Source: Pararhizobium mangrovi
GTDB taxonomy: Bacteria; Pseudomonadota; Alphaproteobacteria; Rhizobiales; Rhizobiaceae
Reading direction: 5' to 3'
Assembly: GCF_006516965.1 (NCBI RefSeq)
Contig: NZ_VHLH01000002.1
Span: forward strand, 62,001-126,000
DNA: 64,000 nucleotides
Shown here: positions 1 to 64,000 of the stretch, piece after piece
Position numbering within the stretch: position 1 is the first letter of the stretch
Layout of the letters: every line of letters begins with the position of its first letter
The notes under the pieces: model-generated
Seen by the model: the letters and a program-made list of their open reading frames with translations, nothing else
Told to the model about the DNA's origin: nothing
Databases searched by the model: none
Position numbers and translations under genes: made by a program

Positions 1-748
1 ACATCGTCTCGCGGAAACTGGCGGGGATGATCTCGATGCCCTTCGACCGGATCCATTCGACGATGTCGTCCGGCGTCGTCTCGAGGCACACGGCCGCGCA
101 CGCCTCGTTCAGCATGCAGACCATCAGGTCGATATGGACGTAGAACTGGTCGATCGGAGCGAACTTGATTTCCCAGCCTTCCTGCTCGAACCACCGGGCG
201 ACCTGTCGCGCCGCGACTTCCTCGCTGCGATGGTCGGTGTAGCCGACGAGCGCCGTTTTTTCGGCGATGATGTTGAAGTCACCGCCCTCGAAATTGCCGG
301 CCGAAACCATGTCGTAGATCGGAATGCCGTGCTCGAGATAGAACCGAAGCGCTGCAGCGTATTCGCCGCGACGACGCGGGTTGGCGAGCTGGCAGATCAC
401 CGCACCGTACGGCGTGATGAAGGAGGAATCACGCGCGTAGATCTGATAGGGTGTCTGCTCGTCGATCGGTAGATAATGGCATGCCACTCCGGCGTCCTCG
501 TAGGCGCTCACCATCTCGCGATACTGGCGCATCGCGAGTTGCTTGTCGAAGGTAAGACCCTTTCGCATTGTATCGCGGACGAGAGACGACCACGCCGCGT
601 TCTCTTCACCCATCCAGTGAAAGCTTTCCGCCGGACCGAGGAGAACGTCCGTCAGGACGCCGACCTCCGAAGAAGGATGCCAGTCCTTCATGAGAGGTGT
701 TCCGCCGCCTTCGCGACGTGCCTGCAACGGGATGTTGGCTTCCGACAT
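1..748 (-). CDS. Amidinotransferase-superfamily enzyme (DDAH/arginine deiminase type), 3' end cut by the window
   Basis: The minus strand reads without interruption from an ATG at 748 to the left edge, giving 249 visible residues; the C-terminus lies outside. A GGAGGG ribosome site stands just upstream of the ATG. Visible family marks are YARDSSFITPYGAVI, the EGGDF loop and YVHIDLM, which carries the His of the catalytic centre; the active-site Cys expected near the C-terminus is not in the window. Known members hydrolyse or transfer the amidino group of arginine-like compounds (dimethylarginine, arginine, guanidino acids). It is the first gene beside the catabolic cluster that follows, so a role in removing a guanidino group from the same substrate is plausible, but that is inference. 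Confidence 0.82.
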   Translation of the reverse strand, partial: MSEANIPLQARREGGGTPLMKDWHPSSEVGVLTDVLLGPAESFHWMGEENAAWSSLVRDTMRKGLTFDKQLAMRQYREMVSAYEDAGVACHYLPIDEQTPYQIYARDSSFITPYGAVICQLANPRRRGEYAAALRFYLEHGIPIYDMVSAGNFEGGDFNIIAEKTALVGYTDHRSEEVAARQVARWFEQEGWEIKFAPIDQFYVHIDLMVCMLNEACAAVCLETTPDDIVEWIRSKGIEIIPASFRETM

Positions 749-885
749 CGCACCCTCCGGGGATCGTCGCCGACGCAAGATCAAAATCTGTGCATCCGCT
801 GGAGTGATCAGGAATTAGTCGGAATGGTAGGTGGCGTTTCGGGAATGCGCAATAAAATTGGCTTTGCGCCGATCGTGAAAGAAAT

Positions 886-1812
886 TCACCAGACGAGCGA
901 GGCATCCGCGTCGATGGCGATGCCATGCGCGGAAAGGCCGGCACGGAGCCATTCGACGAATGCGGCACAGATCGGGTCGTCGTCGAAGGCGTGCGGGGCG
1001 ACGACGTAATAGGCGCCCTGTGCTGCGATCGATGTCGGGAAGGGACGAACCAGGGTTCCCTTGGCGAGCGCGGTCGAGGCGATGAGATTGTCGCCGATGA
1101 CGACGCCCTGTCCGGCGATCGCTGCGGCCATCGCCAGATTGACGTCGGCGAATTCGATGCCGGTTCGCGCGGCGATCCCGGTGACCTTCGCGCTCGCCAG
1201 CCATCGCGGCCAGTCCTTCTGACCCTCGATATGCAGGAGCGGAAAGCGAGCGAGATCGCGCGGCTTGCGGAGCCCCTTCTGCAGCAGCATCGGACTGCAG
1301 ACCGGGGAGAATTGCAGGTCCGCGATCCGTTCGATCCACATGTCCGGCCAGTCTCCCTGACCGTAGGCGATGAAGATGTCGACGTTCGACTGCGTGACTT
1401 CGCCGAGCACGCGCGGCATTGCGATCTTCAGTTTTACGCGCGGGTGGGCCGCTATGAAGCTCGCGATGTTGGGGCAAAGCCAGTACGTCGCGAAACCCGG
1501 TGAACAGCTTATCGTCAGTGGACCGGAAAGGTCCGGGCCCGATACGCTTTCGCGCGCTCGCGTCAGGATGCGAAACGCGCTGCGGATCTCGCCGGCATAC
1601 CGTTCGCCCTCCGCCGTCAGCGCGATGCCGCGCTGCTTCTTCTCGACCAGCGCGATGCCGAGTTCGTCTTCGAGAAAACGGAGTTGGTGGCTGACCGCGC
1701 TGCTCGTGAGAAGAAGTTCTTCCGCCGCATGGCGAACGGAGCCGAGCCGCGCCACGGCCTCGAGCGCTCTCAGTGCTTTGATCGAGGGAAGACTGGGCAC
1801 CCCCGCCTCCAT
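886..1812 (-). CDS. LysR-family transcriptional regulator (GcvA-like)
   Basis: 308 residues. The N-terminal winged helix-turn-helix spans about residues 6-65 (LRALEAVARLGSVRHAAEEL, then SSAVSHQLRFLEDELG). The rest is a LysR substrate-binding domain, with features of the GcvA/AmpR group such as the DVNLAMAAAIAGQGVVIGD stretch. I chose ATG 1812 because the alignment of the HTH begins a few residues later; a frame-open extension to 1998 would overlap the divergent amidohydrolase gene. The gene is divergent from the M20 amidohydrolase with 89 bp between them, the usual arrangement for a LysR activator and its target. The inducer is unknown. Confidence 0.9.
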   Translation of the reverse strand: MEAGVPSLPSIKALRALEAVARLGSVRHAAEELLLTSSAVSHQLRFLEDELGIALVEKKQRGIALTAEGERYAGEIRSAFRILTRARESVSGPDLSGPLTISCSPGFATYWLCPNIASFIAAHPRVKLKIAMPRVLGEVTQSNVDIFIAYGQGDWPDMWIERIADLQFSPVCSPMLLQKGLRKPRDLARFPLLHIEGQKDWPRWLASAKVTGIAARTGIEFADVNLAMAAAIAGQGVVIGDNLIASTALAKGTLVRPFPTSIAAQGAYYVVAPHAFDDDPICAAFVEWLRAGLSAHGIAIDADASLVW

Positions 1813-1815
1813 ACG

Positions 1816-1870
1816 TGAATTTTGTTCCGTCCCGGATGGAAGAGAACTCACTTTAACGGAATTGATTTCA
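1816..1870. promoter_or_regulatory. Imperfect inverted repeat between LysR gene and amidohydrolase
   Basis: TGAATTTTGTTCCGT (1816-1830) faces ACGGAATTGATTTCA (1856-1870); the outer TGAA and the inner TTCCGT arms are complementary. It fills the 89-bp divergent gap, so it is a candidate LysR operator. No binding data; the match is imperfect in the middle of each arm. Confidence 0.4.
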
Positions 1871-1901
1871 TGCTTTGCTTGCACAGGCAAGGAGATGCCT
1901 G

Positions 1902-3470
1902 ATGACGGCAAAGGCGTTCGCACACGGCTGGATCGACGAAAACCGGCCTCGATGGTCGGAATGGAACCGAACCATCTGGGAGTTCGGGGAAACCGCATGG
2001 CGCGAGTATCGCTCGGCCGAATGGTATGCGCAGCAGCTTGAAACCGAAGGTTTCGAAGTGGAGCGCGGCAGCGGCAGCATGCCGACGGCCTTCAGCGCCA
2101 GGCGTACGCGGGGCAACGGTCCGACGATCGCGAGCTATGCCGAATACGACGGCGTGCCGGACAATTGCCAGGCAGCCGACACCGTCGAGCGGCCGCGCGA
2201 CGGCTTCTCGAAGCGAGCCGGCGGGCACACCGATCCCCATTCCGCGCTCGGCATCGCGACGTTCGTCGGCGTGCTGGCAGCTGCACGCGCCATGGAGCGA
2301 TACGATATCGCCGGCACGCTCGCCTATTTCGGAGAGCCGGCCGAAAAGACCCGCGGCTCCAAGCCGATCCATGCCGCAAAGGGATATTACGACCATCTCG
2401 ATGCCGCGATCAGTTTTCACCCCTTCTATATGCTTCCGCTTTGCAACACCGCCCGGTGGGATACGCATTGTGGTGCCGGCTATTCCTGGGTCTACCGCTT
2501 CATCTGCGACCGGCCGGAAACCTGGCCGGGGGCGGGGTCGGATTCACCCATCCCGGCCTCCCACGCAGCACCCCGCGCGCCCGGCGCCGGCGATGCGGTC
2601 GCGCAGATGTACCTGCAGGGCAAGGTCGTCCGCGACCATATCGTCGCGAGCGGCGTAAGCTGGTCCTTGAACGAGACCATCCTGACGAGCGGGCAGGCGA
2701 CGGCCGACAATCTTCCTTCGCCGGAGGGCGAGATCCTGTACATGGCGCGTATGCCGACCGTCGAGATGGCGCACCACCTCGTCGCGTCGCTCGATCGTAT
2801 CGCCGACGCCGTCGCAGCCATGACCCATTGCCGTTGGGAACGACAATGGGTCGCCAAATCGCGTGAAGGTCTCGCCAACCACGCGATGGCGGCTCTTGCC
2901 TACGAGAACCTCGTGGCTGCCGGCCCACCGGTCTTCGGGGCCGAAGCCGTTGCGCGGGCGAACGAGATGCGCGAGGCGCTCGGCCGGGCATCGATCGAAG
3001 CGCCGTTCCTGCCCGAGACCGAGCGGCTCGTCCCGCCGCAGGAGGCGGAAGCCGCTCTGCGCCGAATGCTCCCCGAAACGCAGCGCCATTTCACGTCCGA
3101 CGACTATACGGAATATTGCTGGCACTGCCCGACGGCCCGGTTCTACGTTGGACGACCGGCGCTGGCGCCGAAGCCCGGCGAAGGGCCCAACCCGGCGTGG
3201 GTTATGAACGCACTCGGCGGCATCTCCGCATGTATCGATCCGATGATCGCAAGCGCTGCGAAGACGGTGGCCGGAACGATCCTCGATCTTTTCGGCAAGC
3301 CCGAAGTGCTGGCCGAGGCGACGGCGGAGTTCAATGCGCGAACGGGTGGCGGTATCGGCGGCACGCGGTGGCTCGCACCGCAGTGCGACTACGCGCCGCC
3401 GATCGACCTCGGTTGGCCGGAATACGTGACGACGCCTCGCGGAATGGACTGGTCGATCCCATTGCGCTGA
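1902..3470 (+). CDS. M20-family amidohydrolase (AbgB-like metallopeptidase)
   Basis: 522 residues from ATG 1902, which has AAGGAG seven bases upstream. The protein resembles the AbgB/M20D branch, whose members split amides such as p-aminobenzoyl-glutamate or N-acyl amino acids with two divalent metals. Visible marks are SYAEYDGVPD (residues about 77-86), a metal-ligand stretch GGHTDPHSALGIATF, then GEPAEKTRGSKP and FTSDDYTEYCWHCPT towards the C-terminus, the last resembling the DVSWxxPT region of AbgB. No signal peptide, so cytoplasmic. It is divergent from the LysR gene and 89 bp upstream of a class II aldolase gene, probably co-transcribed. The substrate is not readable from sequence. Confidence 0.85.
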   Translation: MTAKAFAHGWIDENRPRWSEWNRTIWEFGETAWREYRSAEWYAQQLETEGFEVERGSGSMPTAFSARRTRGNGPTIASYAEYDGVPDNCQAADTVERPRDGFSKRAGGHTDPHSALGIATFVGVLAAARAMERYDIAGTLAYFGEPAEKTRGSKPIHAAKGYYDHLDAAISFHPFYMLPLCNTARWDTHCGAGYSWVYRFICDRPETWPGAGSDSPIPASHAAPRAPGAGDAVAQMYLQGKVVRDHIVASGVSWSLNETILTSGQATADNLPSPEGEILYMARMPTVEMAHHLVASLDRIADAVAAMTHCRWERQWVAKSREGLANHAMAALAYENLVAAGPPVFGAEAVARANEMREALGRASIEAPFLPETERLVPPQEAEAALRRMLPETQRHFTSDDYTEYCWHCPTARFYVGRPALAPKPGEGPNPAWVMNALGGISACIDPMIASAAKTVAGTILDLFGKPEVLAEATAEFNARTGGGIGGTRWLAPQCDYAPPIDLGWPEYVTTPRGMDWSIPLR

Positions 3471-3559
3471 ATCCCGCGTTCGGCCTACCGTCGGTCGTCC
3501 GGTTCGTCGGGGCCGGGAACCCGAACTCGAGAGATCGGACCTTACAGGAGAACGGATTG

Positions 3560-4330
3560 ATGACTGTCGATAGAACCCATAACCCGGAAATCGAACAGCC
3601 GCGCGAGCGGGTCGATCTCGCGGCGGCTTACCGGCTGGTCGCGCATTACGGGCTCGACGACGGGATCTTCACCCACATCTCGAGCCGCGCGCCCGAGGAC
3701 GAGGGCGAGCACGCGTTCCTGATCAATCCCTTCGGCCTGCGTTTCGACGAGGTTACGGCGAGCAACCTCGTTACGGTCGATCTCGACGGAAACATTCTCC
3801 GCGACACCTACGGCGCCGGCATCAACCAGGCCGGTTTCACGATCCATAGTGCCATCCACGCGGCCCGCCCGGATACGCGATGCGTGCTCCATACGCATAC
3901 GACAGCGGGCGTCGCCGTCTCGTCGCTGGAAGACGGCCTGCAGCCCTACAATCAATGGTCGCTGCAATTCTACGATCGCACCGCCTATCACGAATACGAA
4001 GGCATCGCGCTCGATCTCAGCGAGCGTGAACGTCTCGTCGCCGATCTCGGCGGTCTCGACGTGATGGTCCTGCGCAATCACGGCCTGCTGACCTGCGGGC
4101 GTTCCGTCGGCGAGGCCTTCGCGCTGATGAACAATCTCGAGCACAGCTGCCGTGCCCAACTCGCGATCATGGCATCGGGCGGCAGGGTGCATCCGGTCTC
4201 GCAGGAGATCGCCGAAAAGACCGCCCTGCAATACGAGGGCGACGATTTCGGTGACCGGGATACGTTCGACCCGGAATGGGAAGCCTTCAAGCGTCTTGCG
4301 CTCGCCCGATACCCGGACCTTGCTTCTTAA
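3560..4330 (+). CDS. Class II aldolase/adducin-family protein
   Basis: 256 residues; start ATG 3560 follows CAGGAG. The zinc-site motif HTHTTAGVAVSS (about residues 113-124) and a second conserved motif RNHGLLTCG (about 173-181) place it in the class II aldolase/adducin family, which includes fuculose-phosphate and ribulose-phosphate aldolases and many uncharacterised catabolic enzymes. It lies 89 bp after the amidohydrolase gene on the same strand. In this setting it may cleave or decarboxylate a carbon skeleton released by the amidohydrolase, which is inference. The substrate is unknown. Confidence 0.85.
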   Translation: MTVDRTHNPEIEQPRERVDLAAAYRLVAHYGLDDGIFTHISSRAPEDEGEHAFLINPFGLRFDEVTASNLVTVDLDGNILRDTYGAGINQAGFTIHSAIHAARPDTRCVLHTHTTAGVAVSSLEDGLQPYNQWSLQFYDRTAYHEYEGIALDLSERERLVADLGGLDVMVLRNHGLLTCGRSVGEAFALMNNLEHSCRAQLAIMASGGRVHPVSQEIAEKTALQYEGDDFGDRDTFDPEWEAFKRLALARYPDLAS

Positions 4331-4376
4331 GCCGGCCAAGCACGCCGGTTTGCAAAGGATTCCGGCATGACGCGCG

Positions 4377-4547
4377 TCACCCTTTCGTGCTCGCGCATAG
4401 AAGTATTGCCCCGGCGTCATTGACGAGAATTTCAAGCCGCGTGGCGATCGCCGCCCCGATCCAGCGGCGGGAAGAGCCGGTAACGAGGGCGATCTTGGTG
4501 GAATGGGCCGGGTAATGATGCGTAATGTCCCCGCCCGGTGGAGTCAT
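4377..4547 (-). pseudogene. Internally deleted short-chain dehydrogenase relic
   Basis: A 56-codon frame from ATG 4547 to TGA 4377 reads KIALVTGSSRRWIGAAIATRL and then directly EILVNDAGA. The first piece is the SDR cofactor-binding beta-alpha unit (TGxxxxIG) and the second is the NNAG strand motif, which in intact SDRs lies roughly 60-70 residues further on. The middle of the Rossmann fold and everything after NDAG are missing. It lies in the otherwise empty gap between the aldolase and the LuxR gene. Confidence 0.7.
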
Positions 4548-4588
4548 GTGCCGGGACGAAGCTCGCCGGGCGCCAAGGGCGCCCCTGT

Positions 4589-6985
4589 CTACAGCCAGTC
4601 GAGCGCTTTAGCCGATGCGACAGCCTGTTTCCGGCCGCGGCATCCAAGTTTGCGGTAGAGGTTCCCGAGATGATACTTCACGGTAGGCTCGCGGATGTCG
4701 AGCGAATGAGCGATGCGTTTGTTCGACAGGCCTTCGGCAATCAGACCGAGAAGTTGAACCTCGCGCGGCGAAAGACCGGCCCTGATTGCACGCGCGACCG
4801 GTGTGTCGGCTTCGGCGTTGAAGATTTTGCGGCAAGCCCGGAATTCGGCGAGGCTTTCGATCGGCCCAGTCAGGCGTCGATCGTTCAGGAGCGCACCCGT
4901 AAACGGCTTTTCTTCGATCAGCACGCCGTAGCAGCCGAGACGGTGGATCGAGGTGAGGGCGGCAGTCAAGCTGACACGCGCGCTGCCCGTATCGCGCAGA
5001 CGGCGATGAAGAAAAGCAAGCCAAAGCTGCAGGACCGCGCGATCTCGATGCATCACGACCGGGCACGCCATCAACGTCGTGATCTGATGGACGAGATAGC
5101 TGCGCTGATGGGCGCCGTGGATGGCGTCGCGCAACCACACCATCGCGTAGGCGACCTCATCGCGACCGCTGAGATGGGCGAGGTCTTCGACGGCCGCTTC
5201 GACCCATGTCCGCCCGATCGTCAGACGTAGTGCCTGCAACACCTCGACCGCGTCGTTCCATCGGTTGGCGTTTTGGAGAAGGCGCGCCATGCGGATCTCC
5301 ATGAAGGGGCGGAATCGATGTGTGGCGAGAAGATGGATCCAGAAGCCGTCGAGGCAGCCGGGCCGTATCATGATCGGGTAATGTGCCGCAAAGGCTTCGC
5401 AGGCGTAGTGCAGCGCGCATTGCATCATGCTCGGCCAGATTTCGCCCGCGGCGAAATTGTCGAATTCACACTCAAGGAACTCGATGAAGGGTCGGCGATC
5501 GCCGGCTTCGTAGGCAAGGCAGGCGAGCGCAAAAGCGAGCATGCGGTGTTCCGATGGCGCGTCGTGGGGAAAACGCTCGAGGGCAGCTGCCGCGTCCCGG
5601 CAAGCGCGTTGGGCATGGATCGCATCTCCGGAAAGAAGCCGCAGCACGACGCGGTGGAAGTGGATGAAGAACTCGAGCACGGGCCGCTCGCCGATCCGCT
5701 CCAGATGGATCAGCGCTCGGGCGGCCGCACCTTCGGCTTCGCGCATGTGCCGTCGCCTGATCTCGAATTCGAGCAGCGCGTTGTAATAGGCCGCCCATTT
5801 GGCGTCGTCCCCCACCGGATAGTCGGCCATGAAGCCGGCGAGGCGCGATAGCATCGTGTCGCCGGGCGGGAAGTCCTCGCAGATCATCATGTTGAGGCGG
5901 AAGGTGCGCGCTTCGAAGGAATAGCGCGAGCCGACCGCCAGCGCGCGTAGCGGATCGAGAAAGTCGGTGCCGAGGTGGCTCCCCATGAGCGCGCGCGTAC
6001 GCGCCAGTTCGCCACGCTTCAGTAGCGCCTTGCCGACGCACAGGAGCACCGTCTCGTTCGATGCGACGATCTGTGGTGGAAAGCGCATGACGGTGCGCTG
6101 AAAGGCCTGCGAGCTCGATTGGTAGATAAGTTCGCGTCCCTCCGCCCGCTCCAATATCCGAGCGGCCGGCTCGCTTAGACCGTGATCGAGGAGCATATCC
6201 ATGGCCGGTAGCGCCCGACCATTCTCGACGAGGGTGTTGGCGATTTCGACCAGTTCCTCACCCGTGCAGCGACGTGCCGTCTCTTCGTCGAGCGCCGACC
6301 GCAGGGCTTCGCACAACAACGGGAAGCTCTTGGGCGAGGCGACGAAGGCGGGAGGCAGCAGGCATGCGGCGATATCACGATGCCGATCGGGCGCGTCCAA
6401 CCAAAGCGACAGTCCGGTCACCGTAGCAGCAGACTGGGCGGTGAGCAGGGTCTCACGGAAATAGGCCGCCAGATGCCCTGCGGCGTTCGGTTCGAAGGCG
6501 CATCGCAGAAAGGAGGGCCAGCACGCGAAGTCCTGGAGCAGATGCCGTGCCGTGTCGTCGGGCAGCGCGCCAAGATCGTCGGCGTCGAAGGCGAGATCGG
6601 TGGGACCGAGCCGGATCTCGCCGTCTTGCATGCGCAGTCTCGCCATACCTTCGATGCGTTGATCCGGACGAAGTGCCACGAAAATACGCTCGGCCGCGCC
6701 CGCCACGTCCGCATCGAAGGCCACGAGATCGCGCTCGTGCGGCACGTCCAGAAAGATCAGACGCTCCGCAACTGCCGGCGGTGCGGTGCGGACCGGAACG
6801 CCATGGCGCGCGGCAAGCGTGCGAAGCAGTCGAGACTTTCCGGCGCCTACCGGGCCGACGATGAGGCGAAGCCGTGGACCGGGCGCTTCGAGTTGGCCGA
6901 TGAGAGATCGACGGGGAAGGTCCGGGATGGCTGCGATGAGATCGTCTCGGACCGGAGAGCCCTGCATGCGCATGGGTCGGCTCAT
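4589..6985 (-). CDS. Large LuxR-family regulator with N-terminal P-loop domain (MalT-like architecture)
   Basis: 798 residues from ATG 6985; a GTG-initiated extension to 7108 is open but would cover the divergent promoter. An ATPase domain starts with Walker A GPVGAGKS near residue 42 and has a MalT-like LxxDDLGAL stretch near 130. A long helical, TPR-like sensor region follows, and the C-terminus is a LuxR HTH (LSPREVQLLGLIAEGLSNKRI, then EPTVKYHLGNLYRKLG). This layout is that of signal-transduction ATPase activators such as MalT. It is divergent from the ABC importer operon and is the obvious candidate to activate it, perhaps on binding the imported compound; that is inference. Confidence 0.85.
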   Translation of the reverse strand: MSRPMRMQGSPVRDDLIAAIPDLPRRSLIGQLEAPGPRLRLIVGPVGAGKSRLLRTLAARHGVPVRTAPPAVAERLIFLDVPHERDLVAFDADVAGAAERIFVALRPDQRIEGMARLRMQDGEIRLGPTDLAFDADDLGALPDDTARHLLQDFACWPSFLRCAFEPNAAGHLAAYFRETLLTAQSAATVTGLSLWLDAPDRHRDIAACLLPPAFVASPKSFPLLCEALRSALDEETARRCTGEELVEIANTLVENGRALPAMDMLLDHGLSEPAARILERAEGRELIYQSSSQAFQRTVMRFPPQIVASNETVLLCVGKALLKRGELARTRALMGSHLGTDFLDPLRALAVGSRYSFEARTFRLNMMICEDFPPGDTMLSRLAGFMADYPVGDDAKWAAYYNALLEFEIRRRHMREAEGAAARALIHLERIGERPVLEFFIHFHRVVLRLLSGDAIHAQRACRDAAAALERFPHDAPSEHRMLAFALACLAYEAGDRRPFIEFLECEFDNFAAGEIWPSMMQCALHYACEAFAAHYPIMIRPGCLDGFWIHLLATHRFRPFMEIRMARLLQNANRWNDAVEVLQALRLTIGRTWVEAAVEDLAHLSGRDEVAYAMVWLRDAIHGAHQRSYLVHQITTLMACPVVMHRDRAVLQLWLAFLHRRLRDTGSARVSLTAALTSIHRLGCYGVLIEEKPFTGALLNDRRLTGPIESLAEFRACRKIFNAEADTPVARAIRAGLSPREVQLLGLIAEGLSNKRIAHSLDIREPTVKYHLGNLYRKLGCRGRKQAVASAKALDWL

Positions 6986-6990
6986 AGAGC

Positions 6991-7020
6991 ACCCATACCT
7001 TTCTGTCAAAAACCCATACC
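6991..7020. promoter_or_regulatory. Two direct repeats ACCCATACC, 21 bp apart
   Basis: Identical 9-mers at 6991-6999 and 7012-7020 are spaced 21 bp start to start, two helical turns, in the 117-bp gap between the LuxR-type regulator and the ABC permease. Direct repeats in phase are typical sites for MalT-type activators. On the minus strand the sites read GGTATGGGT and lie immediately before the regulator start. Candidate operator only. Confidence 0.45.
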
Positions 7021-7102
7021 AATGGCGGCTTGTCGCTCTTTCAGGATCGGGGCACGCTCCTCCCACGGAACGGTTGTGTTCATTCGTCTGAAGAGCGCGC
7101 TC

Positions 7103-8131
7103 ATGCACGATCAGCCGACTACGGCCATTTTCTACAGGCTTGGCAGCTTCGCGCTCGTCATGCTCGGGTTGGCAGTCACCATTTTCGTTCTGGCTCGTGT
7201 CGTACCGGGCGATCCGGCGCGGCTCGCGCTCGGGCCAGCGGCGACGGCCGAGCAGGTGAACGCGCTACGCCACGAGATGGGGCTCGATCAGCCGCTCGTC
7301 GTTCAGTTCTTCTCCTATGTCGGGCGCGCGATCAGAGGGGATTTCGGCTACTCTCTCGTCTCGCAGCGGCCGGTCATCGTCGACCTGAAGGAGACGGTTC
7401 CCGCAACGCTCGAACTCGTGATTACCTCCGTCGTCTTCATGTTCATCGTTGCCGTGCCGCTCGGCGTGGTCACAGCGCGCTATCGCGGCCGCTGGATCGA
7501 TCTGGTCGGACGCATTCTTTCCCTGACGGGCGTGACGATCCCGAGCTTCCTCTTCGCCATCACGTTGCAACTCGTCTTCGCGCGCCTCTTTCCCTCGTTC
7601 CCGATCCTCGGACGGCTCGACCACGGTCTCGGGTTCTCGAGCGGTCCGACCGGCTTTCTGCTGATCGATGGAACGCTTGCCGGCCGCTTCGACGTCGTAG
7701 CCGACGCGCTGAAACATCTAGCGCTGCCGGCGTTTGCGCTGGCGATGGCCGGCATTGGCCAGATCACGCGCATCACACGCTCGGCGATGCTCGAAAACCA
7801 GCGCAAGGACCATGTCTTGACGTTGCGCTCCTTCGGCGTGCCGGAGCGGGTCATCGTCTTTCGCTACCTTCTGAAGCTGTCGGCGATCGCGCCTCTGACG
7901 ATCATGGGGCTCGAATTCGCCTCGCTGATCGGCAACGCCTTCGTCGTCGAGATGATCTTCTCGTGGGGCGGCTTCGCCTCTTACGGGTTGAACGCGATCC
8001 TTCAGAAAGACCTGAACGCGGTCATCGCCGTCGTCCTGGTGTCGGGGCTCTTCTTCGTCGCCGCGAACCTTGTGGTCGATATCCTCATCACGTTGATCGA
8101 TCCGCGGCTTCGCCATCGGGGGAGCCGCTGA
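7103..8131 (+). CDS. ABC transporter permease, DppB type
   Basis: 342 residues. It is an integral membrane subunit of a peptide/nickel/opine-family importer: an N-terminal membrane helix followed by VVPGDPARLALG, five further helices, and the permease EAA-type loop around TRSAMLENQRKDHVLTLRSFG. The ATG at 7103 has only a weak ribosome site. Its stop overlaps the next gene by one base (TGATG), so the two permeases are translationally coupled. Together with the following genes it builds a complete importer whose binding protein is encoded 5 kb further on. Confidence 0.92.
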   Translation: MHDQPTTAIFYRLGSFALVMLGLAVTIFVLARVVPGDPARLALGPAATAEQVNALRHEMGLDQPLVVQFFSYVGRAIRGDFGYSLVSQRPVIVDLKETVPATLELVITSVVFMFIVAVPLGVVTARYRGRWIDLVGRILSLTGVTIPSFLFAITLQLVFARLFPSFPILGRLDHGLGFSSGPTGFLLIDGTLAGRFDVVADALKHLALPAFALAMAGIGQITRITRSAMLENQRKDHVLTLRSFGVPERVIVFRYLLKLSAIAPLTIMGLEFASLIGNAFVVEMIFSWGGFASYGLNAILQKDLNAVIAVVLVSGLFFVAANLVVDILITLIDPRLRHRGSR

Positions 8132-9012
8132 TGGCCGAGTTGCAGATGCTCGATCCCAACGAGCATGCGGTGAGCGGACGCTACCGGCTATGGTGGCGCT
8201 TCAGTCGCAATGCCTCCGCCGTCGCCGGCAGCGTAATCATCCTCTCGGTCGTGATCCTCGCGGTCTTCGCCCCGTGGCTGACCCCGCATCCAAAGGATGC
8301 CGGCATGGTCGTTGATTTCCTGCATCGGCATCAGCCGCCAAGCGCAGAGCACTGGTTCGGAACCGACAAGGTCGGCCGCGACATCTTCAGTCGCACGGTG
8401 TTCGGGTTGAGGATCTCGTTGCTGCTCGTCGTCGGCGTACTCGGCATATCCGTGCCGAGCGGCGCGGTACTCGGCCTGTGCGCGGGTTATTTCGGCGGCT
8501 GGACGGAACGCATCATCGGTGGCCTTACCAACATCATGCTGGCGATGCCGCCCCTCGTGATGGCGCTCGCTATCTCGAACCTTCTCGAGCCGAACCTCTT
8601 CAACGCCATGCTGTCGATCACCATCCTTTGGTGGACCTGGCATGCGCGGCTCGTCTACAACGTCTCGAAATCGATCGCGACGGAAGACTATGTCGAGGCC
8701 GCCCGGCTTTCGGGTGCCGGCCCGGCACATATTCTCTTCCGAGAGATCCTGCCGAACTGCGTGCCGGTAATCTCGGTCAAGACGACGCTCGACGCCGCCT
8801 TCGTGATCCTCTTCGGCGCGACGCTTTCATTTCTCGGCTTCGGCGTGCAGCCACCCACGCCCGATCTCGGCACGATGGTCGCCGATGCGCGGCAATACCT
8901 GCCCGAATACTGGTGGGAGGTCGTCTGTCCGGGGGCTGCAATCCTTTACGTGACACTCGGTTTCAACCTGCTCGGCGACGGGCTGCGCGACATGTTCGAC
9001 GTGGGGAGCTGA
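8131..9012 (+). CDS. ABC transporter permease, DppC type
   Basis: 293 residues. The N-terminal segment with one helix and WFGTDKVGRDIFSRTVFGLRIS is the standard start of DppC/OppC permeases. The EAA loop is at DYVEAARLSGAGPAHILFREILPN, and the C-terminus has LSFLGFGVQPPTPDLGTM. It overlaps the upstream permease by one base and is followed after 5 bases by the ATPase gene. It pairs with the DppB-type subunit in the inner membrane. Confidence 0.93.
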   Translation: MAELQMLDPNEHAVSGRYRLWWRFSRNASAVAGSVIILSVVILAVFAPWLTPHPKDAGMVVDFLHRHQPPSAEHWFGTDKVGRDIFSRTVFGLRISLLLVVGVLGISVPSGAVLGLCAGYFGGWTERIIGGLTNIMLAMPPLVMALAISNLLEPNLFNAMLSITILWWTWHARLVYNVSKSIATEDYVEAARLSGAGPAHILFREILPNCVPVISVKTTLDAAFVILFGATLSFLGFGVQPPTPDLGTMVADARQYLPEYWWEVVCPGAAILYVTLGFNLLGDGLRDMFDVGS

Positions 9013-9017
9013 CAAAG

Positions 9018-10664
9018 ATGGCCGCAGCGCTGCTCGACGTTCAGGGCCTCGATGTCTTCTTCACGACCTACGGGCGCAAGCGCCAGGTGCTGCGTGACGT
9101 CGGCTTCTCGATCGCGCCGAGCGAGCGCGTCGCGCTCATCGGTGAGACGGGTTCGGGAAAGTCGGTCACGGCCAAGGCGATCATCGGCACGTTGCCCAAC
9201 AACGCGACGATCGACGGCGGTCGCATCGCGCTTGAAGGCGAAGACGTGCTTTCGCTTTCGCGCGACCGGCGCGAGGCGCTGAAGGGCACGGCGTTCTCGC
9301 TGATCATGCAGGACCCGCTGTCCTCCTTCAATCCGGTCTTCAGGATCGGAACCCATCTCGACGACGTGATGCGCTTTGCCGATCGTCGCAACGGCATCCG
9401 AAACGGCAAGGCGGCTCGCCGCAAGCGCATTGCCGAAGTGCTGAGGCGGGTGCAGCTTTCCGAGCCCGAACGGGTGATGAACGCCTGGCCGTCGGAACTG
9501 TCGGGCGGTATGCGACAGCGCGTGCTGATCGGGCTGGCGCTCCTGCACCGGCCGCGCCTCTTGATCGCGGACGAACCCGGTACAGCGCTCGACGTGACCA
9601 CGCAGGACGAAATTCTCAACCTCGTCAACCGGCTGGTCGAAGAGGAGGGGATGGCGCTGCTGCTCATCACCCACAATCTCGGCGTCGTGCGCAAGGCGGC
9701 GGACCGCGTCGTCGTCATGCACCACGGCGACATCGTCGAGACCGGGCCGACGGAGCGAATCATGAAGGAACCGGCCGCGGCCTATACGCTGAGCCTGCTC
9801 GACGCGGTGCCGGCGCTGTTCGGGCCGAAGGTCACCGACCAGCCCGAAAGCCGTGGGGTGCCGATCGTGACGATCCGCAATCTCGACAAGCTCTACGGTC
9901 GCCGCCAGCATCGCTTCCATGCGGTGAAGAACGTTTCCTTCGACCTGCGCAAGGGCGAGATCTTCGGACTGGCCGGCGAAAGCGGTTCGGGCAAGACCAG
10001 CGTCGCACGCATGGTCATGGGGCTGACGCCGCCGAGCGCCGGGACGATCGAGATCGACGGCAAGGCGGCGGGCGACCGCCGGGCAACGCAGATCGTCTAC
10101 CAGAATCCCGGCACTTCGCTCAATCCGCGCCGCTCCGTCGAACAGACGCTGACGCTGCCATTGGCGTCGATCGGCATGCGCGGGGCGGCGCGAAGCGCGC
10201 GCCTCGACGAGCTGATGCAGCTCGTCCGTCTCCCGCGGTCTTATCTCGGCAAGTACCCGCACGAACTGTCGGGCGGCCAGAAGCAGCGCGTCGCGATCGC
10301 GCGGGCGCTTGCCGCCGAACCGCGGATCCTCATTCTCGACGAACCGACCGCGGCCCTCGATGTCTCGGTTCAGAAGACCATCATCGACCTTTTGCTGCAG
10401 CTTCGCGACGAACTCGGCCTTACCTATCTGATCATTTCGCACGACCTTTCGCTGATGCGGAATTTCTGTTCGCGCATCGCGATCATGCTGCGTGGCGAGA
10501 TCGTCGAGGAGGGTCGTCCGGCCGAGCTCTTCGCCGAGCCCGAGCATCCCTATACCCGTGCGCTGATCTCGGCGATCCCGGTGGTCAGCGACGATGAGGA
10601 ACACCTCAAACCCAAGGTGACGGAGACGGAGCGTCAGCGCTTTCTCGTCGCCGCTACACAATGA
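9018..10664 (+). CDS. ABC transporter ATP-binding protein with two fused nucleotide-binding domains (DppDF type)
   Basis: 548 residues with two complete ATPase halves. The first has Walker A GETGSGKS (about 44-51) and signature LSGGMRQR. The second has GESGSGKT and LSGGQKQR, with Walker B LILDEPTAALD. Each half has the DppD/DppF type of C-terminal extension (HPYTRALISAIP in the second). It powers the two permeases upstream. Fused forms are common in the glutathione/peptide importer group. It is followed immediately by the first hydantoinase gene, which ties import to that enzyme. Confidence 0.93.
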   Translation: MAAALLDVQGLDVFFTTYGRKRQVLRDVGFSIAPSERVALIGETGSGKSVTAKAIIGTLPNNATIDGGRIALEGEDVLSLSRDRREALKGTAFSLIMQDPLSSFNPVFRIGTHLDDVMRFADRRNGIRNGKAARRKRIAEVLRRVQLSEPERVMNAWPSELSGGMRQRVLIGLALLHRPRLLIADEPGTALDVTTQDEILNLVNRLVEEEGMALLLITHNLGVVRKAADRVVVMHHGDIVETGPTERIMKEPAAAYTLSLLDAVPALFGPKVTDQPESRGVPIVTIRNLDKLYGRRQHRFHAVKNVSFDLRKGEIFGLAGESGSGKTSVARMVMGLTPPSAGTIEIDGKAAGDRRATQIVYQNPGTSLNPRRSVEQTLTLPLASIGMRGAARSARLDELMQLVRLPRSYLGKYPHELSGGQKQRVAIARALAAEPRILILDEPTAALDVSVQKTIIDLLLQLRDELGLTYLIISHDLSLMRNFCSRIAIMLRGEIVEEGRPAELFAEPEHPYTRALISAIPVVSDDEEHLKPKVTETERQRFLVAATQ

Positions 10665-10678
10665 GAGAAGGAGAACGC

Positions 10679-12229
10679 GTGCTGCGTGTCGGAATTGACG
10701 TGGGCGGGACCAATACCGATGCCGTCGTGCTCGACGCCCGGGCAGTACTGGCCGGCGTGAAGGTGTCGACGAGCGAGGATGTCACATCGGGGATCATCGA
10801 GGCGCTCGAAGCGGTCATCGACGCTGCCGGCATCACGCGTGAGGCGATCGGGATGGTGATGATCGGCACGACGCATTTCACAAACGCAGTGATAGAGCGA
10901 CGTGAAATCGAGGAAGTCGCCGCGATCCGTCTTGCCCTGCCGGCCGGTGCGGGTTTGCCACCGATGATCGACTGGCCGAAAGATATCAGGGGGGTCGTCG
11001 GTAACCACGTCTATCAGGTCAAGGGCGGATACGAGTTCGACGGTCGCGAGATCAGTCCGCTCGATGAGGATGCGCTCGTGCGCATCGCCGGTGACATCCG
11101 CGCGAAGGGCCTCAAGGCGGCTGCCGTAACCGGCGTCTTCTGCGGCATCAACGATGCGATGGAACGGCGTGCCGGAGAAGTCCTGCAGGCGCACTGCCCG
11201 GGCCTTTCGGTGGTTCTTTCCAACGACATCGGACAGCATGGCCTGCTGGCGCGCGAGAGCGCGACCATCATGAACGCATCGCTCCTGTCGCTTGCCGAGC
11301 GCACCGTTTCGGCTTTTGCCGGCGCACTTGCCGGGGCGGGCATCACCTGTCCGTTCTACGTCACGCAGAACGACGGTACGTTGATGGCTGCCGACATCGT
11401 GCGCGAGAAGCCGGTGCTCACCTTCGCTTCCGGCCCGACGAATTCGATGCGCGGCGCCGCCTTCCTCACGGGATTGCGTGAGGCGATCGTCGTCGACGTG
11501 GGAGGTACGACGAGCGACATCGGATCGCTGCATCTCGGCTTTCCGAGGCAAGCGGCGACGACGGTCGATATCGGCGGTGTACGCACGAATTTCCGCATGC
11601 CCGACGTTCTGTCCATCGGACTGGGAGGCGGTTCGCTCGTCACCGACGACGGCGCAACGATCGGCCCGCGTTCGGTCGGCTACCGGGTTTCGAAGGAGGC
11701 CTTGGTCTTCGGCGGCAAGACGCTGACGGCGACGGATATCGCGGTCGCACGAGGTCGCACCGATATCGGCGAACGTGAGCGTGTCGCGCGTCTCGACCGC
11801 GCGCTTGTCGAACGCGCCGGCGAGCGCATTGCGGAAATGATCGAACAGTGCGTCGAACGCGCGCGCGTCTCGGCCGATCCGGTGCCGGTCATTGCGGTCG
11901 GCGGTGGCTCCGTACTGATGCCCGAGCGCATCGGCGACCTGAAGGTGGTACGGCCGGAAAATTTTGCCGTGGCGAATGCCGTCGGTGCCGCGATCGCTCA
12001 GATCAGCGGAGAGACGGACCGGATCTTTTCGCTCGTCGAGGGACGCACGCGCGAGAGCGCGCTTGCCCAGGCGGAGGACGAGGCGAGGGGGCGTGCCATC
12101 GAGGCCGGCGCGCTTGCGAGCACCCTCGAAGTGATCGAGCGCGAGGATACGCCGCTCGCCTATCTGCCCGGCAACGCCACGCGCATCCACGTCAAGGTCG
12201 TGGGGGAAATGGGAGCCATCGATGTCTGA
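10679..12229 (+). CDS. Hydantoinase/oxoprolinase-family protein (HyuA type), copy 1
   Basis: 516 residues from GTG 10679, preceded by AAGGAG; an in-frame ATG at 10661 overlapping the ATPase stop is the alternative. The actin-fold nucleotide motifs are clear: GIDVGGTNTDAVV at the N-terminus, VDVGGTTSDIG near residue 280 and IAVGGGSVL near 410. HyuA-type proteins open five-membered hydantoin or oxoproline rings at the cost of ATP, usually with a HyuB partner. No HyuB is seen here; the next gene is DUF917. It overlaps that gene by 8 bases. A clearly related paralogue lies at 16115. Confidence 0.88.
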   Translation: MLRVGIDVGGTNTDAVVLDARAVLAGVKVSTSEDVTSGIIEALEAVIDAAGITREAIGMVMIGTTHFTNAVIERREIEEVAAIRLALPAGAGLPPMIDWPKDIRGVVGNHVYQVKGGYEFDGREISPLDEDALVRIAGDIRAKGLKAAAVTGVFCGINDAMERRAGEVLQAHCPGLSVVLSNDIGQHGLLARESATIMNASLLSLAERTVSAFAGALAGAGITCPFYVTQNDGTLMAADIVREKPVLTFASGPTNSMRGAAFLTGLREAIVVDVGGTTSDIGSLHLGFPRQAATTVDIGGVRTNFRMPDVLSIGLGGGSLVTDDGATIGPRSVGYRVSKEALVFGGKTLTATDIAVARGRTDIGERERVARLDRALVERAGERIAEMIEQCVERARVSADPVPVIAVGGGSVLMPERIGDLKVVRPENFAVANAVGAAIAQISGETDRIFSLVEGRTRESALAQAEDEARGRAIEAGALASTLEVIEREDTPLAYLPGNATRIHVKVVGEMGAIDV

Positions 12230-13343
12230 GACGAAGCGAACCACCTTCGATCGTAGCGACCTGCGGGTGCTGACCCGCGAGGACCTCGATGCGCTCGAGA
12301 TCGGTGCCGGCATCCTCGGCACGGGCGGCGGCGGCAATCCCTATCAGGGCAAGCTGCTTGCCTTGCAGGCAATGAACGATGGCTACGAACTCAGCATCCT
12401 TGCGCCCGACAGGATTGCGCAGGAGGCCGTGTGCATGCCGGTCGGTGGTATCGGCGCGCCCGTGGTCGGCGTCGAGCGTATTCGCGAGGGACGCGAGGGA
12501 TTGAGATGTCTGCGCGCCATGGAAGAACTCCTCCGCGCACCGATCGATGCCGTCGTCTGCGAAGAGATCGGCGGTGCGAACTCGATGAGCCCGCTTGTCG
12601 CCGCCGGCCTTGCCGGGTTGCCCGTGCTCGACTGCGATGGAATGGGGCGGGCCTTCCCCGAGATGCAGATGACGACGTTCTCGATCTACGGGCATTCCTC
12701 GACGCCGTCGGTCATGTGCGACCTGCACGGCAACGTCGTCACCTTCACGCATGCGGCGTCGGAGGTCTGGCATGAGAGGATGGCGCGAGCCTGCGTCGTC
12801 GCACAGGGTGGCGGAGCGATGCTTGCCGCCGCTCCGATGAGTGCGCGGTTCCTGTGTCGGTACGCCGTGCCGGATAGCTACACGCGTGCGATCGCGCTCG
12901 GCGAAGCCGTGATGACGGCACGGCGCCGGCAGGAGGATCCGATCGCGGCACTATGTGCGCATCAAACCGGTCGGCAGGTGTTTACCGGCAAGATCACCGA
13001 TCTCAGACGGCATCTGCGCGCGGGCTTCGCCGTCGGCGAACTGACGTTGACGGGTTTCGGCAACCATCATGGCGAGAGCGCCGAAGTGAAGATCCAGAAC
13101 GAGAACCTCGTCTTCGCGCGCGAGGGCATCGTGGAGGTCTCGGTACCGGATCTCATCGTCATCCTCGACATCGACAGCGGTCACGCGATCACCACCGAGA
13201 TGCTGCGCTATGGCCAGCGGGTCTCGGTTGTCGCCCTGCCGGCGCCGCAGCTTCTACGCAGCGAAGAGGCGCTTGCCGTCGTTGGTCCGTCCGCCTTTGG
13301 CTATCCCGACATCGCTTACGTACCGCTCGAACCGGCGGCATGA
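12222..13343 (+). CDS. DUF917 (S-methyl-thiohydantoin desulfurase-type) protein, copy 1
   Basis: 373 residues; starts inside the end of the HyuA gene. Family marks are GAGILGTGGGGNPYQG near residue 28, EIGGANSMSPL near 115, the DGMGRAFPEMQMTTF segment near 140 and a C-terminal LRYGQRVSVVALPAPQLLRS. PF06032 (DUF917) is, to my knowledge, now named for an S-methyl-thiohydantoin desulfurase studied in ergothioneine breakdown; I cannot check that here. DUF917 genes commonly sit next to HyuA genes, as here. It probably acts on the same ring-bearing intermediate as HyuA copy 1. Substrate unknown. Confidence 0.85.
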   Translation: MSETKRTTFDRSDLRVLTREDLDALEIGAGILGTGGGGNPYQGKLLALQAMNDGYELSILAPDRIAQEAVCMPVGGIGAPVVGVERIREGREGLRCLRAMEELLRAPIDAVVCEEIGGANSMSPLVAAGLAGLPVLDCDGMGRAFPEMQMTTFSIYGHSSTPSVMCDLHGNVVTFTHAASEVWHERMARACVVAQGGGAMLAAAPMSARFLCRYAVPDSYTRAIALGEAVMTARRRQEDPIAALCAHQTGRQVFTGKITDLRRHLRAGFAVGELTLTGFGNHHGESAEVKIQNENLVFAREGIVEVSVPDLIVILDIDSGHAITTEMLRYGQRVSVVALPAPQLLRSEEALAVVGPSAFGYPDIAYVPLEPAA

Positions 13344-13396
13344 CGACCCATGGGCCGAACGATTTCCGAACTTTGCCACACTCCAGAGGAAAAAAG

Positions 13397-14983
13397 ATGA
13401 ACAATCCGCATTTGCGCAACGCCTTCGCCGCTTTCCTTCTCGCCGGCACGGCCGCTATCGGTCTGCCCATGTCCGCTCATGCGGCGGATCCGGTTTCCAC
13501 CGTCGTCAACATCACACAAATCTTCAAGTCGCTCGATCCCGCACGGGTGACCGACTACACCGGCTACATGGCGGTCGTGAACATGTATGACGGGCTGACG
13601 ACCGTGAACGAAGCCGGCAAGATCGTCCCGCAGCTCGCCAAGAGCTGGGACATCTCGAAGGACGGACTGACCTACACCTTCCACCTGCGTGACGACGTCA
13701 AGTTCCAGAACGGAACGCCGATGAAGGCATCGGACGTCGTTTATACGATCCAGCGCATGCTGGCGATCAACGAGGGCCCGTCTCACCTGATCGACGGTCT
13801 GGTGGATGCGAAGAACGTCAAAGCCCCCGACGACCATACGGTGGTCGTCAAGCTCAACAAGCCGTTCTCTCCCTTCATGGCGGTCACGCCCCTTATCCTC
13901 GTCGTCAACGAGGACGAGATCAAAGCCAACGCCAAGTCCGAGTGGGGCAAGAGCTACGTCGCGGACCACTCCGTTGGTTCCGGCCCCTACCAACTCGTCA
14001 GCTACAACCGCTCCGCTGATCTGGTGATGAAGCGCAACCCGGACTATTTCCTCGGGTGGCCGAACGGCACGCCGATCGACCAGTTGCGTTTCGTTCAGAC
14101 ATCGGACGAAGCGACGGTCAAGGCGCTGGCGCAGAAGGGCGAACTCGGCATGTCGTCGTCGAGCCTCTCGACCGATACGGTCCAGGCGATCGGCAAACTG
14201 CCGAATTACAAGCTCATCGACACGACGACGGCAACGGGCTTCACGATGAAGCTCAACACCCAGCGCGCACCCACCGACGACGTTTATGTGCGCAAGGCGA
14301 TCGCGCTTGCCACCGACTACAACACGATCCAAACGATCATCCAGCCCGGAAAGCCGATGACCGGACCATTGCCGCCGGTTTTCAAGGACGCCCATGACGA
14401 CTCGATCAAGCCCGGCCAATACGATCTGAAGGCGGCCAACGCCGAACTCGCCAAGTCGAAATACGCGGGCAAGCCAATCAAGGTGACGCTATCCTACGTC
14501 GATGCTCTGTCCTTCGAGCAGGAGGTCGCACTGCTTATGCAGGCAAATCTTTCTTCGATCGGCATCACCGTCGACATCCAGCCGCAACCCTGGAACCGGA
14601 TCGTCGACATGGCGACGAAGCCAACGACGACGCCAAACATTACCGAGGTGAATATCGGGCCGACCTATCCCTCGCCGGACAGCATGTTCTATCCGCAGTA
14701 CGATTCGATGGCGTCGGGTACATGGCTGTCGATGGAATGGCTGGACGACAAGACCACCGACGATCTGATCGCCAAGGCGCGAGCGACGCCCGAAGTGAAG
14801 GCTCGCAACGCGATCTACAAGCAGATCCAGCAGCGCATCATGAAGCTGCAACCGACGGTCTTCGCCAACGCCCCGGTGCGCCACTACGCCGCCAGCAAAT
14901 GCCTTCAGGGATACAAATACATCCCGATGCAGAGCTGGGACCTGAATTTCTGGAACTATCACTGGGACTGCTCGGCCAAATGA
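13397..14983 (+). CDS. ABC transporter solute-binding protein, family 5 (DppA/OppA type)
   Basis: 528 residues with a clear Sec signal peptide ending in SAHA-AD (cut after about residue 30), so periplasmic. SBP family 5 marks follow: AKSWDISKDGLTYTFHLRDDVKF and VGSGPYQLVSYN. AGAGGA before ATG 13397 is the ribosome site. It is the binding component for the permeases and ATPase at 7103-10664, although it lies after the first HyuA-DUF917 pair. A 13-bp perfect hairpin follows the stop codon and may raise the level of this subunit relative to downstream genes. Ligands of the family include peptides, opines and glutathione. Confidence 0.93.
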   Translation: MNNPHLRNAFAAFLLAGTAAIGLPMSAHAADPVSTVVNITQIFKSLDPARVTDYTGYMAVVNMYDGLTTVNEAGKIVPQLAKSWDISKDGLTYTFHLRDDVKFQNGTPMKASDVVYTIQRMLAINEGPSHLIDGLVDAKNVKAPDDHTVVVKLNKPFSPFMAVTPLILVVNEDEIKANAKSEWGKSYVADHSVGSGPYQLVSYNRSADLVMKRNPDYFLGWPNGTPIDQLRFVQTSDEATVKALAQKGELGMSSSSLSTDTVQAIGKLPNYKLIDTTTATGFTMKLNTQRAPTDDVYVRKAIALATDYNTIQTIIQPGKPMTGPLPPVFKDAHDDSIKPGQYDLKAANAELAKSKYAGKPIKVTLSYVDALSFEQEVALLMQANLSSIGITVDIQPQPWNRIVDMATKPTTTPNITEVNIGPTYPSPDSMFYPQYDSMASGTWLSMEWLDDKTTDDLIAKARATPEVKARNAIYKQIQQRIMKLQPTVFANAPVRHYAASKCLQGYKYIPMQSWDLNFWNYHWDCSAK

Positions 14984-14990
14984 GCCGTGC

Positions 14991-15020
14991 CGACTGGCGG
15001 CCGGTCTCGGCCGCCAGTCG
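14991..15020 (+). terminator. 13-bp perfect hairpin after the binding-protein gene (attenuator or mRNA stabiliser)
   Basis: CGACTGGCGGCCG (14991-15003) and CGGCCGCCAGTCG (15008-15020) are perfectly complementary with a GTCT loop. No T-run follows, so it is unlikely to be a full terminator. Hairpins at this place in ABC operons often protect the upstream binding-protein mRNA. Confidence 0.6.
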
Positions 15021-15035
15021 GGGAAATTCCGAAAG

Positions 15036-16118
15036 ATGACGATGAAACGTACGTTTCTCGAAGACGACATTGCGCCGCTTGCGACCGGCGCCTGGATCCT
15101 CGGTACCGGCGGCGGCGGAAGCCCCTATGTTTCCGCCCTCAACATGCGCGAACTCTGCCGATCCGGGCATTCGGTCGAGGTGATCGATGCGGGCGACCTC
15201 GACGACGACGACCTCGTTGCGGTGGTGTCCGGCATGGGCGCGCCGCTCGTCGGTCAGGAGCGGCTGCGTGATCCGGTACTGCTTGGGCGGGCGGTTACCG
15301 CGATGGAGGACTATCTTGGGCAATCGTTCCGGGCGGTCATGAACCTGGAGATCGGCGGTGGCAACGCGTTTGCCTCGTTCCTGGCCGCCGCCGCGACCGG
15401 CAAGCCGGTTGTGGACGCCGATGCGATGGGCCGGGCCTATCCGGAGGCGCAGATGACCTCGTTCGCGATCGGCGGGCTGACGATGTATCCGCTGTCGCTC
15501 GTCGACGTACGCGACAACGAGGTGATCGTCACCAAGGCTGCGTCGTGGAAATGGATGGAGCGCATCAGCCGAAGGGTGTGCACCGAGGTCGGCTCGACGG
15601 CCGCGACCTGCAAGGCGCCGCGCACCGGCCGCGAGGTCAGGCAATGGGGCATACACGGAACCGTGACGCAGGCGATCGCCCTTGGCCGCGCCGTGCAGAA
15701 GGCGCGGGCCGCCCATGCCGATCCGATCGAGGCGGTACTCGCGCACGCCGGCGGCGTTGCTCTCTTCAAGGGCAAGGTGGTCGACGTCGACCGTGTCACA
15801 TCGGGCGGGTTTTTGCGCGGCAAGGCGTATGTCGAAGGCCTTGGTGACGACCGCGGGACACGGCTCGAGATGGGCTTCCAGAACGAATGGGCCATCGCCA
15901 TGCGTGACGGCGTGGCAATCGGCATGACGCCGGACCTCCTGTGCCTTCTTGATACGGTCTCCGGCGAGGCGATCGGAACGGAGACGGTGCGCTACGGTCA
16001 AAGGGTGAACCTGATCGCACTCCCGGCACCGCAGATCCTGAAGACGCCGGCGGGCCTGGAAGCCGTCGGGCCACGGGCCTTCGGATACGATCTCGATTAC
16101 AAGTCGGTGTTCTCATGA
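15036..16118 (+). CDS. DUF917 (S-methyl-thiohydantoin desulfurase-type) protein, copy 2
   Basis: 360 residues, paralogue of the product of 12222-13343. It repeats the family marks: GAWILGTGGGGSPYVS near residue 18, LEIGGGNAFASF, DADAMGRAYPEAQMTSF and VRYGQRVNLIALPAPQILK. It is translated with the following HyuA copy through an ATGA overlap (16115-16118). In this second module the DUF917 gene comes first and HyuA second, the reverse of copy 1. A second ATG at 15042 is an alternative start. Confidence 0.85.
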   Translation: MTMKRTFLEDDIAPLATGAWILGTGGGGSPYVSALNMRELCRSGHSVEVIDAGDLDDDDLVAVVSGMGAPLVGQERLRDPVLLGRAVTAMEDYLGQSFRAVMNLEIGGGNAFASFLAAAATGKPVVDADAMGRAYPEAQMTSFAIGGLTMYPLSLVDVRDNEVIVTKAASWKWMERISRRVCTEVGSTAATCKAPRTGREVRQWGIHGTVTQAIALGRAVQKARAAHADPIEAVLAHAGGVALFKGKVVDVDRVTSGGFLRGKAYVEGLGDDRGTRLEMGFQNEWAIAMRDGVAIGMTPDLLCLLDTVSGEAIGTETVRYGQRVNLIALPAPQILKTPAGLEAVGPRAFGYDLDYKSVFS

Positions 16119-17662
16119 AGCGTATCGGGATAGATGTAGGCGGTACCAATACCGATGCCGCCATGGTCGACGGCGACACGATCGTTGCGACCGTAAAGGT
16201 CCCCACAAGCGAAGACGTCATGTCAGGCGTGCGCACCGCGCTCGATGCGGTGAGCGATGCGCGCGGTCCCGGCAACGGCCCGATCGACGCGGTGATGATT
16301 GGTACGACGCATTTCACCAACGCAATCGTCGAGCGGGCACGCCTCGAACGCATAGCCGTCATCCGGATTGCGCTTCCATCCGGACGATCCTTGCCACCGC
16401 TGATCGATTGGCCCGACGATCTGCGTCGTTGCGTCGATCCCATGATGTTCATGGTCCATGGCGGCCACGAATATGATGGGCGAGCGCTCGTCGAAATGCG
16501 CGATGACGAGGTCCGCGACGCGGCGCGAGCCATACGCGATGCCGGCATTACCGCGATCGCGATCTCGGCACTCTTTTCGCCGCTGACATCGCAGTGCGAG
16601 CGGCGAGCAGCCGATCTCGTGCGTGAAATCCTGCCGAACGCGCGCATCACGTTGTCCCACACGCTCGGCCGGATCGGTCTCCTGGAACGCGAGAACGTCG
16701 CGGCACTGAACGCGACGCTTCAGGAACTCGGTCGGCGCACCGTCAAGGCTTTCGATGACGCGCTTGCTACCGCCGGTATCGATGCACCCTTCTTCCTGAC
16801 CCAGAACGATGGCACGGTAGCGCTCGCCTCGATCGCCGCCGAGAATCCGGTTCACTGCTTCGCATCCGGGCCCACCAATTCGATGCGGGGGGCGGCGTTT
16901 CTGACCGGCGAGAACGACGCGATGGTCGTCGATGTCGGCGGAACGACCTCCGATATCGGCTGCCTGTCCGGCGGATTTCCGCGCGAGGCCAACAACATCG
17001 TGCATGTGGGCGGTGTGCGAACCCTTTTCCGCATGCCGGATCTTCTTCCGATCGCGCTTGGCGGCGGAACCATCGTCGATGCAAAGACCGGTGCGATAGG
17101 CCCACGCAGCGTCGGCTACCGGATCACGCAGGACTCCCTGGTTTTCGGCGGGGAAACGTTGACGACCTCCGACATCGGTGTTGCCGCGGGACTAGTCGAG
17201 ATGGGTGATCACGACCGAGTAAAGGGTCTCGATCCCGCCTTCGTGTCGCAGACACTGACGCGCCTTCGCGAAATGGTGGCCGACGGTTTCGATCGAATGA
17301 AGATTTCGGCCGAGTCGATCCCGCTGATCGCCGTCGGCGGCGGTGCTTTCCTCGTTTCCGATACGGTGGCGGGAGCGAGCAAGGTCATTCGAACCGAGAA
17401 CGCCGGCACGGCAAACGCGCTGGGCGCGGCGATGGCGCAGGTTTCCGGGGAAGTCGATCAGGTCTTTTCCCGCATGTCGCGCGAAAACGCGATCGCTGAG
17501 GCCGAGAGCGCCGCACGCACGAATGCCGTCGCCGCCGGTGCAAGGGAAGAAACCCTTTCGACCCTCGAGATAGAAGATATTCCGATCGCCTATCTTCGCG
17601 ACAACGCGAGACGCGTGCGCGTGCGCGTCATCGGCGACATCGATTTTGGCGGCGCCGGTTAG
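16115..17662 (+). CDS. Hydantoinase/oxoprolinase-family protein (HyuA type), copy 2
   Basis: 515 residues. The three nucleotide-binding motifs are RIGIDVGGTNTDAAM at the N-terminus, VDVGGTTSDIG near residue 272 and IAVGGGAFLV near 408. It shares long stretches with copy 1, such as MIGTTHFTNA and FASGPTNSMRGAAFLTG, so the two arose by duplication. It overlaps the preceding DUF917 gene by four bases and ends the catabolic operon. Two divergent copies suggest two related ring substrates, successive steps, or a mixed complex. Confidence 0.88.
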   Translation: MKRIGIDVGGTNTDAAMVDGDTIVATVKVPTSEDVMSGVRTALDAVSDARGPGNGPIDAVMIGTTHFTNAIVERARLERIAVIRIALPSGRSLPPLIDWPDDLRRCVDPMMFMVHGGHEYDGRALVEMRDDEVRDAARAIRDAGITAIAISALFSPLTSQCERRAADLVREILPNARITLSHTLGRIGLLERENVAALNATLQELGRRTVKAFDDALATAGIDAPFFLTQNDGTVALASIAAENPVHCFASGPTNSMRGAAFLTGENDAMVVDVGGTTSDIGCLSGGFPREANNIVHVGGVRTLFRMPDLLPIALGGGTIVDAKTGAIGPRSVGYRITQDSLVFGGETLTTSDIGVAAGLVEMGDHDRVKGLDPAFVSQTLTRLREMVADGFDRMKISAESIPLIAVGGGAFLVSDTVAGASKVIRTENAGTANALGAAMAQVSGEVDQVFSRMSRENAIAEAESAARTNAVAAGAREETLSTLEIEDIPIAYLRDNARRVRVRVIGDIDFGGAG

Positions 17663-17857
17663 CCAAAAGATAGTCCTCATCAAGGGTTTGATGATCGGTC
17701 GGAGACGCGGCTGCGCTCGACACTCCAAGGGCGACAGATGACGACCGGCTCCGGCATCTCGTGCATTCGTCGCACGCTTTCGAGCGGGACGCTGGTCTGC
17801 CCGTCACCGATCCAACGAGGCGTCCGGTATGTCCGTCGGCAAGGGCGGGAAGACGGC

Positions 17858-17879
17858 GGCTGTTCGTTATCGAACAGCC
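17858..17879. repeat. 9-bp perfect hairpin
   Basis: GGCTGTTCG and CGAACAGCC flank a TTAT loop. There is no T-run on either side, so this is not an ordinary intrinsic terminator. Role unknown. Confidence 0.5.
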
Positions 17880-18028
17880 TCGACGCCGGAACGATCCTTC
17901 CGAAGGCTCGCATGGAGTCGCGCTTCGCGAAGATGTCGAGCAATCGTCGAATTGCAGCGCGGAAAAACACGATATTCCCGGCGATCGGTCGAGCGACCGA
18001 CGAATGACAACCTTGCGTCGATCGCCCA

Positions 18029-18046
18029 GCGCGATACGTATCGCGC
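18029..18046. promoter_or_regulatory. 18-bp perfect palindrome upstream of kup
   Basis: The sequence GCGCGATACGTATCGCGC is its own reverse complement and lies 46 bp before the kup start. It could be a regulator site for kup. No known operator is claimed. Confidence 0.4.
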
Positions 18047-18091
18047 GATGACACAAACCCCGCCCCATCTCTCGACGCCGGATCGGCGCCG

Positions 18092-20047
18092 ATGAGCCAG
18101 CCGCCCGAAGTCGAAGCCCAGGATCGCGCCGGTCGTGCGCATGCCGCGCCGGACGCGGATGCCGACGACCGCCAGACCGTCTCGCAGCGGTTGAAGATCG
18201 GACTCGGCGTGCTCGGCGTCGTCTATGGCGACCTCGGCACCTGCTCGATCTATGCCCTCCACACGGTCTTCACCGGCGGCACGCATCCGCTGGACCCGAG
18301 CGCGGTCAACGTCATCGGCATCCTGTCGCTGGTCTTCTGGACGCTCATCGTCGTCGTGTCGGTGAAATACATGGCGTTCGTCCTCAGGGCCGACAATCGG
18401 GGCGAGGGGGGTACCTTCGCACTGATCGCGCTGCTGCGTCCGTGGCGACACATCGAGCGGCGCCGGCGCCACGCGCTGGTGCTTCTCGGGCTCGCGGGCG
18501 CGGCGATGCTTTATGCCGGCGTCATGATCACCCCCGCCATTTCCATCCTCAGCGCGGTCGAGGGCCTGGAGGTGGCCTCGGCGGGCATGGGCGAGCACGT
18601 CATCTCCGTGACGCTGGTCATCCTCGTCCTCCTTTTCGTGGCGCAGCGCTTCGGCACGCAGCGCATCGGCGCGGCCTTCGGTCCCGTCATGGCGGTCTGG
18701 TTCCTGTCGATCGCCGCGCTCGGCATCTACGGCATCGCGATGGCGCCGCGGGTGCTCTTCGCCGTCAATCCGATCCATGCCGTCGCTTTCTTCTACCAAA
18801 ACGGGCTCGCCGGCTTTCTCGTCCTCTTCGCGGTCTTCCTCGTCACGACGGGTGCCGAGGCGCTCTACGCCGACATCGGCCATTTCGGTCGCCGGCCGAT
18901 CCGCAGGCTCTGGTTCTTCTTCGTCCTGCCGTCCTTGATGCTGAACTATTTCGGGCAGTCCGCACTTCTCCTGACGAACCCGGAGGCGGTTTCCCATCCC
19001 TTTTTCCGCCTGATCCCGGACATGTTCCTCTATCCGATGGTGATCCTGGCGACGATGGCGACGATCATCGCCTCGCAGGCGGCAATCACTGGCGCCTTCT
19101 CGATGACGCGACAGGCCGCCAGGCTCGGCATGATGCCGCCCTCGCGCGTCATCCAGACTTCGGAGGAGGCCGCCGGACAGGTCTACGTGCCGTTCGTCAA
19201 CTGGATGCTGATGGTCTCGGCGATCATCCTGGTCGTGCTCTTCCAGAGCTCCGATCGGCTCGCGAGCACCTACGGCATCAGCGTCAGCACGGCGATGGTC
19301 GTGACCACCATCCTCGCCTTCTTCGTGGCGCGCGAACGCGGGCGGTGGTCGCTTTGGGCGGCTCTCGCCCTTCTCGTCGGCTTCCTCTTCGTGGATCTTG
19401 CCTATTTCGGGTCGAACCTCCTGCGCATTCCGCATGGCGGCTGGTTCCCGATCATCGTCGCGATCCTCTTCTTCACGATCATGTCGACCTGGCGGCGCGG
19501 CCGGGATCTGCTCACGCGCCGTTCGAACAAGGAATCGAAGACGGTCGAGGAGGTCGTGCAGGAACTCGCGGACCAGGAGATCGCGCGCGTTCCGGGCACG
19601 GCCATCTTCCTGACGTCGCACCTGAAGGAGACCCCGCCGCTCCTCTTCCACCACATCGAGCGGAACCGGGCCCTCCAGAAGCAGGTCGTCCTCCTGACCG
19701 TGCTGGTCGAGGACGTGCCGCGCACGACGCGCGAGGAGCGGCTGCAGGTCGAGGACCTCGGCGACGGCTTCTACCGGGTGGTTCTGCACTACGGCTACAT
19801 GCAGGGCATCAATGTTCCCTCAGAACTCGCGAACGGCAACGAGAACGGCCTCGACATCGATCTCGACGAGACGACGTACTACATCGAGCATCAGTCGCCG
19901 ATCAGCGGCAAGGGCCGGCACGACGGCATGGCCGCATGGCGCGACCGTCTGCTCGACTTCCTGATGCGCAATTCCTCCGACGCCACGACGGGCTACCACA
20001 TCCCCGCGGACAAGGCCGTCGAGCTCGGCATGCGCGTGCGCATCTGA
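18092..20047 (+). CDS. kup: Kup-family low-affinity potassium uptake protein
   Basis: 651 residues, the usual Kup length. A hydrophilic N-terminus of about 35 residues is followed by LGVLGVVYGDLGTCSIYAL, the Kup signature, here with GTCS in place of the usual GTSP. About twelve membrane helices run to residue 470, including the conserved ADNRGEGGTFALIAL loop, and a cytoplasmic C-terminal domain follows. Kup imports K+ with protons across the inner membrane. It stands alone, with no other potassium genes near. Confidence 0.93.
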   Translation: MSQPPEVEAQDRAGRAHAAPDADADDRQTVSQRLKIGLGVLGVVYGDLGTCSIYALHTVFTGGTHPLDPSAVNVIGILSLVFWTLIVVVSVKYMAFVLRADNRGEGGTFALIALLRPWRHIERRRRHALVLLGLAGAAMLYAGVMITPAISILSAVEGLEVASAGMGEHVISVTLVILVLLFVAQRFGTQRIGAAFGPVMAVWFLSIAALGIYGIAMAPRVLFAVNPIHAVAFFYQNGLAGFLVLFAVFLVTTGAEALYADIGHFGRRPIRRLWFFFVLPSLMLNYFGQSALLLTNPEAVSHPFFRLIPDMFLYPMVILATMATIIASQAAITGAFSMTRQAARLGMMPPSRVIQTSEEAAGQVYVPFVNWMLMVSAIILVVLFQSSDRLASTYGISVSTAMVVTTILAFFVARERGRWSLWAALALLVGFLFVDLAYFGSNLLRIPHGGWFPIIVAILFFTIMSTWRRGRDLLTRRSNKESKTVEEVVQELADQEIARVPGTAIFLTSHLKETPPLLFHHIERNRALQKQVVLLTVLVEDVPRTTREERLQVEDLGDGFYRVVLHYGYMQGINVPSELANGNENGLDIDLDETTYYIEHQSPISGKGRHDGMAAWRDRLLDFLMRNSSDATTGYHIPADKAVELGMRVRI

Positions 20048-20374
20048 TGCGCGCAGGCTGACGTGGCATGGATATCGAGTCCGTAGGTTGGAAGGCGCAT
20101 ACGAGTTCGCTCGGCATCTCGCGCGCCCAGTACTGGACTCATAAGTCCACATGCACGGGCTTGCCGATGCGAGGGTGACGGCGGCAGGAAAGCTTCTTGC
20201 TAGCTTGCCTTAGCGTGTCGCGATTCTGCGGAAGTGCTTGAGCTTGCCGAAGAAGCGTTCGGCGAAAGGTAGACGTCCCAACGACGGGTTAGGAAGCACG
20301 TCCGCATGCGTGCCACCGGGTGTACATGCGGCAGCCTCTGGCACAAACGGCTTATGATTCGGGCGTTTGGAATA
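20048..20374. other. 327-bp gap containing an IS relic
   Basis: Between kup and the tRNA gene. The only recognisable content is the IS5-family transposase tail described separately at 20136-20270. The remainder shows nothing I recognise. Confidence 0.6.
20136..20270 (-). pseudogene. C-terminal relic of an IS5-family transposase
   Basis: Reading the minus strand from about 20270, the frame gives FAERFFGKLKHFRRIATR, then a TAA stop at 20212-20210, then in the same frame GKLARSFPAAVTLAS and WTYES. Intact IS5-family (IS427-like) transposases read ERFFNKLKHFRRIATRYDKL, then ASFLAAVTLAS and end near YES(T), so the tail is preserved with a nonsense change at the Tyr codon and several substitutions. 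The catalytic N-terminal and central parts are gone. It lies about 110 bp from the 3' end of a tRNA-Ser gene. Confidence 0.72.
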
Positions 20375-20464
20375 TGGCGGAGAGGAAGGGATTCGAACCC
20401 TCGATACCGTCTCCGGTATACTCCCTTAGCAGGGGAGCGCCTTCGACCACTCGGCCACCTCTCC
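20375..20464 (-). tRNA. tRNA-Ser (anticodon GCU)
   Basis: 90 nt including an encoded CCA end. The acceptor stem pairs GGAGAGG with CCTCTCC, the anticodon loop is CTGCTAA giving GCU, and the long variable arm pairs ACCG-GAGA-CGGT, as expected for a class II serine tRNA. The T-arm contains GGTTCGAATCC. Confidence 0.96.
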
Positions 20465-21028
20465 GTCGACTGCGGCAATAAAGAAAAGGGTGGCCTGGAT
20501 CAAGCGGCGCGATCTGTTTTTTCTATTTGTGTATTCTGTTTTTCTTATTTAGTTTGCCGTTGTTCTGGGTCGGATCGGTTGGGCTCCGTGTTCGCGTTCG
20601 TGCGCGCATGGCCGGCATCGGTTCGAAAATCGTGGGTGCTCAGACTACAGGGGAACGCGCGCGCGTACGTGTGCGCGGGGAGGGTCGATTCGAGTCGGAT
20701 GTGCTGGCCGTTGGGAAGGATGCTCGCGTCCGGCCGGAGAAGAGGCAGGGGCAGCGTTCGGGGGCAGTATTCATTAACGAATTGGAAACCATTGGCTTTC
20801 CCGATGCCGAAATCGTGTTCTTTGCGCAACACGGTTTCCGGAAGCATGGCGTTTTGGGCCGGTGGCCGGGTGTGGAAGATTGCGCAGGGCAAAGCAACGT
20901 CTATGGTCATTCTCGGAAGCGAGGGCGGGGTGACCGTTCGACTTCTTAGATATTGGGGATGGGACAGGGAATTGCTGTCCTTCGGCAAAGAACCCAGACC
21001 CACGCGAAACTTTGACTGGAGGTCAGAA
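20465..21028. other. Long leader upstream of the porin gene
   Basis: 564 bp with no supported gene; frames that span it run through the tRNA or lack family signals. It has a distinctly AT-rich block at about 20511-20561 with runs of T, unlike its surroundings, and then ordinary GC-rich sequence up to the porin ribosome site. The block may serve porin transcription. Confidence 0.5.
20475..20503 (-). promoter_or_regulatory. Candidate promoter of the tRNA-Ser gene
   Basis: On the minus strand TTGATC (-35, 20503-20498) and TATTGC (-10, 20480-20475) are separated by 17 bp, and the tRNA begins 11 bases after the -10 box. Confidence 0.5.
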
Positions 21029-22231
21029 ATGAACATCAAGAGCCTTCTTCTCGGCTCCGCCGCGGCATTGACCGTGGCTTCCGGTGCACAGGCTGCCGAC
21101 GCCATCATGGCGGCTCAGCCTGCACCTGTCGACTATGTCCGCGTGTGCGATGCGTTCGGCACCGGCTACTTCTACATTCCCGGCACCGAGACCTGCCTGA
21201 AGGTCGGCGGTTATGTCCGTACGGAAGCTTCCGGCGGTCAGCTCGGCGGTATCGACACCGACAACGACGGACGCGGCGAGGGCCTTTCCTGGCATACGCG
21301 CTTCACGCTGACGACCGACACGCAGTCGAACACCGAACTGGGCACGCTGCACACCTACACCGAGACGCGCTTCAACTACAACAACGGCGACTCGGGCTTC
21401 GACACCCTCGGCAATGCCGGTGGATCCTCGACCTCGCTGAACTTCGCCTACATCGAACTCGGCGGTCTCCGCGTCGGTAAGACCGAAGCGGAATTCACCC
21501 GCATGGCCTATTACGGCCACGGCTACGCCGGCTCGGTCATTCAGGATACGCTCGTCGGTTACGGCCCGTTCGACGCGCAGCAGCTCAGCTACACCTACAA
21601 GAGCGACAGCGGCTTCGCGGCCGTCGTGGCGATCGAGGACGACAACGCCGGTTCGACCGACTCGCACCGTGCCAGCAGTGCTCCGGGCGGTCCGCTCGTC
21701 GATGACACGGATGCCAACGATAACGACTACATCCCGGATCCGACCGTCGGCGTCTCCTACGACAACGGCACGTTCGGCATCGGTGTCGTCGGCGCTTATG
21801 ACGAAAGCCTCGAGGAAGGCGCGGTCAAGGCGCGTGCGGACTTCTCCTTCGGCAAGTTCGCTCTCTTCCTGATGGGCGCGTATTCGACGAACGGCGACGA
21901 GACCGGCGAGCATGGTTGCGCCGGCAACTCCAGCATCACGTCCTGCGGCTCGAACCACTTCGCGGTCTGGGGTGGCGACTATGCGGTCTGGGGTGGCTTC
22001 TCCGTCGATCTGACGGACAAGATCTCCGCCAACACGCAGGTTTCCTACGACGACGACGATAACTTCGGCGCAGCCGGTAACCTCGTCTTCCAGCTGGTTC
22101 CTGGCTTCGCGATGACGACGGAAGTCGACTACGTCGATGCCGGTGGCAACGACTTCACGTCCGACGATCACCGCTACAAGAACGTCGACGACGCTTGGAA
22201 CTACCAGCTGCGCTTCCAGCGCAACTTCTAA
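21029..22231 (+). CDS. Outer-membrane porin (alphaproteobacterial Omp2 type)
   Basis: 400 residues. A signal peptide MNIKSLLLGSAAALTVASGAQA precedes mature ADAIMAAQPAP. The N-terminal porin_2 signature follows: VRVCDAFGTGYFYIPGTETC, with the two conserved cysteines, then LKVGGYVR. The rest is strand-like and acidic, ending in NYQLRFQRNF, with a terminal Phe as in trimeric beta-barrel porins. GGAGG stands before ATG 21029 and a strong terminator follows. Start of the gene is unambiguous although the frame is open far upstream through the tRNA. Confidence 0.95.
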   Translation: MNIKSLLLGSAAALTVASGAQAADAIMAAQPAPVDYVRVCDAFGTGYFYIPGTETCLKVGGYVRTEASGGQLGGIDTDNDGRGEGLSWHTRFTLTTDTQSNTELGTLHTYTETRFNYNNGDSGFDTLGNAGGSSTSLNFAYIELGGLRVGKTEAEFTRMAYYGHGYAGSVIQDTLVGYGPFDAQQLSYTYKSDSGFAAVVAIEDDNAGSTDSHRASSAPGGPLVDDTDANDNDYIPDPTVGVSYDNGTFGIGVVGAYDESLEEGAVKARADFSFGKFALFLMGAYSTNGDETGEHGCAGNSSITSCGSNHFAVWGGDYAVWGGFSVDLTDKISANTQVSYDDDDNFGAAGNLVFQLVPGFAMTTEVDYVDAGGNDFTSDDHRYKNVDDAWNYQLRFQRNF

Positions 22232-22255
22232 TCGACCGGTCTTTCCGATCGATCG

Positions 22256-22284
22256 GGCCCGGCGGGAAACCGCCGGGCCTTTTT
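22256..22284 (+). terminator. Rho-independent terminator of the porin gene
   Basis: A 10-bp GC stem, GGCCCGGCGG with CCGCCGGGCC, closes on a GAAA tetraloop and is followed by TTTTTG. It lies 25 bases after the porin stop. Confidence 0.92.
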
Positions 22285-23263
22285 GCTTTTCCGGCAGTCG
22301 ATATCGCCGTTCAGTCGCTTGTTGGTGCGGATAGAGGCTCATTTGAGCTGCGATCGATATGGTGACGGTATTGGTTCATCGACCCAACAGGCATCGATCT
22401 TAGTGACATGCGTCCCTGCGTCTCGCTCGGCACTGCCATTCCGAACCCGATCCGTGACCCCCATATCGTAAGATCGTGCTTACGTTGCTTGCTGTCGACA
22501 AAGCGCTTTGGTGGTTCGAGCCGGAACGTCTCTTTGCGAGCCCTACGGTCCATTTGCCGGTTCGTCCAACCGCTTTTACCGCCGACAATTGTCGATAGAT
22601 GCATGGAAGGCCGTGCGTTTCGATCGCTTCCAATAGGCCAGATGCTCGCAGCCGTACTGCTTATGATCCTCTAGGGATCCGCGCGAAGCTCGATAGGGCT
22701 GTCCATTCCTCTTCGCGGATACATGCGGAGTAGGCACAGCGGAAACCCTTACGCTGCTGGTCGCAATGACCTGATCCTCGCATGTGAAGGTCCTTCCCGG
22801 TTCAGTCCGAGGATCCAATCATTTCGGCACAGTCATGGTGTCGGGTGGCGCTCGATCTAGCACGCCGTGCTTATTGCGACCGGATCGAATCCCTTCGAGT
22901 AGTCTGAAGATGAGGGGAGCGACCCGCCGATCGCCCGGTTTGTCTGCACGTTCCGTATGGAAGCCGGATCGCCGACGTTCTCGGCACAGAATGAGCGGCC
23001 CGCAACGTGTTTCCATGCGGTGGCGCGCGTTGCGGCTCCGGATCGACCAGACGCCGTTGGAAACGATGGCGATGTGATCGCGTTCGGGCGCTTATTGGCG
23101 CGACTTTCCCTAAACCGATCGGCTCATTATCCGAAAGCAGAGAATGCGGATTGGGACCCGGGTCTACGCTGCCAGGCTCGCGACGACGCGTAGCGGCTGC
23201 GAGAACAGCGCGTTACTCCGGTCTGCTGCCGCGGCGTGAACCGTTCGGCACCTGGCCCGCTCG
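22285..23263. other. 979 bp without a recognisable gene
   Basis: Small open frames exist on both strands but none has a ribosome site with a recognisable domain, and codon-position bias looks weak. The sequence is patchier and less GC-rich than its neighbours, which suggests a decayed gene or mobile-element debris, though I could not identify any transposase motif here. Confidence 0.5.
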
Positions 23264-25384
23264 TCAGGAACGGCCGAACCGCAGGTCGTGGACGATGTCG
23301 ACCTTCTGGCCGAGGCGGGCCTTGTAGACCTCGTAGTTCTCGAGCACGCGCTGAATGTAGTTGCGGGTCTCGGGGTAGGGAATGCGCTCGATCCAGTCGA
23401 CGACTTCGTCGATCGGCTTGCCGCGTGGGTCGCCGAAGCGGTCGATCCACTCCTTCACCCTTCGCGGGCCGGCATTGTAGGCGACGAAGGTGAGAATGTA
23501 GGAGCCGCCGAAATCGGCGATCTGCTCTCCCAGATAGTGGGCGCCGAGGGTGGCGTTATAGGCGGCGTCCTGCGTCAACCGCGCCTTGGAATAGGACATG
23601 CCGTTTTGCGCGGCGACGCGCTTTGCCGTCGTCGGCATGAGCTGGAGAAGGCCGCGGGCGTTGGCGGGGGAGACGGCGGCCTGGTTGAAGGCGCTCTCCT
23701 GGCGCGCGACCGCATAGGCCAGCGCCATGCCGGAGCCGGAAATGTTCGCGTCGCGCGGGATCGCGCCAAGGGGGAAGGCGAGCGCCGCGCAGGGCACGCC
23801 GCGATAGTAGGCGATCTTGCCGAGTTGCAGCGAGAGCTGGTCCTCGTCGGCATCCTCCGCCATGGCGGTGAGGATGGCGAGCTGGCCGGGGCTGTCGATC
23901 GTACGGGCAAGATCGCGATAAAGGAGATTGGCCCGCCAGCCGTATCCGATCGCCTGGAGACGCTTGATGGCGTGTACGGCCGGCCGCGCGGCGAAGGCCT
24001 GCCGCTCGGCGTCGCTCGGGGAAGGGTAGGTGACGTCCAGCGTCTGCCGGCCGAGCTTGGCGGCGGCGAGCTGGCCGTAGAAGGTCGCCGGGTAGGCGGC
24101 GGCGCGCGCGTATTGCGCCGAAGCCGAGCCGGGCGCGCCGGCCTCCGCCGCACGGCCCAGCCAGTAATAGCCCCTCGCGCGCGAGATCGGCGACGTCGCA
24201 ATCGACAGGATGCGACGGAAATGCGCCGCCGCCTCTTTCGGCTTGCGCAGCCCTCGAAGCGCGTACCAGCCGGCATGGAATTCGGCGTCGATGCGGTCGG
24301 TGTCGCGCGTGCTGTCGGCTGCGGCCTCCTTCAGGAGAACGCTGTCGGCGACGATGCGATAGGCAGCCGAAAACTTTCCGTCGTCGATGAGGTCGCGGCT
24401 GACGATGCGTTCCTCGTCCCACCACTCGCCGGGGTTCACGAGCGCGGCGACGTCGTGCGGCGCGGCTTCGAGGAGCTTCGCCGCGGCTTCGTACTCGTCC
24501 TCGTGGCGCAGATGCATGACGCGCAGGAAACGATAGCCCGGATCGTCGTGCCACATCGGGTGTACGGCATCGATGCGTGCCTTGGCATCGGACTGCTTGC
24601 GGATGACGGCCGCCCAGGCGCGGAAGAGGGACTGTGCGTTCGCCTGCTCGGAAATCGGTTCGGCATCGGTGATGCGGGAGCGATAAAGCAGCATCTCCAT
24701 GCGGCGAAGATGGTCCGAAGTGCGCAGGAGCCCGGAATAGTCGCGCAGCATACGTGCCTGTTCGCGCGAATCGAGCGCATCCGTCCGCCAAACGTGCCGG
24801 ATGATGGCTGCCGCCCGTTCGCGCTGGCCGCTTTTCAGCAACGCATCGGCGAGAAGGCGCTTGCCCGTCAGGGTTTCGGGCGTGCGGGCGGAAAAGGCGG
24901 AAAGCACTTGTGCGGGTGCCGGATCCTGTCCGGCAAGGGCACGTTCGTAGTTCGCCTCGATCACGCTGCCGCCCGGCCATCCCTGCAAATGTTTCGCCGC
25001 CTCGGCGATATCCCCGGCGGGCACGTCGTTCGAACCGGAGATGGCGATGGCCCATGCGAGGATCTGCCGGTCGAGGGAGCCGGCCGGCATGCCCGAGCGG
25101 ATCGCGCGCGCCTTGTCCACGTGATTGCCGGTAAGGGCGTCGAGGCCATCCTTGAGATCGCCGACGGCGGCGGCGGGATTGACGGCGCGCGGGATCGAGG
25201 CGGTAATCTCCGGCGACGTGCGCGGCGGCGGCAGGCTGGGCACGACATCCGTCTGCGGCGCGAAGGGGCGGGCGAGCGGCAGCGGTACGTCGCCGATCGG
25301 TAGCGGCTCCGCGTGGCCGGGCGCGATCGCCAGGACCGTGCAGGCCATCAGCGAGACGAGGATACTGGATGCGATACGTGTCAT
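23264..25384 (-). CDS. slt: Soluble lytic murein transglycosylase (Slt family)
   Basis: 706 residues. A signal peptide ending near GHAEP directs it to the periplasm. The first 480 residues form an alpha-helical superhelix with repeat-like segments, as in Slt70. The catalytic SLT domain follows, with the active-site Glu in AYAVARQESAFNQAAVSPANARGLLQLMP split over ARQESAFN and SPANARGLLQ, then TFVAYNAGPRRV. It cleaves the MurNAc-GlcNAc bond of peptidoglycan, leaving 1,6-anhydro ends. It is divergent from dapA, with a 274-bp gap between them. Confidence 0.94.
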   Translation of the reverse strand: MTRIASSILVSLMACTVLAIAPGHAEPLPIGDVPLPLARPFAPQTDVVPSLPPPRTSPEITASIPRAVNPAAAVGDLKDGLDALTGNHVDKARAIRSGMPAGSLDRQILAWAIAISGSNDVPAGDIAEAAKHLQGWPGGSVIEANYERALAGQDPAPAQVLSAFSARTPETLTGKRLLADALLKSGQRERAAAIIRHVWRTDALDSREQARMLRDYSGLLRTSDHLRRMEMLLYRSRITDAEPISEQANAQSLFRAWAAVIRKQSDAKARIDAVHPMWHDDPGYRFLRVMHLRHEDEYEAAAKLLEAAPHDVAALVNPGEWWDEERIVSRDLIDDGKFSAAYRIVADSVLLKEAAADSTRDTDRIDAEFHAGWYALRGLRKPKEAAAHFRRILSIATSPISRARGYYWLGRAAEAGAPGSASAQYARAAAYPATFYGQLAAAKLGRQTLDVTYPSPSDAERQAFAARPAVHAIKRLQAIGYGWRANLLYRDLARTIDSPGQLAILTAMAEDADEDQLSLQLGKIAYYRGVPCAALAFPLGAIPRDANISGSGMALAYAVARQESAFNQAAVSPANARGLLQLMPTTAKRVAAQNGMSYSKARLTQDAAYNATLGAHYLGEQIADFGGSYILTFVAYNAGPRRVKEWIDRFGDPRGKPIDEVVDWIERIPYPETRNYIQRVLENYEVYKARLGQKVDIVHDLRFGRS

Positions 25385-25658
25385 CTCGGCGATCGAACCC
25401 TCAACGAAACGGCAGTGTCGACCGGGCCGATGCCCGGCGCCCCGGAATGGGCGGCGTGCGTATTCCTTGTTCGCATGAAGGCATGAAGCAATGGTAAATC
25501 AAGCGTTGACGGGATTGTTCTAACCTTTCGTCTCGCGATGCGTCGTCGTTCCCCGGGCCGGTTGCCGCCCGAATGCGGGGGCATTATGGTGCGCCGGCGC
25601 GAATATCATCAAAACAGCAGCCAGAGCGCGTGCCAAGCGCCGCCGCCGGGAGAAAACC

Positions 25659-26540
25659 ATGCTCAAGGGATCGATTCCCGCCCTGATCACGCCGTTCACG
25701 CAAAAAGGCGAGATCGACGAGGAAGGCTTCGAAAGGCACGTTTCGTGGCAGATCGAGAGCGGCAGTACCGGTGTGGTTCCCGTCGGCACGACGGGCGAAT
25801 CGCCGACGCTGACCCATGCCGAGCACAAGCACGTGATCGAACGCTGCGTGGCGATCGTGAACGGACGCGTGCCGGTGATCGCCGGCGCCGGCTCCAACAG
25901 CACGTTCGAGACGATCGACCTCGTGCAATACGCAGAGAGCGCCGGCGCGGACGCCGCGCTCGTCGTCACGCCGTACTACAACAAGCCGACGCAGGCCGGA
26001 CTCTACGCCCATTACGCCGCCGTCGCACGGGCCAGCAGCCTGCCGATCGTGATCTACAACATCCCGGGCCGCTCGGTCGTCGACATGAGCACGGAGACGA
26101 TGGCCGCGCTGCACCATGATTTCCCGTCGATCATCGGGGTGAAGGATTCCACCGGCAGGATGGAGCGCGTTTCCGAGCAGCGCATGGCGTGCGGCAAGGA
26201 ATTCTTCCAGGTGTCGGGAGAGGACGCTTCCGCGCTCGGCTTCAACGCCCATGGCGGGCACGGTGCCATTTCCGTGACGGCGAACGTCGCGCCGGCCTTG
26301 TGCGCCGAGTTCCAGGCCGCCACATTGGAGGGAGATTTCGTCCGCGCGCTCGAATATCAGGATCGCCTGATGCCGCTGCACCGGGCGATCTTCCTCGAAC
26401 CCGGCGTTTGCGGCGTGAAATATGCGCTCTCGCGCTTCGGCCGCGTGAACGAGATCGTGCGTTCGCCGCTGCTTCCGGTTTCCGAGCCGGTACGCGAGGC
26501 GATCGACATCGCCATGCGCCACGCCGGGCTTCTCGACTGA
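25659..26540 (+). CDS. dapA: 4-hydroxy-tetrahydrodipicolinate synthase
   Basis: 293 residues, full length. It condenses pyruvate with aspartate semialdehyde, the first committed step to lysine and diaminopimelate. Key motifs are [12 protein letters not shown] near residue 40, [14 protein letters not shown] near 107, YNIPGRS near 133 and the Schiff-base lysine in IIGVKDSTG near 161. GGGAG precedes the ATG. The smpB gene follows 34 bases later, a usual alphaproteobacterial pairing. Confidence 0.97.
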
Positions 26541-26574
26541 CGCGCACGAACGCACGAAAGAGCGAGATCGCTTC

Positions 26575-27054
26575 ATGCCGCCCAAGAAGAAGGCGGGTCC
26601 GGCCCGCAAGGTTATCGCGGACAACCGCAAGGCCCGGTTCAATTACGAGATCGTCGATACGCTGGAGGCCGGCCTCGTGCTCACCGGTACGGAGGTGAAG
26701 GCGCTGCGCGAGGGCAAGGCGAACATCGCCGAATCCTACGCGAGCTCGGAGGACGGCGAGATCTGGCTGATCAATTCGTATCTGCCGGAATACCTGCAGG
26801 GCAACCGCTTCAACCACGAGCCGCGCCGCAAGCGCAAGCTGCTCCTCAACCGCCGCGAGATGAACCGTCTCGCCGCTTCCGTCCAGAAGCAGGGCATGTC
26901 GATCGTGCCGATGCGGCTTTATTTCAACGACCGCGGTACCGCCAAGCTGGAAATCGCGCTCGCGCGCGGCAAGAAGGTGCACGACAAGCGCGAAACCGAA
27001 AAGCAGCGCGACTGGAACCGCCAGAAGCAGCGCCTGATGAAGGAACTCGGATAG
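26575..27054 (+). CDS. smpB: SsrA (tmRNA)-binding protein
   Basis: 159 residues. It binds tmRNA and delivers it to stalled ribosomes. Seen are the lysine-rich N-terminus ([12 protein letters not shown]), the core [20 protein letters not shown] and [16 protein letters not shown], and the basic tail [19 protein letters not shown] that inserts in the mRNA channel. It lies directly after dapA. No ssrA gene was seen in the window. Confidence 0.97.
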
Positions 27055-27228
27055 CGCCTGCGGCATGACGCGTTCCGGCCGGCCCGGACGTTCCTTCCGG
27101 CGGGATCGATGCCCCCTGTGCGCGCGGGCAGTGCGATCCATATAAGCGACACCTTCCAATCCGGCTCGTGCGACGCCTTTTCGACGTGCCGCTCGTGCCT
27201 TCCGCATAAACATGGAAAGGAGCGCATC

Positions 27229-28077
27229 ATGCCGCTCGATGCCGATGCCGTATGGCTCATCACCGGGTGTTCGACGGGCTTCGGCCGCGAACTCGCCCGC
27301 CTCGTCATCGAGGGCGGCTATCGTGCCGTCGTCACCGCGCGCGATGCGGAGCGGGTCGCCGACCTTGCCGACATCGCCCCGGATCGGGCGGTCGCCGTCG
27401 ATCTCGACGTCACGAAAGCCGATCAGATCGATGCGGCGGTGGAAACCGCACGCGAGCGCTTCGGGCGTATCGACGTCCTCGTCAACAATGCGGGCTACGG
27501 CTACCAGACCTCCGTGGAAGAGGCGGAGGACGCGGCCGTTCGCGACCAGTTCGAAGCCAACGTCTTCGGTCTCTTCGCGATCACCCGGGCCGTCCTGCCA
27601 ACGATGCGTCAACAACGCTTCGGGCGGATCCTCAACGTGACGTCGGTCGCCGGTCTGGTCGGCTTTCCAGGGTCGGGTTACTACGCCGCCTCCAAGCACG
27701 CCGTCGAAGGCTGGTCGGATTCGCTGCGGGCCGAAGTCGCGCCGCTCGGCATCGGTGTCACCTGCGTCGAGCCGGGGCCGTTCCGCACGGACTGGGCCGG
27801 CCGCTCGCTTTCGCAGACCGCGACGGCGATCGACGACTACGCCGATACCGTCGGTGCACGACTTGCGACCACGAAGAAGAACTCGGGTTCGCAGCCTGGC
27901 GATCCGGTGCGGGCCGGCCAGGCGATGATCGCGCTTGCCGGCGAGGACGAGCCGCCACGCCATGTCGTATTCGGAGCCCAAGGGTTCGGCGTCGTGACGG
28001 ACCGTCTCAGGGCGCGTCTCGAGGAAATCGAGTCGCGTCGCGAGATGTCGCTTGGAACGGACTACTCGGGCGACTGA
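27229..28077 (+). CDS. Short-chain dehydrogenase/reductase
   Basis: 282 residues from ATG 27229, with AAAGGAG upstream. The Rossmann motif is TGCSTGFGRELA near residue 12, the NNAG motif DVLVNNAGYGYQ near 82 and the catalytic Tyr/Lys in YYAASKHA near 151-156; a conserved PGPFRTDW follows. This is the retinol-dehydrogenase-like subgroup that bacteria often carry as uncharacterised oxidoreductases. The substrate is unknown. It stands alone between smpB and the convergent udgB. Confidence 0.9.
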   Translation: MPLDADAVWLITGCSTGFGRELARLVIEGGYRAVVTARDAERVADLADIAPDRAVAVDLDVTKADQIDAAVETARERFGRIDVLVNNAGYGYQTSVEEAEDAAVRDQFEANVFGLFAITRAVLPTMRQQRFGRILNVTSVAGLVGFPGSGYYAASKHAVEGWSDSLRAEVAPLGIGVTCVEPGPFRTDWAGRSLSQTATAIDDYADTVGARLATTKKNSGSQPGDPVRAGQAMIALAGEDEPPRHVVFGAQGFGVVTDRLRARLEEIESRREMSLGTDYSGD

Positions 28078-28089
28078 GCCCTGTCGCGT

Positions 28090-28767
28090 TTACCCGTCGC
28101 GGCCGCCGTGCAGATGGGCGGCGGCCGAGGCGAACACGGCATCGAACATCGCCGGCGTGAGCCGGCCGGTGTTCGTGTTGTAGCGCGAGCAATGATAGCT
28201 CGAAAAGATCGTCAGCTTTCCGATCCGGCTCTCACCGGCATGGCGGAAGGGGTGATGCGCGATGCGCTCGCCCAGCGATCGTACCGTCGTTTCGTGGGCG
28301 ATCTTGCCGAGCGTGACGATCGTCGTCAGGTTCTCCATGCCTTCCAGCGTGCCGGAAAGGAACGTCCGGCAGGTGTTGATCTCCGCACCGACCGGCTTGT
28401 TCTGAGGTGGCACGCAGCGCACGCCGTTCGTGATCGCCGCACCCTGCAATGTCAGCGAATCGTCCGCTCGCGCTTCGAAGGTGCCGGTCGCAAGGCCGTG
28501 GCGGATCATCGTCGAATAGAGAAGGTCGCCGGCATAGTCGCCAGTGAACGGGCGCCCCGTCCGGTTGGCGCCGCGAAGGCCGGGGGCGAGCCCGACGACG
28601 AGCAGGCGCACCCCCGACGGACCCTCCGGCGGGTACCAGGTCGGCACCGGCGCGTTGTGCCATTCGGGATGGGTGATGCGCTGTTCGCGGATGAAGGCGT
28701 GGAGCCGCGGGCAGAGATCGCAGTCGCGATCCGGCTCGCGCCACCGGTCGGCGGAAAGGAACACCAC
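28090..28767 (-). CDS. Family 5 (UdgB-type) uracil-DNA glycosylase
   Basis: 225 residues if GTG 28767 is used; a GTG at 28764 or at 28827 (overlapping the upstream gene by about 50 bases) are alternatives. A CDLCPRLHAF motif supplies iron-sulfur cysteines together with CVPP and CRTF. Motif A is GLAPGLRGANRTGRPFTGD, with Ala in the catalytic position as in family 5, and motif B is SSYHCSRYNTNTGRLT. It removes uracil or hypoxanthine from DNA. It is probably co-transcribed with the NYN-domain gene whose stop lies 10 bases upstream. Confidence 0.88.
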   Translation of the reverse strand: MVFLSADRWREPDRDCDLCPRLHAFIREQRITHPEWHNAPVPTWYPPEGPSGVRLLVVGLAPGLRGANRTGRPFTGDYAGDLLYSTMIRHGLATGTFEARADDSLTLQGAAITNGVRCVPPQNKPVGAEINTCRTFLSGTLEGMENLTTIVTLGKIAHETTVRSLGERIAHHPFRHAGESRIGKLTIFSSYHCSRYNTNTGRLTPAMFDAVFASAAAHLHGGRDG

Positions 28768-28777
28768 GGTTGCCCGA

Positions 28778-29344
28778 TCAGGTCTCGGACGTCGTCTGGG
28801 TACGGCTCGGCCGTTCGGAGGGTGCACGACCCACCTCGTCGCGCAGGCTGACGAGATCGATGAAATGGTCGGCCTGCCGGCGCAGATCGTCGGCGATCAT
28901 CGGCGGCTGCGTGGAAAGCGTCGAGACGACCGAGACCTTGCGCCCGCGACGCTGGAGCGCCTCGACGAGCGTCGTGAAATCGCCGTCGCCGGAAAAGATC
29001 ACGAGATGGTCGACGACCGTCGACTGCTCCATTGCGTCGATCGCGAGCTCCATGTCCATGTTGCCCTTGATCTTCCGGCGTCCGGAAGAATCCGTGAATT
29101 CCTTGGCCGGCTTGGTCACGACCTTGTATCCGTTGTAGTCGAGCCAGTCGATCAACGGCCGGATCGAGGAATATTCCTGGTCCTCGACGAGCGCAGTGTA
29201 GTAATAGGCCCTCAAAAGGTAGCCGCGAGCCTGAAATGCGGAAAGAAGCTTGCGGTAGTCGATGTCGAAACCGAGGCTCTTCGAAGAGGCGTAGAGATTG
29301 GCGCCGTCGATGAAGAGAGCGATCTTTTCGCGAGGGTCGAACAT
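28778..29344 (-). CDS. NYN-domain (LabA/DUF88-type) putative ribonuclease
   Basis: 188 residues from ATG 29344, which has AAAGGA upstream; a TTG-initiated extension to 29383 is open. The PIN-like NYN fold is shown by KIALFIDGANLYASSK near the N-terminus, NMDMELAIDAME near 96 and LVIFSGDGDFTTLVEAL near 113, which supply the acidic metal-binding residues. NYN proteins of this kind are predicted RNA-cleaving enzymes with few defined targets. The C-terminal 25 residues are polar and probably disordered. Confidence 0.9.
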   Translation of the reverse strand: MFDPREKIALFIDGANLYASSKSLGFDIDYRKLLSAFQARGYLLRAYYYTALVEDQEYSSIRPLIDWLDYNGYKVVTKPAKEFTDSSGRRKIKGNMDMELAIDAMEQSTVVDHLVIFSGDGDFTTLVEALQRRGRKVSVVSTLSTQPPMIADDLRRQADHFIDLVSLRDEVGRAPSERPSRTQTTSET

Positions 29345-29597
29345 TCGCGGGAATTCCTTTTCGATTATGATTTTGCTTGGCAATAGGCAGGCCGTGCTGC
29401 GGACTGCGAGAATATGCCGCGCGTCGCGGACGGTCAGCAGCTAATGCATGGTGGCGAAGATTCCAAGACGATTGCGGTTGAAGTTTGGCTGAATTCCAAG
29501 CAAGAATGCACCGATGTGCGCCGCGCCGGCTTGAATTCGTCCGCGCGAGCCCTTATCACGTCGGTGAACCCCCAACACGAGCTTTGAAGGACAGGCC

Positions 29598-30026
29598 ATG
29601 GCCCGCGTCACGGTAGAGGATTGCGTCGACAAGGTCGACAACCGGTTCGAACTGGTGCTTCTCGCCAGCCATCGCGCCCGGATGATTTCGCAAGGCCAGC
29701 CGATCACCGTCGATCGCGACAACGACAAGAACCCGGTCGTCGCGCTGCGCGAGGTCGCCGACGAGAAGCTTTCGCCGGAGGATCTGCGCGAACAGCTGAT
29801 CCATTCGCTGCAGAAGAACGTCGAGGTCGACGAGCCGGAAGCACGGCCCGAGGAAGCCCCGGCCGTCACCGCTTCGGAAGAGAGCGCGGCCGAAACCCGG
29901 GCCGACGCGCCGGCTGCGGCCGACGAGAGCGAGGACGAGCCCGTCGCCTTCGACCGCATGTCGGAGGAAGAACTGCTTGCCGGCATCGAGGGTCTCGTGC
30001 CGCCGGAAAAGAACGACGACTTCTAG
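29598..30026 (+). CDS. rpoZ: RNA polymerase omega subunit
   Basis: 142 residues. Omega helps assemble and stabilise RNA polymerase. The conserved core is the first 60 residues: [20 protein letters not shown], then LASHRARMI and [12 protein letters not shown] long acidic, Ala/Glu-rich tail follows, as in other alphaproteobacteria. It precedes rsh, the usual order. Confidence 0.97.
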
Positions 30027-30232
30027 AAGCCGTCCGTGACACCACGCGCTGCGCATTCGCGCATTGCGGATATCGACGATACGGCGCGCTGGTCCCACAG
30101 GCTGGCGCGCCTTTGCGTTGGGGCGGCAATGACGCCGGTTCCCTGCATGCGGGGCACGGTGGCATACTTCGCAGATGCGAGCGCTGTCGCCGGGGCTCGT
30201 GCGAAGAAGAAGAAGAACGGAGGGCGCGTTCC

Positions 30233-32482
30233 ATGATGCGCCAGTACGAGCTCGTCGAGCGCGTGCAGACATACAAGCCGACGGTCAACGAGGCCCTGCT
30301 CAACAAGGCGTATGTCTACGCCATGCAGAAGCACGGCAAGCAGAAGCGTGCCAGCGGCGACCCGTACATCTCGCATCCGCTCGAAGTCGCGGCGATCCTT
30401 ACCGACATGCATCTCGACGAGTCGACGATCGCCGTGGCGCTGCTCCACGACACGATCGAGGACACGAGCGCGACGCGCGACGAGATCGACCGCATGTTCG
30501 GCGAGGACATCGGCCTTCTCGTCGAAGGGCTGACGAAGCTCAAGAAGCTCGAATTCGTCACCAGGCGCGCCAAGCAGGCGGAAAACCTGCGCAAGCTGTT
30601 GCTCGCCATCTCCAACGACGTGCGCGTGCTGCTCGTGAAGCTTGCCGACCGGCTGCACAACATGCGCACGCTCGACTTCGTGCCGCAGGAAAAGCGCGCC
30701 CGGATCGCCGAAGAGACGATGGACATCTATGCGCCGCTCGCCGGCCGCATGGGCATGCAGGACATGCGCGACGAGCTGGAGGCGTTGGCCTTCCGCCACA
30801 TGAACCCGGAGGCCTTCGATACCGTAACCCGTCGCCTGCAGGCGCTTTCGCAGAAGAACAGCAACCTCATTCGCAAGATCGAGGTCGAACTGGGCGCGCT
30901 TTTCGACCAGCAGGGCCTCAAGGCGACGGTGCGGGGAAGGCAGAAGCGGCCTTACTCCGTCTTCCGCAAGATGCAGTCGAAATCGCTTTCCTTCGAGCAG
31001 CTTTCGGACGTCTACGGTTTCCGCATCATCGTCGGCGAAGTGAGCGATTGCTACCGCGCGCTCGGCATCGTGCATACGCGCTGGTCGGTGGTGCCGGGTC
31101 GCTTCAAGGACTATATCTCGACGCCCAAGCAGAACGACTATCGTTCCATCCACACCACCATCATCGGGCCTTCGCGTCAGCGCGTCGAACTGCAGATCCG
31201 CACCAACCGCATGCACGAGATCGCCGAATACGGCGTCGCGGCGCACGCGCTTTACAAGGACAACGAACGGTCCGGAACGGCCGCTCTGCTCTCGCCGGAA
31301 TCGAACGCCTATGCATGGCTTCGCCGCACCATCGAGGCGCTTGCCGAAGGCGACAACCCGGAAGAGTTCCTGGAGCACACCAAGCTCGAACTCTTCCAGG
31401 ATCAGGTCTTCTGCTTCACGCCCAAGGGCCGCCTGATCGCGCTGCCGCGCGGGGCGAGCCCGATCGACTTCGCCTATGCCGTCCATACCGATGTCGGCGA
31501 CACCTGCGTCGGCGCGAAGATCAACGGGCACATCATGCCGCTCGTCACGCGGCTCGAAAACGGCGACGAGGTCGAGATCGTACGCTCCGGCGTGCAGGTG
31601 CCGCCGCCGGCCTGGGAATCGATCGTCGTTACCGGAAAGGCACGCGCGGCGATCCGTCGCGCGACGCGCGCGGCCGTGCGCAAGCAGTTTTCAGGGCTCG
31701 GTTTCCGCATTCTCGAACGGACCTTCGAAAAGGCCGGCCGGTCCTTTTCGCGCGAGGCGCTGAAGCCCGCCCTGCATCGCCTCGGCCACAAGGAGGTCGA
31801 GGATGCGATCGCGGCCGTCGGTCGCGGCGAACTGAGTTCGCGCGACGTCCTGAAGGCGGTCTATCCGGGCGAAGGCGAGGACCGGTCCAGCGCGAAGCCG
31901 TCGCAGGACGAAGGCTGGTTCAATCTGCGCAGTGCGGCTGGCATGCTCTTTCGCGTGCCGGGTCGCTCGAAGGCGGTGCGGCAAGAGGGCCGCAAGCGCG
32001 GACCGCGCAAGACGGCAGGGGAGATCGGCCCCGAGGCACTGCCCATCCGCGGCGTCGGCGGCGATTCGACCGTGCGCTTCGGGCCCGCGGGTGCCGTTCC
32101 GGGCGATCGCATCGTCGGCATCATGACGCCGGGCGAGGGGATCACGATCCACCCGATCCAGTCCTCGCGGCTCACCGAATACGACGACGAGCCGGAACGC
32201 TGGATCGACGTGCGCTGGGACCTTGAGGAAGCGTCGCGAACGCGCTTTCCCGCGCGGATCGTCGTCAACGGGCTGAACGAGCCGGGCACGCTTGCCGAGG
32301 TCGCGCAGACCATCGCCGGCGCCGACGCCGATATCGAGAACCTGACGATCAGCCGTCGCGCGCCGGATTTCGCCGAGATGGTCGTCGACGTGATGATCTG
32401 GGATCTCAAGCGGCTCAACCGCTTGCTGATGCAGCTCAACGACCTTGCCTGCGTGTCGACGGCCTCGCGCGTCTACGAATGA
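30233..32482 (+). CDS. rsh: Bifunctional (p)ppGpp synthetase/hydrolase (Rsh)
   Basis: 749 residues from ATG 30233, preceded by GGAGG. The N-terminal HD hydrolase has HPLEVAAIL, LLHDTIEDT (the HDxxED core, so hydrolase-competent) and KLADRLHNMRTL. The synthetase domain has RQKRPYSVFRKM and LSDVYGFRIIV. A TGS domain (FCFTPKGRLIALPRGASPIDFAY) begins near residue 389 and an ACT domain closes the protein. It makes and degrades the stringent-response alarmone. It follows rpoZ after 206 bp. Confidence 0.97.
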   Translation: MMRQYELVERVQTYKPTVNEALLNKAYVYAMQKHGKQKRASGDPYISHPLEVAAILTDMHLDESTIAVALLHDTIEDTSATRDEIDRMFGEDIGLLVEGLTKLKKLEFVTRRAKQAENLRKLLLAISNDVRVLLVKLADRLHNMRTLDFVPQEKRARIAEETMDIYAPLAGRMGMQDMRDELEALAFRHMNPEAFDTVTRRLQALSQKNSNLIRKIEVELGALFDQQGLKATVRGRQKRPYSVFRKMQSKSLSFEQLSDVYGFRIIVGEVSDCYRALGIVHTRWSVVPGRFKDYISTPKQNDYRSIHTTIIGPSRQRVELQIRTNRMHEIAEYGVAAHALYKDNERSGTAALLSPESNAYAWLRRTIEALAEGDNPEEFLEHTKLELFQDQVFCFTPKGRLIALPRGASPIDFAYAVHTDVGDTCVGAKINGHIMPLVTRLENGDEVEIVRSGVQVPPPAWESIVVTGKARAAIRRATRAAVRKQFSGLGFRILERTFEKAGRSFSREALKPALHRLGHKEVEDAIAAVGRGELSSRDVLKAVYPGEGEDRSSAKPSQDEGWFNLRSAAGMLFRVPGRSKAVRQEGRKRGPRKTAGEIGPEALPIRGVGGDSTVRFGPAGAVPGDRIVGIMTPGEGITIHPIQSSRLTEYDDEPERWIDVRWDLEEASRTRFPARIVVNGLNEPGTLAEVAQTIAGADADIENLTISRRAPDFAEMVVDVMIWDLKRLNRLLMQLNDLACVSTASRVYE

Positions 32483-32576
32483 TCGTTCCCGTCGCATTGC
32501 TTGCACGAAGCTGCGCTATGGCGGTACGTACACCGGAGAAGCGCTTCGGGGGCGCTTCCATTGATCGGGTAGGACG

Positions 32577-33167
32577 ATGCTATTCAGGCGACGCAAACCG
32601 GCGACCCTATGGGAACGCATCCGCGTCGCGATATGGCCACGACGTTCCTTCTCCCGTTCGATCCGCTACGTCGTCGCCCGCGTGTTGCGGCTGACGGCGA
32701 CGCCACATGCCATCGCCGCGGGTATCGCCGCGGGCGTCTTCACCTCCTGCACGCCGTTCATCGGCTTCCACTTCATCCTCTCGTTCGTCGTCGCTTACTT
32801 GATCGCGGGCAACATGGTCGCCGCCGCGATCGGCACGAGCTTCGGCAACCCGTTCACCTTTCCCTTCATATGGGCCGGTGCTTACGAGCTCGGCACCTGG
32901 ATCCTCGGCACCGAAAGCGTTCGTGAGAAGCCGATCCATCTCGCCCAGATGGTGCACGACCTCGACCTTGCCGACATCTGGCAGCCGATCCTCAAGCCGA
33001 TGCTCGTCGGCGGCGCGCCGATCGGCCTCGTCTTTGCGGCCGCCTTCTACGTGCTGACCTACTGGGGCGTGAACACGTTCCGCCGGCGCCGCCGGCTGCG
33101 CATCGCCGCCCGTGCGGCGTCCGGCGGAAGGCAGCCGCGTGCGCCCGGCCGCGGCCATGCGGCGTAG
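32577..33167 (+). CDS. DUF2062 membrane protein
   Basis: 196 residues. The DUF2062 core starts at TPHAIAAGIAAGVFTSCTPFIGFH near residue 42 and continues with a hydrophobic segment, GTSFGNPFTFPFIW and a C-terminal membrane helix; a very basic tail follows. The function of the family is not known. It lies between rsh and acpS as in many Hyphomicrobiales. Confidence 0.9.
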   Translation: MLFRRRKPATLWERIRVAIWPRRSFSRSIRYVVARVLRLTATPHAIAAGIAAGVFTSCTPFIGFHFILSFVVAYLIAGNMVAAAIGTSFGNPFTFPFIWAGAYELGTWILGTESVREKPIHLAQMVHDLDLADIWQPILKPMLVGGAPIGLVFAAAFYVLTYWGVNTFRRRRRLRIAARAASGGRQPRAPGRGHAA

Positions 33168-33291
33168 CAGGCCGCAGCCGCATGGCCCGACCGGCATCGA
33201 GGGTCGTCGTGCGGCCGGTCGAGCGTCGACCACGGACGTAGGCATCCGACGCGCCGCTTGACAGGAGGCGTGCGAAGCCGAAGAAAGCCGC

Positions 33292-33723
33292 ATGATCATC
33301 GGACTGGGCAGCGACCTCATCGACATCCGCCGCGTCGAGCGAACGCTCGAACGCTTCGGCGAGCGGTTCACGCATCGCTGTTTCACGCCGATCGAGCGCG
33401 AGAAATCGGACCGGCGGCGCAACCGTGCGGCCTCCTACGCCAAGCGTTTCGCGGCCAAGGAAGCCTGCTCCAAGGCGCTTGGTACGGGGCTCGCGCAGGG
33501 GGTGCTGTGGCGCGACATGGGGGTCGTCAACCTGCCCGGCGGCAAGCCGACGATGGACCTCGTCGGCGGCGCGGCCAAACGTCTCGCGGCGCTGATGCCG
33601 GAAGGGCATGTCCCGGCGATCCACGTGACGATCACCGACGATTTTCCGCTGGCGCAGGCGTTCGTCGTCATCGAGGCGCTGCCGGGTAGCGCGGCCGGCG
33701 ACCCTTCCGCCTTGCTCGGGTGA
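33292..33723 (+). CDS. acpS: Holo-[acyl-carrier-protein] synthase
   Basis: 143 residues. It transfers 4'-phosphopantetheine from CoA to ACP. Metal and CoA site motifs are [13 protein letters not shown] at residues 4-16 and [15 protein letters not shown] near 52-66. The last 15 residues beyond the domain are poorly conserved in kind. It is followed by lepB after 73 bases. Confidence 0.96.
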
Positions 33724-33796
33724 TGTCGCACAAACGCTTTCGCATCGGCGCCAAACGCTCTAGACAGGGCCACCCCAAAAAGAGGAATCGATAGGC

Positions 33797-34543
33797 GTGT
33801 CCGACAAGACGAAAAAGAAGGAAAGTGCGCTCGGCGAGAACATCAAGGTCATCGTCCAGGCGCTTCTCCTCGCGCTCGTGATCCGCACCTTCCTGTTCCA
33901 GCCCTTCTCGATTCCTTCCGGCTCGATGATGCCGACGCTGCTGGTCGGCGACTACATGTTCGTCTCGAAGTTCGCCTACGGCTACTCGACCTATTCGCTG
34001 CCGATGTCGCTCGACCTCTTCAACGGCCGCATCTGGAGCGAAAAGCCGGAGCGCGGCGACGTCGTCGTCTTCCGCCTGCCGAGCGATCCGAGCGTCGACT
34101 ACGTCAAGCGGGTGATCGGTCTGCCCGGCGATTCGATCCAGATGAAGGACGGCGTTCTCAACATCAACGGAAAGCCGGTGCCGAAGGAGCGCGACGGGAC
34201 CTTCCACCCGACCGGACGCTACGATACCGGCCAGGAAGTGCCCGTCTTCAAGGAAACGCTGCCGAACGGCAAAAGCTACGACACGCTCGACCTCACGCCG
34301 AACTCGCCGGGCGACAACACCCGCGTCTTCCACGTGCCCAAGGGCCATTACTTCATGATGGGCGACAATCGCGACAACTCGCTCGACAGCCGTTTCGACG
34401 TCGGCTACGTGCCTTTCAAGAACCTCGTGGGACGCGCGAACATCATCTTCTTCTCGATTCGCGGCGACGTCTCGCCGCTGGAGTTCTGGAAGTGGCCAAC
34501 GGATCTGCGCCTCGACAGGATCTTTTCCTCCGCGCAGCACTGA
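33797..34543 (+). CDS. lepB: Signal peptidase I
   Basis: 248 residues with a GTG start. One N-terminal membrane helix (about residues 17-33) anchors the periplasmic catalytic domain. The nucleophile is Ser43 in IPSGSMMPTL and the general base is Lys104 in YVKRVIGLPGD; the GDNRDNSLDSR box lies near 194. It removes signal peptides from secreted proteins. Gene order lepB-rnc-era-recO is conserved. Confidence 0.97.
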   Translation: MSDKTKKKESALGENIKVIVQALLLALVIRTFLFQPFSIPSGSMMPTLLVGDYMFVSKFAYGYSTYSLPMSLDLFNGRIWSEKPERGDVVVFRLPSDPSVDYVKRVIGLPGDSIQMKDGVLNINGKPVPKERDGTFHPTGRYDTGQEVPVFKETLPNGKSYDTLDLTPNSPGDNTRVFHVPKGHYFMMGDNRDNSLDSRFDVGYVPFKNLVGRANIIFFSIRGDVSPLEFWKWPTDLRLDRIFSSAQH

Positions 34544-34553
34544 TCGCAGTGTC

Positions 34554-35252
34554 ATGAAACGGCTCGGCGACCATGAGCGGGCGCGGCTCGAAGCGCGCAT
34601 CGGCATCGTCTTCAAGGACAAGGCGCGGCTCGACCGCGCGCTGACGCATGCGAGCGCGCTCGGCCCGGATCGCGCGAACTACGAGCGGCTGGAATTCCTC
34701 GGCGACCGCGTGCTCGGCCTGTGCATCGCCGAACTCCTGTTCAAGCGGTTCTCCGAAGCGCGTGAGGGCGAGCTTTCCGTGCGGCTGAACCAGCTCGTCA
34801 GTGCCGAGACCTGTGCGCTGGTCGCCGACGAGCTCGGCCTGCACGCCTTCATCCGAACCGGTTCGGACGTGAAGAAGCTGACGAGCCGGCGCATGGCGAA
34901 CGTGCGGGCGGACGTGATGGAATCGCTGATCGGCGCGATCTATCTCGATCAGGGGCTGGAGGCGGCGCGCGGTTTCATCCTCGCCAACTGGGAAGAGCGC
35001 AGCGTCGAGACGGCGGCGCTTCGCCGCGACGCCAAGACCGAGCTTCAGGAATGGTCCCACGCCCGGTTCGCCGCCACCCCTGCCTATACGGTGACGGACC
35101 GTAGCGGCCCCGACCACGACCCGAGTTTCACGGTCCGCGTCACCGTCGGCAACCTTGCGCCGGAAACCGGCACCAGCCGGTCGAAGCGTGCGGCGGAACA
35201 GGAGGCGGCCGGCCGCCTCCTCGAACGCGAAAAAGTCTGGAGTACGCAATGA
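34554..35252 (+). CDS. rnc: Ribonuclease III
   Basis: 232 residues. The signature ERLEFLGDRVLGL is near residue 43, a second acidic site in NVRADVMESLIGAIYLD near 115, and a double-stranded RNA-binding domain fills the C-terminal 70 residues. It processes rRNA precursors and structured RNAs. It overlaps era by four bases (ATGA). Confidence 0.97.
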   Translation: MKRLGDHERARLEARIGIVFKDKARLDRALTHASALGPDRANYERLEFLGDRVLGLCIAELLFKRFSEAREGELSVRLNQLVSAETCALVADELGLHAFIRTGSDVKKLTSRRMANVRADVMESLIGAIYLDQGLEAARGFILANWEERSVETAALRRDAKTELQEWSHARFAATPAYTVTDRSGPDHDPSFTVRVTVGNLAPETGTSRSKRAAEQEAAGRLLEREKVWSTQ

Positions 35253-36196
35253 CGGACGAAACGGACGGAGAGCCGGTGATGGCCGATACGCCGGAGAACG
35301 AGAGCCCTACGCGTTCGACCTTCGTCGCCCTGATCGGCGCGACGAACGCCGGCAAGTCGACGCTTCTGAACCGCTTCGTCGGCGCCAAGGTCTCGATCGT
35401 CAGCCACAAGGTGCAGACGACGCGCGCCATCGTGCGCGGCATCGTCATTCACGATCGCACGCAGCTCGTCTTCGTCGATACGCCTGGCATCTTCAAGCCG
35501 AAGCGCCGGCTCGACCGGGCCATGCTTTCCACCGCCTGGGGCGGCGCGCACGATGCGGACAGCGTGCTCTTCATGGTCGATGCCGAACGCGGCCTCACCG
35601 GCGATGCGGAAGCGATCCTGACGGAGCTTGCGAAGGTCGCGCGGCCGAAGACGCTCGTCCTCAACAAGATCGATCGCGTCAAGCCGCAGGCGCTCCTCGA
35701 ACTGACGAAGAAGGCGAACGCGGTCGTCGCGTTCGAGCATACCTTCATGATTTCAGCCCTCGACGGCTCGGGCTGCCAGGACGTTCTCGACCATCTGGCG
35801 AACGCAGCGCCGCTCGGTCCCTGGTACTATCCCGAAGACCAGATCTCCGACCTGCCGATGCGCCAGCTCGCCGCCGAGATCACGCGCGAGAAGCTCTACG
35901 ACCGCCTGCATCAGGAATTGCCCTACGCCTCGCACGTCGAGACGGAGCGCTGGGAGGAAAAGAAGAACGGCAGCGTTCGCATCGAACAGGTCATCTATGT
36001 CGAGCGCGACGGGCAGAAGAAGATCGTGCTCGGCCACAAGGGCGAGACGATCAAAGCGATCGGCAAGGCCGCGCGCGAAGAGCTCGCGAGCATTCTCGAT
36101 CAGCCCGTCCATCTCTTCCTGTTCGTGAAGGTGCGTGGCAATTGGGGGAACGATCCGGAGCGCTATCGCGAGATGGGGCTCGACTTCCCCGCCTGA
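35249..36196 (+). CDS. era: GTPase Era
   Basis: 315 residues. G1 is GATNAGKST near residue 31, G3 DTPG near 77 and G4 NKID near 139; the C-terminal KH domain has IVLGHKGETIKAIGKAARE. Era binds the 3' end of 16S rRNA during 30S assembly. It overlaps rnc by four bases and is 18 bases upstream of recO. Confidence 0.97.
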   Translation: MTDETDGEPVMADTPENESPTRSTFVALIGATNAGKSTLLNRFVGAKVSIVSHKVQTTRAIVRGIVIHDRTQLVFVDTPGIFKPKRRLDRAMLSTAWGGAHDADSVLFMVDAERGLTGDAEAILTELAKVARPKTLVLNKIDRVKPQALLELTKKANAVVAFEHTFMISALDGSGCQDVLDHLANAAPLGPWYYPEDQISDLPMRQLAAEITREKLYDRLHQELPYASHVETERWEEKKNGSVRIEQVIYVERDGQKKIVLGHKGETIKAIGKAAREELASILDQPVHLFLFVKVRGNWGNDPERYREMGLDFPA

Positions 36197-36214
36197 ACGC
36201 CCAAAATTCCCGCC

Positions 36215-36952
36215 ATGCAGTGGCACGACGAAGGCGTCATCCTCGGGATCAAGCGCCATGGCGAGACGAGCGTCGTCGCCGAGGTGATGACGCGCGACCA
36301 CGGCCGCCACATGGGGCTCGTCCATGGCGGCCGCTCGCGGCGCCAGCAGCCGCTTCTGCAACCCGGCAACCGTGTCGATCTCGTCTGGCGCGCGCGTCTC
36401 GCGGACCATCTCGGCGCCTTCCGCGTGGAGCCGCTGTCGCTGCGGGCGGCACGGCTGATGGAACGCGCCTGCGCTTTATATGGCGTGCAGGCGATGGCCG
36501 CGCTCCTCAGGCTTCTGCCCGAACGCGATCCGCATCCGGCGCTCTACGCCGCGCTCGACGCCATCCTCGACGCACTCCACGAACCGGCTTCGGCGGGCGA
36601 GCTCTTCGTGCGCTTCGAGCTGGCGGTGCTGGATGAACTGGGCTTCGGGCTCGATCTGACGCGCTGTGCGTCGACCGGCGCCACCGCCGCGCTCGTCTAT
36701 GTCTCACCGAAATCCGGCCGGGCGGTCAGCCGCGAAGCCGGGCTGCCGTTCGCCGACCGGCTTCTGGCACTGCCGCCTTTCCTTGCCGATCGCCAGGCGT
36801 CGCCGGAACGGGAGGATCTCACCGATGCCTTCCGGCTGACCGGCTTCTTCCTCGTTCGCAACGTCTACGAGCCCCGCGGCATCGCCGTACCGAGCGCGCG
36901 GGAGGCGTTCGTGCGCAGCGTCCTCGCCGTGCCTGCGGACACGGCTCAGTAG
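36215..36952 (+). CDS. recO: DNA repair protein RecO
   Basis: 245 residues. It loads RecA with RecF and RecR during gap repair. Seen are the N-terminal OB fold ([21 protein letters not shown]) split by [17 protein letters not shown], and the family helical domain with [18 protein letters not shown]. It ends the lepB-rnc-era-recO block. Confidence 0.95.
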
Positions 36953-37051
36953 GGCCGGGTACTTGGTCGAGGGCACGCATATTGCAATCCGTTTTGGCCG
37001 GGCTTATTTCGAATGCAACCGGTCTGTCCGGCCTTTTTCTTCCGCATCTTA

Positions 37052-37066
37052 TGCTCAAACGGAGCA
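37052..37066. promoter_or_regulatory. Candidate NadQ operator upstream of nadA
   Basis: TGCTC and GAGCA form a perfect inverted repeat around AAACG, 33 bp before the nadA start, and the surroundings (TTATGCTC, GAGCAAAAT) are AT-rich. NadQ, encoded 3.4 kb away, is the known NAD-biosynthesis repressor family of alphaproteobacteria, so this is the likely site. Inference from position and symmetry. Confidence 0.5.
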
Positions 37067-37098
37067 AAATCGTCGACCCGGCAAGGATGGAGAGTTTG

Positions 37099-38178
37099 AT
37101 GACCGCACTCACCCTGGCCGATCGGATGTCGACGAGAGACGCCTTGCCGACCGCGGCGGAACGCTTCGGCGTGCTGGCGCGCCCGGACCTCGACTATACG
37201 CCGGAGATCGCCCGCGAGACCGCGCCGCTCTACGAGAAGGTTCGCGCCCATACCCCCGAGATCGAGTGGCCCGTCTACGCCCCCTATGTCGCGGCGATCA
37301 ACCGCCTGAAACGGGAGCGCAGCGCGGTCATCCTGGCGCACAACTACCAGACGCCCGAAATCTACCACTGCGTCGCCGACATCGTCGGCGATTCGCTGCA
37401 GCTCGCCCGCGAAGCGGAAAAGGTCGACGCCAAAATCATCGTCCAGTGCGGTGTGCACTTCATGGCCGAGACGTCGAAGCTGATGAACCCCGAAAAGACG
37501 GTGCTTGTACCGGACATGCGGGCCGGGTGCTCGCTTTCAGAATCGATCACGGCTGCCGACGTTCGCCTGTTGCGCGAGCGCTATCCCGGCGTGCCGATCG
37601 TCACCTATGTGAACACCTCCGCTGAGGTTAAGGCGGAAAGCGACATCTGCTGCACCTCGTCGAACGCCGTGAAGGTCGTCGAGAGCCTCGACAGCGACAC
37701 TGTGCTCTGCATTCCCGACGAATATCTCGCATTGAACGTCGCGCGCCAGACGAACAAGAAGATCCTCACATGGAAGGGCCATTGCGAGGTCCACGAACGC
37801 TTCACCGCCGAAGAGTTGCTGGCCTACAAGGATGCCGATCCGTCGATCCAGATCGTCGCGCATCCCGAATGCCACCCGGACGTGCTTGCGGTTTCCGACT
37901 ATGCGGGCTCGACCGCCGGCATGATCGATTACGTGAAGGGGAAGCGTCCCGCCCGCGTGCTGCTCGTGACGGAATGCTCGATGGCCTCGAACGTGCAGAG
38001 CGAGGTGCCCGGCGTCGAATTCGTCAAGCCGTGCAATCTTTGCCCGCACATGAGGCGTATCACGCTGCCGAAGATCCTCGAGAGCCTGACGGACATGACG
38101 GGCGAAGTCCGTGTCGATCCGGCGATTGCCGACCGTGCGCGCCGGGCTGTCGAGCGCATGGTCGCTCTGGCGAACTGA
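37099..38178 (+). CDS. nadA: Quinolinate synthase A
   Basis: 359 residues from ATG 37099, which has GGAGAG just upstream; earlier in-frame ATGs at 37087 and 36982 would run through the probable operator. It condenses iminoaspartate with dihydroxyacetone phosphate to quinolinate, with a [4Fe-4S] cluster. Cluster cysteines are available in [18 protein letters not shown] and [17 protein letters not shown] lies near residue 82. nadB is downstream, separated by a minus-strand LysM gene. No nadC is seen in the window. Confidence 0.95.
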
Positions 38179-38200
38179 CGTGCGCCGAAACGCCCGTCAG

Positions 38201-38737
38201 TCAGTCGGTCGCGGGCAGGGCGATCCTCTGTCCGACGATGAGACGGCGCGGCTCGATGCGTGGATTGGCGGCTCTCAGACCGGCGAGGCTGACACCGGCC
38301 GCATCGGCGATGGCGCTCAGCGTATCACCGCGGCGAACGGTATAGACATTGCCTCGGCGGCCGAATGCATCCGAACTCTGGCGCGGCCGGATGACGGGGG
38401 TCGAACGGTGGATCTGCGGCACGACCGTGGAAGACGGCGGCGCGCCGCGCGCGATATCGGGCGGAATCGCACCGGGCTTCCTGCCTCTCGGCACGCGGAT
38501 GATCTGTCCGTTCAGCGGCTTGTTAAAATCGACCGAAGGGTTTTCGATGCGCAATTGCTGAAGGTCCGTCCCGCAGCCTTGCGCGATGGCGAGAGCGCTG
38601 GAGCCGCGCCCGGTCTGGACGCGCCCGCACGCCGCCTGCGAAGCGGACGACCCCATGAGGCAGGTGCCGAACAATGCGCCGGCGGCAAGCAGGACTGCCG
38701 GTCGGCAGCAAATGAAACGGGGGCGTGAAACTCTCAT
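38201..38737 (-). CDS. Secreted LysM-domain protein
   Basis: 178 residues from ATG 38737. The first 35 residues are a signal sequence with [22 protein letters not shown], possibly a lipoprotein-like or Sec type. A degenerate LysM-like unit (about 45-85) is followed by a proline-rich link and a good LysM domain, [20 protein letters not shown], up to IVGQRIALP. LysM binds peptidoglycan. The gene sits inside the nadA-nadB pair on the opposite strand. Confidence 0.88.
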
Positions 38738-38821
38738 GATCGGAAGAATAGGGTCCTGGCTGCAACATTTCCACGCCGATGCGCGGAAAGCGGGCCGGTA
38801 CGGCGTGAAAAGGGACAGGCG

Positions 38822-40420
38822 ATGACCGTCGACGTGCATTCTCCGAAGAGCTGGACCGGCGTCGATGACGTCGTCATTGTCGGCGGTGGTCTCGCTGGCC
38901 TGTTCTGCGCGCTGAAGCTCGCTCCGCGTCCCGTCACCGTGCTTTCGGGCGCGCCGATCGGCGAGGGCGCTTCCTCGGGTTGGGCGCAGGGCGGTATCGC
39001 CGCCGCCATGAGCCCGGGCGACACGGTCGAGCAGCATCTGGCGGACACGATGAAGGCCGGGGCCGGTATCGTCGACGAAAAGATTGCCCGCGCGATGATC
39101 GCCGAGGGTCCGGCACGCGTAGAGGACCTTCTCTCCTACGGCGTGCCGTTCGACCGGGATCTCGAAGGCAAGCTCGTGCTTTCGCGCGAGGCCGCCCATT
39201 CGCAGTGGCGTATCGTGCGCGTGCGCGGGGACATGGCCGGCATGGCGATCATGAAGGCGCTCGTCGCCGCCGTCCGCCAAACGCCTTCGATCCGGCTTCT
39301 GGAAGGTCATTTCGTCGAGGAACTGCTGACGGAGGGGCGCTACGTCTCCGGCGTCATCGCCAGGCCCGACGGGGGGCAGGCGCGCCGCCGCCTGGCGCTA
39401 CCGGCGCGCGCGGTCGTCATGTGTTCGGGCGGCATCGGCCATCTTTATTCGGTAACGACGAACCCCGTCGAGGCGCGTGCTGCCGGCCTCGGCATGGCGG
39501 CACGCGCAGGCGCCGTCATCGCCGATCCCGAATTCGTGCAGTTCCACCCGACAGCGATCGATATCGGCAAGGATCCGGCGCCGCTCGCGACCGAAGCGCT
39601 GCGCGGCGAAGGGGCCGTTCTGGTCAATCGCGCAGGCGAGCGCTTCATGCCGGCGATCCATCCCGATGGCGAGCTTGCGCCACGCGACATCGTCGCGCGC
39701 GCCATTTTCGATGAAGTGAAGGCCGGGCGCGGTGCCTTCCTCGACTGTCGCAGCGCGATCGGCTGGCACTTTCCGGAGATGTTTCCGACCGTCTACGCCT
39801 CCTGCATGGCCGCCGGCATCGATCCCGGCAGCGAGCTCGTACCGATCGTGCCGGCGGCGCATTACCATATGGGCGGTATTCTGGTCGACGCCGATGGGCG
39901 CAGCTCGCTCGACGGACTATGGGCAGCCGGCGAAGCGACTTCGACCGGCGCGCACGGCGCGAACCGGCTCGCCTCGAACTCGCTTCTCGAGGCAGTGGTC
40001 TTCGCCGCCCGCATCGCCGAGGATATCCAGGGTCTCCTGCCATCCCCGAAGCTCCAGAACTGGGGCGATCCGATCGACGAGTCCGACGATACGGTCACGC
40101 GCGAGGACAGTCCGGAACTGCAGCGCCTGCGCGTCGTCATGTCCGAGCATGTGGGCGTCGTCCGTACGCGTACCGGACTGTTGTCGGCCGTGCGCGAGAT
40201 CGCCGAGCTGGAGCGCACCAACCGCCGCGTGCGCTTCCTCAACATTGCCGCAGCCGCGCGCATGATCGCCGTCGCCGCGCTCGACCGAGAGGAAAGTCGG
40301 GGAAGTCATTACCGTGCCGATCACCCCGAACCGGCCGAAGCGTGGCGCCGAAGAACCTATTCGAAGCTTTCCGATGTCGATCGTGCGACGTGGGAAATCC
40401 TGAAGGATGCGGTGACGTAA
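38822..40420 (+). CDS. nadB: L-aspartate oxidase
   Basis: 532 residues. It oxidises aspartate to iminoaspartate for NadA. FAD-binding [17 protein letters not shown] lies near residue 18, then [18 protein letters not shown] and the substrate-site segment [13 protein letters not shown] with the preceding STGAHG. It starts at ATG 38822 with AAAAGGGA upstream. It is divergent from the LysM gene and convergent with nadQ, 18 bases beyond its stop. Confidence 0.96.
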
Positions 40421-40438
40421 GTTGGACTTCGGGCGCCG

Positions 40439-41419
40439 TCAGCCCCGGCCGACCTTGAGGCCCGGCGCCGGACGTTCTTCGAGGATCTTACGGCGGAAAC
40501 GGTAGAGCGCAGCCGGACGACCGCCGGTGATCGCGCTGGTCGCCCCCGTCGGCTCGACCAATTCGGCGCCTTCCACCAGACGGCGAAAGTTCTGTTTGTG
40601 AAGGTGCCTTCCGGAAATCGCTTCGACCGTTTCCTGAAGCCGGGTGAGGGTGAATTCCGGCGCCAGCATCTCGAAGACGACCGGCCGGTACTTGATCTTG
40701 CCCCGAAGCCGCGCGATCGCCGTCGCGACGATGCGGCGGTGGTCGAAGGACATCGCGCGACCGAGCGACACGTCGAGGCCGGTCGCGGTGACGCGTCCGT
40801 CCGATACGGCCTCCTCGATGAGACCGGCCTCGTAGAGCAGTTCGTAGCGTTCCAGCACGCGTTCCTCGTCCCATGGAAACCCGTCGAGGCCGAAGGCCAG
40901 GCGCATGCGCGAGCGTCGCCGAGCCGGCCGGCCCCCGTCGTCACCGGGTTCGGACCGTCTCGCCCACGCATCGAGTGCGGGCAGAATCATCGCGTCGAGC
41001 ATCACCGGCCGGCCGCCGCGCCAATCCTCCCAGGGAAAATACGCGTACCAGCCGCGCCACGTCACGCCGGCGGCGGCAGCCAACGTCTCGGAGCATTCTT
41101 CGTCCATGCGCGTCAGCGCGAGATAGCCGACGGAGACGACGTGCGATCCGTCGATTCCGGCCATGTACCGCCCGCGATCGCCGAAGGTGTAAAGCTGTTC
41201 GATATAGCCGAGCTTCAATGCCGTCTGCTCGGCGACGCGTGCGCGAAGGCTCGTCTCGAAGGTGCGGTGGATCGTCGGATCGAAGGGGCCGAAGGGCAGG
41301 ATATCGAGCGGCGGCACGTCCTGCGCCGAAGCGATCGCGAGCAGCCGGGGCACGCCTTCGCTCACGGCAAGGATCGCAGCGTTGAGCCCGATCTCGACGG
41401 CCGTCGATCGCTCGTTCAT
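40439..41419 (-). CDS. nadQ: NAD-biosynthesis transcriptional repressor NadQ (Nudix-like plus winged helix)
   Basis: 326 residues from ATG 41419; GTG 41425 is an alternative. The N-terminal 220 residues are a Nudix-like sensor region lacking an intact Nudix box, and the C-terminal 90 residues a winged helix ending with ISGRHLHKQNFRRLVEG and GRPAALYRFRRKIL, like NrtR and NadQ. NadQ (COG4111) is the alphaproteobacterial regulator of nadABC. Its place beside nadB and the inverted repeat before nadA support the name. It is last of a minus-strand run with ygfZ, HD and phosphatase genes (gaps 16, 6 and -4 bases). Confidence 0.85.
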   Translation of the reverse strand: MNERSTAVEIGLNAAILAVSEGVPRLLAIASAQDVPPLDILPFGPFDPTIHRTFETSLRARVAEQTALKLGYIEQLYTFGDRGRYMAGIDGSHVVSVGYLALTRMDEECSETLAAAAGVTWRGWYAYFPWEDWRGGRPVMLDAMILPALDAWARRSEPGDDGGRPARRRSRMRLAFGLDGFPWDEERVLERYELLYEAGLIEEAVSDGRVTATGLDVSLGRAMSFDHRRIVATAIARLRGKIKYRPVVFEMLAPEFTLTRLQETVEAISGRHLHKQNFRRLVEGAELVEPTGATSAITGGRPAALYRFRRKILEERPAPGLKVGRG

Positions 41420-41435
41420 CGGCACCGTTCCCGTA

Positions 41436-41969
41436 TCATGCTTGAATTTTCTCGCTCACACCGAAGGTTAGAGCGAATGGCTCACCTTCCATGGCATCGG
41501 AACCGCGGCCGATGTCGCGGACCGCACGCTCCAGCCGTCCCCCGCGTCCGAGCAAGGCGTCGCCGAGGGCGATCAGCCGGGGGTTCGGCGTTGCCGAAGG
41601 TGAAGCGGCGCGCAATGCCTGCGCAAGTCGCACTTCGTCATCCTCCGGCGCAAGGGCGAGCGCGATGAGGATGGCTGCCGCGGGCGAGCGCGAAATGCCC
41701 ATCCAGCAGTGGATGAGCAGCGGCGCGCGCTGGTCCCAGGTTTCAGCAAACGCCAGGATGCGACGCACATGCTCGGTCTGCGGCGCGACGAAGCCCGGCA
41801 TGTCCTCGGCGATATCGTTGAAATCGACGCTCAGATGCCGGTCGCGTGCGATCGATGCCGGACGATGGAAGGCGTGACCTGCGCCGAGAAGGCTGATCAT
41901 CTCGCATGCGCCATGATCGATCGAGGTTTCGGCGATCCGGGAAAGCGGCGCGACGAGGAGCGTCGGCAT
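41436..41969 (-). CDS. Tyrosine/dual-specificity phosphatase-like protein
   Basis: 177 residues. The active-site loop HCWMGISRSPAA near residue 87 fits C-x5-R-[ST] of cysteine phosphatases, and an aspartate-bearing loop FNDIAEDMPGF lies upstream as the likely general acid region. Similar short proteins are widespread in alphaproteobacteria as uncharacterised tyrosine-phosphatase-family proteins. The substrate is unknown. It follows the HD gene by 6 bases. Confidence 0.82.
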   Translation of the reverse strand: MPTLLVAPLSRIAETSIDHGACEMISLLGAGHAFHRPASIARDRHLSVDFNDIAEDMPGFVAPQTEHVRRILAFAETWDQRAPLLIHCWMGISRSPAAAILIALALAPEDDEVRLAQALRAASPSATPNPRLIALGDALLGRGGRLERAVRDIGRGSDAMEGEPFALTFGVSEKIQA

Positions 41970-41975
41970 TGCCGG

Positions 41976-42620
41976 CTACTCCGCCCGCGTTTCGGTCCGC
42001 GCCCGCTCGGCGTCCAGCACCTCGAAGCGCGCATGGAAGCGAGCCTGCGCCTCGCCCGGTGCAAGCGGATCGATCGGCAGGTTCTCGTGCGTCACCGGAC
42101 CCGGCCGTCCGAAGAAGGCCAGCGCCTCGCTTTCCGTGAACCCGGCGAGCCGCGTCGCTTCGAAATAGGCGCAGATCTGGTCGGCCCGCTTGATCCGGGC
42201 AAGAAGCGTGGGGGAAAGTTCGCCGGGGAGGGCGAAGCGCAGGTGGATCGCCGTCGCAAGCCGCTTCTCGACGGATTTGTATGCACCCCCCATCACGGCC
42301 TTGAAGGGCGAGATCATGTCGCCGATGACGTATTCCGGCGCATCGTGCAGGAGCGCGATCATCCGTTCTTCGGCCGTCGCCTTGCCCGCGATCATCGCGA
42401 AGGCGATCTCGACGGCGAGCGAATGCTGGGCGACGGAATAGGCCTGATCTCCGACCGTTTGTCCGTTCCAGCGCGCGACCCGGGCGAGCCCGTGGGCAAT
42501 GTCGCCGATCTCGATATCGAGCGGCGAGGGTTCGAGCAGGTCGAGCCGCCTTCCGGAAAGCATACGTTGCCAAGCGCGAGGCGCTGTCCTGTCGCCCGTT
42601 CGGGACGTCCTGCCGCTCAT
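41976..42620 (-). CDS. HD-domain phosphohydrolase (YfbR-like)
   Basis: 214 residues; ATG 42620 overlaps the ygfZ stop by four bases, which fixes the start. The HD residues are in SVAQHSLAVE, with LLHDAPEYVIGDMISPFK, and a third ligand region KRADQICAYFEATRL, the pattern of YfbR-type 5'-nucleotidases. It probably removes phosphate from a nucleotide monophosphate, but the substrate is not shown. It is the second gene of a tight operon. Confidence 0.88.
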   Translation of the reverse strand: MSGRTSRTGDRTAPRAWQRMLSGRRLDLLEPSPLDIEIGDIAHGLARVARWNGQTVGDQAYSVAQHSLAVEIAFAMIAGKATAEERMIALLHDAPEYVIGDMISPFKAVMGGAYKSVEKRLATAIHLRFALPGELSPTLLARIKRADQICAYFEATRLAGFTESEALAFFGRPGPVTHENLPIDPLAPGEAQARFHARFEVLDAERARTETRAE

Positions 42621-43462
42621 GCGGGCCGGGCGTCGGCGCTCGCTTCGAGCGTCAGCCCGCTCCATGCCGGAAACCGAACCCGGACCGGAACGCCATCGAC
42701 GGTCAATACTTCGCCGGCCGCAACGGCTTCGCGAACCCGGTCGGCCCGGACGAGGGCGAGCGCCTGCGTTCCTTCGCAGGTCCCGAGCGTGCCGACGGAC
42801 CGGCCCGTCGCCTCGAGCGCATGACCCGTTACGAGAGGCGCGTCACCATCGAGGATCGCGATCCGACGGCGTGCGGTCCCGCGGTGCTGCATGCGCGAGA
42901 CGACTTCCTGACCGACGAAGCAGCCTTTCCGGAACGAAACGCCGCCGTTCAGATCCATCAGGACGTCGTGCGGAAAGGCGTCCGAAAGCGCGAAATCACT
43001 ACCCGATTCGGCCACCCCGTCGCGGATACGCAGCGCGGCGTATTCGCCGGGATCCGCCTTCTGCGTTTCGGGCGGGTTTTCTTCGTACACGCGATACACC
43101 GGCGTTTCGGAGAAGCGCGTATCGTGGATGCCGTTTTCCGGGGCCTCGCCCCAGACGACGGCGATCGCGATATCCTCGACTTCGGCGATCTCGACCTTGG
43201 CGCGCAGCTTGTAGAGCGTCAGCCGCTTGAGAAGGCCGGCCGCGTTCTCGCGCGCAGTTTCGAGGTGAAAGCCGTGCGGACCGGTGCGCGAGATCAGGAA
43301 ATCGAAAAGGATCTTGCCCTGCGGCGTCAAAAGGGCGCCGGGCCGGGCCTCGCCGGCGGGAAGCGATGGCAGGTCGGGCGTGATGACGCCCTGCAGCAGC
43401 GATTCGGCATCCGGGCCGGTGACGGCGAGAAGGGCTCTGTCGCTGAAGCGCAGTCCGGACAT
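42617..43462 (-). CDS. ygfZ: Folate-binding protein YgfZ/CAF17-like (GcvT fold)
   Basis: 281 residues from ATG 43462, with GAAGG upstream. The family signature KGCFVGQEVVSRMQHRG is intact near residues 178-194, including the conserved cysteine; TPQGKILFDFLI lies in the N-terminal part. YgfZ uses tetrahydrofolate to support assembly or repair of certain iron-sulfur enzymes. It heads the operon ygfZ-HD-phosphatase-nadQ. Confidence 0.93.
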   Translation of the reverse strand: MSGLRFSDRALLAVTGPDAESLLQGVITPDLPSLPAGEARPGALLTPQGKILFDFLISRTGPHGFHLETARENAAGLLKRLTLYKLRAKVEIAEVEDIAIAVVWGEAPENGIHDTRFSETPVYRVYEENPPETQKADPGEYAALRIRDGVAESGSDFALSDAFPHDVLMDLNGGVSFRKGCFVGQEVVSRMQHRGTARRRIAILDGDAPLVTGHALEATGRSVGTLGTCEGTQALALVRADRVREAVAAGEVLTVDGVPVRVRFPAWSGLTLEASADARPA

Positions 43463-43566
43463 GATCGATCGACCTTCGTTCGTTGGCGACGTCCGTGCGA
43501 AAGGCATCGGTAAGCGCAGGTAGGCGCCATGGCCACAATGAGCAAGATCGGGCCCGGTTCCTGCGA

Positions 43567-44313
43567 TCAGTTTCCTGCGAGGAAGAAGCTCCACCGGCCG
43601 TCCGGCGTGATGCCGAGACGGAAGAAATCGTAACCGCCGGTCGTCTCCTGCATGTTATCGAGATCGCCGGCGGTAACGATGCGCAGGAGCTGCACGCGCT
43701 GCGCCGGCCCGAGCGTCTTCAGCGGCTTGGCGAAGAAATAGGGCCAGACATAGGTCTGCTCGCCATTGCCGACGTCCATCCTCGCATAGCCTGCATCGAG
43801 GATATCGAGCATGATCGCCAGGACCTCGCGTCCGTCCGGATCGCCGGAAAGGCCTTTCAGGTAGGCGATCGGGTCGCCGGTCCGTCCGCTGATCGCAAGC
43901 TGCGTTGCGGCCCGACCCTTGTCGAGAAGCGGACGAAGCTTTTCGATGTCGCCGGTGCGCGCCGCTTCGACGATGAGTTCGCGCATGCGGCGCACTGGCT
44001 GCGGCAGTTGCGAAAGATCGTGCGAAATGATGGGTGCGGTCGTGCCTTTCGTCTCGGGAGAGGCAGCATCGTCTGCGCCATCGTCGTCCGAGTCCGCGTT
44101 CGGCGCGGGCGTGCCGTGCCCCATCCCGGTTTCGGGCAGGCCTGCGCCGGCATCGGAACGGTCGAGGTCGCCCGGACGTCCGATCGTGTCGGGAGGGGTG
44201 TTCGTCGCAGCGCAGGCCGGGGCCGAATACGTCACGGCAAGCATGATAAGGGCGGCCGACACGCAGAAGGCGCCGTGCCGGTTTCGGGCCGATCGTCTGG
44301 ATGGAAGCGACAC
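43567..44313 (-). CDS. Exported protein of unknown function
   Basis: 248 residues. A signal peptide (about residues 1-35, ending SAPACA) is followed by an acidic, probably unstructured link and a folded C-terminal domain of 150 residues that includes LREIL-type helices and DPDGREVLAIMLDILDAGYA, then TYVWPYFFAKPL and a final GITPDGRWSFFLAGN. I recognise it only as a conserved hypothetical exported protein of rhizobial type. It lies 104 bp upstream of ygfZ on the same strand. Confidence 0.75.
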   Translation of the reverse strand: MSLPSRRSARNRHGAFCVSAALIMLAVTYSAPACAATNTPPDTIGRPGDLDRSDAGAGLPETGMGHGTPAPNADSDDDGADDAASPETKGTTAPIISHDLSQLPQPVRRMRELIVEAARTGDIEKLRPLLDKGRAATQLAISGRTGDPIAYLKGLSGDPDGREVLAIMLDILDAGYARMDVGNGEQTYVWPYFFAKPLKTLGPAQRVQLLRIVTAGDLDNMQETTGGYDFFRLGITPDGRWSFFLAGN

Positions 44314-44366
44314 GTGCGGACCCCTTGTCGAGCGGGCGGGCGGTTTCAGCCGGCCGCTCGCGCGCC

Positions 44367-44636
44367 TTATTGCAACGTACGCTCGGGCGAGAACTCGCCG
44401 GAAAGGATGCGATCCTTCAGCGTTTCGATCAGCGCCTGGGCGACGTCCTCGCCGTGCAGGCGCACCGTCTCGCGCATGGCATGCGCAATGGCCGCGTCGG
44501 CGATGATTTCCGGCTCGATGCCATCGGCGACCCCGTCCGCCCAGGCTTCGTTCTGATTTTCGATGGCGACCTGCCGTTTCTCGTGGACGATCATCTCTTC
44601 GATGTCGCTTCGGCCGTGATCCTGTGTGCGTTCCAT
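44367..44636 (-). CDS. Small conserved hypothetical protein
   Basis: 89 residues, acidic, almost entirely helical in look (IVHEKRQVAIENQNEAWADGV, AAIAHAMRETVRLHG). No signal peptide, membrane segment or known motif. The gene lies 53 bp upstream of the exported-protein gene on the same strand. Function unknown. Confidence 0.65.
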   Translation of the reverse strand: MERTQDHGRSDIEEMIVHEKRQVAIENQNEAWADGVADGIEPEIIADAAIAHAMRETVRLHGEDVAQALIETLKDRILSGEFSPERTLQ

Positions 44637-44747
44637 CAGGCCTTCGATACTCCTTGCGTCACACTGAAGTGGGGCGAACCCACGAACGATCTAGCACGAT
44701 CCCTCCCGATTCGGCACGACCCGGAACGCCGATCGGTAAACGATCCC

Positions 44748-45185
44748 CTAATTTCCGTACTTTCCGGCAATCCCGCGCGCGATCGTCGCGCCCCGCTGCC
44801 GGTATTCCTTCTCGGCGCTCACGGCCGCCTGCGTGCATGTCGAGTAGACGGCGGCGAAGGCGCGATATCCGCGGTTGAACGCGGCGGTCAACGTGCGTGT
44901 GCGTTCCTTGTTTCCCGCCGCTTCGCTGTCGATCAGGTTCTGCATCGTGTCGCGCCAGTCCGTGTCGTCGTCGGACTTGCAGAGATCGCGCAGATAGTCG
45001 ACCGAGCCGAGGATGCGCGAAAGCTGGATAAGCTGCGCCTCGTAGGGCGGGGCGGCCGGTCCGCTCGGCGCCGGTGCCGGCGTTTCCGGCGCATCTGCGG
45101 CCCGGCCCGTGCCCGGGACGGCAACGGCCAGAACGAACACGAAGAGCACGCTGGTCAGGGAATGAAGGGCAGGGCGGATGCGCAT
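44748..45185 (-). CDS. TIGR02301-family exported protein
   Basis: 145 residues from ATG 45185. A signal peptide ends near GRAAD. The folded part has LSRILGSVDYLRDLC and W-R-DTMQNLIDSE, then a conserved FNRGYRAFAAVYSTC and the tail EYRQRGATIARGIA. These marks match TIGR02301, a family known only in alphaproteobacteria, without an assigned function. Two cysteines could form a disulfide in the periplasm. Confidence 0.83.
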   Translation of the reverse strand: MRIRPALHSLTSVLFVFVLAVAVPGTGRAADAPETPAPAPSGPAAPPYEAQLIQLSRILGSVDYLRDLCKSDDDTDWRDTMQNLIDSEAAGNKERTRTLTAAFNRGYRAFAAVYSTCTQAAVSAEKEYRQRGATIARGIAGKYGN

Positions 45186-45237
45186 GCCTTTCCGTCTGCC
45201 TGAAGAAAGTGGCGACGGCAAGCCGGTCGCCCCCTGG

Positions 45238-45669
45238 TCATCGCTCGCCGTCCAGTGCGGCGATGCAGGCATGCACGCTCTCCGGCATTTCGAGGTCTTT
45301 CGATTGCGCGGCCGTGTACCAGCCGAGCGCCGCCGCATCGTCCTCGGCTCGAGCTTCGTCCTCGTCGTCGACGGTCACGCGAAAGACGGTGAGGTGGAAG
45401 CGATGCCCGGCGGGATCGTCGGGCGAAGGGGCGATGTCGTACTCGGCGTAGGCCACCGGATCGCGTCCGACGAGGCCCGTCTCCTCGCGCAGTTCGCGCA
45501 AGACGGCCTGTTCGCGCGTTTCTCCGGGTTCCACGCGACCACCGGCGAAGGCATGCTGACCCTGGATCGGCGGTCGTCCACGCTCCACGAGGAGGAAGCG
45601 GTCGCCACGCCGGACGATCGCCGATACGGCTTCCAGCGGCTTCGCAGAGGCATCGCTCGGATCGGACAT
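45238..45669 (-). CDS. Nudix hydrolase
   Basis: 143 residues from ATG 45669. The Nudix box is GRVEPGETREQAVLRELREE followed by TGL near residues 44-66, fully conserved for GX5EX7REUXEEXGU. Nudix enzymes cleave nucleoside diphosphates linked to another group; the substrate here is open (ADP-ribose or a damaged nucleotide are possible). It is divergent from the SRAP gene. Confidence 0.9.
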   Translation of the reverse strand: MSDPSDASAKPLEAVSAIVRRGDRFLLVERGRPPIQGQHAFAGGRVEPGETREQAVLRELREETGLVGRDPVAYAEYDIAPSPDDPAGHRFHLTVFRVTVDDEDEARAEDDAAALGWYTAAQSKDLEMPESVHACIAALDGER

Positions 45670-45778
45670 CGTTTCGCCTGCACGCTGGTCGGAAGGAGAC
45701 GCATGCCCTACCATCCGTCTCGCCCGGCGCAAACCTTCGCGCCGCCGGAATGATTGTCACGTTTAAGCTCGTCTGACC

Positions 45779-46576
45779 ATGTGCGGCCGATTCGCCCTGA
45801 CCGATCCACCCGAGGCGGTGGAAGCGCTTTTCGATCTTTCCGATATCGAGGCGTTTCCGCCGCGATACAACATTGCGCCGAGCCAGCCGATCCTGCTCGT
45901 GACGCACGGTGAAAACCCGTCTCGCCCCAGGGAGCGACATGCGCAATTGGCGCGATGGGGGTTGCTGCCTTCCTGGGTCAAGGACCCGAAAACGTTTCCG
46001 CTGCTCTTCAATGCGCGCTCAGAATCGGCGGCCGAGAAGGCGTCGTTCCGTGCGGCCATGCGCCACCGACGCGTGCTGGTGCCAGCTTCGGGATTCTATG
46101 AATGGCAGCGCTCTGCGAAGGGGCGGCGTGCGCAACCCTACTGGGTTCGCCCGGCGGCCGCAGGACCGATCGCCTTTGCCGGACTGATGGAGACGTTGCA
46201 TTCGGCCGACGGCAGCGAGCTCGACACGGTCGCGATCGTGACGACGGCGGCCAACCGCAGCTTTGCGGCCATTCACGACCGCATGCCCGTGACCGTGGCG
46301 CGTCGGGATTTTGCGCGATGGCTCGATTGCCGGCAATATGCGCCGAACGACGTCGCCGATCTAATGCGACCGGCAGCGGACGAAGCTTTCGAGGCCATAC
46401 CGGTTTCAAGCCGCGTCAACGCCGCGGCAAACATCGATCCGGACATCCAGAAGCCGGTCGACGTTACGGAACCGTCCGGCCACGAGACCGACCCGAATGC
46501 CGCGCGGGAAGAGACGCCACAGGATCGCGCAAGCGCCCATACGGGCCATCAGTTGCCGCTGTTCGACGAAGGCTGA
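45779..46576 (+). CDS. SRAP/HMCES-type abasic-site DNA-protein crosslinking protein (YedK family)
   Basis: 265 residues. Catalytic Cys2 is in MCGRF; PPRYNIAPSQP, LLFNARSESAAEK, ASGFYEWQ and IHDRMPV are all SRAP marks. SRAP proteins covalently cap abasic sites in single-stranded DNA. The domain ends near residue 215 and a polar tail of about 50 residues ends in QLPLFDEG; QLPLF fits the QL[SD]LF-type sliding-clamp-binding pentapeptide. Human HMCES has a PCNA-binding motif near its end, so the tail may recruit the protein to the replication fork. That last point is inference. Confidence 0.93.
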   Translation: MCGRFALTDPPEAVEALFDLSDIEAFPPRYNIAPSQPILLVTHGENPSRPRERHAQLARWGLLPSWVKDPKTFPLLFNARSESAAEKASFRAAMRHRRVLVPASGFYEWQRSAKGRRAQPYWVRPAAAGPIAFAGLMETLHSADGSELDTVAIVTTAANRSFAAIHDRMPVTVARRDFARWLDCRQYAPNDVADLMRPAADEAFEAIPVSSRVNAAANIDPDIQKPVDVTEPSGHETDPNAAREETPQDRASAHTGHQLPLFDEG

Positions 46577-46605
46577 TTACCGCCCGGCCGGATGGCCGGC
46601 GGCGC

Positions 46606-46809
46606 TCACTTCTGCTTCTGCTTGGAAAGGCTCGCCCGGCCCTCGCGCGAGGACGAAGGCGTATGGGAGGCAAAGCCCTTGCTGGCGTGCTTTTCCTTGA
46701 GTTGCCGCGACATCTGCGCGGCACCCAGAACGCCCTTGCATGCGACCTTGCCGTAGTTCTTTTCCAGTTCGAGCTCGCGCTTGCGTGCCGTCTTCGTGTC
46801 GTCCGTCAT
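46606..46809 (-). CDS. Small basic conserved hypothetical protein
   Basis: 67 residues, rich in Lys, Arg and Ser (TARKRELELEKNYGKVACKG at the N-terminal part, SREGRASLSKQKQK at the end). No known domain. Its conserved-looking core and convergent position with the SRAP gene make it a likely real gene, but the function is unknown. Confidence 0.55.
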   Translation of the reverse strand: MTDDTKTARKRELELEKNYGKVACKGVLGAAQMSRQLKEKHASKGFASHTPSSSREGRASLSKQKQK

Positions 46810-47221
46810 GGTTCAGATCTCCCGGCCATGCCACGTTCGGCAGGCACGGTCATGTGCGTCGTGTCGATGATCGCCGCCGCACCATCACGCGTCGTGCGAA
46901 GGCGGATCTTGTCTGTCGTGACAATGAGTCTGATTTTAGCTGAAAATGCGACGATGTCACGCAGTTGCTGGTACTGGTTTCCGCGCGCGCACGATGTGTG
47001 GGGCGACGGACCGGCCGGGGCGGATTGCCGCGGCTTGACCCATCGGCGGCAAAACGCCATAAGACCGGCATGAAGACGCGGATCTGCGGCCGGGCCGCCT
47101 GCATTTGCCGGATCATTATTCGCTAGCATCCTCGCTGGCAGGGCCGCTTTTCGTCTTTCGTTCTTCCTCAACAGACAAGCGATCCGGCCAGCCGGAGACG
47201 TCGGCACGGGAGACGAACGAC
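46810..47221. other. 412-bp gap upstream of cysS
   Basis: No supported gene. Open frames here are shadows without motifs. It holds the cysS promoter; I see no T-box or riboswitch-like structure. Confidence 0.5.
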
Positions 47222-49641
<2,420 letters not shown>

Positions 49642-49672
49642 GGGCAGCCGCGACCGGGAGGACGTGAAAATC

Positions 49673-51292
49673 ATGGGCAGGGAACGCCTCTATCTCTTCG
49701 ACACGACGCTGCGCGACGGCAACCAGACGCCGGGCATCGACTTTTCGCTCGAGGACAAGATCACCGTCGCCCGCATGCTCGACGATTTCGGCATCGATTA
49801 CGTCGAGGGCGGCTATCCCGGCGCCAATCCCACCGACACGGCCTTCTTCGCCGAGCCGCGCACGAGGCGCGCCTGCTTTACAGCGTTCGGCATGACGAAG
49901 CGCGTCGGCGTTTCCGTCTCCAACGATCCGGGCCTTGCCGGCCTTCTCCAGGCGAGCGGCGATGCGGTGTGCTTCGTCGCCAAGAGCTGGGACTACCACG
50001 TCGCGGTCGCGCTCAACTGCACGAACGAGGAGAATCTGGAAGCGATCCGCGCTTCCGTCGCGGCGACCGTCGCAGCCGGCAAGGAGGCGATGGTCGATTG
50101 CGAGCATTTCTTCGACGGCTACAAGGCCAACCCGCAATACGCGATCGCCTGTGCGAAGGCAGCGTACGAGGCCGGTGCGCGCTGGGTCGTCCTTTGCGAT
50201 ACGAACGGCGGCACGCAGCCCGACGAGATCCGGTCGATCCTCACGTCCGTCATCGATGCCGGCGTTCCGGGCGACGCCATCGGCATGCATGCCCATAACG
50301 ATACCGGACAGGCGGTCGCCAACACGCTCGCGGCCGTCGATGCCGGTGCGCGCCAGATCCAGGGAACGCTGAACGGCATCGGCGAGCGCTGCGGCAATGC
50401 CGATCTGGTGACGCTGATCCCGACGCTCATGCTGAAACCGGCCTATGCCACGCGTTTCGAGACCGGGATCGACGCAGCGTCGCTCGAAGGCCTGACGCAG
50501 CTTTCCCACGCCTTCGACGAGATCCTGAACCGTTCGCCTTCGACGCAGGCGCCATATGTCGGCGCTTCGGCCTTCGCGACCAAGGCCGGCATCCACGCTT
50601 CCGCGCTCCTCAAGGACCCGAAGACCTACGAGCACGTCGATCCGGAAACCGTCGGTAATTTCCGCCGGGTGATGGTTTCCGATCAGGGCGGTAAGTCGAA
50701 CTTCGTGGATGCCTTGCGGCGGCGCGGCATCACGGTCGGCAAGGACGATCCGCGCCTCGACCGGCTGATCGCCCGCGTCAAGGAACGCGAGGCGACGGGA
50801 TACGCCTATGAAGGGGCCGATGCGAGCTTCGAGCTTCTCGCCCGTCGCATGCTCGGTGCCGTACCCGAATTCTTCGAGGTCGACGCCTTCCGCGTCATGG
50901 TCGAACGGCGCCACGACGCCAATGGCGACCTCAAGAGCATCTCCGAGGCGGTCGTCAAGCTGACGCTCGACGGCCGGCGCATCATGTCGGTGGCGGAAGG
51001 CCAGGGTCCCGTCAACGCCCTCGACCGGGCGCTGCGCAAGGATCTGGGCAAGTACCAGCACGAGATCGACGACCTCGAACTCGTCGAATACAAGGTGCGT
51101 ATCCTCAACGGCGGCACCGAGGCCGTGACGCGCGTGCTCATCGAATCGATGGACGGCGAAGGCAATCGCTGGTGGACGGTCGGCGTCTCCGACAACATCA
51201 TCGACGCATCGTTCTCGGCGCTGATGGATTCGATCGTCTTCAAGCTGATGAAGAACCGCGAGCAGGCCGGATCACTTGCCGCCGCGCAATAG
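49673..51292 (+). CDS. cimA: Citramalate synthase
   Basis: 539 residues from ATG 49673, preceded by GGGAGG. The aldolase barrel has DTTLRDGNQTPG at the start, HAHNDTGQAVANTLAA near 203 and NGIGERCGNADL. The C-terminal part is a LeuA-type allosteric domain. The length and order fit CimA rather than isopropylmalate or homocitrate synthase. It makes citramalate from acetyl-CoA and pyruvate, a threonine-independent entry to isoleucine. Confidence 0.93.
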   Translation: MGRERLYLFDTTLRDGNQTPGIDFSLEDKITVARMLDDFGIDYVEGGYPGANPTDTAFFAEPRTRRACFTAFGMTKRVGVSVSNDPGLAGLLQASGDAVCFVAKSWDYHVAVALNCTNEENLEAIRASVAATVAAGKEAMVDCEHFFDGYKANPQYAIACAKAAYEAGARWVVLCDTNGGTQPDEIRSILTSVIDAGVPGDAIGMHAHNDTGQAVANTLAAVDAGARQIQGTLNGIGERCGNADLVTLIPTLMLKPAYATRFETGIDAASLEGLTQLSHAFDEILNRSPSTQAPYVGASAFATKAGIHASALLKDPKTYEHVDPETVGNFRRVMVSDQGGKSNFVDALRRRGITVGKDDPRLDRLIARVKEREATGYAYEGADASFELLARRMLGAVPEFFEVDAFRVMVERRHDANGDLKSISEAVVKLTLDGRRIMSVAEGQGPVNALDRALRKDLGKYQHEIDDLELVEYKVRILNGGTEAVTRVLIESMDGEGNRWWTVGVSDNIIDASFSALMDSIVFKLMKNREQAGSLAAAQ

Positions 51293-51300
51293 GCGTTTCA

Positions 51301-52245
51301 ATGGCACGACACATCGAGGGTGAAGCGACGGGGCAGGGTGCCGCCGCGCCGATGCAGCCTGCCGGCGAAAGCCTTGGCGGGTTCGCGATGGCGTTCGGCG
51401 CCTACTTCATCTGGGGCCTCATGCCCTTCTACATGAAAGCGCTCGACGACATCTCGCCGATCGAGATCGTCGCGCATCGGGTGATCTGGTCGGTACCGAT
51501 CGGGCTTGCCATCCTCGTGGTTCTGGGACGCACCGCCGATCTTCGCGCGGCGCTGCGCAGTCCGCGAAGTATCGGCCTGGGGGCGCTCACCGCCGCGCTG
51601 ATCGCCACCAACTGGTCCGTCTATATCTATGCGATCGTCGCCGGTCACGCGGTCCAGGCCGCACTCGGTTACTATATCAACCCGCTCTTCAACGTGGTGC
51701 TCGGTCTCGTCTTCCTCGGCGAGCGGCTTACGCGGCGCCAGGCGCTCGCCGTCACGCTAGCCGCCGCCGGCGTGGCGCTGCTTGCCTATCGGCTCGGCGG
51801 GCTGCCGTGGATCTCGCTGGTGCTGCCGCTGTCGTTCGGATGCTACGGCATCCTGCGCAAGACGCTGCCGATCGGACCGGCGCAGGGGTTCACGCTCGAG
51901 GTGATCCTGATGACGCCGCTCGCGATCGCGCTCGTCGCCTGGTACGTCGCGCGCGGCGAGGATCACTTCGGCTTCGCGACGGGAGATTTCGATGGCGAGA
52001 CGGCGCTCATGCTGCTTGCCGGCCCGCTGACGGCGGCTCCGCTCGTGCTCTTCGCTTCGGGAGCCAAGCGGCTGCGCTACGCGACGATCGGGCTGATGCA
52101 ATATCTCACGCCGACGATGATCTTCCTGATCGCCATTTTCGTCTTTCGCGAACCGTTCGACCGGATCCAGCTTGCCGCGTTCGTGCTTATCTGGATCGCG
52201 CTCGCGATCTATTCGTCGACGCTCGTCCGCCGTCGCCATCGGTAA
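51301..52245 (+). CDS. rarD: RarD-type EamA-family transporter
   Basis: 314 residues from ATG 51301, only 8 bases after cimA. About ten membrane helices in two EamA halves; marks are FGAYFIWGLMPFYMKAL, IEIVAHRVIWSVP and NWSVYIYAIVAGHAVQAALGYYINPL (read in pieces). RarD proteins are inner-membrane exporters or permeases of unproven substrate, first linked to chloramphenicol sensitivity. Confidence 0.93.
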   Translation: MARHIEGEATGQGAAAPMQPAGESLGGFAMAFGAYFIWGLMPFYMKALDDISPIEIVAHRVIWSVPIGLAILVVLGRTADLRAALRSPRSIGLGALTAALIATNWSVYIYAIVAGHAVQAALGYYINPLFNVVLGLVFLGERLTRRQALAVTLAAAGVALLAYRLGGLPWISLVLPLSFGCYGILRKTLPIGPAQGFTLEVILMTPLAIALVAWYVARGEDHFGFATGDFDGETALMLLAGPLTAAPLVLFASGAKRLRYATIGLMQYLTPTMIFLIAIFVFREPFDRIQLAAFVLIWIALAIYSSTLVRRRHR

Positions 52246-52286
52246 CGATCGAAACGGTACCGGTTTTGCCCGGGATCCGAAGCGTC

Positions 52287-52898
52287 CTACAGACGCCGGA
52301 TGGTGGCGTCCGATCCTTCGTCGTCCGCCGAATGCGGCGCCGCGAAGAGCGCAGGCACGATCGCTTCCGCCTCGTCGACGACGATCGGCTTGACGAGGTG
52401 GGCGGTATGGATGAAGCCCGCCTCGGCCATGTGCTCCAGCAGCGTCAGCATGGGGTTCCAGAAACCGTTGACGTTGGCAAAGAGCATCGGCTTGGTATGG
52501 CGGCCGAGCTGCGCCCAGGTCATGATCTCGACGATCTCTTCCAGCGTGCCTATGCCGCCCGGCAGGCTGACGAACGCGTCCGAGCGCTCGAACATGGCGT
52601 GCTTGCGCGCATGCATGTCGTCGGTGACGACGAGTTCGTCGAGATGGCCGAGTTCGTTCCGTGTGGCTTCGCGGTCGATGAGAAATTCCGGTATGATGCC
52701 GGTGACCTTGCCGCCGCCGGCGACCACGCTTTCGGCGAGCGCGCCCATTACGCCGCGTGTGCCGCCGCCGTAGACGAGGCGCAGGCCGGCCATGGCGATC
52801 GCGTTGCCGAGCACGCGGCCGGCGGCGATGTAGGCTGCATCCGTGCCGGCCTGCGAGCCGCAATAAACGCATACCGAGCGTAAAGAAGATTCGGTCAT
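52287..52898 (-). CDS. LOG-family protein (TIGR00730, Rossmann fold)
   Basis: 203 residues from ATG 52898. The nucleotide-binding motifs are VYCGSQAG near residue 11, RLVYGGGTRGVMGALA and PGGIGTLEE near 114. Related enzymes release free cytokinin bases from nucleotides in plants and act on nucleoside 5'-monophosphates in bacteria. It is convergent with rarD and divergent from the large LysM gene. Confidence 0.92.
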   Translation of the reverse strand: MTESSLRSVCVYCGSQAGTDAAYIAAGRVLGNAIAMAGLRLVYGGGTRGVMGALAESVVAGGGKVTGIIPEFLIDREATRNELGHLDELVVTDDMHARKHAMFERSDAFVSLPGGIGTLEEIVEIMTWAQLGRHTKPMLFANVNGFWNPMLTLLEHMAEAGFIHTAHLVKPIVVDEAEAIVPALFAAPHSADDEGSDATIRRL

Positions 52899-53034
52899 GC
52901 TTGCGAGGAAGCCTTGCCGCGGGGCATTCGTCAAGGCGCATTTGGTGCGCCCGGGCTCTCCTTGAATGCCGCCGGCAAAAGGTCTAAGCATGTGTTAAAT
53001 CCCGCTAATTCGGGATTGTCCTCTTGGAGCCGTC

Positions 53035-55722
53035 ATGACCGGAAAGCAAGCCGGATATTCCGCCGTCGGCATCCTGGTCGTCGCGATCCTCATCGTCATC
53101 ATCGGCAGCTACGTCAACGGTTCCGATTCGCCGTTCGGCCTGAACGGCCGCGATCCTTCGCGAACCGCCTCGACGAGCGGTTCGAAGGGCACGAACGGCG
53201 AAAGGAAGGCAGCTTCCGAAAGGGACACGGAAGCTGGCGCGAAGCCGGCCCCGGACGACGCGAACGAAGCGTCTTCGAAGGACGATACCGGCAAGAGCGC
53301 CGCGCACGACAAATCGGCTTCGGCGAGGCCGTCGAACGAGCGGCAGGCGCCAGCGGACGCTGCGAAGGGCGTGGCGTCGCAGTCCGCTGCCGGCCAATCG
53401 CAGGCCGAGACGACGGCGTCCGCGAAGGCTGCCTCGGATGCCGGCGATACCAGTCAGACGGCCGACGGATCGCGGGAAGCGACCGAAACTGCGCCTCACC
53501 AGGCTTCGAAGGCGTCGGACGGGGCGTCCGGCGGGCAGGTCGCTCCGTCCGGTGACCAGCGGAATTCCGGCGAACGCGCCGCGAAGGCTGCGGATACCGC
53601 GAACGGTGCGAGCGATCAAACGGCGATCGCGGCCGAGGCCGGCCCCTCCGACAAGGGTGATGGCGGGGCGAACGCTTCGGTGGCGTCGCGTACCGGCTCC
53701 GCCAATTCGACGTCGAACGATGACGACGGTACGCAGAACAGGGATGCCGTGGTCGACGCCGAAAATGAAGGCGATGCGAAGCGGCAGACGACGCCCGTAG
53801 AAACTTCCACGGCACAGGAAGCCGAGAAGAGCGCGGAGCGTTCGCAGGAAAACGGTGCCGACGGCAGCACCCGTGCGGCATTGGCTGCGCAAACGGCCGC
53901 TCGCGAAGCCGGACAGTCGGCAAAGGCATCGTCTAGGCGAAGCGAACGGGCCTCGACGGGTGCCGAGATCGCCTCTGTCGACGAGGGCGACGATCGGACG
54001 GGCGGCAAGGCGGCGTCCCCGTCCGTCCGGCCACCCGGGCCGTCCTTCGACATCGTGCGTGTCGAGCCCGACGGGTCGACGTTGATTGCCGGGCATGCCC
54101 GTCCGAACGCGAAAGTCATGGTGATGAACGGCGACGACACCGTTTCCAGCACCACCGCCGATGCGGGTGGCGATTTCGTCGCCATGCCCGATCAGCCGCT
54201 CAAGCCCGGCAATTACGAGCTGCGGCTGCGCGACAGCGATGATTCCGGCGACAGCGCGACATCGCGGGAATCGGCGACGATCAGCGTGCCGAAGGACAAG
54301 AACGGCGACGTGCTCGCGATGGTGAACCGGCCCGGTGCCGCGTCCGATCTGCTCTCCGTGCCGACCGGCAAGACCCTGGCTCGTTCCCTCGACGGAACGG
54401 CAAAGCAAGCAGGCGAGCGGAACGCGTCGGACGAAGCGGCAAGGGAAACCGCCGCGAGCGCGGCGAACAGTCGATCGGCGCCGTCGTCGGGCAAGAGCGT
54501 CGCATCGGCAAAGTCTTCCGAAAGCGCATCCTCGAACGCTTCGGGCAAAAACGGTCCGACTGAAATTGCAAGTGTCGATGCCGGAAGCCAGAAGGGCGAG
54601 GGCGCGTCCAGCGCCGCCATCGCGCCCTCCGGGCAAGGATCGTCGGAACCGCATATCCATGTCGACGCCGTCGAGATCGACGGAGGCGACGTCTACGTGG
54701 CGGGTGCGGCGACGGCCGGCGATACGGTGCGCATCTATGTGGACGACGCCTTTGTCGGCCAGTCGCGCGCGACGGGCGAAGGGCGCTTCGTCGTCAACGG
54801 GTCTGCCGATCTGAAAACGGGCAAGCACAGCGTGCGCGCCGACCTCGTTGATCCGGAAAGCGGTGATGTCCTCGCGCGTGCGGCTGTGCCGTTCACGCGC
54901 CCCGAAGGCGATCGCTACACCGCCGTCGCCCGTTCGACGGAGGGTGCCGACGATGGGCAAACGGCGACGGCACGCCGACGCGAAGAGGCAAACCGCGCCG
55001 TTTCGAAGCTCTGGGATACGCTCAAGGCCGATGTACCGGACGGCAACGCGATCGAAGCGGCGCGCGCGCACGCCGAGGATCGCCTGCAGGCACTCGCTCG
55101 AAACGCCGGAGACGGTGCCGGGGCCAACGAGGATCGGCAGGACGCCTCCGGCAGAGACCAATCCGGCACGCAGGCATCGCGTGCGACACCGGCGAAATCT
55201 GCATTCGGCAGTTCTGCTGACGCGGACGCATCGGACGACAACACGGCGAACAGGGAAACGGCGAGCGTGCGCGATGCCGCGCGGCAGGCCCTGCTCAGCC
55301 TGCGTTCGCTGCCGGACCTGAAGGGCGCTCCCGACATCGCCGCACCCGAACTCAAGACCATGCGTGCGAAGGTCGCAGACATCGCCAACGCGCTACCGCC
55401 GGTCGCCGGCGTGCCTGCCGTCCGTGCGAAGACGTCCGCCACCGGCAACGAAGCGGAACCCGCAACCTCCGTGCAACCGGCGCTCGAACCGACGGACGAC
55501 TACGTCATCATCCGCAAGGGCGACACGCTCTGGCAGATCTCCCGGCGCACCTATGGCCGCGGCGTGCGCTATACGACGATCTATCTTGCCAACAGCCAGC
55601 AGATACGCGACCCGAACTACATCCTGCCGGGCCAGGTCTTCGACGTTCCGAAAAAGTCGGACGCGCCCATCGGCAAGGTGGAAAAGCTCCATCGCGCATT
55701 GCAGCACGACGGCCAGGGGTAG
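53035..55722 (+). CDS. Giant low-complexity protein with Ig-like domains and C-terminal LysM
   Basis: 895 residues. A membrane anchor (GILVVAILIVIIGSYV) at residues 12-27 is followed by about 310 residues rich in Ala, Ser, Asp, Lys and Thr, surely disordered. An Ig-like domain (FDIVRVEPDGSTLIAGHA) begins near 338, a second such unit (HVDAVEIDGGDVYVAGAA) near 540, and another disordered stretch leads to a LysM domain, VIIRKGDTLWQISRRTYGRG, up to ILPGQVFDVP. Such proteins are known in Hyphomicrobiales as LysM/Ig-like envelope proteins. It probably spans the periplasm to bind peptidoglycan. Confidence 0.9.
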   Translation: MTGKQAGYSAVGILVVAILIVIIGSYVNGSDSPFGLNGRDPSRTASTSGSKGTNGERKAASERDTEAGAKPAPDDANEASSKDDTGKSAAHDKSASARPSNERQAPADAAKGVASQSAAGQSQAETTASAKAASDAGDTSQTADGSREATETAPHQASKASDGASGGQVAPSGDQRNSGERAAKAADTANGASDQTAIAAEAGPSDKGDGGANASVASRTGSANSTSNDDDGTQNRDAVVDAENEGDAKRQTTPVETSTAQEAEKSAERSQENGADGSTRAALAAQTAAREAGQSAKASSRRSERASTGAEIASVDEGDDRTGGKAASPSVRPPGPSFDIVRVEPDGSTLIAGHARPNAKVMVMNGDDTVSSTTADAGGDFVAMPDQPLKPGNYELRLRDSDDSGDSATSRESATISVPKDKNGDVLAMVNRPGAASDLLSVPTGKTLARSLDGTAKQAGERNASDEAARETAASAANSRSAPSSGKSVASAKSSESASSNASGKNGPTEIASVDAGSQKGEGASSAAIAPSGQGSSEPHIHVDAVEIDGGDVYVAGAATAGDTVRIYVDDAFVGQSRATGEGRFVVNGSADLKTGKHSVRADLVDPESGDVLARAAVPFTRPEGDRYTAVARSTEGADDGQTATARRREEANRAVSKLWDTLKADVPDGNAIEAARAHAEDRLQALARNAGDGAGANEDRQDASGRDQSGTQASRATPAKSAFGSSADADASDDNTANRETASVRDAARQALLSLRSLPDLKGAPDIAAPELKTMRAKVADIANALPPVAGVPAVRAKTSATGNEAEPATSVQPALEPTDDYVIIRKGDTLWQISRRTYGRGVRYTTIYLANSQQIRDPNYILPGQVFDVPKKSDAPIGKVEKLHRALQHDGQG

Positions 55723-55793
55723 GGCGTCACCACGCTTCGATTTCCAGTATGAAACTCTGGATCCCCCAAGCAGAGCGTTTGACGGTGCGACTT

Positions 55794-55820
55794 TCATCGT
55801 ATATCGACGATTTACGATGA
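55794..55820. promoter_or_regulatory. Inverted repeat over the arsR-family start codon
   Basis: TCATCGTA (55794-55801) and TACGATGA (55813-55820) are perfectly complementary around an 11-base centre, and the right arm contains the ATG (55817-55819). Position and shape fit an autoregulatory ArsR/SmtB operator. Confidence 0.6.
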
Positions 55821-56164
55821 ACACCCAAAATCTCGAACGGAACGCGCACGAATGGTGCCGGATGGAGGCGACCAGCCGGCAGCTTGCCGCGCTCGCCCAT
55901 CCCGCGCGCCTTTCCATCCTTAACCAGCTCGCCGCGGCCGATGCGTGTTGCGTCAAGGACGTCGTCGGTCGTGTCGGGCTCGCGCAATCGACCGTCTCCC
56001 AGCATATTCGCATCCTCGTCGATGCCGGCCTCGTCACCTATCGCGCCAACCGCCAGGCTTCGGCCTATGCGCTCGACCGCGCGGCGCTGCACGCGCTTTC
56101 CGGCGAGATCGACGCCCTTTTCGAAACGTGCTGCGGCACGGGCTGCGAACGGTGCGATCGGTAA
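55817..56164 (+). CDS. ArsR/SmtB-family metal- or redox-sensing repressor
   Basis: 115 residues. The winged helix is LAALAHPARLSILNQLAAAD, then VKDVVGRVGLAQSTVSQHIR, then ILVDAGLVTYRANRQ. Cysteines are at about 14, at ADACCV near 42-43 and in the tail CCGTGCERC, so metal binding is likely. The start overlaps the candidate operator. Its stop overlaps the exporter gene by one base (TAATG), so the two form an operon and the repressor probably controls the exporter. Confidence 0.92.
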   Translation: MNTQNLERNAHEWCRMEATSRQLAALAHPARLSILNQLAAADACCVKDVVGRVGLAQSTVSQHIRILVDAGLVTYRANRQASAYALDRAALHALSGEIDALFETCCGTGCERCDR

Positions 56165-58056
56165 TGGCACCATCGAGGACCGTCTCCGCCGATTCCGGCA
56201 ACCCGCTCAGGACACTCGTCAATCTGTGGCCCTATATGTGGCCGTCCGACCGGCCCGACCTGAAGAGGCGCGTGGCATTTGCCTTCGCCTTCCTCCTCCT
56301 GTCGAAGGGCGTGCTGCTGCTCGTTCCCTATTTCTTCAAATGGGCGACGAACGCGCTGAACGGCGAGTCCGGCCTGCCGGATGCGATTCCAGCCGTTCTG
56401 GTCGCGCCGATCATGCTCGTCGTTGCCTATAACGCGATCCGGATTGTGCAGGGCGCCTTCAACCAGCTGCGTGACGCGCTCTTCGCGCGCGTCGGCCAGC
56501 ATGCGGTGCGCGAACTCGCCTACAAGACATTCGTCCACATCCATCGCCTTTCGCTGCGCTTCCATCTGGAACGGCGGACGGGCGGCCTTTCCCGCGTGAT
56601 CGACCGCGGCGTGAAGGGCATCGAGACGATCGTGCGTTTCACGATCCTTTCGACGCTGCCGACGCTGATCGAGTTCGCGCTGACAGCAGGGGTCTTCGCG
56701 TTCAGCTACGGTGCGAAGTATCTGGCGATCATGGTTGCGACCGTCGTGATCTATATCGTCTTCACGGTGCAGGCGAGCAACTGGCGCATTGCCATTCGCC
56801 GGGCCATGAACACCTCGGACAACGACGCCAGCACGAAGACGGTCGATTCGCTGCTCAATTTCGAGACGGTGAAGTATTTCAACAACGAGGAGATGGAGGC
56901 GACCCGTTTCGATTCCTCGATGGCAGGCTACGAAAGTGCCGCGACGCGCGTCGCGACCTCGCTCGGCTGGCTCAACATGGGCCAGACGGCGATCTTCGGC
57001 ATCGGCATGGCGGCGATGATGGTGCTTTCCGCCTCGGCCGTGCAATCCGGGCAGCAGTCGATCGGCGACTTCGTGTTCATTAACGCGCTTCTGATGCAGC
57101 TTGCCGTGCCGCTCAACTTCATCGGCTCGGTCTATCGCGAGATCCGCCAGGGGCTCACCGACATCGAACAGATGTTCGATCTCCTCGAGGTCGAACCGGA
57201 AGTGAGCGACCGCGCCGACGCCCGACCGCTCGATGTCACCGAAGGGCGCATCCGCTTCGAGGACGTCCACTTCAACTACGACCCGACCCGCGGCATCCTG
57301 AAGGGCATCAGTTTCGAGGTCCCGCCGGGCGGAACGGTGGCCATCGTCGGGCCGTCGGGCGCCGGCAAGTCGACGATCTCGCGCCTGATCTTCCGCTTCT
57401 ACGACGTCGGCAGCGGCCGGGTTACGATCGACGGGCAGGACGTGCGCGACATCACGCAGGAAAGCCTGCGCCAGGTCGTCGGCATGGTTCCGCAGGATAC
57501 GGTGCTCTTCAACGACACGGTCGGCTACAACATCGCCTATGGCCGCCCTTCGGCAAGTCGCGCGGAGGTCGAGCAGGCGGCGGAGCTGGCGCAGGTGGCC
57601 GATTTCATCCGCATGCTGCCGGACGGGTTCGACACGATGGTCGGCGAGCGCGGGCTGAAGCTTTCGGGCGGCGAGAAGCAGCGGGTCGCCATCGCCCGCA
57701 CTATCCTGAAGGCGCCGCCGATCCTGATCCTGGACGAGGCGACTTCCGCGCTCGACACGGCAACCGAGCAGGAGATCCAGGCCTCGCTCGATTACGTCTC
57801 GAAGGGGCGCACGACGCTCGTCATCGCGCATCGGTTGTCGACCGTCATCAACGCCGACGAGATCATCGTGCTCAAGGAAGGGTCGATCGCCGAACGCGGC
57901 ACCCATGGCGAACTCATGCAATCCGACGGCCTCTACGCCGGGATGTGGCGCCGCCAGCTCGAGGCGAACAAGGCGGAGTCGCAACTGAGGAAGGCGCGGG
58001 AGGCGGATGGTCTTGAGGACGCGACCGACGAGCGGATGACGAAGGTTTCATCGTAA
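56164..58056 (+). CDS. ABC exporter of the Atm1/ABCB7 type
   Basis: 630 residues, one membrane half plus one ATPase, acting as a dimer. Six helices cover about residues 40-330, including [16 protein letters not shown], a family signature. The ATPase has GPSGAGKST near 400, LSGGEKQR, and [12 protein letters not shown]. Bacterial Atm1 proteins export glutathione-bound metals or related sulfur compounds. Co-transcription with an ArsR repressor supports heavy-metal export. Confidence 0.92.
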
Positions 58057-58186
58057 GTCTGAAGGATCGCGTTCGCTCGGTCCGCTTGGAACATCGCTTC
58101 CGCGCTGGCGGTCGGCCAGCGCGCCGTTGCCGCCCCTTGCTTTTCACGTTAGGCACACCCCCAACCGACCAACGGAACCCTGCGGC

Positions 58187-58885
58187 ATGAGCATCACACG
58201 AAGCATTCGCAACAGCCTGGTGCCGATCCGGCGCGAGGGATGGCCCTTCATCGCCGCCTTCTTCGTCGTCGCGGTGCTCCTCGGCCTGCTGTGGCAGCCG
58301 CTTTTCTGGATCGGCCTGATCGCCACCGGCTGGTGCACCTTCTTCTTCCGCGATCCGCCACGGGTCACGCCGGTCGACCGGGACTTCGTCGTGAGCCCCG
58401 CCGATGGGCGCGTTTCGGCGATCGTGCACGGTCGCCCGCCCGCCGGGCTCGGCCTCGACGACGCGCCAATGATGCGCGTTTCGGTGTTCATGAACGTCTT
58501 CGATTGCCACGTGAACCGCATGCCGATGCGCGGGCGCATCGCTTCTGCGACCTATCGCAAGGGCAAGTTCGTCAACGCAGAACTCGACAAGGCGAGCGAG
58601 GACAACGAGCGCAACGCCCTCGTCATCGAAAGCGCGCACGGACCGATCGGCTGCGTGCAGATCGCCGGCCTCGTGGCGCGACGGATCGTGTGCTGGGGCA
58701 AGCCGGACGACACACTCGAAGCGGGCGAGCGCTTCGGTCTCATCCGCTTCGGCTCGCGCCTCGACGTCTACCTTCCGGCCGGCGCCACGCCACGTGTGGC
58801 CATCGGCCAGCGCGCCGTGGCGGGAGAAACCGTGCTTGCCGAATTCTCGGCCGCGAAGGACGCTGTCGTCGGGCGGACCGATTAG
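58187..58885 (+). CDS. psd: Phosphatidylserine decarboxylase
   Basis: 232 residues from ATG 58187. An N-terminal pair of membrane segments is followed by [12 protein letters not shown] near residue 67 and [13 protein letters not shown]. The self-cleavage site is Gly-Ser in [11 protein letters not shown] near 188, which makes the pyruvoyl group. It converts phosphatidylserine to phosphatidylethanolamine. It is 3 bases ahead of pssA. Confidence 0.96.
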
Positions 58886-58888
58886 ACG

Positions 58889-59776
58889 ATGGCTCCTCGC
58901 AACCGGAAAGCAAAAGGAAGCCGGCTTTTGGAAACGCCATTTCCGCCGTTCGAGCCGAACGGGCCAGACAACACCGGCGGCCGCGGCCCGCGCCTTCGCG
59001 AGATCTCTCCGCGGCTGATGATCCCGAACCTCATCACCGTGCTCGCGATCTGTTCCGGACTGACCGGCGTGCGCATGGCTTTCGAGCAGCGTTTCGAGCT
59101 CGCCGTGGCGCTGGTGCTGCTCGCGGCGTTCCTCGATGGCATCGACGGGCGCGTGGCGCGGCTTCTCAAGGCGACGTCGAAGTTCGGCACGCAGATGGAT
59201 TCGCTTGCCGATATCGTCAATTTTGGGATTGCGCCGTCGCTCGTGCTCTATTCGTTCCTGCTCGATCAGGCGCGTTCGCTCGGCTGGATCGCGGCGATGA
59301 TGTACGCCGTCGCGGCGGGCCTTCGGCTGGCGCGCTTCAACGTCATGGCGGAACGCGAGATCAAGGCCGTCTGGCAGGCGGATTATTTCCTCGGCGTGCC
59401 GGCGCCGGCCGGCGCGATGCTCGTGCTGCTTCCGGTCTATCTCGGCTTCCTCGGCATTCCGCAGGGGCCGGTCTTCGCCTATCTCGCCTCGCTCTATACG
59501 GTGCTCGTCGGCTTCTGCCTCATCAGCCGGCTGCCCGTATGGTCGGGCAAGTCGCTCGGTGGGCGCATCCGGCGCGACCTCGTCCTGCCCGTTCTGCTTC
59601 TCCTCGTCCTCTACGTCGCCTTCCTGATGAGCTTTACCTGGGAGACGATGACACTGACGGCGCTCGCCTATCTCGGCTCGCTGCCCTTCAGCGCGCGCGC
59701 ATGGGGGCGCCGCTACGGAGCGGAGGCGAGCGTGGAGATCGACCCGAACAGCCTGACGGAGACGACGGCGGAATAG
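58889..59776 (+). CDS. pssA: CDP-diacylglycerol-serine O-phosphatidyltransferase
   Basis: 295 residues. The CDP-alcohol phosphotransferase motif is DGIDGRVARLLKATSKFGTQ followed by MDSLAD (about residues 88-115), giving the DG-AR-G-D-D pattern. Several membrane helices follow. It makes phosphatidylserine, the substrate of psd immediately upstream, so the pair makes phosphatidylethanolamine. Confidence 0.96.
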   Translation: MAPRNRKAKGSRLLETPFPPFEPNGPDNTGGRGPRLREISPRLMIPNLITVLAICSGLTGVRMAFEQRFELAVALVLLAAFLDGIDGRVARLLKATSKFGTQMDSLADIVNFGIAPSLVLYSFLLDQARSLGWIAAMMYAVAAGLRLARFNVMAEREIKAVWQADYFLGVPAPAGAMLVLLPVYLGFLGIPQGPVFAYLASLYTVLVGFCLISRLPVWSGKSLGGRIRRDLVLPVLLLLVLYVAFLMSFTWETMTLTALAYLGSLPFSARAWGRRYGAEASVEIDPNSLTETTAE

Positions 59777-59781
59777 GTGCG

Positions 59782-59801
59782 GCGCCGGTTCAATCCGGCG
59801 C
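59782..59801. terminator. Small hairpin between convergent pssA and SDR genes
   Basis: GCGCCGG and CCGGCGC pair around TTCAAT. It covers the last codons of the minus-strand SDR gene and lies 5 bases after pssA. Without T-runs it is at best a weak bidirectional terminator. Confidence 0.3.
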
Positions 59802-60527
59802 GTGGTAGGAAAGCATGCGATCCTGCCGGAAGTCGTAGAGCAGGCCGGTCGTCGTCAGTTCCGGGCCGCATAGCGTGACGAGCTTCCGTGCGACGTCGCT
59901 CGGATGCGGCAGCGTCTCCGGATCCTCGCCCGGCATCGCCTGGGCGCGCATGCGGGTGCGCGTCGCGCCGGGGTTCACGTTGACGACCCTGAGCGGCAGG
60001 CGCTGGGTTTCCGCCGCCCACACGCGGCCGATGCATTCAACCGCAGCCTTCGAGGCGGCATACGCGCTCCAGAACGGCTTGCACGAATTGGCCACACCTG
60101 ACGACAAGAGCAGCGCGCGTCCCTGATCGGACTTGGCAAGCAGCGGTTCGAGCGTGCGGATCATCCGCCATGTCGCCGTGACGTTGACGTTCATCACCTG
60201 CTCGAACACCTTCGCCTCGATATGGCCGACCGGCGAAATGACGCCGAGAATGCCGGCGTTCGCCACGAAGATGTCGAGCGTGCCCCATCGCTCGAAGATG
60301 GCCGCACCCAGCCGGTCGATCGCGTCCATGGCGGTCAGATCCATCGGCACAAGCGTCGCCGCACCGCCGGCCGCCTGGATTTCGTCGTCCAGCTCTTCCA
60401 GCCCGCCTGTCGTACGCGCGACGGCGACGACATGCGCACCCGCCTTCGCGAGTTCGAGCGCGGTGTGATAGCCGATGCCGCGCGAGGCGCCAGTGACGAC
60501 GGCGATGCGGCCGTTCAGATCGGGCAT
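59790..60527 (-). CDS. Short-chain dehydrogenase/reductase
   Basis: 245 residues from ATG 60527; the frame stays open upstream inside purF. Marks are AVVTGASRGIGYHTALELAK, FVANAGILG and the catalytic SAYAASKAAVE, then NPGATRTRMR. Genes like this follow purF in many Hyphomicrobiales. The substrate is not known. It lies 8 bases after the purF stop and is probably in the same transcript. Confidence 0.92.
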   Translation of the reverse strand: MPDLNGRIAVVTGASRGIGYHTALELAKAGAHVVAVARTTGGLEELDDEIQAAGGAATLVPMDLTAMDAIDRLGAAIFERWGTLDIFVANAGILGVISPVGHIEAKVFEQVMNVNVTATWRMIRTLEPLLAKSDQGRALLLSSGVANSCKPFWSAYAASKAAVECIGRVWAAETQRLPLRVVNVNPGATRTRMRAQAMPGEDPETLPHPSDVARKLVTLCGPELTTTGLLYDFRQDRMLSYHAPD

Positions 60528-60535
60528 GGGACGGC

Positions 60536-61996
60536 TCAACCGTTGTTGGCGAGAAGCGACAGCGTGCGAACGTTGTCCGTCGCGTCGAGATCGGTGAGTT
60601 CGGTCGGATAGTCGCCGGTAAAGCAGGCGTCGCAGAACTGGGGGCGAGCGTCGTCGCGCGCACTCTCGCCGACGGCGCGATAGAGCCCGTCCATAGAAAG
60701 GAAGGCCAGCGAATCGACGCGTATATAATCCGCCATCTCGGCGACCGACATGCGATGGGCGAGCAGCTTCGACGTCTCCGGCGTATCGACGCCGTAGAAG
60801 CACGAGGAGATCGTCGGCGGCGATGCGATGCGCATGTGCACCTCGGCCGCGCCCGCTTCCCGCATCATCTGCACGATCTTCTGCGAGGTCGTGCCGCGCA
60901 CGATCGAATCGTCGACGAGAACGATGCGCTTGCCCTCGATCAGCGCCTTGTTGGCGTTGTGCTTGAGCTTGACGCCCATGTGGCGGATGGAATCCGTCGG
61001 CTGGATGAAGGTGCGCCCGACATAGTGGTTGCGGATGATGCCGAGTTCGAAGGGCAGCTTCGCCCCTTGCGAAAAGCCGATGGCCGCCGGCACGCCGGAA
61101 TCGGGCACGGGAATGACGAGATCGGCCTCCACCGGAGCTTCGAGCGCCAGTTCCTCGCCGATCCTCTTGCGGGCGGCATAGACGTTACGCCCTTCGAGCA
61201 CGGAGTCCGGACGCGCGAAATAGACGTATTCGAAGATGCAGAAACGCGGCGAGGGGCATTCGAACGGAAAGTGGCTTTCGACGCCCTTTGCGGTGATGAC
61301 GACCACCTCGCCGGGGCGGATATCGCGCACGAAGCGCGCACCGATGATGTCGAGCGCGCAGGTCTCGGAAGCAAGGATGAACGCGCCGTCGAGATCGCCG
61401 AGGACGAGCGGGCGGATGCCCAGGGGATCGCGCGCACCGATCATCTTCTTCTGCGAGAGGCCGACGAAGGAATAGGCGCCCTCGAGCTGCTTCAGCCCGT
61501 CGATGAACTTGTCGGCGAGACGCTGCTTCTCGCTGGTCGCGACCAGATGGAGGATCGTCTCGGTGTCGGAGGTCGACGAGAAGATCGCGCCGCGCTTCTG
61601 CAGTGTGCGCTGAAGCGTGAGCGCGTTGGTGATGTTGCCGTTGTGGGCGATGGCGAAGCCGCCTCCGGCAAGCTCGGCGAAGAGCGGCTGGACGTTGCGG
61701 ATGCCGTCGTCGCCGGTCGTCGAATAGCGCGTATGGCCGATCGCGCGATCGCCCCGCAGCCGTTCCATGACAGAGGATTTGGTGAAGGTGTCGCCGATCA
61801 GGCCGACGTGCCGCTCGGTGAAGAACTGGTGGCCGTCATAGGAAACGATGCCGGCCGCTTCCTGTCCGCGGTGCTGAAGCGCGTGCAGGCCGAGGGCGAC
61901 GACAGCGGCGGCGTCCGGCTTGCCGAAGATGCCGAAAACGCCGCATTCGTCGTGAAATGCGTCGCCTTCGTCGCGAATGTCGTCGATCTCGGCCAT
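60536..61996 (-). CDS. purF: Amidophosphoribosyltransferase
   Basis: 486 residues from ATG 61996. A short propeptide leads to the Ntn nucleophile Cys in DECGVFGIFG. The PRPP site is KRIVLVDDSIVRGTT near 351. Cysteines in SPRFCIFEYVYFARPDS and in QFCDACFTGDYP fit the [4Fe-4S]-containing Bacillus-type enzyme. It starts purine synthesis. It is preceded by cvpA, the conserved pairing. Confidence 0.97.
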   Translation of the reverse strand: MAEIDDIRDEGDAFHDECGVFGIFGKPDAAAVVALGLHALQHRGQEAAGIVSYDGHQFFTERHVGLIGDTFTKSSVMERLRGDRAIGHTRYSTTGDDGIRNVQPLFAELAGGGFAIAHNGNITNALTLQRTLQKRGAIFSSTSDTETILHLVATSEKQRLADKFIDGLKQLEGAYSFVGLSQKKMIGARDPLGIRPLVLGDLDGAFILASETCALDIIGARFVRDIRPGEVVVITAKGVESHFPFECPSPRFCIFEYVYFARPDSVLEGRNVYAARKRIGEELALEAPVEADLVIPVPDSGVPAAIGFSQGAKLPFELGIIRNHYVGRTFIQPTDSIRHMGVKLKHNANKALIEGKRIVLVDDSIVRGTTSQKIVQMMREAGAAEVHMRIASPPTISSCFYGVDTPETSKLLAHRMSVAEMADYIRVDSLAFLSMDGLYRAVGESARDDARPQFCDACFTGDYPTELTDLDATDNVRTLSLLANNG

Positions 61997-62169
61997 TCGG
62001 GGACCTCTTGAGGATGCCTGCGGGAAAGCGCTGCCGTCACGGCGGCGCGAACGCGCGGGCCGGACGTCGCAGGGTACGACGGGTCGCGCGGTTGCCTGCC
62101 CGCTATGTAACACCGGAAGCGCACGTTTTAAACGGTACTGCGCCCGGCTTTCGGCCGTATGCACCGGTG

Positions 62170-62727
62170 TTACTGCGCGTCGGTATTGTCGTCCGGCGTG
62201 TCCGGGCTGTCGTCGTCCTTGCCGCGCAGCGTGTCCATCAGCTTGGTGTCCGCATGCCTCGGCAGCGCGTTTTCGAGCCGTTGCCCGAGCGAATCGATCA
62301 TCGGCTTCGTCTTCGCTTCCGCGACCCAGTCCGGCTGCTGCTTCGGAACGAGCCAGTTGAAGAACATCATCGCCACGACGATGAGGAGCAGGCCGCGCAG
62401 GGCGCCGAAGACGAAGCCGAGCACACGGTCGAGCGGGCCGATCCGGCTGTCGATGACGAAATCGGCGATCTTCATGGTGATCAGCGAGACGACGACGAGC
62501 ACGACGATGAAGATGATCGCGGCGGACCCGATCATCGCGATCGGCGGGCTCTGCGTGTAGCGGCTCGCGAGCGGGGTGAGGTCGGGATAGAAGAAATACG
62601 CCGCAGCGGCCGCGAGCACCCAGGAGACGACCGAGAGCACCTCGCGGGAGAAGCCGCGAACCATGGCGAGGACCGCCGAGAACAGCATGACGGCGATGAC
62701 GATTCCATCGAGGATCGTGATGGGCAT
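62170..62727 (-). CDS. cvpA: CvpA-family membrane protein
   Basis: 185 residues from ATG 62727. Four membrane helices (ILDGIVIAVMLFSAVLAMVR, then VVSWVLAAAAAYFF, IGSAAIIFIVVLVVVSLIT and LLLIVVAMMFF) and a polar tail. CvpA is needed for colicin V production in E. coli and for envelope stress tolerance elsewhere. It lies between radA and purF as usual, with a 173-bp gap before purF. Confidence 0.93.
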   Translation of the reverse strand: MPITILDGIVIAVMLFSAVLAMVRGFSREVLSVVSWVLAAAAAYFFYPDLTPLASRYTQSPPIAMIGSAAIIFIVVLVVVSLITMKIADFVIDSRIGPLDRVLGFVFGALRGLLLIVVAMMFFNWLVPKQQPDWVAEAKTKPMIDSLGQRLENALPRHADTKLMDTLRGKDDDSPDTPDDNTDAQ

Positions 62728-62788
62728 TGTGGCTATTTCGTCTCCGATGGTCGGTCCGATCGCAACGCGCCGGCAATCAGCGTCCTTC

Positions 62789-64000
62789 TCACTCGTCTTC
62801 GCCGGAGGCAAGGCCCGCGGAACCGGCGATCCGCGCGACGAGGTCGGGCAGGGTTTCGATTTCCGTCCATGAACCGGCGCGCTCGCCCGGAAGATCGGCC
62901 GTGCGCGAAGGCAGGACGGCTTGCTGAAACCCCAGTTTTTCCGCCTCTTTCAACCTTTGCGCCGTGTGCGCGACCGGCCGCACGGCCCCCGACAGGCTGA
63001 CTTCGCCGAAATAAACGCATTCCGCAGGCAGGGCAAGGCCGGCCAGCGACGAAACGAGCGCGGCCGCAATCGCGAGGTCGGCGGCCGGTTCGGTAATGCG
63101 ATAGCCGCCGGCGATGTTGAGATAGACGTCGTGCTGGGCGAGCCGTACGCCGCAATGCGCCTCGAGCACGGCGAGGATCATCGAAAGGCGGGCCGAATCC
63201 CAGCCGACGACGGCGCGGCGCGGCGTGCCGAGCGTCGAGGGTGCGACAAGCGCCTGCACCTCGACGAGAACCGGGCGCGTTCCCTCCATGCCCGCGAAGA
63301 CCGCGGCGCCGGGCGACTTTTCGTTGCGCTCGCCGAGAAAGAGTTCGGAAGGGTTTGCGACCTCCCGCAGGCCGAGATCCGACATCTCGAAGACGCCGAT
63401 CTCGTCGGTCGGGCCGAAGCGGTTCTTGACGGTGCGCAGAATACGGTAGTGATGGCCACGGTCGCCTTCGAAATAAAGGACCGCGTCGACCATGTGTTCC
63501 ACAACGCGCGGACCGGCGATCTGACCTTCCTTGGTCACGTGGCCGACGAGCACGACCGTCGCGCCGGTCTGCTTGGCGAAGCGGATCATGGCCTGGGCGC
63601 CCATGCGCACTTGCGTAACGGTGCCGGGCGCCGATTCGGCGAGGTCGCTCCACAGCGTCTGCACCGAATCGACGATAACGAGATCCGGGCGAGGGCCTTC
63701 GGCAAGCGTCGCGAGAATGTCCTCGACGTTCGTCTCGGCGGCGAGCATGACGTCCGTATCGGCCGCGTTCAGGCGTTGCGCGCGCAAACGCACCTGCGCG
63801 ACCGCCTCCTCGCCGGAGACGTAGATCACCCGGCATCCACCACGCGCAAGCGCTGCGGCCGCCTGCATGAGAACCGTCGACTTGCCGATGCCCGGATCGC
63901 CGCCGACGAGGATCGCCGAACCGCGCACGAAGCCGCCGCCCGTGACGCGGTCCAGTTCGCCGATGCCTGTGCCGATGCGCGGTGCATCCTCGATTTCGCC
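62789..64000 (-). CDS. radA: DNA repair protein RadA, 5' end cut by the window
   Basis: 403 residues are visible; the N-terminal zinc finger lies beyond the right edge, and the reading frame runs from 62789 to 64000 without a break. Walker A is GGDPGIGKST, the RadA-specific motif is VKNRFGPTDEIGVF, and the C-terminal Lon-like domain has NIAGGYRITEPAADLAIAAA. RadA is a RecA-like branch-migration helicase. Its stop lies 61 bases before cvpA. Confidence 0.95.
   Translation of the reverse strand, partial: GEIEDAPRIGTGIGELDRVTGGGFVRGSAILVGGDPGIGKSTVLMQAAAALARGGCRVIYVSGEEAVAQVRLRAQRLNAADTDVMLAAETNVEDILATLAEGPRPDLVIVDSVQTLWSDLAESAPGTVTQVRMGAQAMIRFAKQTGATVVLVGHVTKEGQIAGPRVVEHMVDAVLYFEGDRGHHYRILRTVKNRFGPTDEIGVFEMSDLGLREVANPSELFLGERNEKSPGAAVFAGMEGTRPVLVEVQALVAPSTLGTPRRAVVGWDSARLSMILAVLEAHCGVRLAQHDVYLNIAGGYRITEPAADLAIAAALVSSLAGLALPAECVYFGEVSLSGAVRPVAHTAQRLKEAEKLGFQQAVLPSRTADLPGERAGSWTEIETLPDLVARIAGSAGLASGEDE

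Follow-up and report, generated by a model that had tools for sequence, protein, structure and literature searches.

Proteins of the SRAP (SOS response-associated peptidase) family become crosslinked, via Cys2, to abasic sites in single-stranded DNA. This chemistry was worked out on YedK from E. coli, a protein of 222 amino acids that belongs to Pfam family PF02586 and ends in ...GAELIQPV. In human HMCES the motif is a PIP box, which serves PCNA, and not the QxxLF of beta-clamp clients. The conserved residues of the family are Cys, Asn, Glu, and His (PMC3765255; this and most of the other papers cited here are represented by excerpts of their text). SRAP genes are enriched near polB2, and in the PolB2 mutasomes the clamp motif is of the type that suits the cell's own clamp (PCNA in archaea, and the beta clamp once transferred to bacteria); this motif is found in PolB2 or in iRadA, and the excerpted text describes none in SRAP itself (PMC11791011). 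SRAP-like proteins that are linked to UmuC have been proposed to be partners of Y-family polymerases and show a conserved association with UmuC-like polymerases (PMC12926913), whereas the SRAP that we describe here has a candidate clamp motif of its own. In the literature that we searched, where subscription journals are thinly covered, we found no paper that describes a bacterial SRAP with a clamp motif. For example, the available text of PMC3765255, on SRAP, never mentions the clamp, PCNA, DnaN, or a tail, and PMC9436759, on YedK, never mentions the clamp, the replisome, or PIP and mentions PCNA once, in the title of a reference.

The consensus for binding the beta clamp was given as QL[SD]LF and later as Q-phi-x-[LM]-[FL] (a review published in 2024 and a research paper from 2026; PMC11139829 and PMC13254535), and it is also given as QxxLF (PMC12926913). 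Position 2 of the motif is more tolerant of changes than the Gln is, although binding sometimes survives a change of the Gln (PMC11139829, PMC13254535). Among the clients known to use such a clamp-binding motif (CBM) are polymerases, along with a polymerase-like hub and a protein of mismatch repair, and the protein that we consider here is a SRAP with the same pentapeptide consensus. Experimental precedents for the QLPL- and -LPLF forms come from two of these clients. In mycobacterial ImuB, mutation of QLPLWG abolishes focus formation (PMC10421592). In C. crescentus MutS, DLPLF is required for association with the replisome but is dispensable for the activity of MutS (PMC8034640).

The features of the SRAP gene are listed in Table 1, with positions in the window (the entire stretch of 64,000 nucleotides that was analyzed).

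Table 1. The SRAP gene and the parts of its product, in window coordinates.
Feature	Positions	Strand	Details or basis
SRAP (SOS response-associated peptidase) gene	45779..46576	+	265 aa; only SRAP match in genome
SRAP domain, residues 1-215	45779..46423	+	Pfam PF02586
Polar linker of variable length, residues 216-257	46424..46549	+	Alignment conservation, AlphaFold2 pLDDT
QLPLF, candidate beta-clamp-binding motif, residues 258-262	46550..46564	+	Codons, translation, conservation
DEG, short acidic extension past the motif	46565..46573	+	Translation

The match to PF02586 scores 232.1 bits (the curated cut-off is 27.1) and agrees with the preliminary description of this DNA, which was made without database searches and which considered the domain to be complete by about residue 215. 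YedK has the same domain and is homologous to residues 1–226 of the window's protein, but it lacks both the tail and the motif. The SRAP domain of HMCES (PDB 6oe7) was matched in two blocks. The protein begins with MCGR, so Cys2 can be exposed. It also has Asn78, Glu108, and His166, and by analogy with YedK, we take these four to be the candidate catalytic residues. All four columns are invariant in an alignment of 108 related proteins. In a larger set of 175 proteins (described below), Cys2, Glu108, and His166 are each kept in 173 and Asn78 is kept in all 175; a cruder text pattern for the four residues together matched 147 of the 175. By analogy with the rest of the family, the window's SRAP would be expected to form the crosslink itself.

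At the other end of the protein, the codons cag ttg ccg ctg ttc encode QLPLF, and the translation ends with ...GHQLPLFDEG. This confirms the earlier placement of the motif, which lies three residues ahead of the stop codon. The proposed fit to the clamp consensus also stands, as QLPLF matches Q-phi-x-[LM]-[FL]. A proline at position 3 has precedent in ImuB (QLPLWG) and in C. crescentus MutS (DLPLF). An acidic residue right after the motif is favorable in Pol III alpha (PMC11139829), and in the window's protein the motif is followed by an aspartate. We also considered whether QLPLFDEG could be a PIP box, and we rejected this because the consensus, QxxhxxFF (PMC4929162), is not matched: there is no aromatic pair at positions 7–8.

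We then asked how often the motif is present in related SRAPs. By "same family" we mean Rhizobiaceae in the GTDB sense, as inferred from named matches. Of 121 same-family genomes that we searched, 113 have a SRAP match; among the eight that do not, six are just 1.1–2.0 Mb and two are of normal size. We read the main copy from 95 of the 113 genomes, and 93 of these 95 have a terminal Qxx[LMIF][FLIWY] (the exceptions are L338 and L339). The motif lies within three residues of the C-terminus in all 30 of the best same-family loci (L001/L002 and L004–L032) and in all 80 of the best loci from the genome_contigs collection, which includes Rhizobium, Mesorhizobium, Ensifer, and Phyllobacterium among others and is in part metagenome-assembled. 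To lessen the bias towards best hits, we added 60 lower-scoring members of the family, and all 60 have the motif. If we pool both collections with a few extra copies and remove duplicates, so that only distinct proteins are counted, then the motif is present in 173 of 175 proteins, and in 168 it is exactly C-terminal. In the other five of the 173, including the window's, the motif is followed by 2–3 residues (the proteins end in FDEG in the window, FGQG twice, FDD, and FGQ).

The search pattern itself fixes the Gln at position 1 and the residue classes at positions 4 and 5, and within those limits position 4 is L, F, or M and position 5 is F, L, or I in the 173 proteins, while position 3 is varied. 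At position 2, all of the first 108 distinct proteins and 164 of the 173 have L or M, and the remainder of the 173 have F, G, or P. Judged by sequence, these substitutions obey the published rules for clamp binding.

The linker that leads up to the motif behaves differently. In the alignment of 108 proteins (all of which contain the motif and have lengths of 249–278, with gaps counted against conservation), the mean frequency of the commonest residue is 0.76 for the motif, 0.24 for the linker (residues 226–255), and 0.79 for the domain (residues 1–222). In other words, the motif is kept while the linker before it drifts. Residues 216–227 are still fairly conserved and are modeled confidently, and conservation is poor beyond them. 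In an AlphaFold2 model with an overall mean pLDDT of 76.2, successive blocks of residues 211–260 have values of 82, 87, 55, 49, and 37; confidence is low from around residue 231 (blocks of 37–55), and residues 249–265 are under 50. Residues 73–82, near Asn78, are also poorly modeled, and as the underlying alignment had just 31 rows, low pLDDT is weak proof of disorder. Given this model, the tail is probably disordered. The preliminary description had put the motif at the very end of a flexible tail: the tail is indeed likely to be flexible, but DEG comes after the motif.

We used several controls for chance matches. When the tails were shuffled, the expected number of terminal motifs was 0.09 for the best same-family set (30 of 30 observed) and 0.34 for the genome_contigs set (80 of 80 observed). 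The loci that we fetched contain 1,082 other stop-to-stop frames that are 200 codons or longer, of which three end with the loose pattern and one with the strict pattern; many of these frames are not genes, and the one strict match comes from a locus that was fetched for the motif. (The strict pattern admits M at position 2, which makes it wider than the L/I/V/A given in the excerpted text of PMC13254535.) Finally, we searched the organism's own genome for a DNA pattern that encodes Q-[LMIF]-x-L-F and is followed by TRR (a stop codon or TGG). There were three such sites, as compared to eight in the reversed control, so endings of this kind are not generally enriched in the genome.

Aligning SRAP C-termini had been suggested as a check on QLxLF, and conservation turned out to be strong in the family and the order and to fade outside of the Alphaproteobacteria. 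In other families of the same order, 73 of the 90 SRAPs that we read have the motif. In other orders of the same class, the motif is present in 34 of 70 and absent in 36. (The counts for the order and the class cover mainly the higher-scoring of the places listed.) For the phylum, where many places are omitted and where the set also takes in SRAPs from the family, the order, and the class, the motif is present in 15 of 45 (48 were fetched and 3 were not recognized by the profile). Outside of the class but within the phylum, it is present in just 5 of 25 (28 fetched, 3 unrecognized), and one of the five is a weak match, QKPLW. Among divergent copies and paralogs, it is present in 4 of 15 and absent in 11 (20 fetched, 5 unrecognized); one of these four, L321, ends in QEDLLNAA, which is probably due to chance. 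The forms of the motif across these relatives include QLDLF, QMSLF, QGSLF, QASLF, QGELF, and QFDLF, and the SRAP of S. meliloti ends in QMSLF. On a FastTree tree that was built from the domain only (233 rows from 258 loci, after unrecognized, duplicate, low-scoring [under 60], and short [under 195 amino acids] rows were dropped), the motif is present in 152 of 233 rows, with 36 changes of state.

Some class-level SRAPs (L146, L150, L155, L156, L158, and L284) have ends without a Gln that resemble P-x-L-[FLI] (APRLL, APRLI, APQLI, EPKLL, and APTLF). By analogy with DLPLF of C. crescentus MutS, these may possibly be degenerate clamp motifs.

From 1,863 plasmid and 58 phage matches, we read 10 records individually, including one from S. 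meliloti and one from an archaeon. The QxxLF end is absent from the SRAPs of a Bacillus phage, of four plasmids from actinobacteria, and of one plasmid each from Klebsiella, Agrobacterium, and Deinococcus (the last of which probably has a broken frame). In viral contigs, there was a single distant SRAP locus, and it does not have the motif.

The window's SRAP gene is flanked by a NUDIX-like gene and by cysS. An order of YgfZ, NUDIX, SRAP, a small open reading frame, cysS, and prolyl aminopeptidase is common to the S. meliloti record (L351) and to positions 42617–49641 of the window, where the open reading frames were read by eye. The S. meliloti record has extra genes as compared to the window, with three GFA genes separating cysS from the aminopeptidase. 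To look for the SOS box of a LexA-regulated gene, we took a stretch of 220 bases at the start codon: no exact match to a GTTC/GAAC box with a spacing of 7 bases was found in any of 80 relatives or for the window's SRAP, and the recA locus of the same genome, which served as the control, is likewise without such a direct repeat.

The preliminary description had read QLPLF as a clamp motif, and this is supported by the conservation of the C-terminus, the low confidence of the tail, and the precedents for QLPL- and -LPLF. We consider it very probable that QLPLF is a CBM that tethers an abasic-site-crosslinking SRAP to the replisome. In the mechanism that we propose, the intact SRAP domain would use Cys2 to form its crosslink at an abasic site of single-stranded DNA, and a flexible linker of some 30–50 residues would connect the domain to the clamp-docking peptide. 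The QLPLF peptide would dock in the hydrophobic pocket of DnaN, the beta sliding clamp. Once docked, the abasic-site shield would remain at replication forks or post-replicative gaps, which is where abasic sites come to be exposed in the single-stranded template. A docked SRAP might also exclude translesion polymerases from the same pocket of DnaN. The genome has a single match to DnaN, which can be aligned over its full length to clamps of known structure; in these alignments, it keeps ATDGHRL, FPDYxRV, and YVLMPMRV, segments that belong to the canonical pocket. As YedK has no tail, docking on the clamp is unnecessary for the chemistry of the family. Because the activity of C. crescentus MutS is independent of its motif, loss of the motif from the SRAP may give a mild phenotype.

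Short motifs are able to bind other partners. The tail might bind some other replication or repair protein (for instance, a subunit of the clamp loader or of a polymerase), or it might dock onto its own SRAP domain. Pol III alpha offers a precedent for a peptide of this kind with two partners, as its C-terminal CBM binds tau as well (PMC11139829). However, the motif fits the consensus for the DnaN pocket, and docking on the domain is unsupported by the model, in which the confidence for the tail is very low, so we view another partner as quite improbable. We would give slightly less credence to the idea that the terminal peptide is a C-degron or a processing signal that governs the turnover of the SRAP or of the crosslink that it forms with DNA. 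Degrons are often found where this peptide lies, at the far C-terminal end of a low-confidence tail, but in five of the 173 motif-bearing proteins, including the window's, the 2–3 residues after the motif would mask it. Also, a Gln with L/F is the clamp consensus and is unlike the known C-degrons for ClpXP, which are small residues.

The remaining explanation, which we consider the least probable, is that the motif is a functionless inheritance or arose by chance. The sampled genomes are related, and their proteins are not independent counts, which would favor inheritance. But the motif has been retained in 173 of 175 proteins, and in other families and orders, even as the linker diverged. Chance is unlikely because of the results from shuffling the tails and from the background frames.

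A radical-SAM protein of family TIGR03916 (rSAM_link_UDG), which NCBIfam names a putative DNA modification/repair radical SAM protein, is encoded in the same genome (L342, positions 1504–2712 on the minus strand, which corresponds to approximately 4228–5440 of contig C18 in genome G000). TIGR03916 was found in 30 of 61 same-family genomes. Among the 30 same-family loci (L369–L398), all 28 of the recognized copies end with Q[LMQ]xL[LF], and in 27 the motif is exactly C-terminal. From these endings, the TIGR03916 protein is likely to be a second clamp client. A narrow literature search found nothing on this, and the one frame next to the radical-SAM gene that we scanned for a partner had no NCBIfam match.

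Haloarchaea use PCNA as their clamp, and SRAPs from haloarchaeal plasmid records have a different ending. All 12 of the intact proteins (L346, L356–L362, and L364–L367) end with QSGL[DG][EH]F, and the next residue is S, T, N, or G. The ending agrees with the PIP consensus QxxhxxF over its first seven positions (PMC2737543, PMC4929162) but has no second aromatic residue. As the 12 proteins are close relatives and the second aromatic residue is absent, we treat the PIP-like end as a lead; it is possible that PCNA recruits the haloarchaeal SRAP. In another record (L363, from Halorhabdus tiamatea pHTIA), the SRAP frame stops after 30 residues, yet a tblastn match covers all 228 positions in one piece, so the record probably contains a premature stop. 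In 9 of the 13 records (L346, L356, L357, L359, L360, and L364–L367), the SRAP gene adjoins a convergent gene of the Cdc6/Cdc18 family; most of the haloarchaeal records were read with only 100 bases of flanking sequence.

The candidate motif of the window's SRAP would follow the same logic of recruitment as the PCNA motif of HMCES. It could be that recruitment of the shield arose separately on both clamps, with a QxxLF end for the beta clamp in alphaproteobacterial SRAPs and, for PCNA, a PIP-like end in haloarchaeal SRAPs and the PIP box in HMCES, and with the rhizobial clamp recruiting the TIGR03916 protein as well. We would put this a little short of an even chance. If it is correct, then the SRAP domain has been tethered repeatedly to whichever clamp a cell has, which resembles the proposal for the PolB2 mutasomes that moved from archaea to bacteria (PMC11791011).

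A conserved CBM-like tag suggests how bacterial SRAPs reach the replication fork. As YedK is tailless, studies of it cannot reveal docking on the clamp. In laboratory rhizobia such as S. meliloti, the conserved candidate CBM makes the question of recruitment directly testable. If the SRAP does dock on the clamp, then the traffic on the clamp would gain an abasic-site shield that shares its pocket with the translesion polymerases, and this would be a simple mechanism for shielding to compete with mutagenic bypass.
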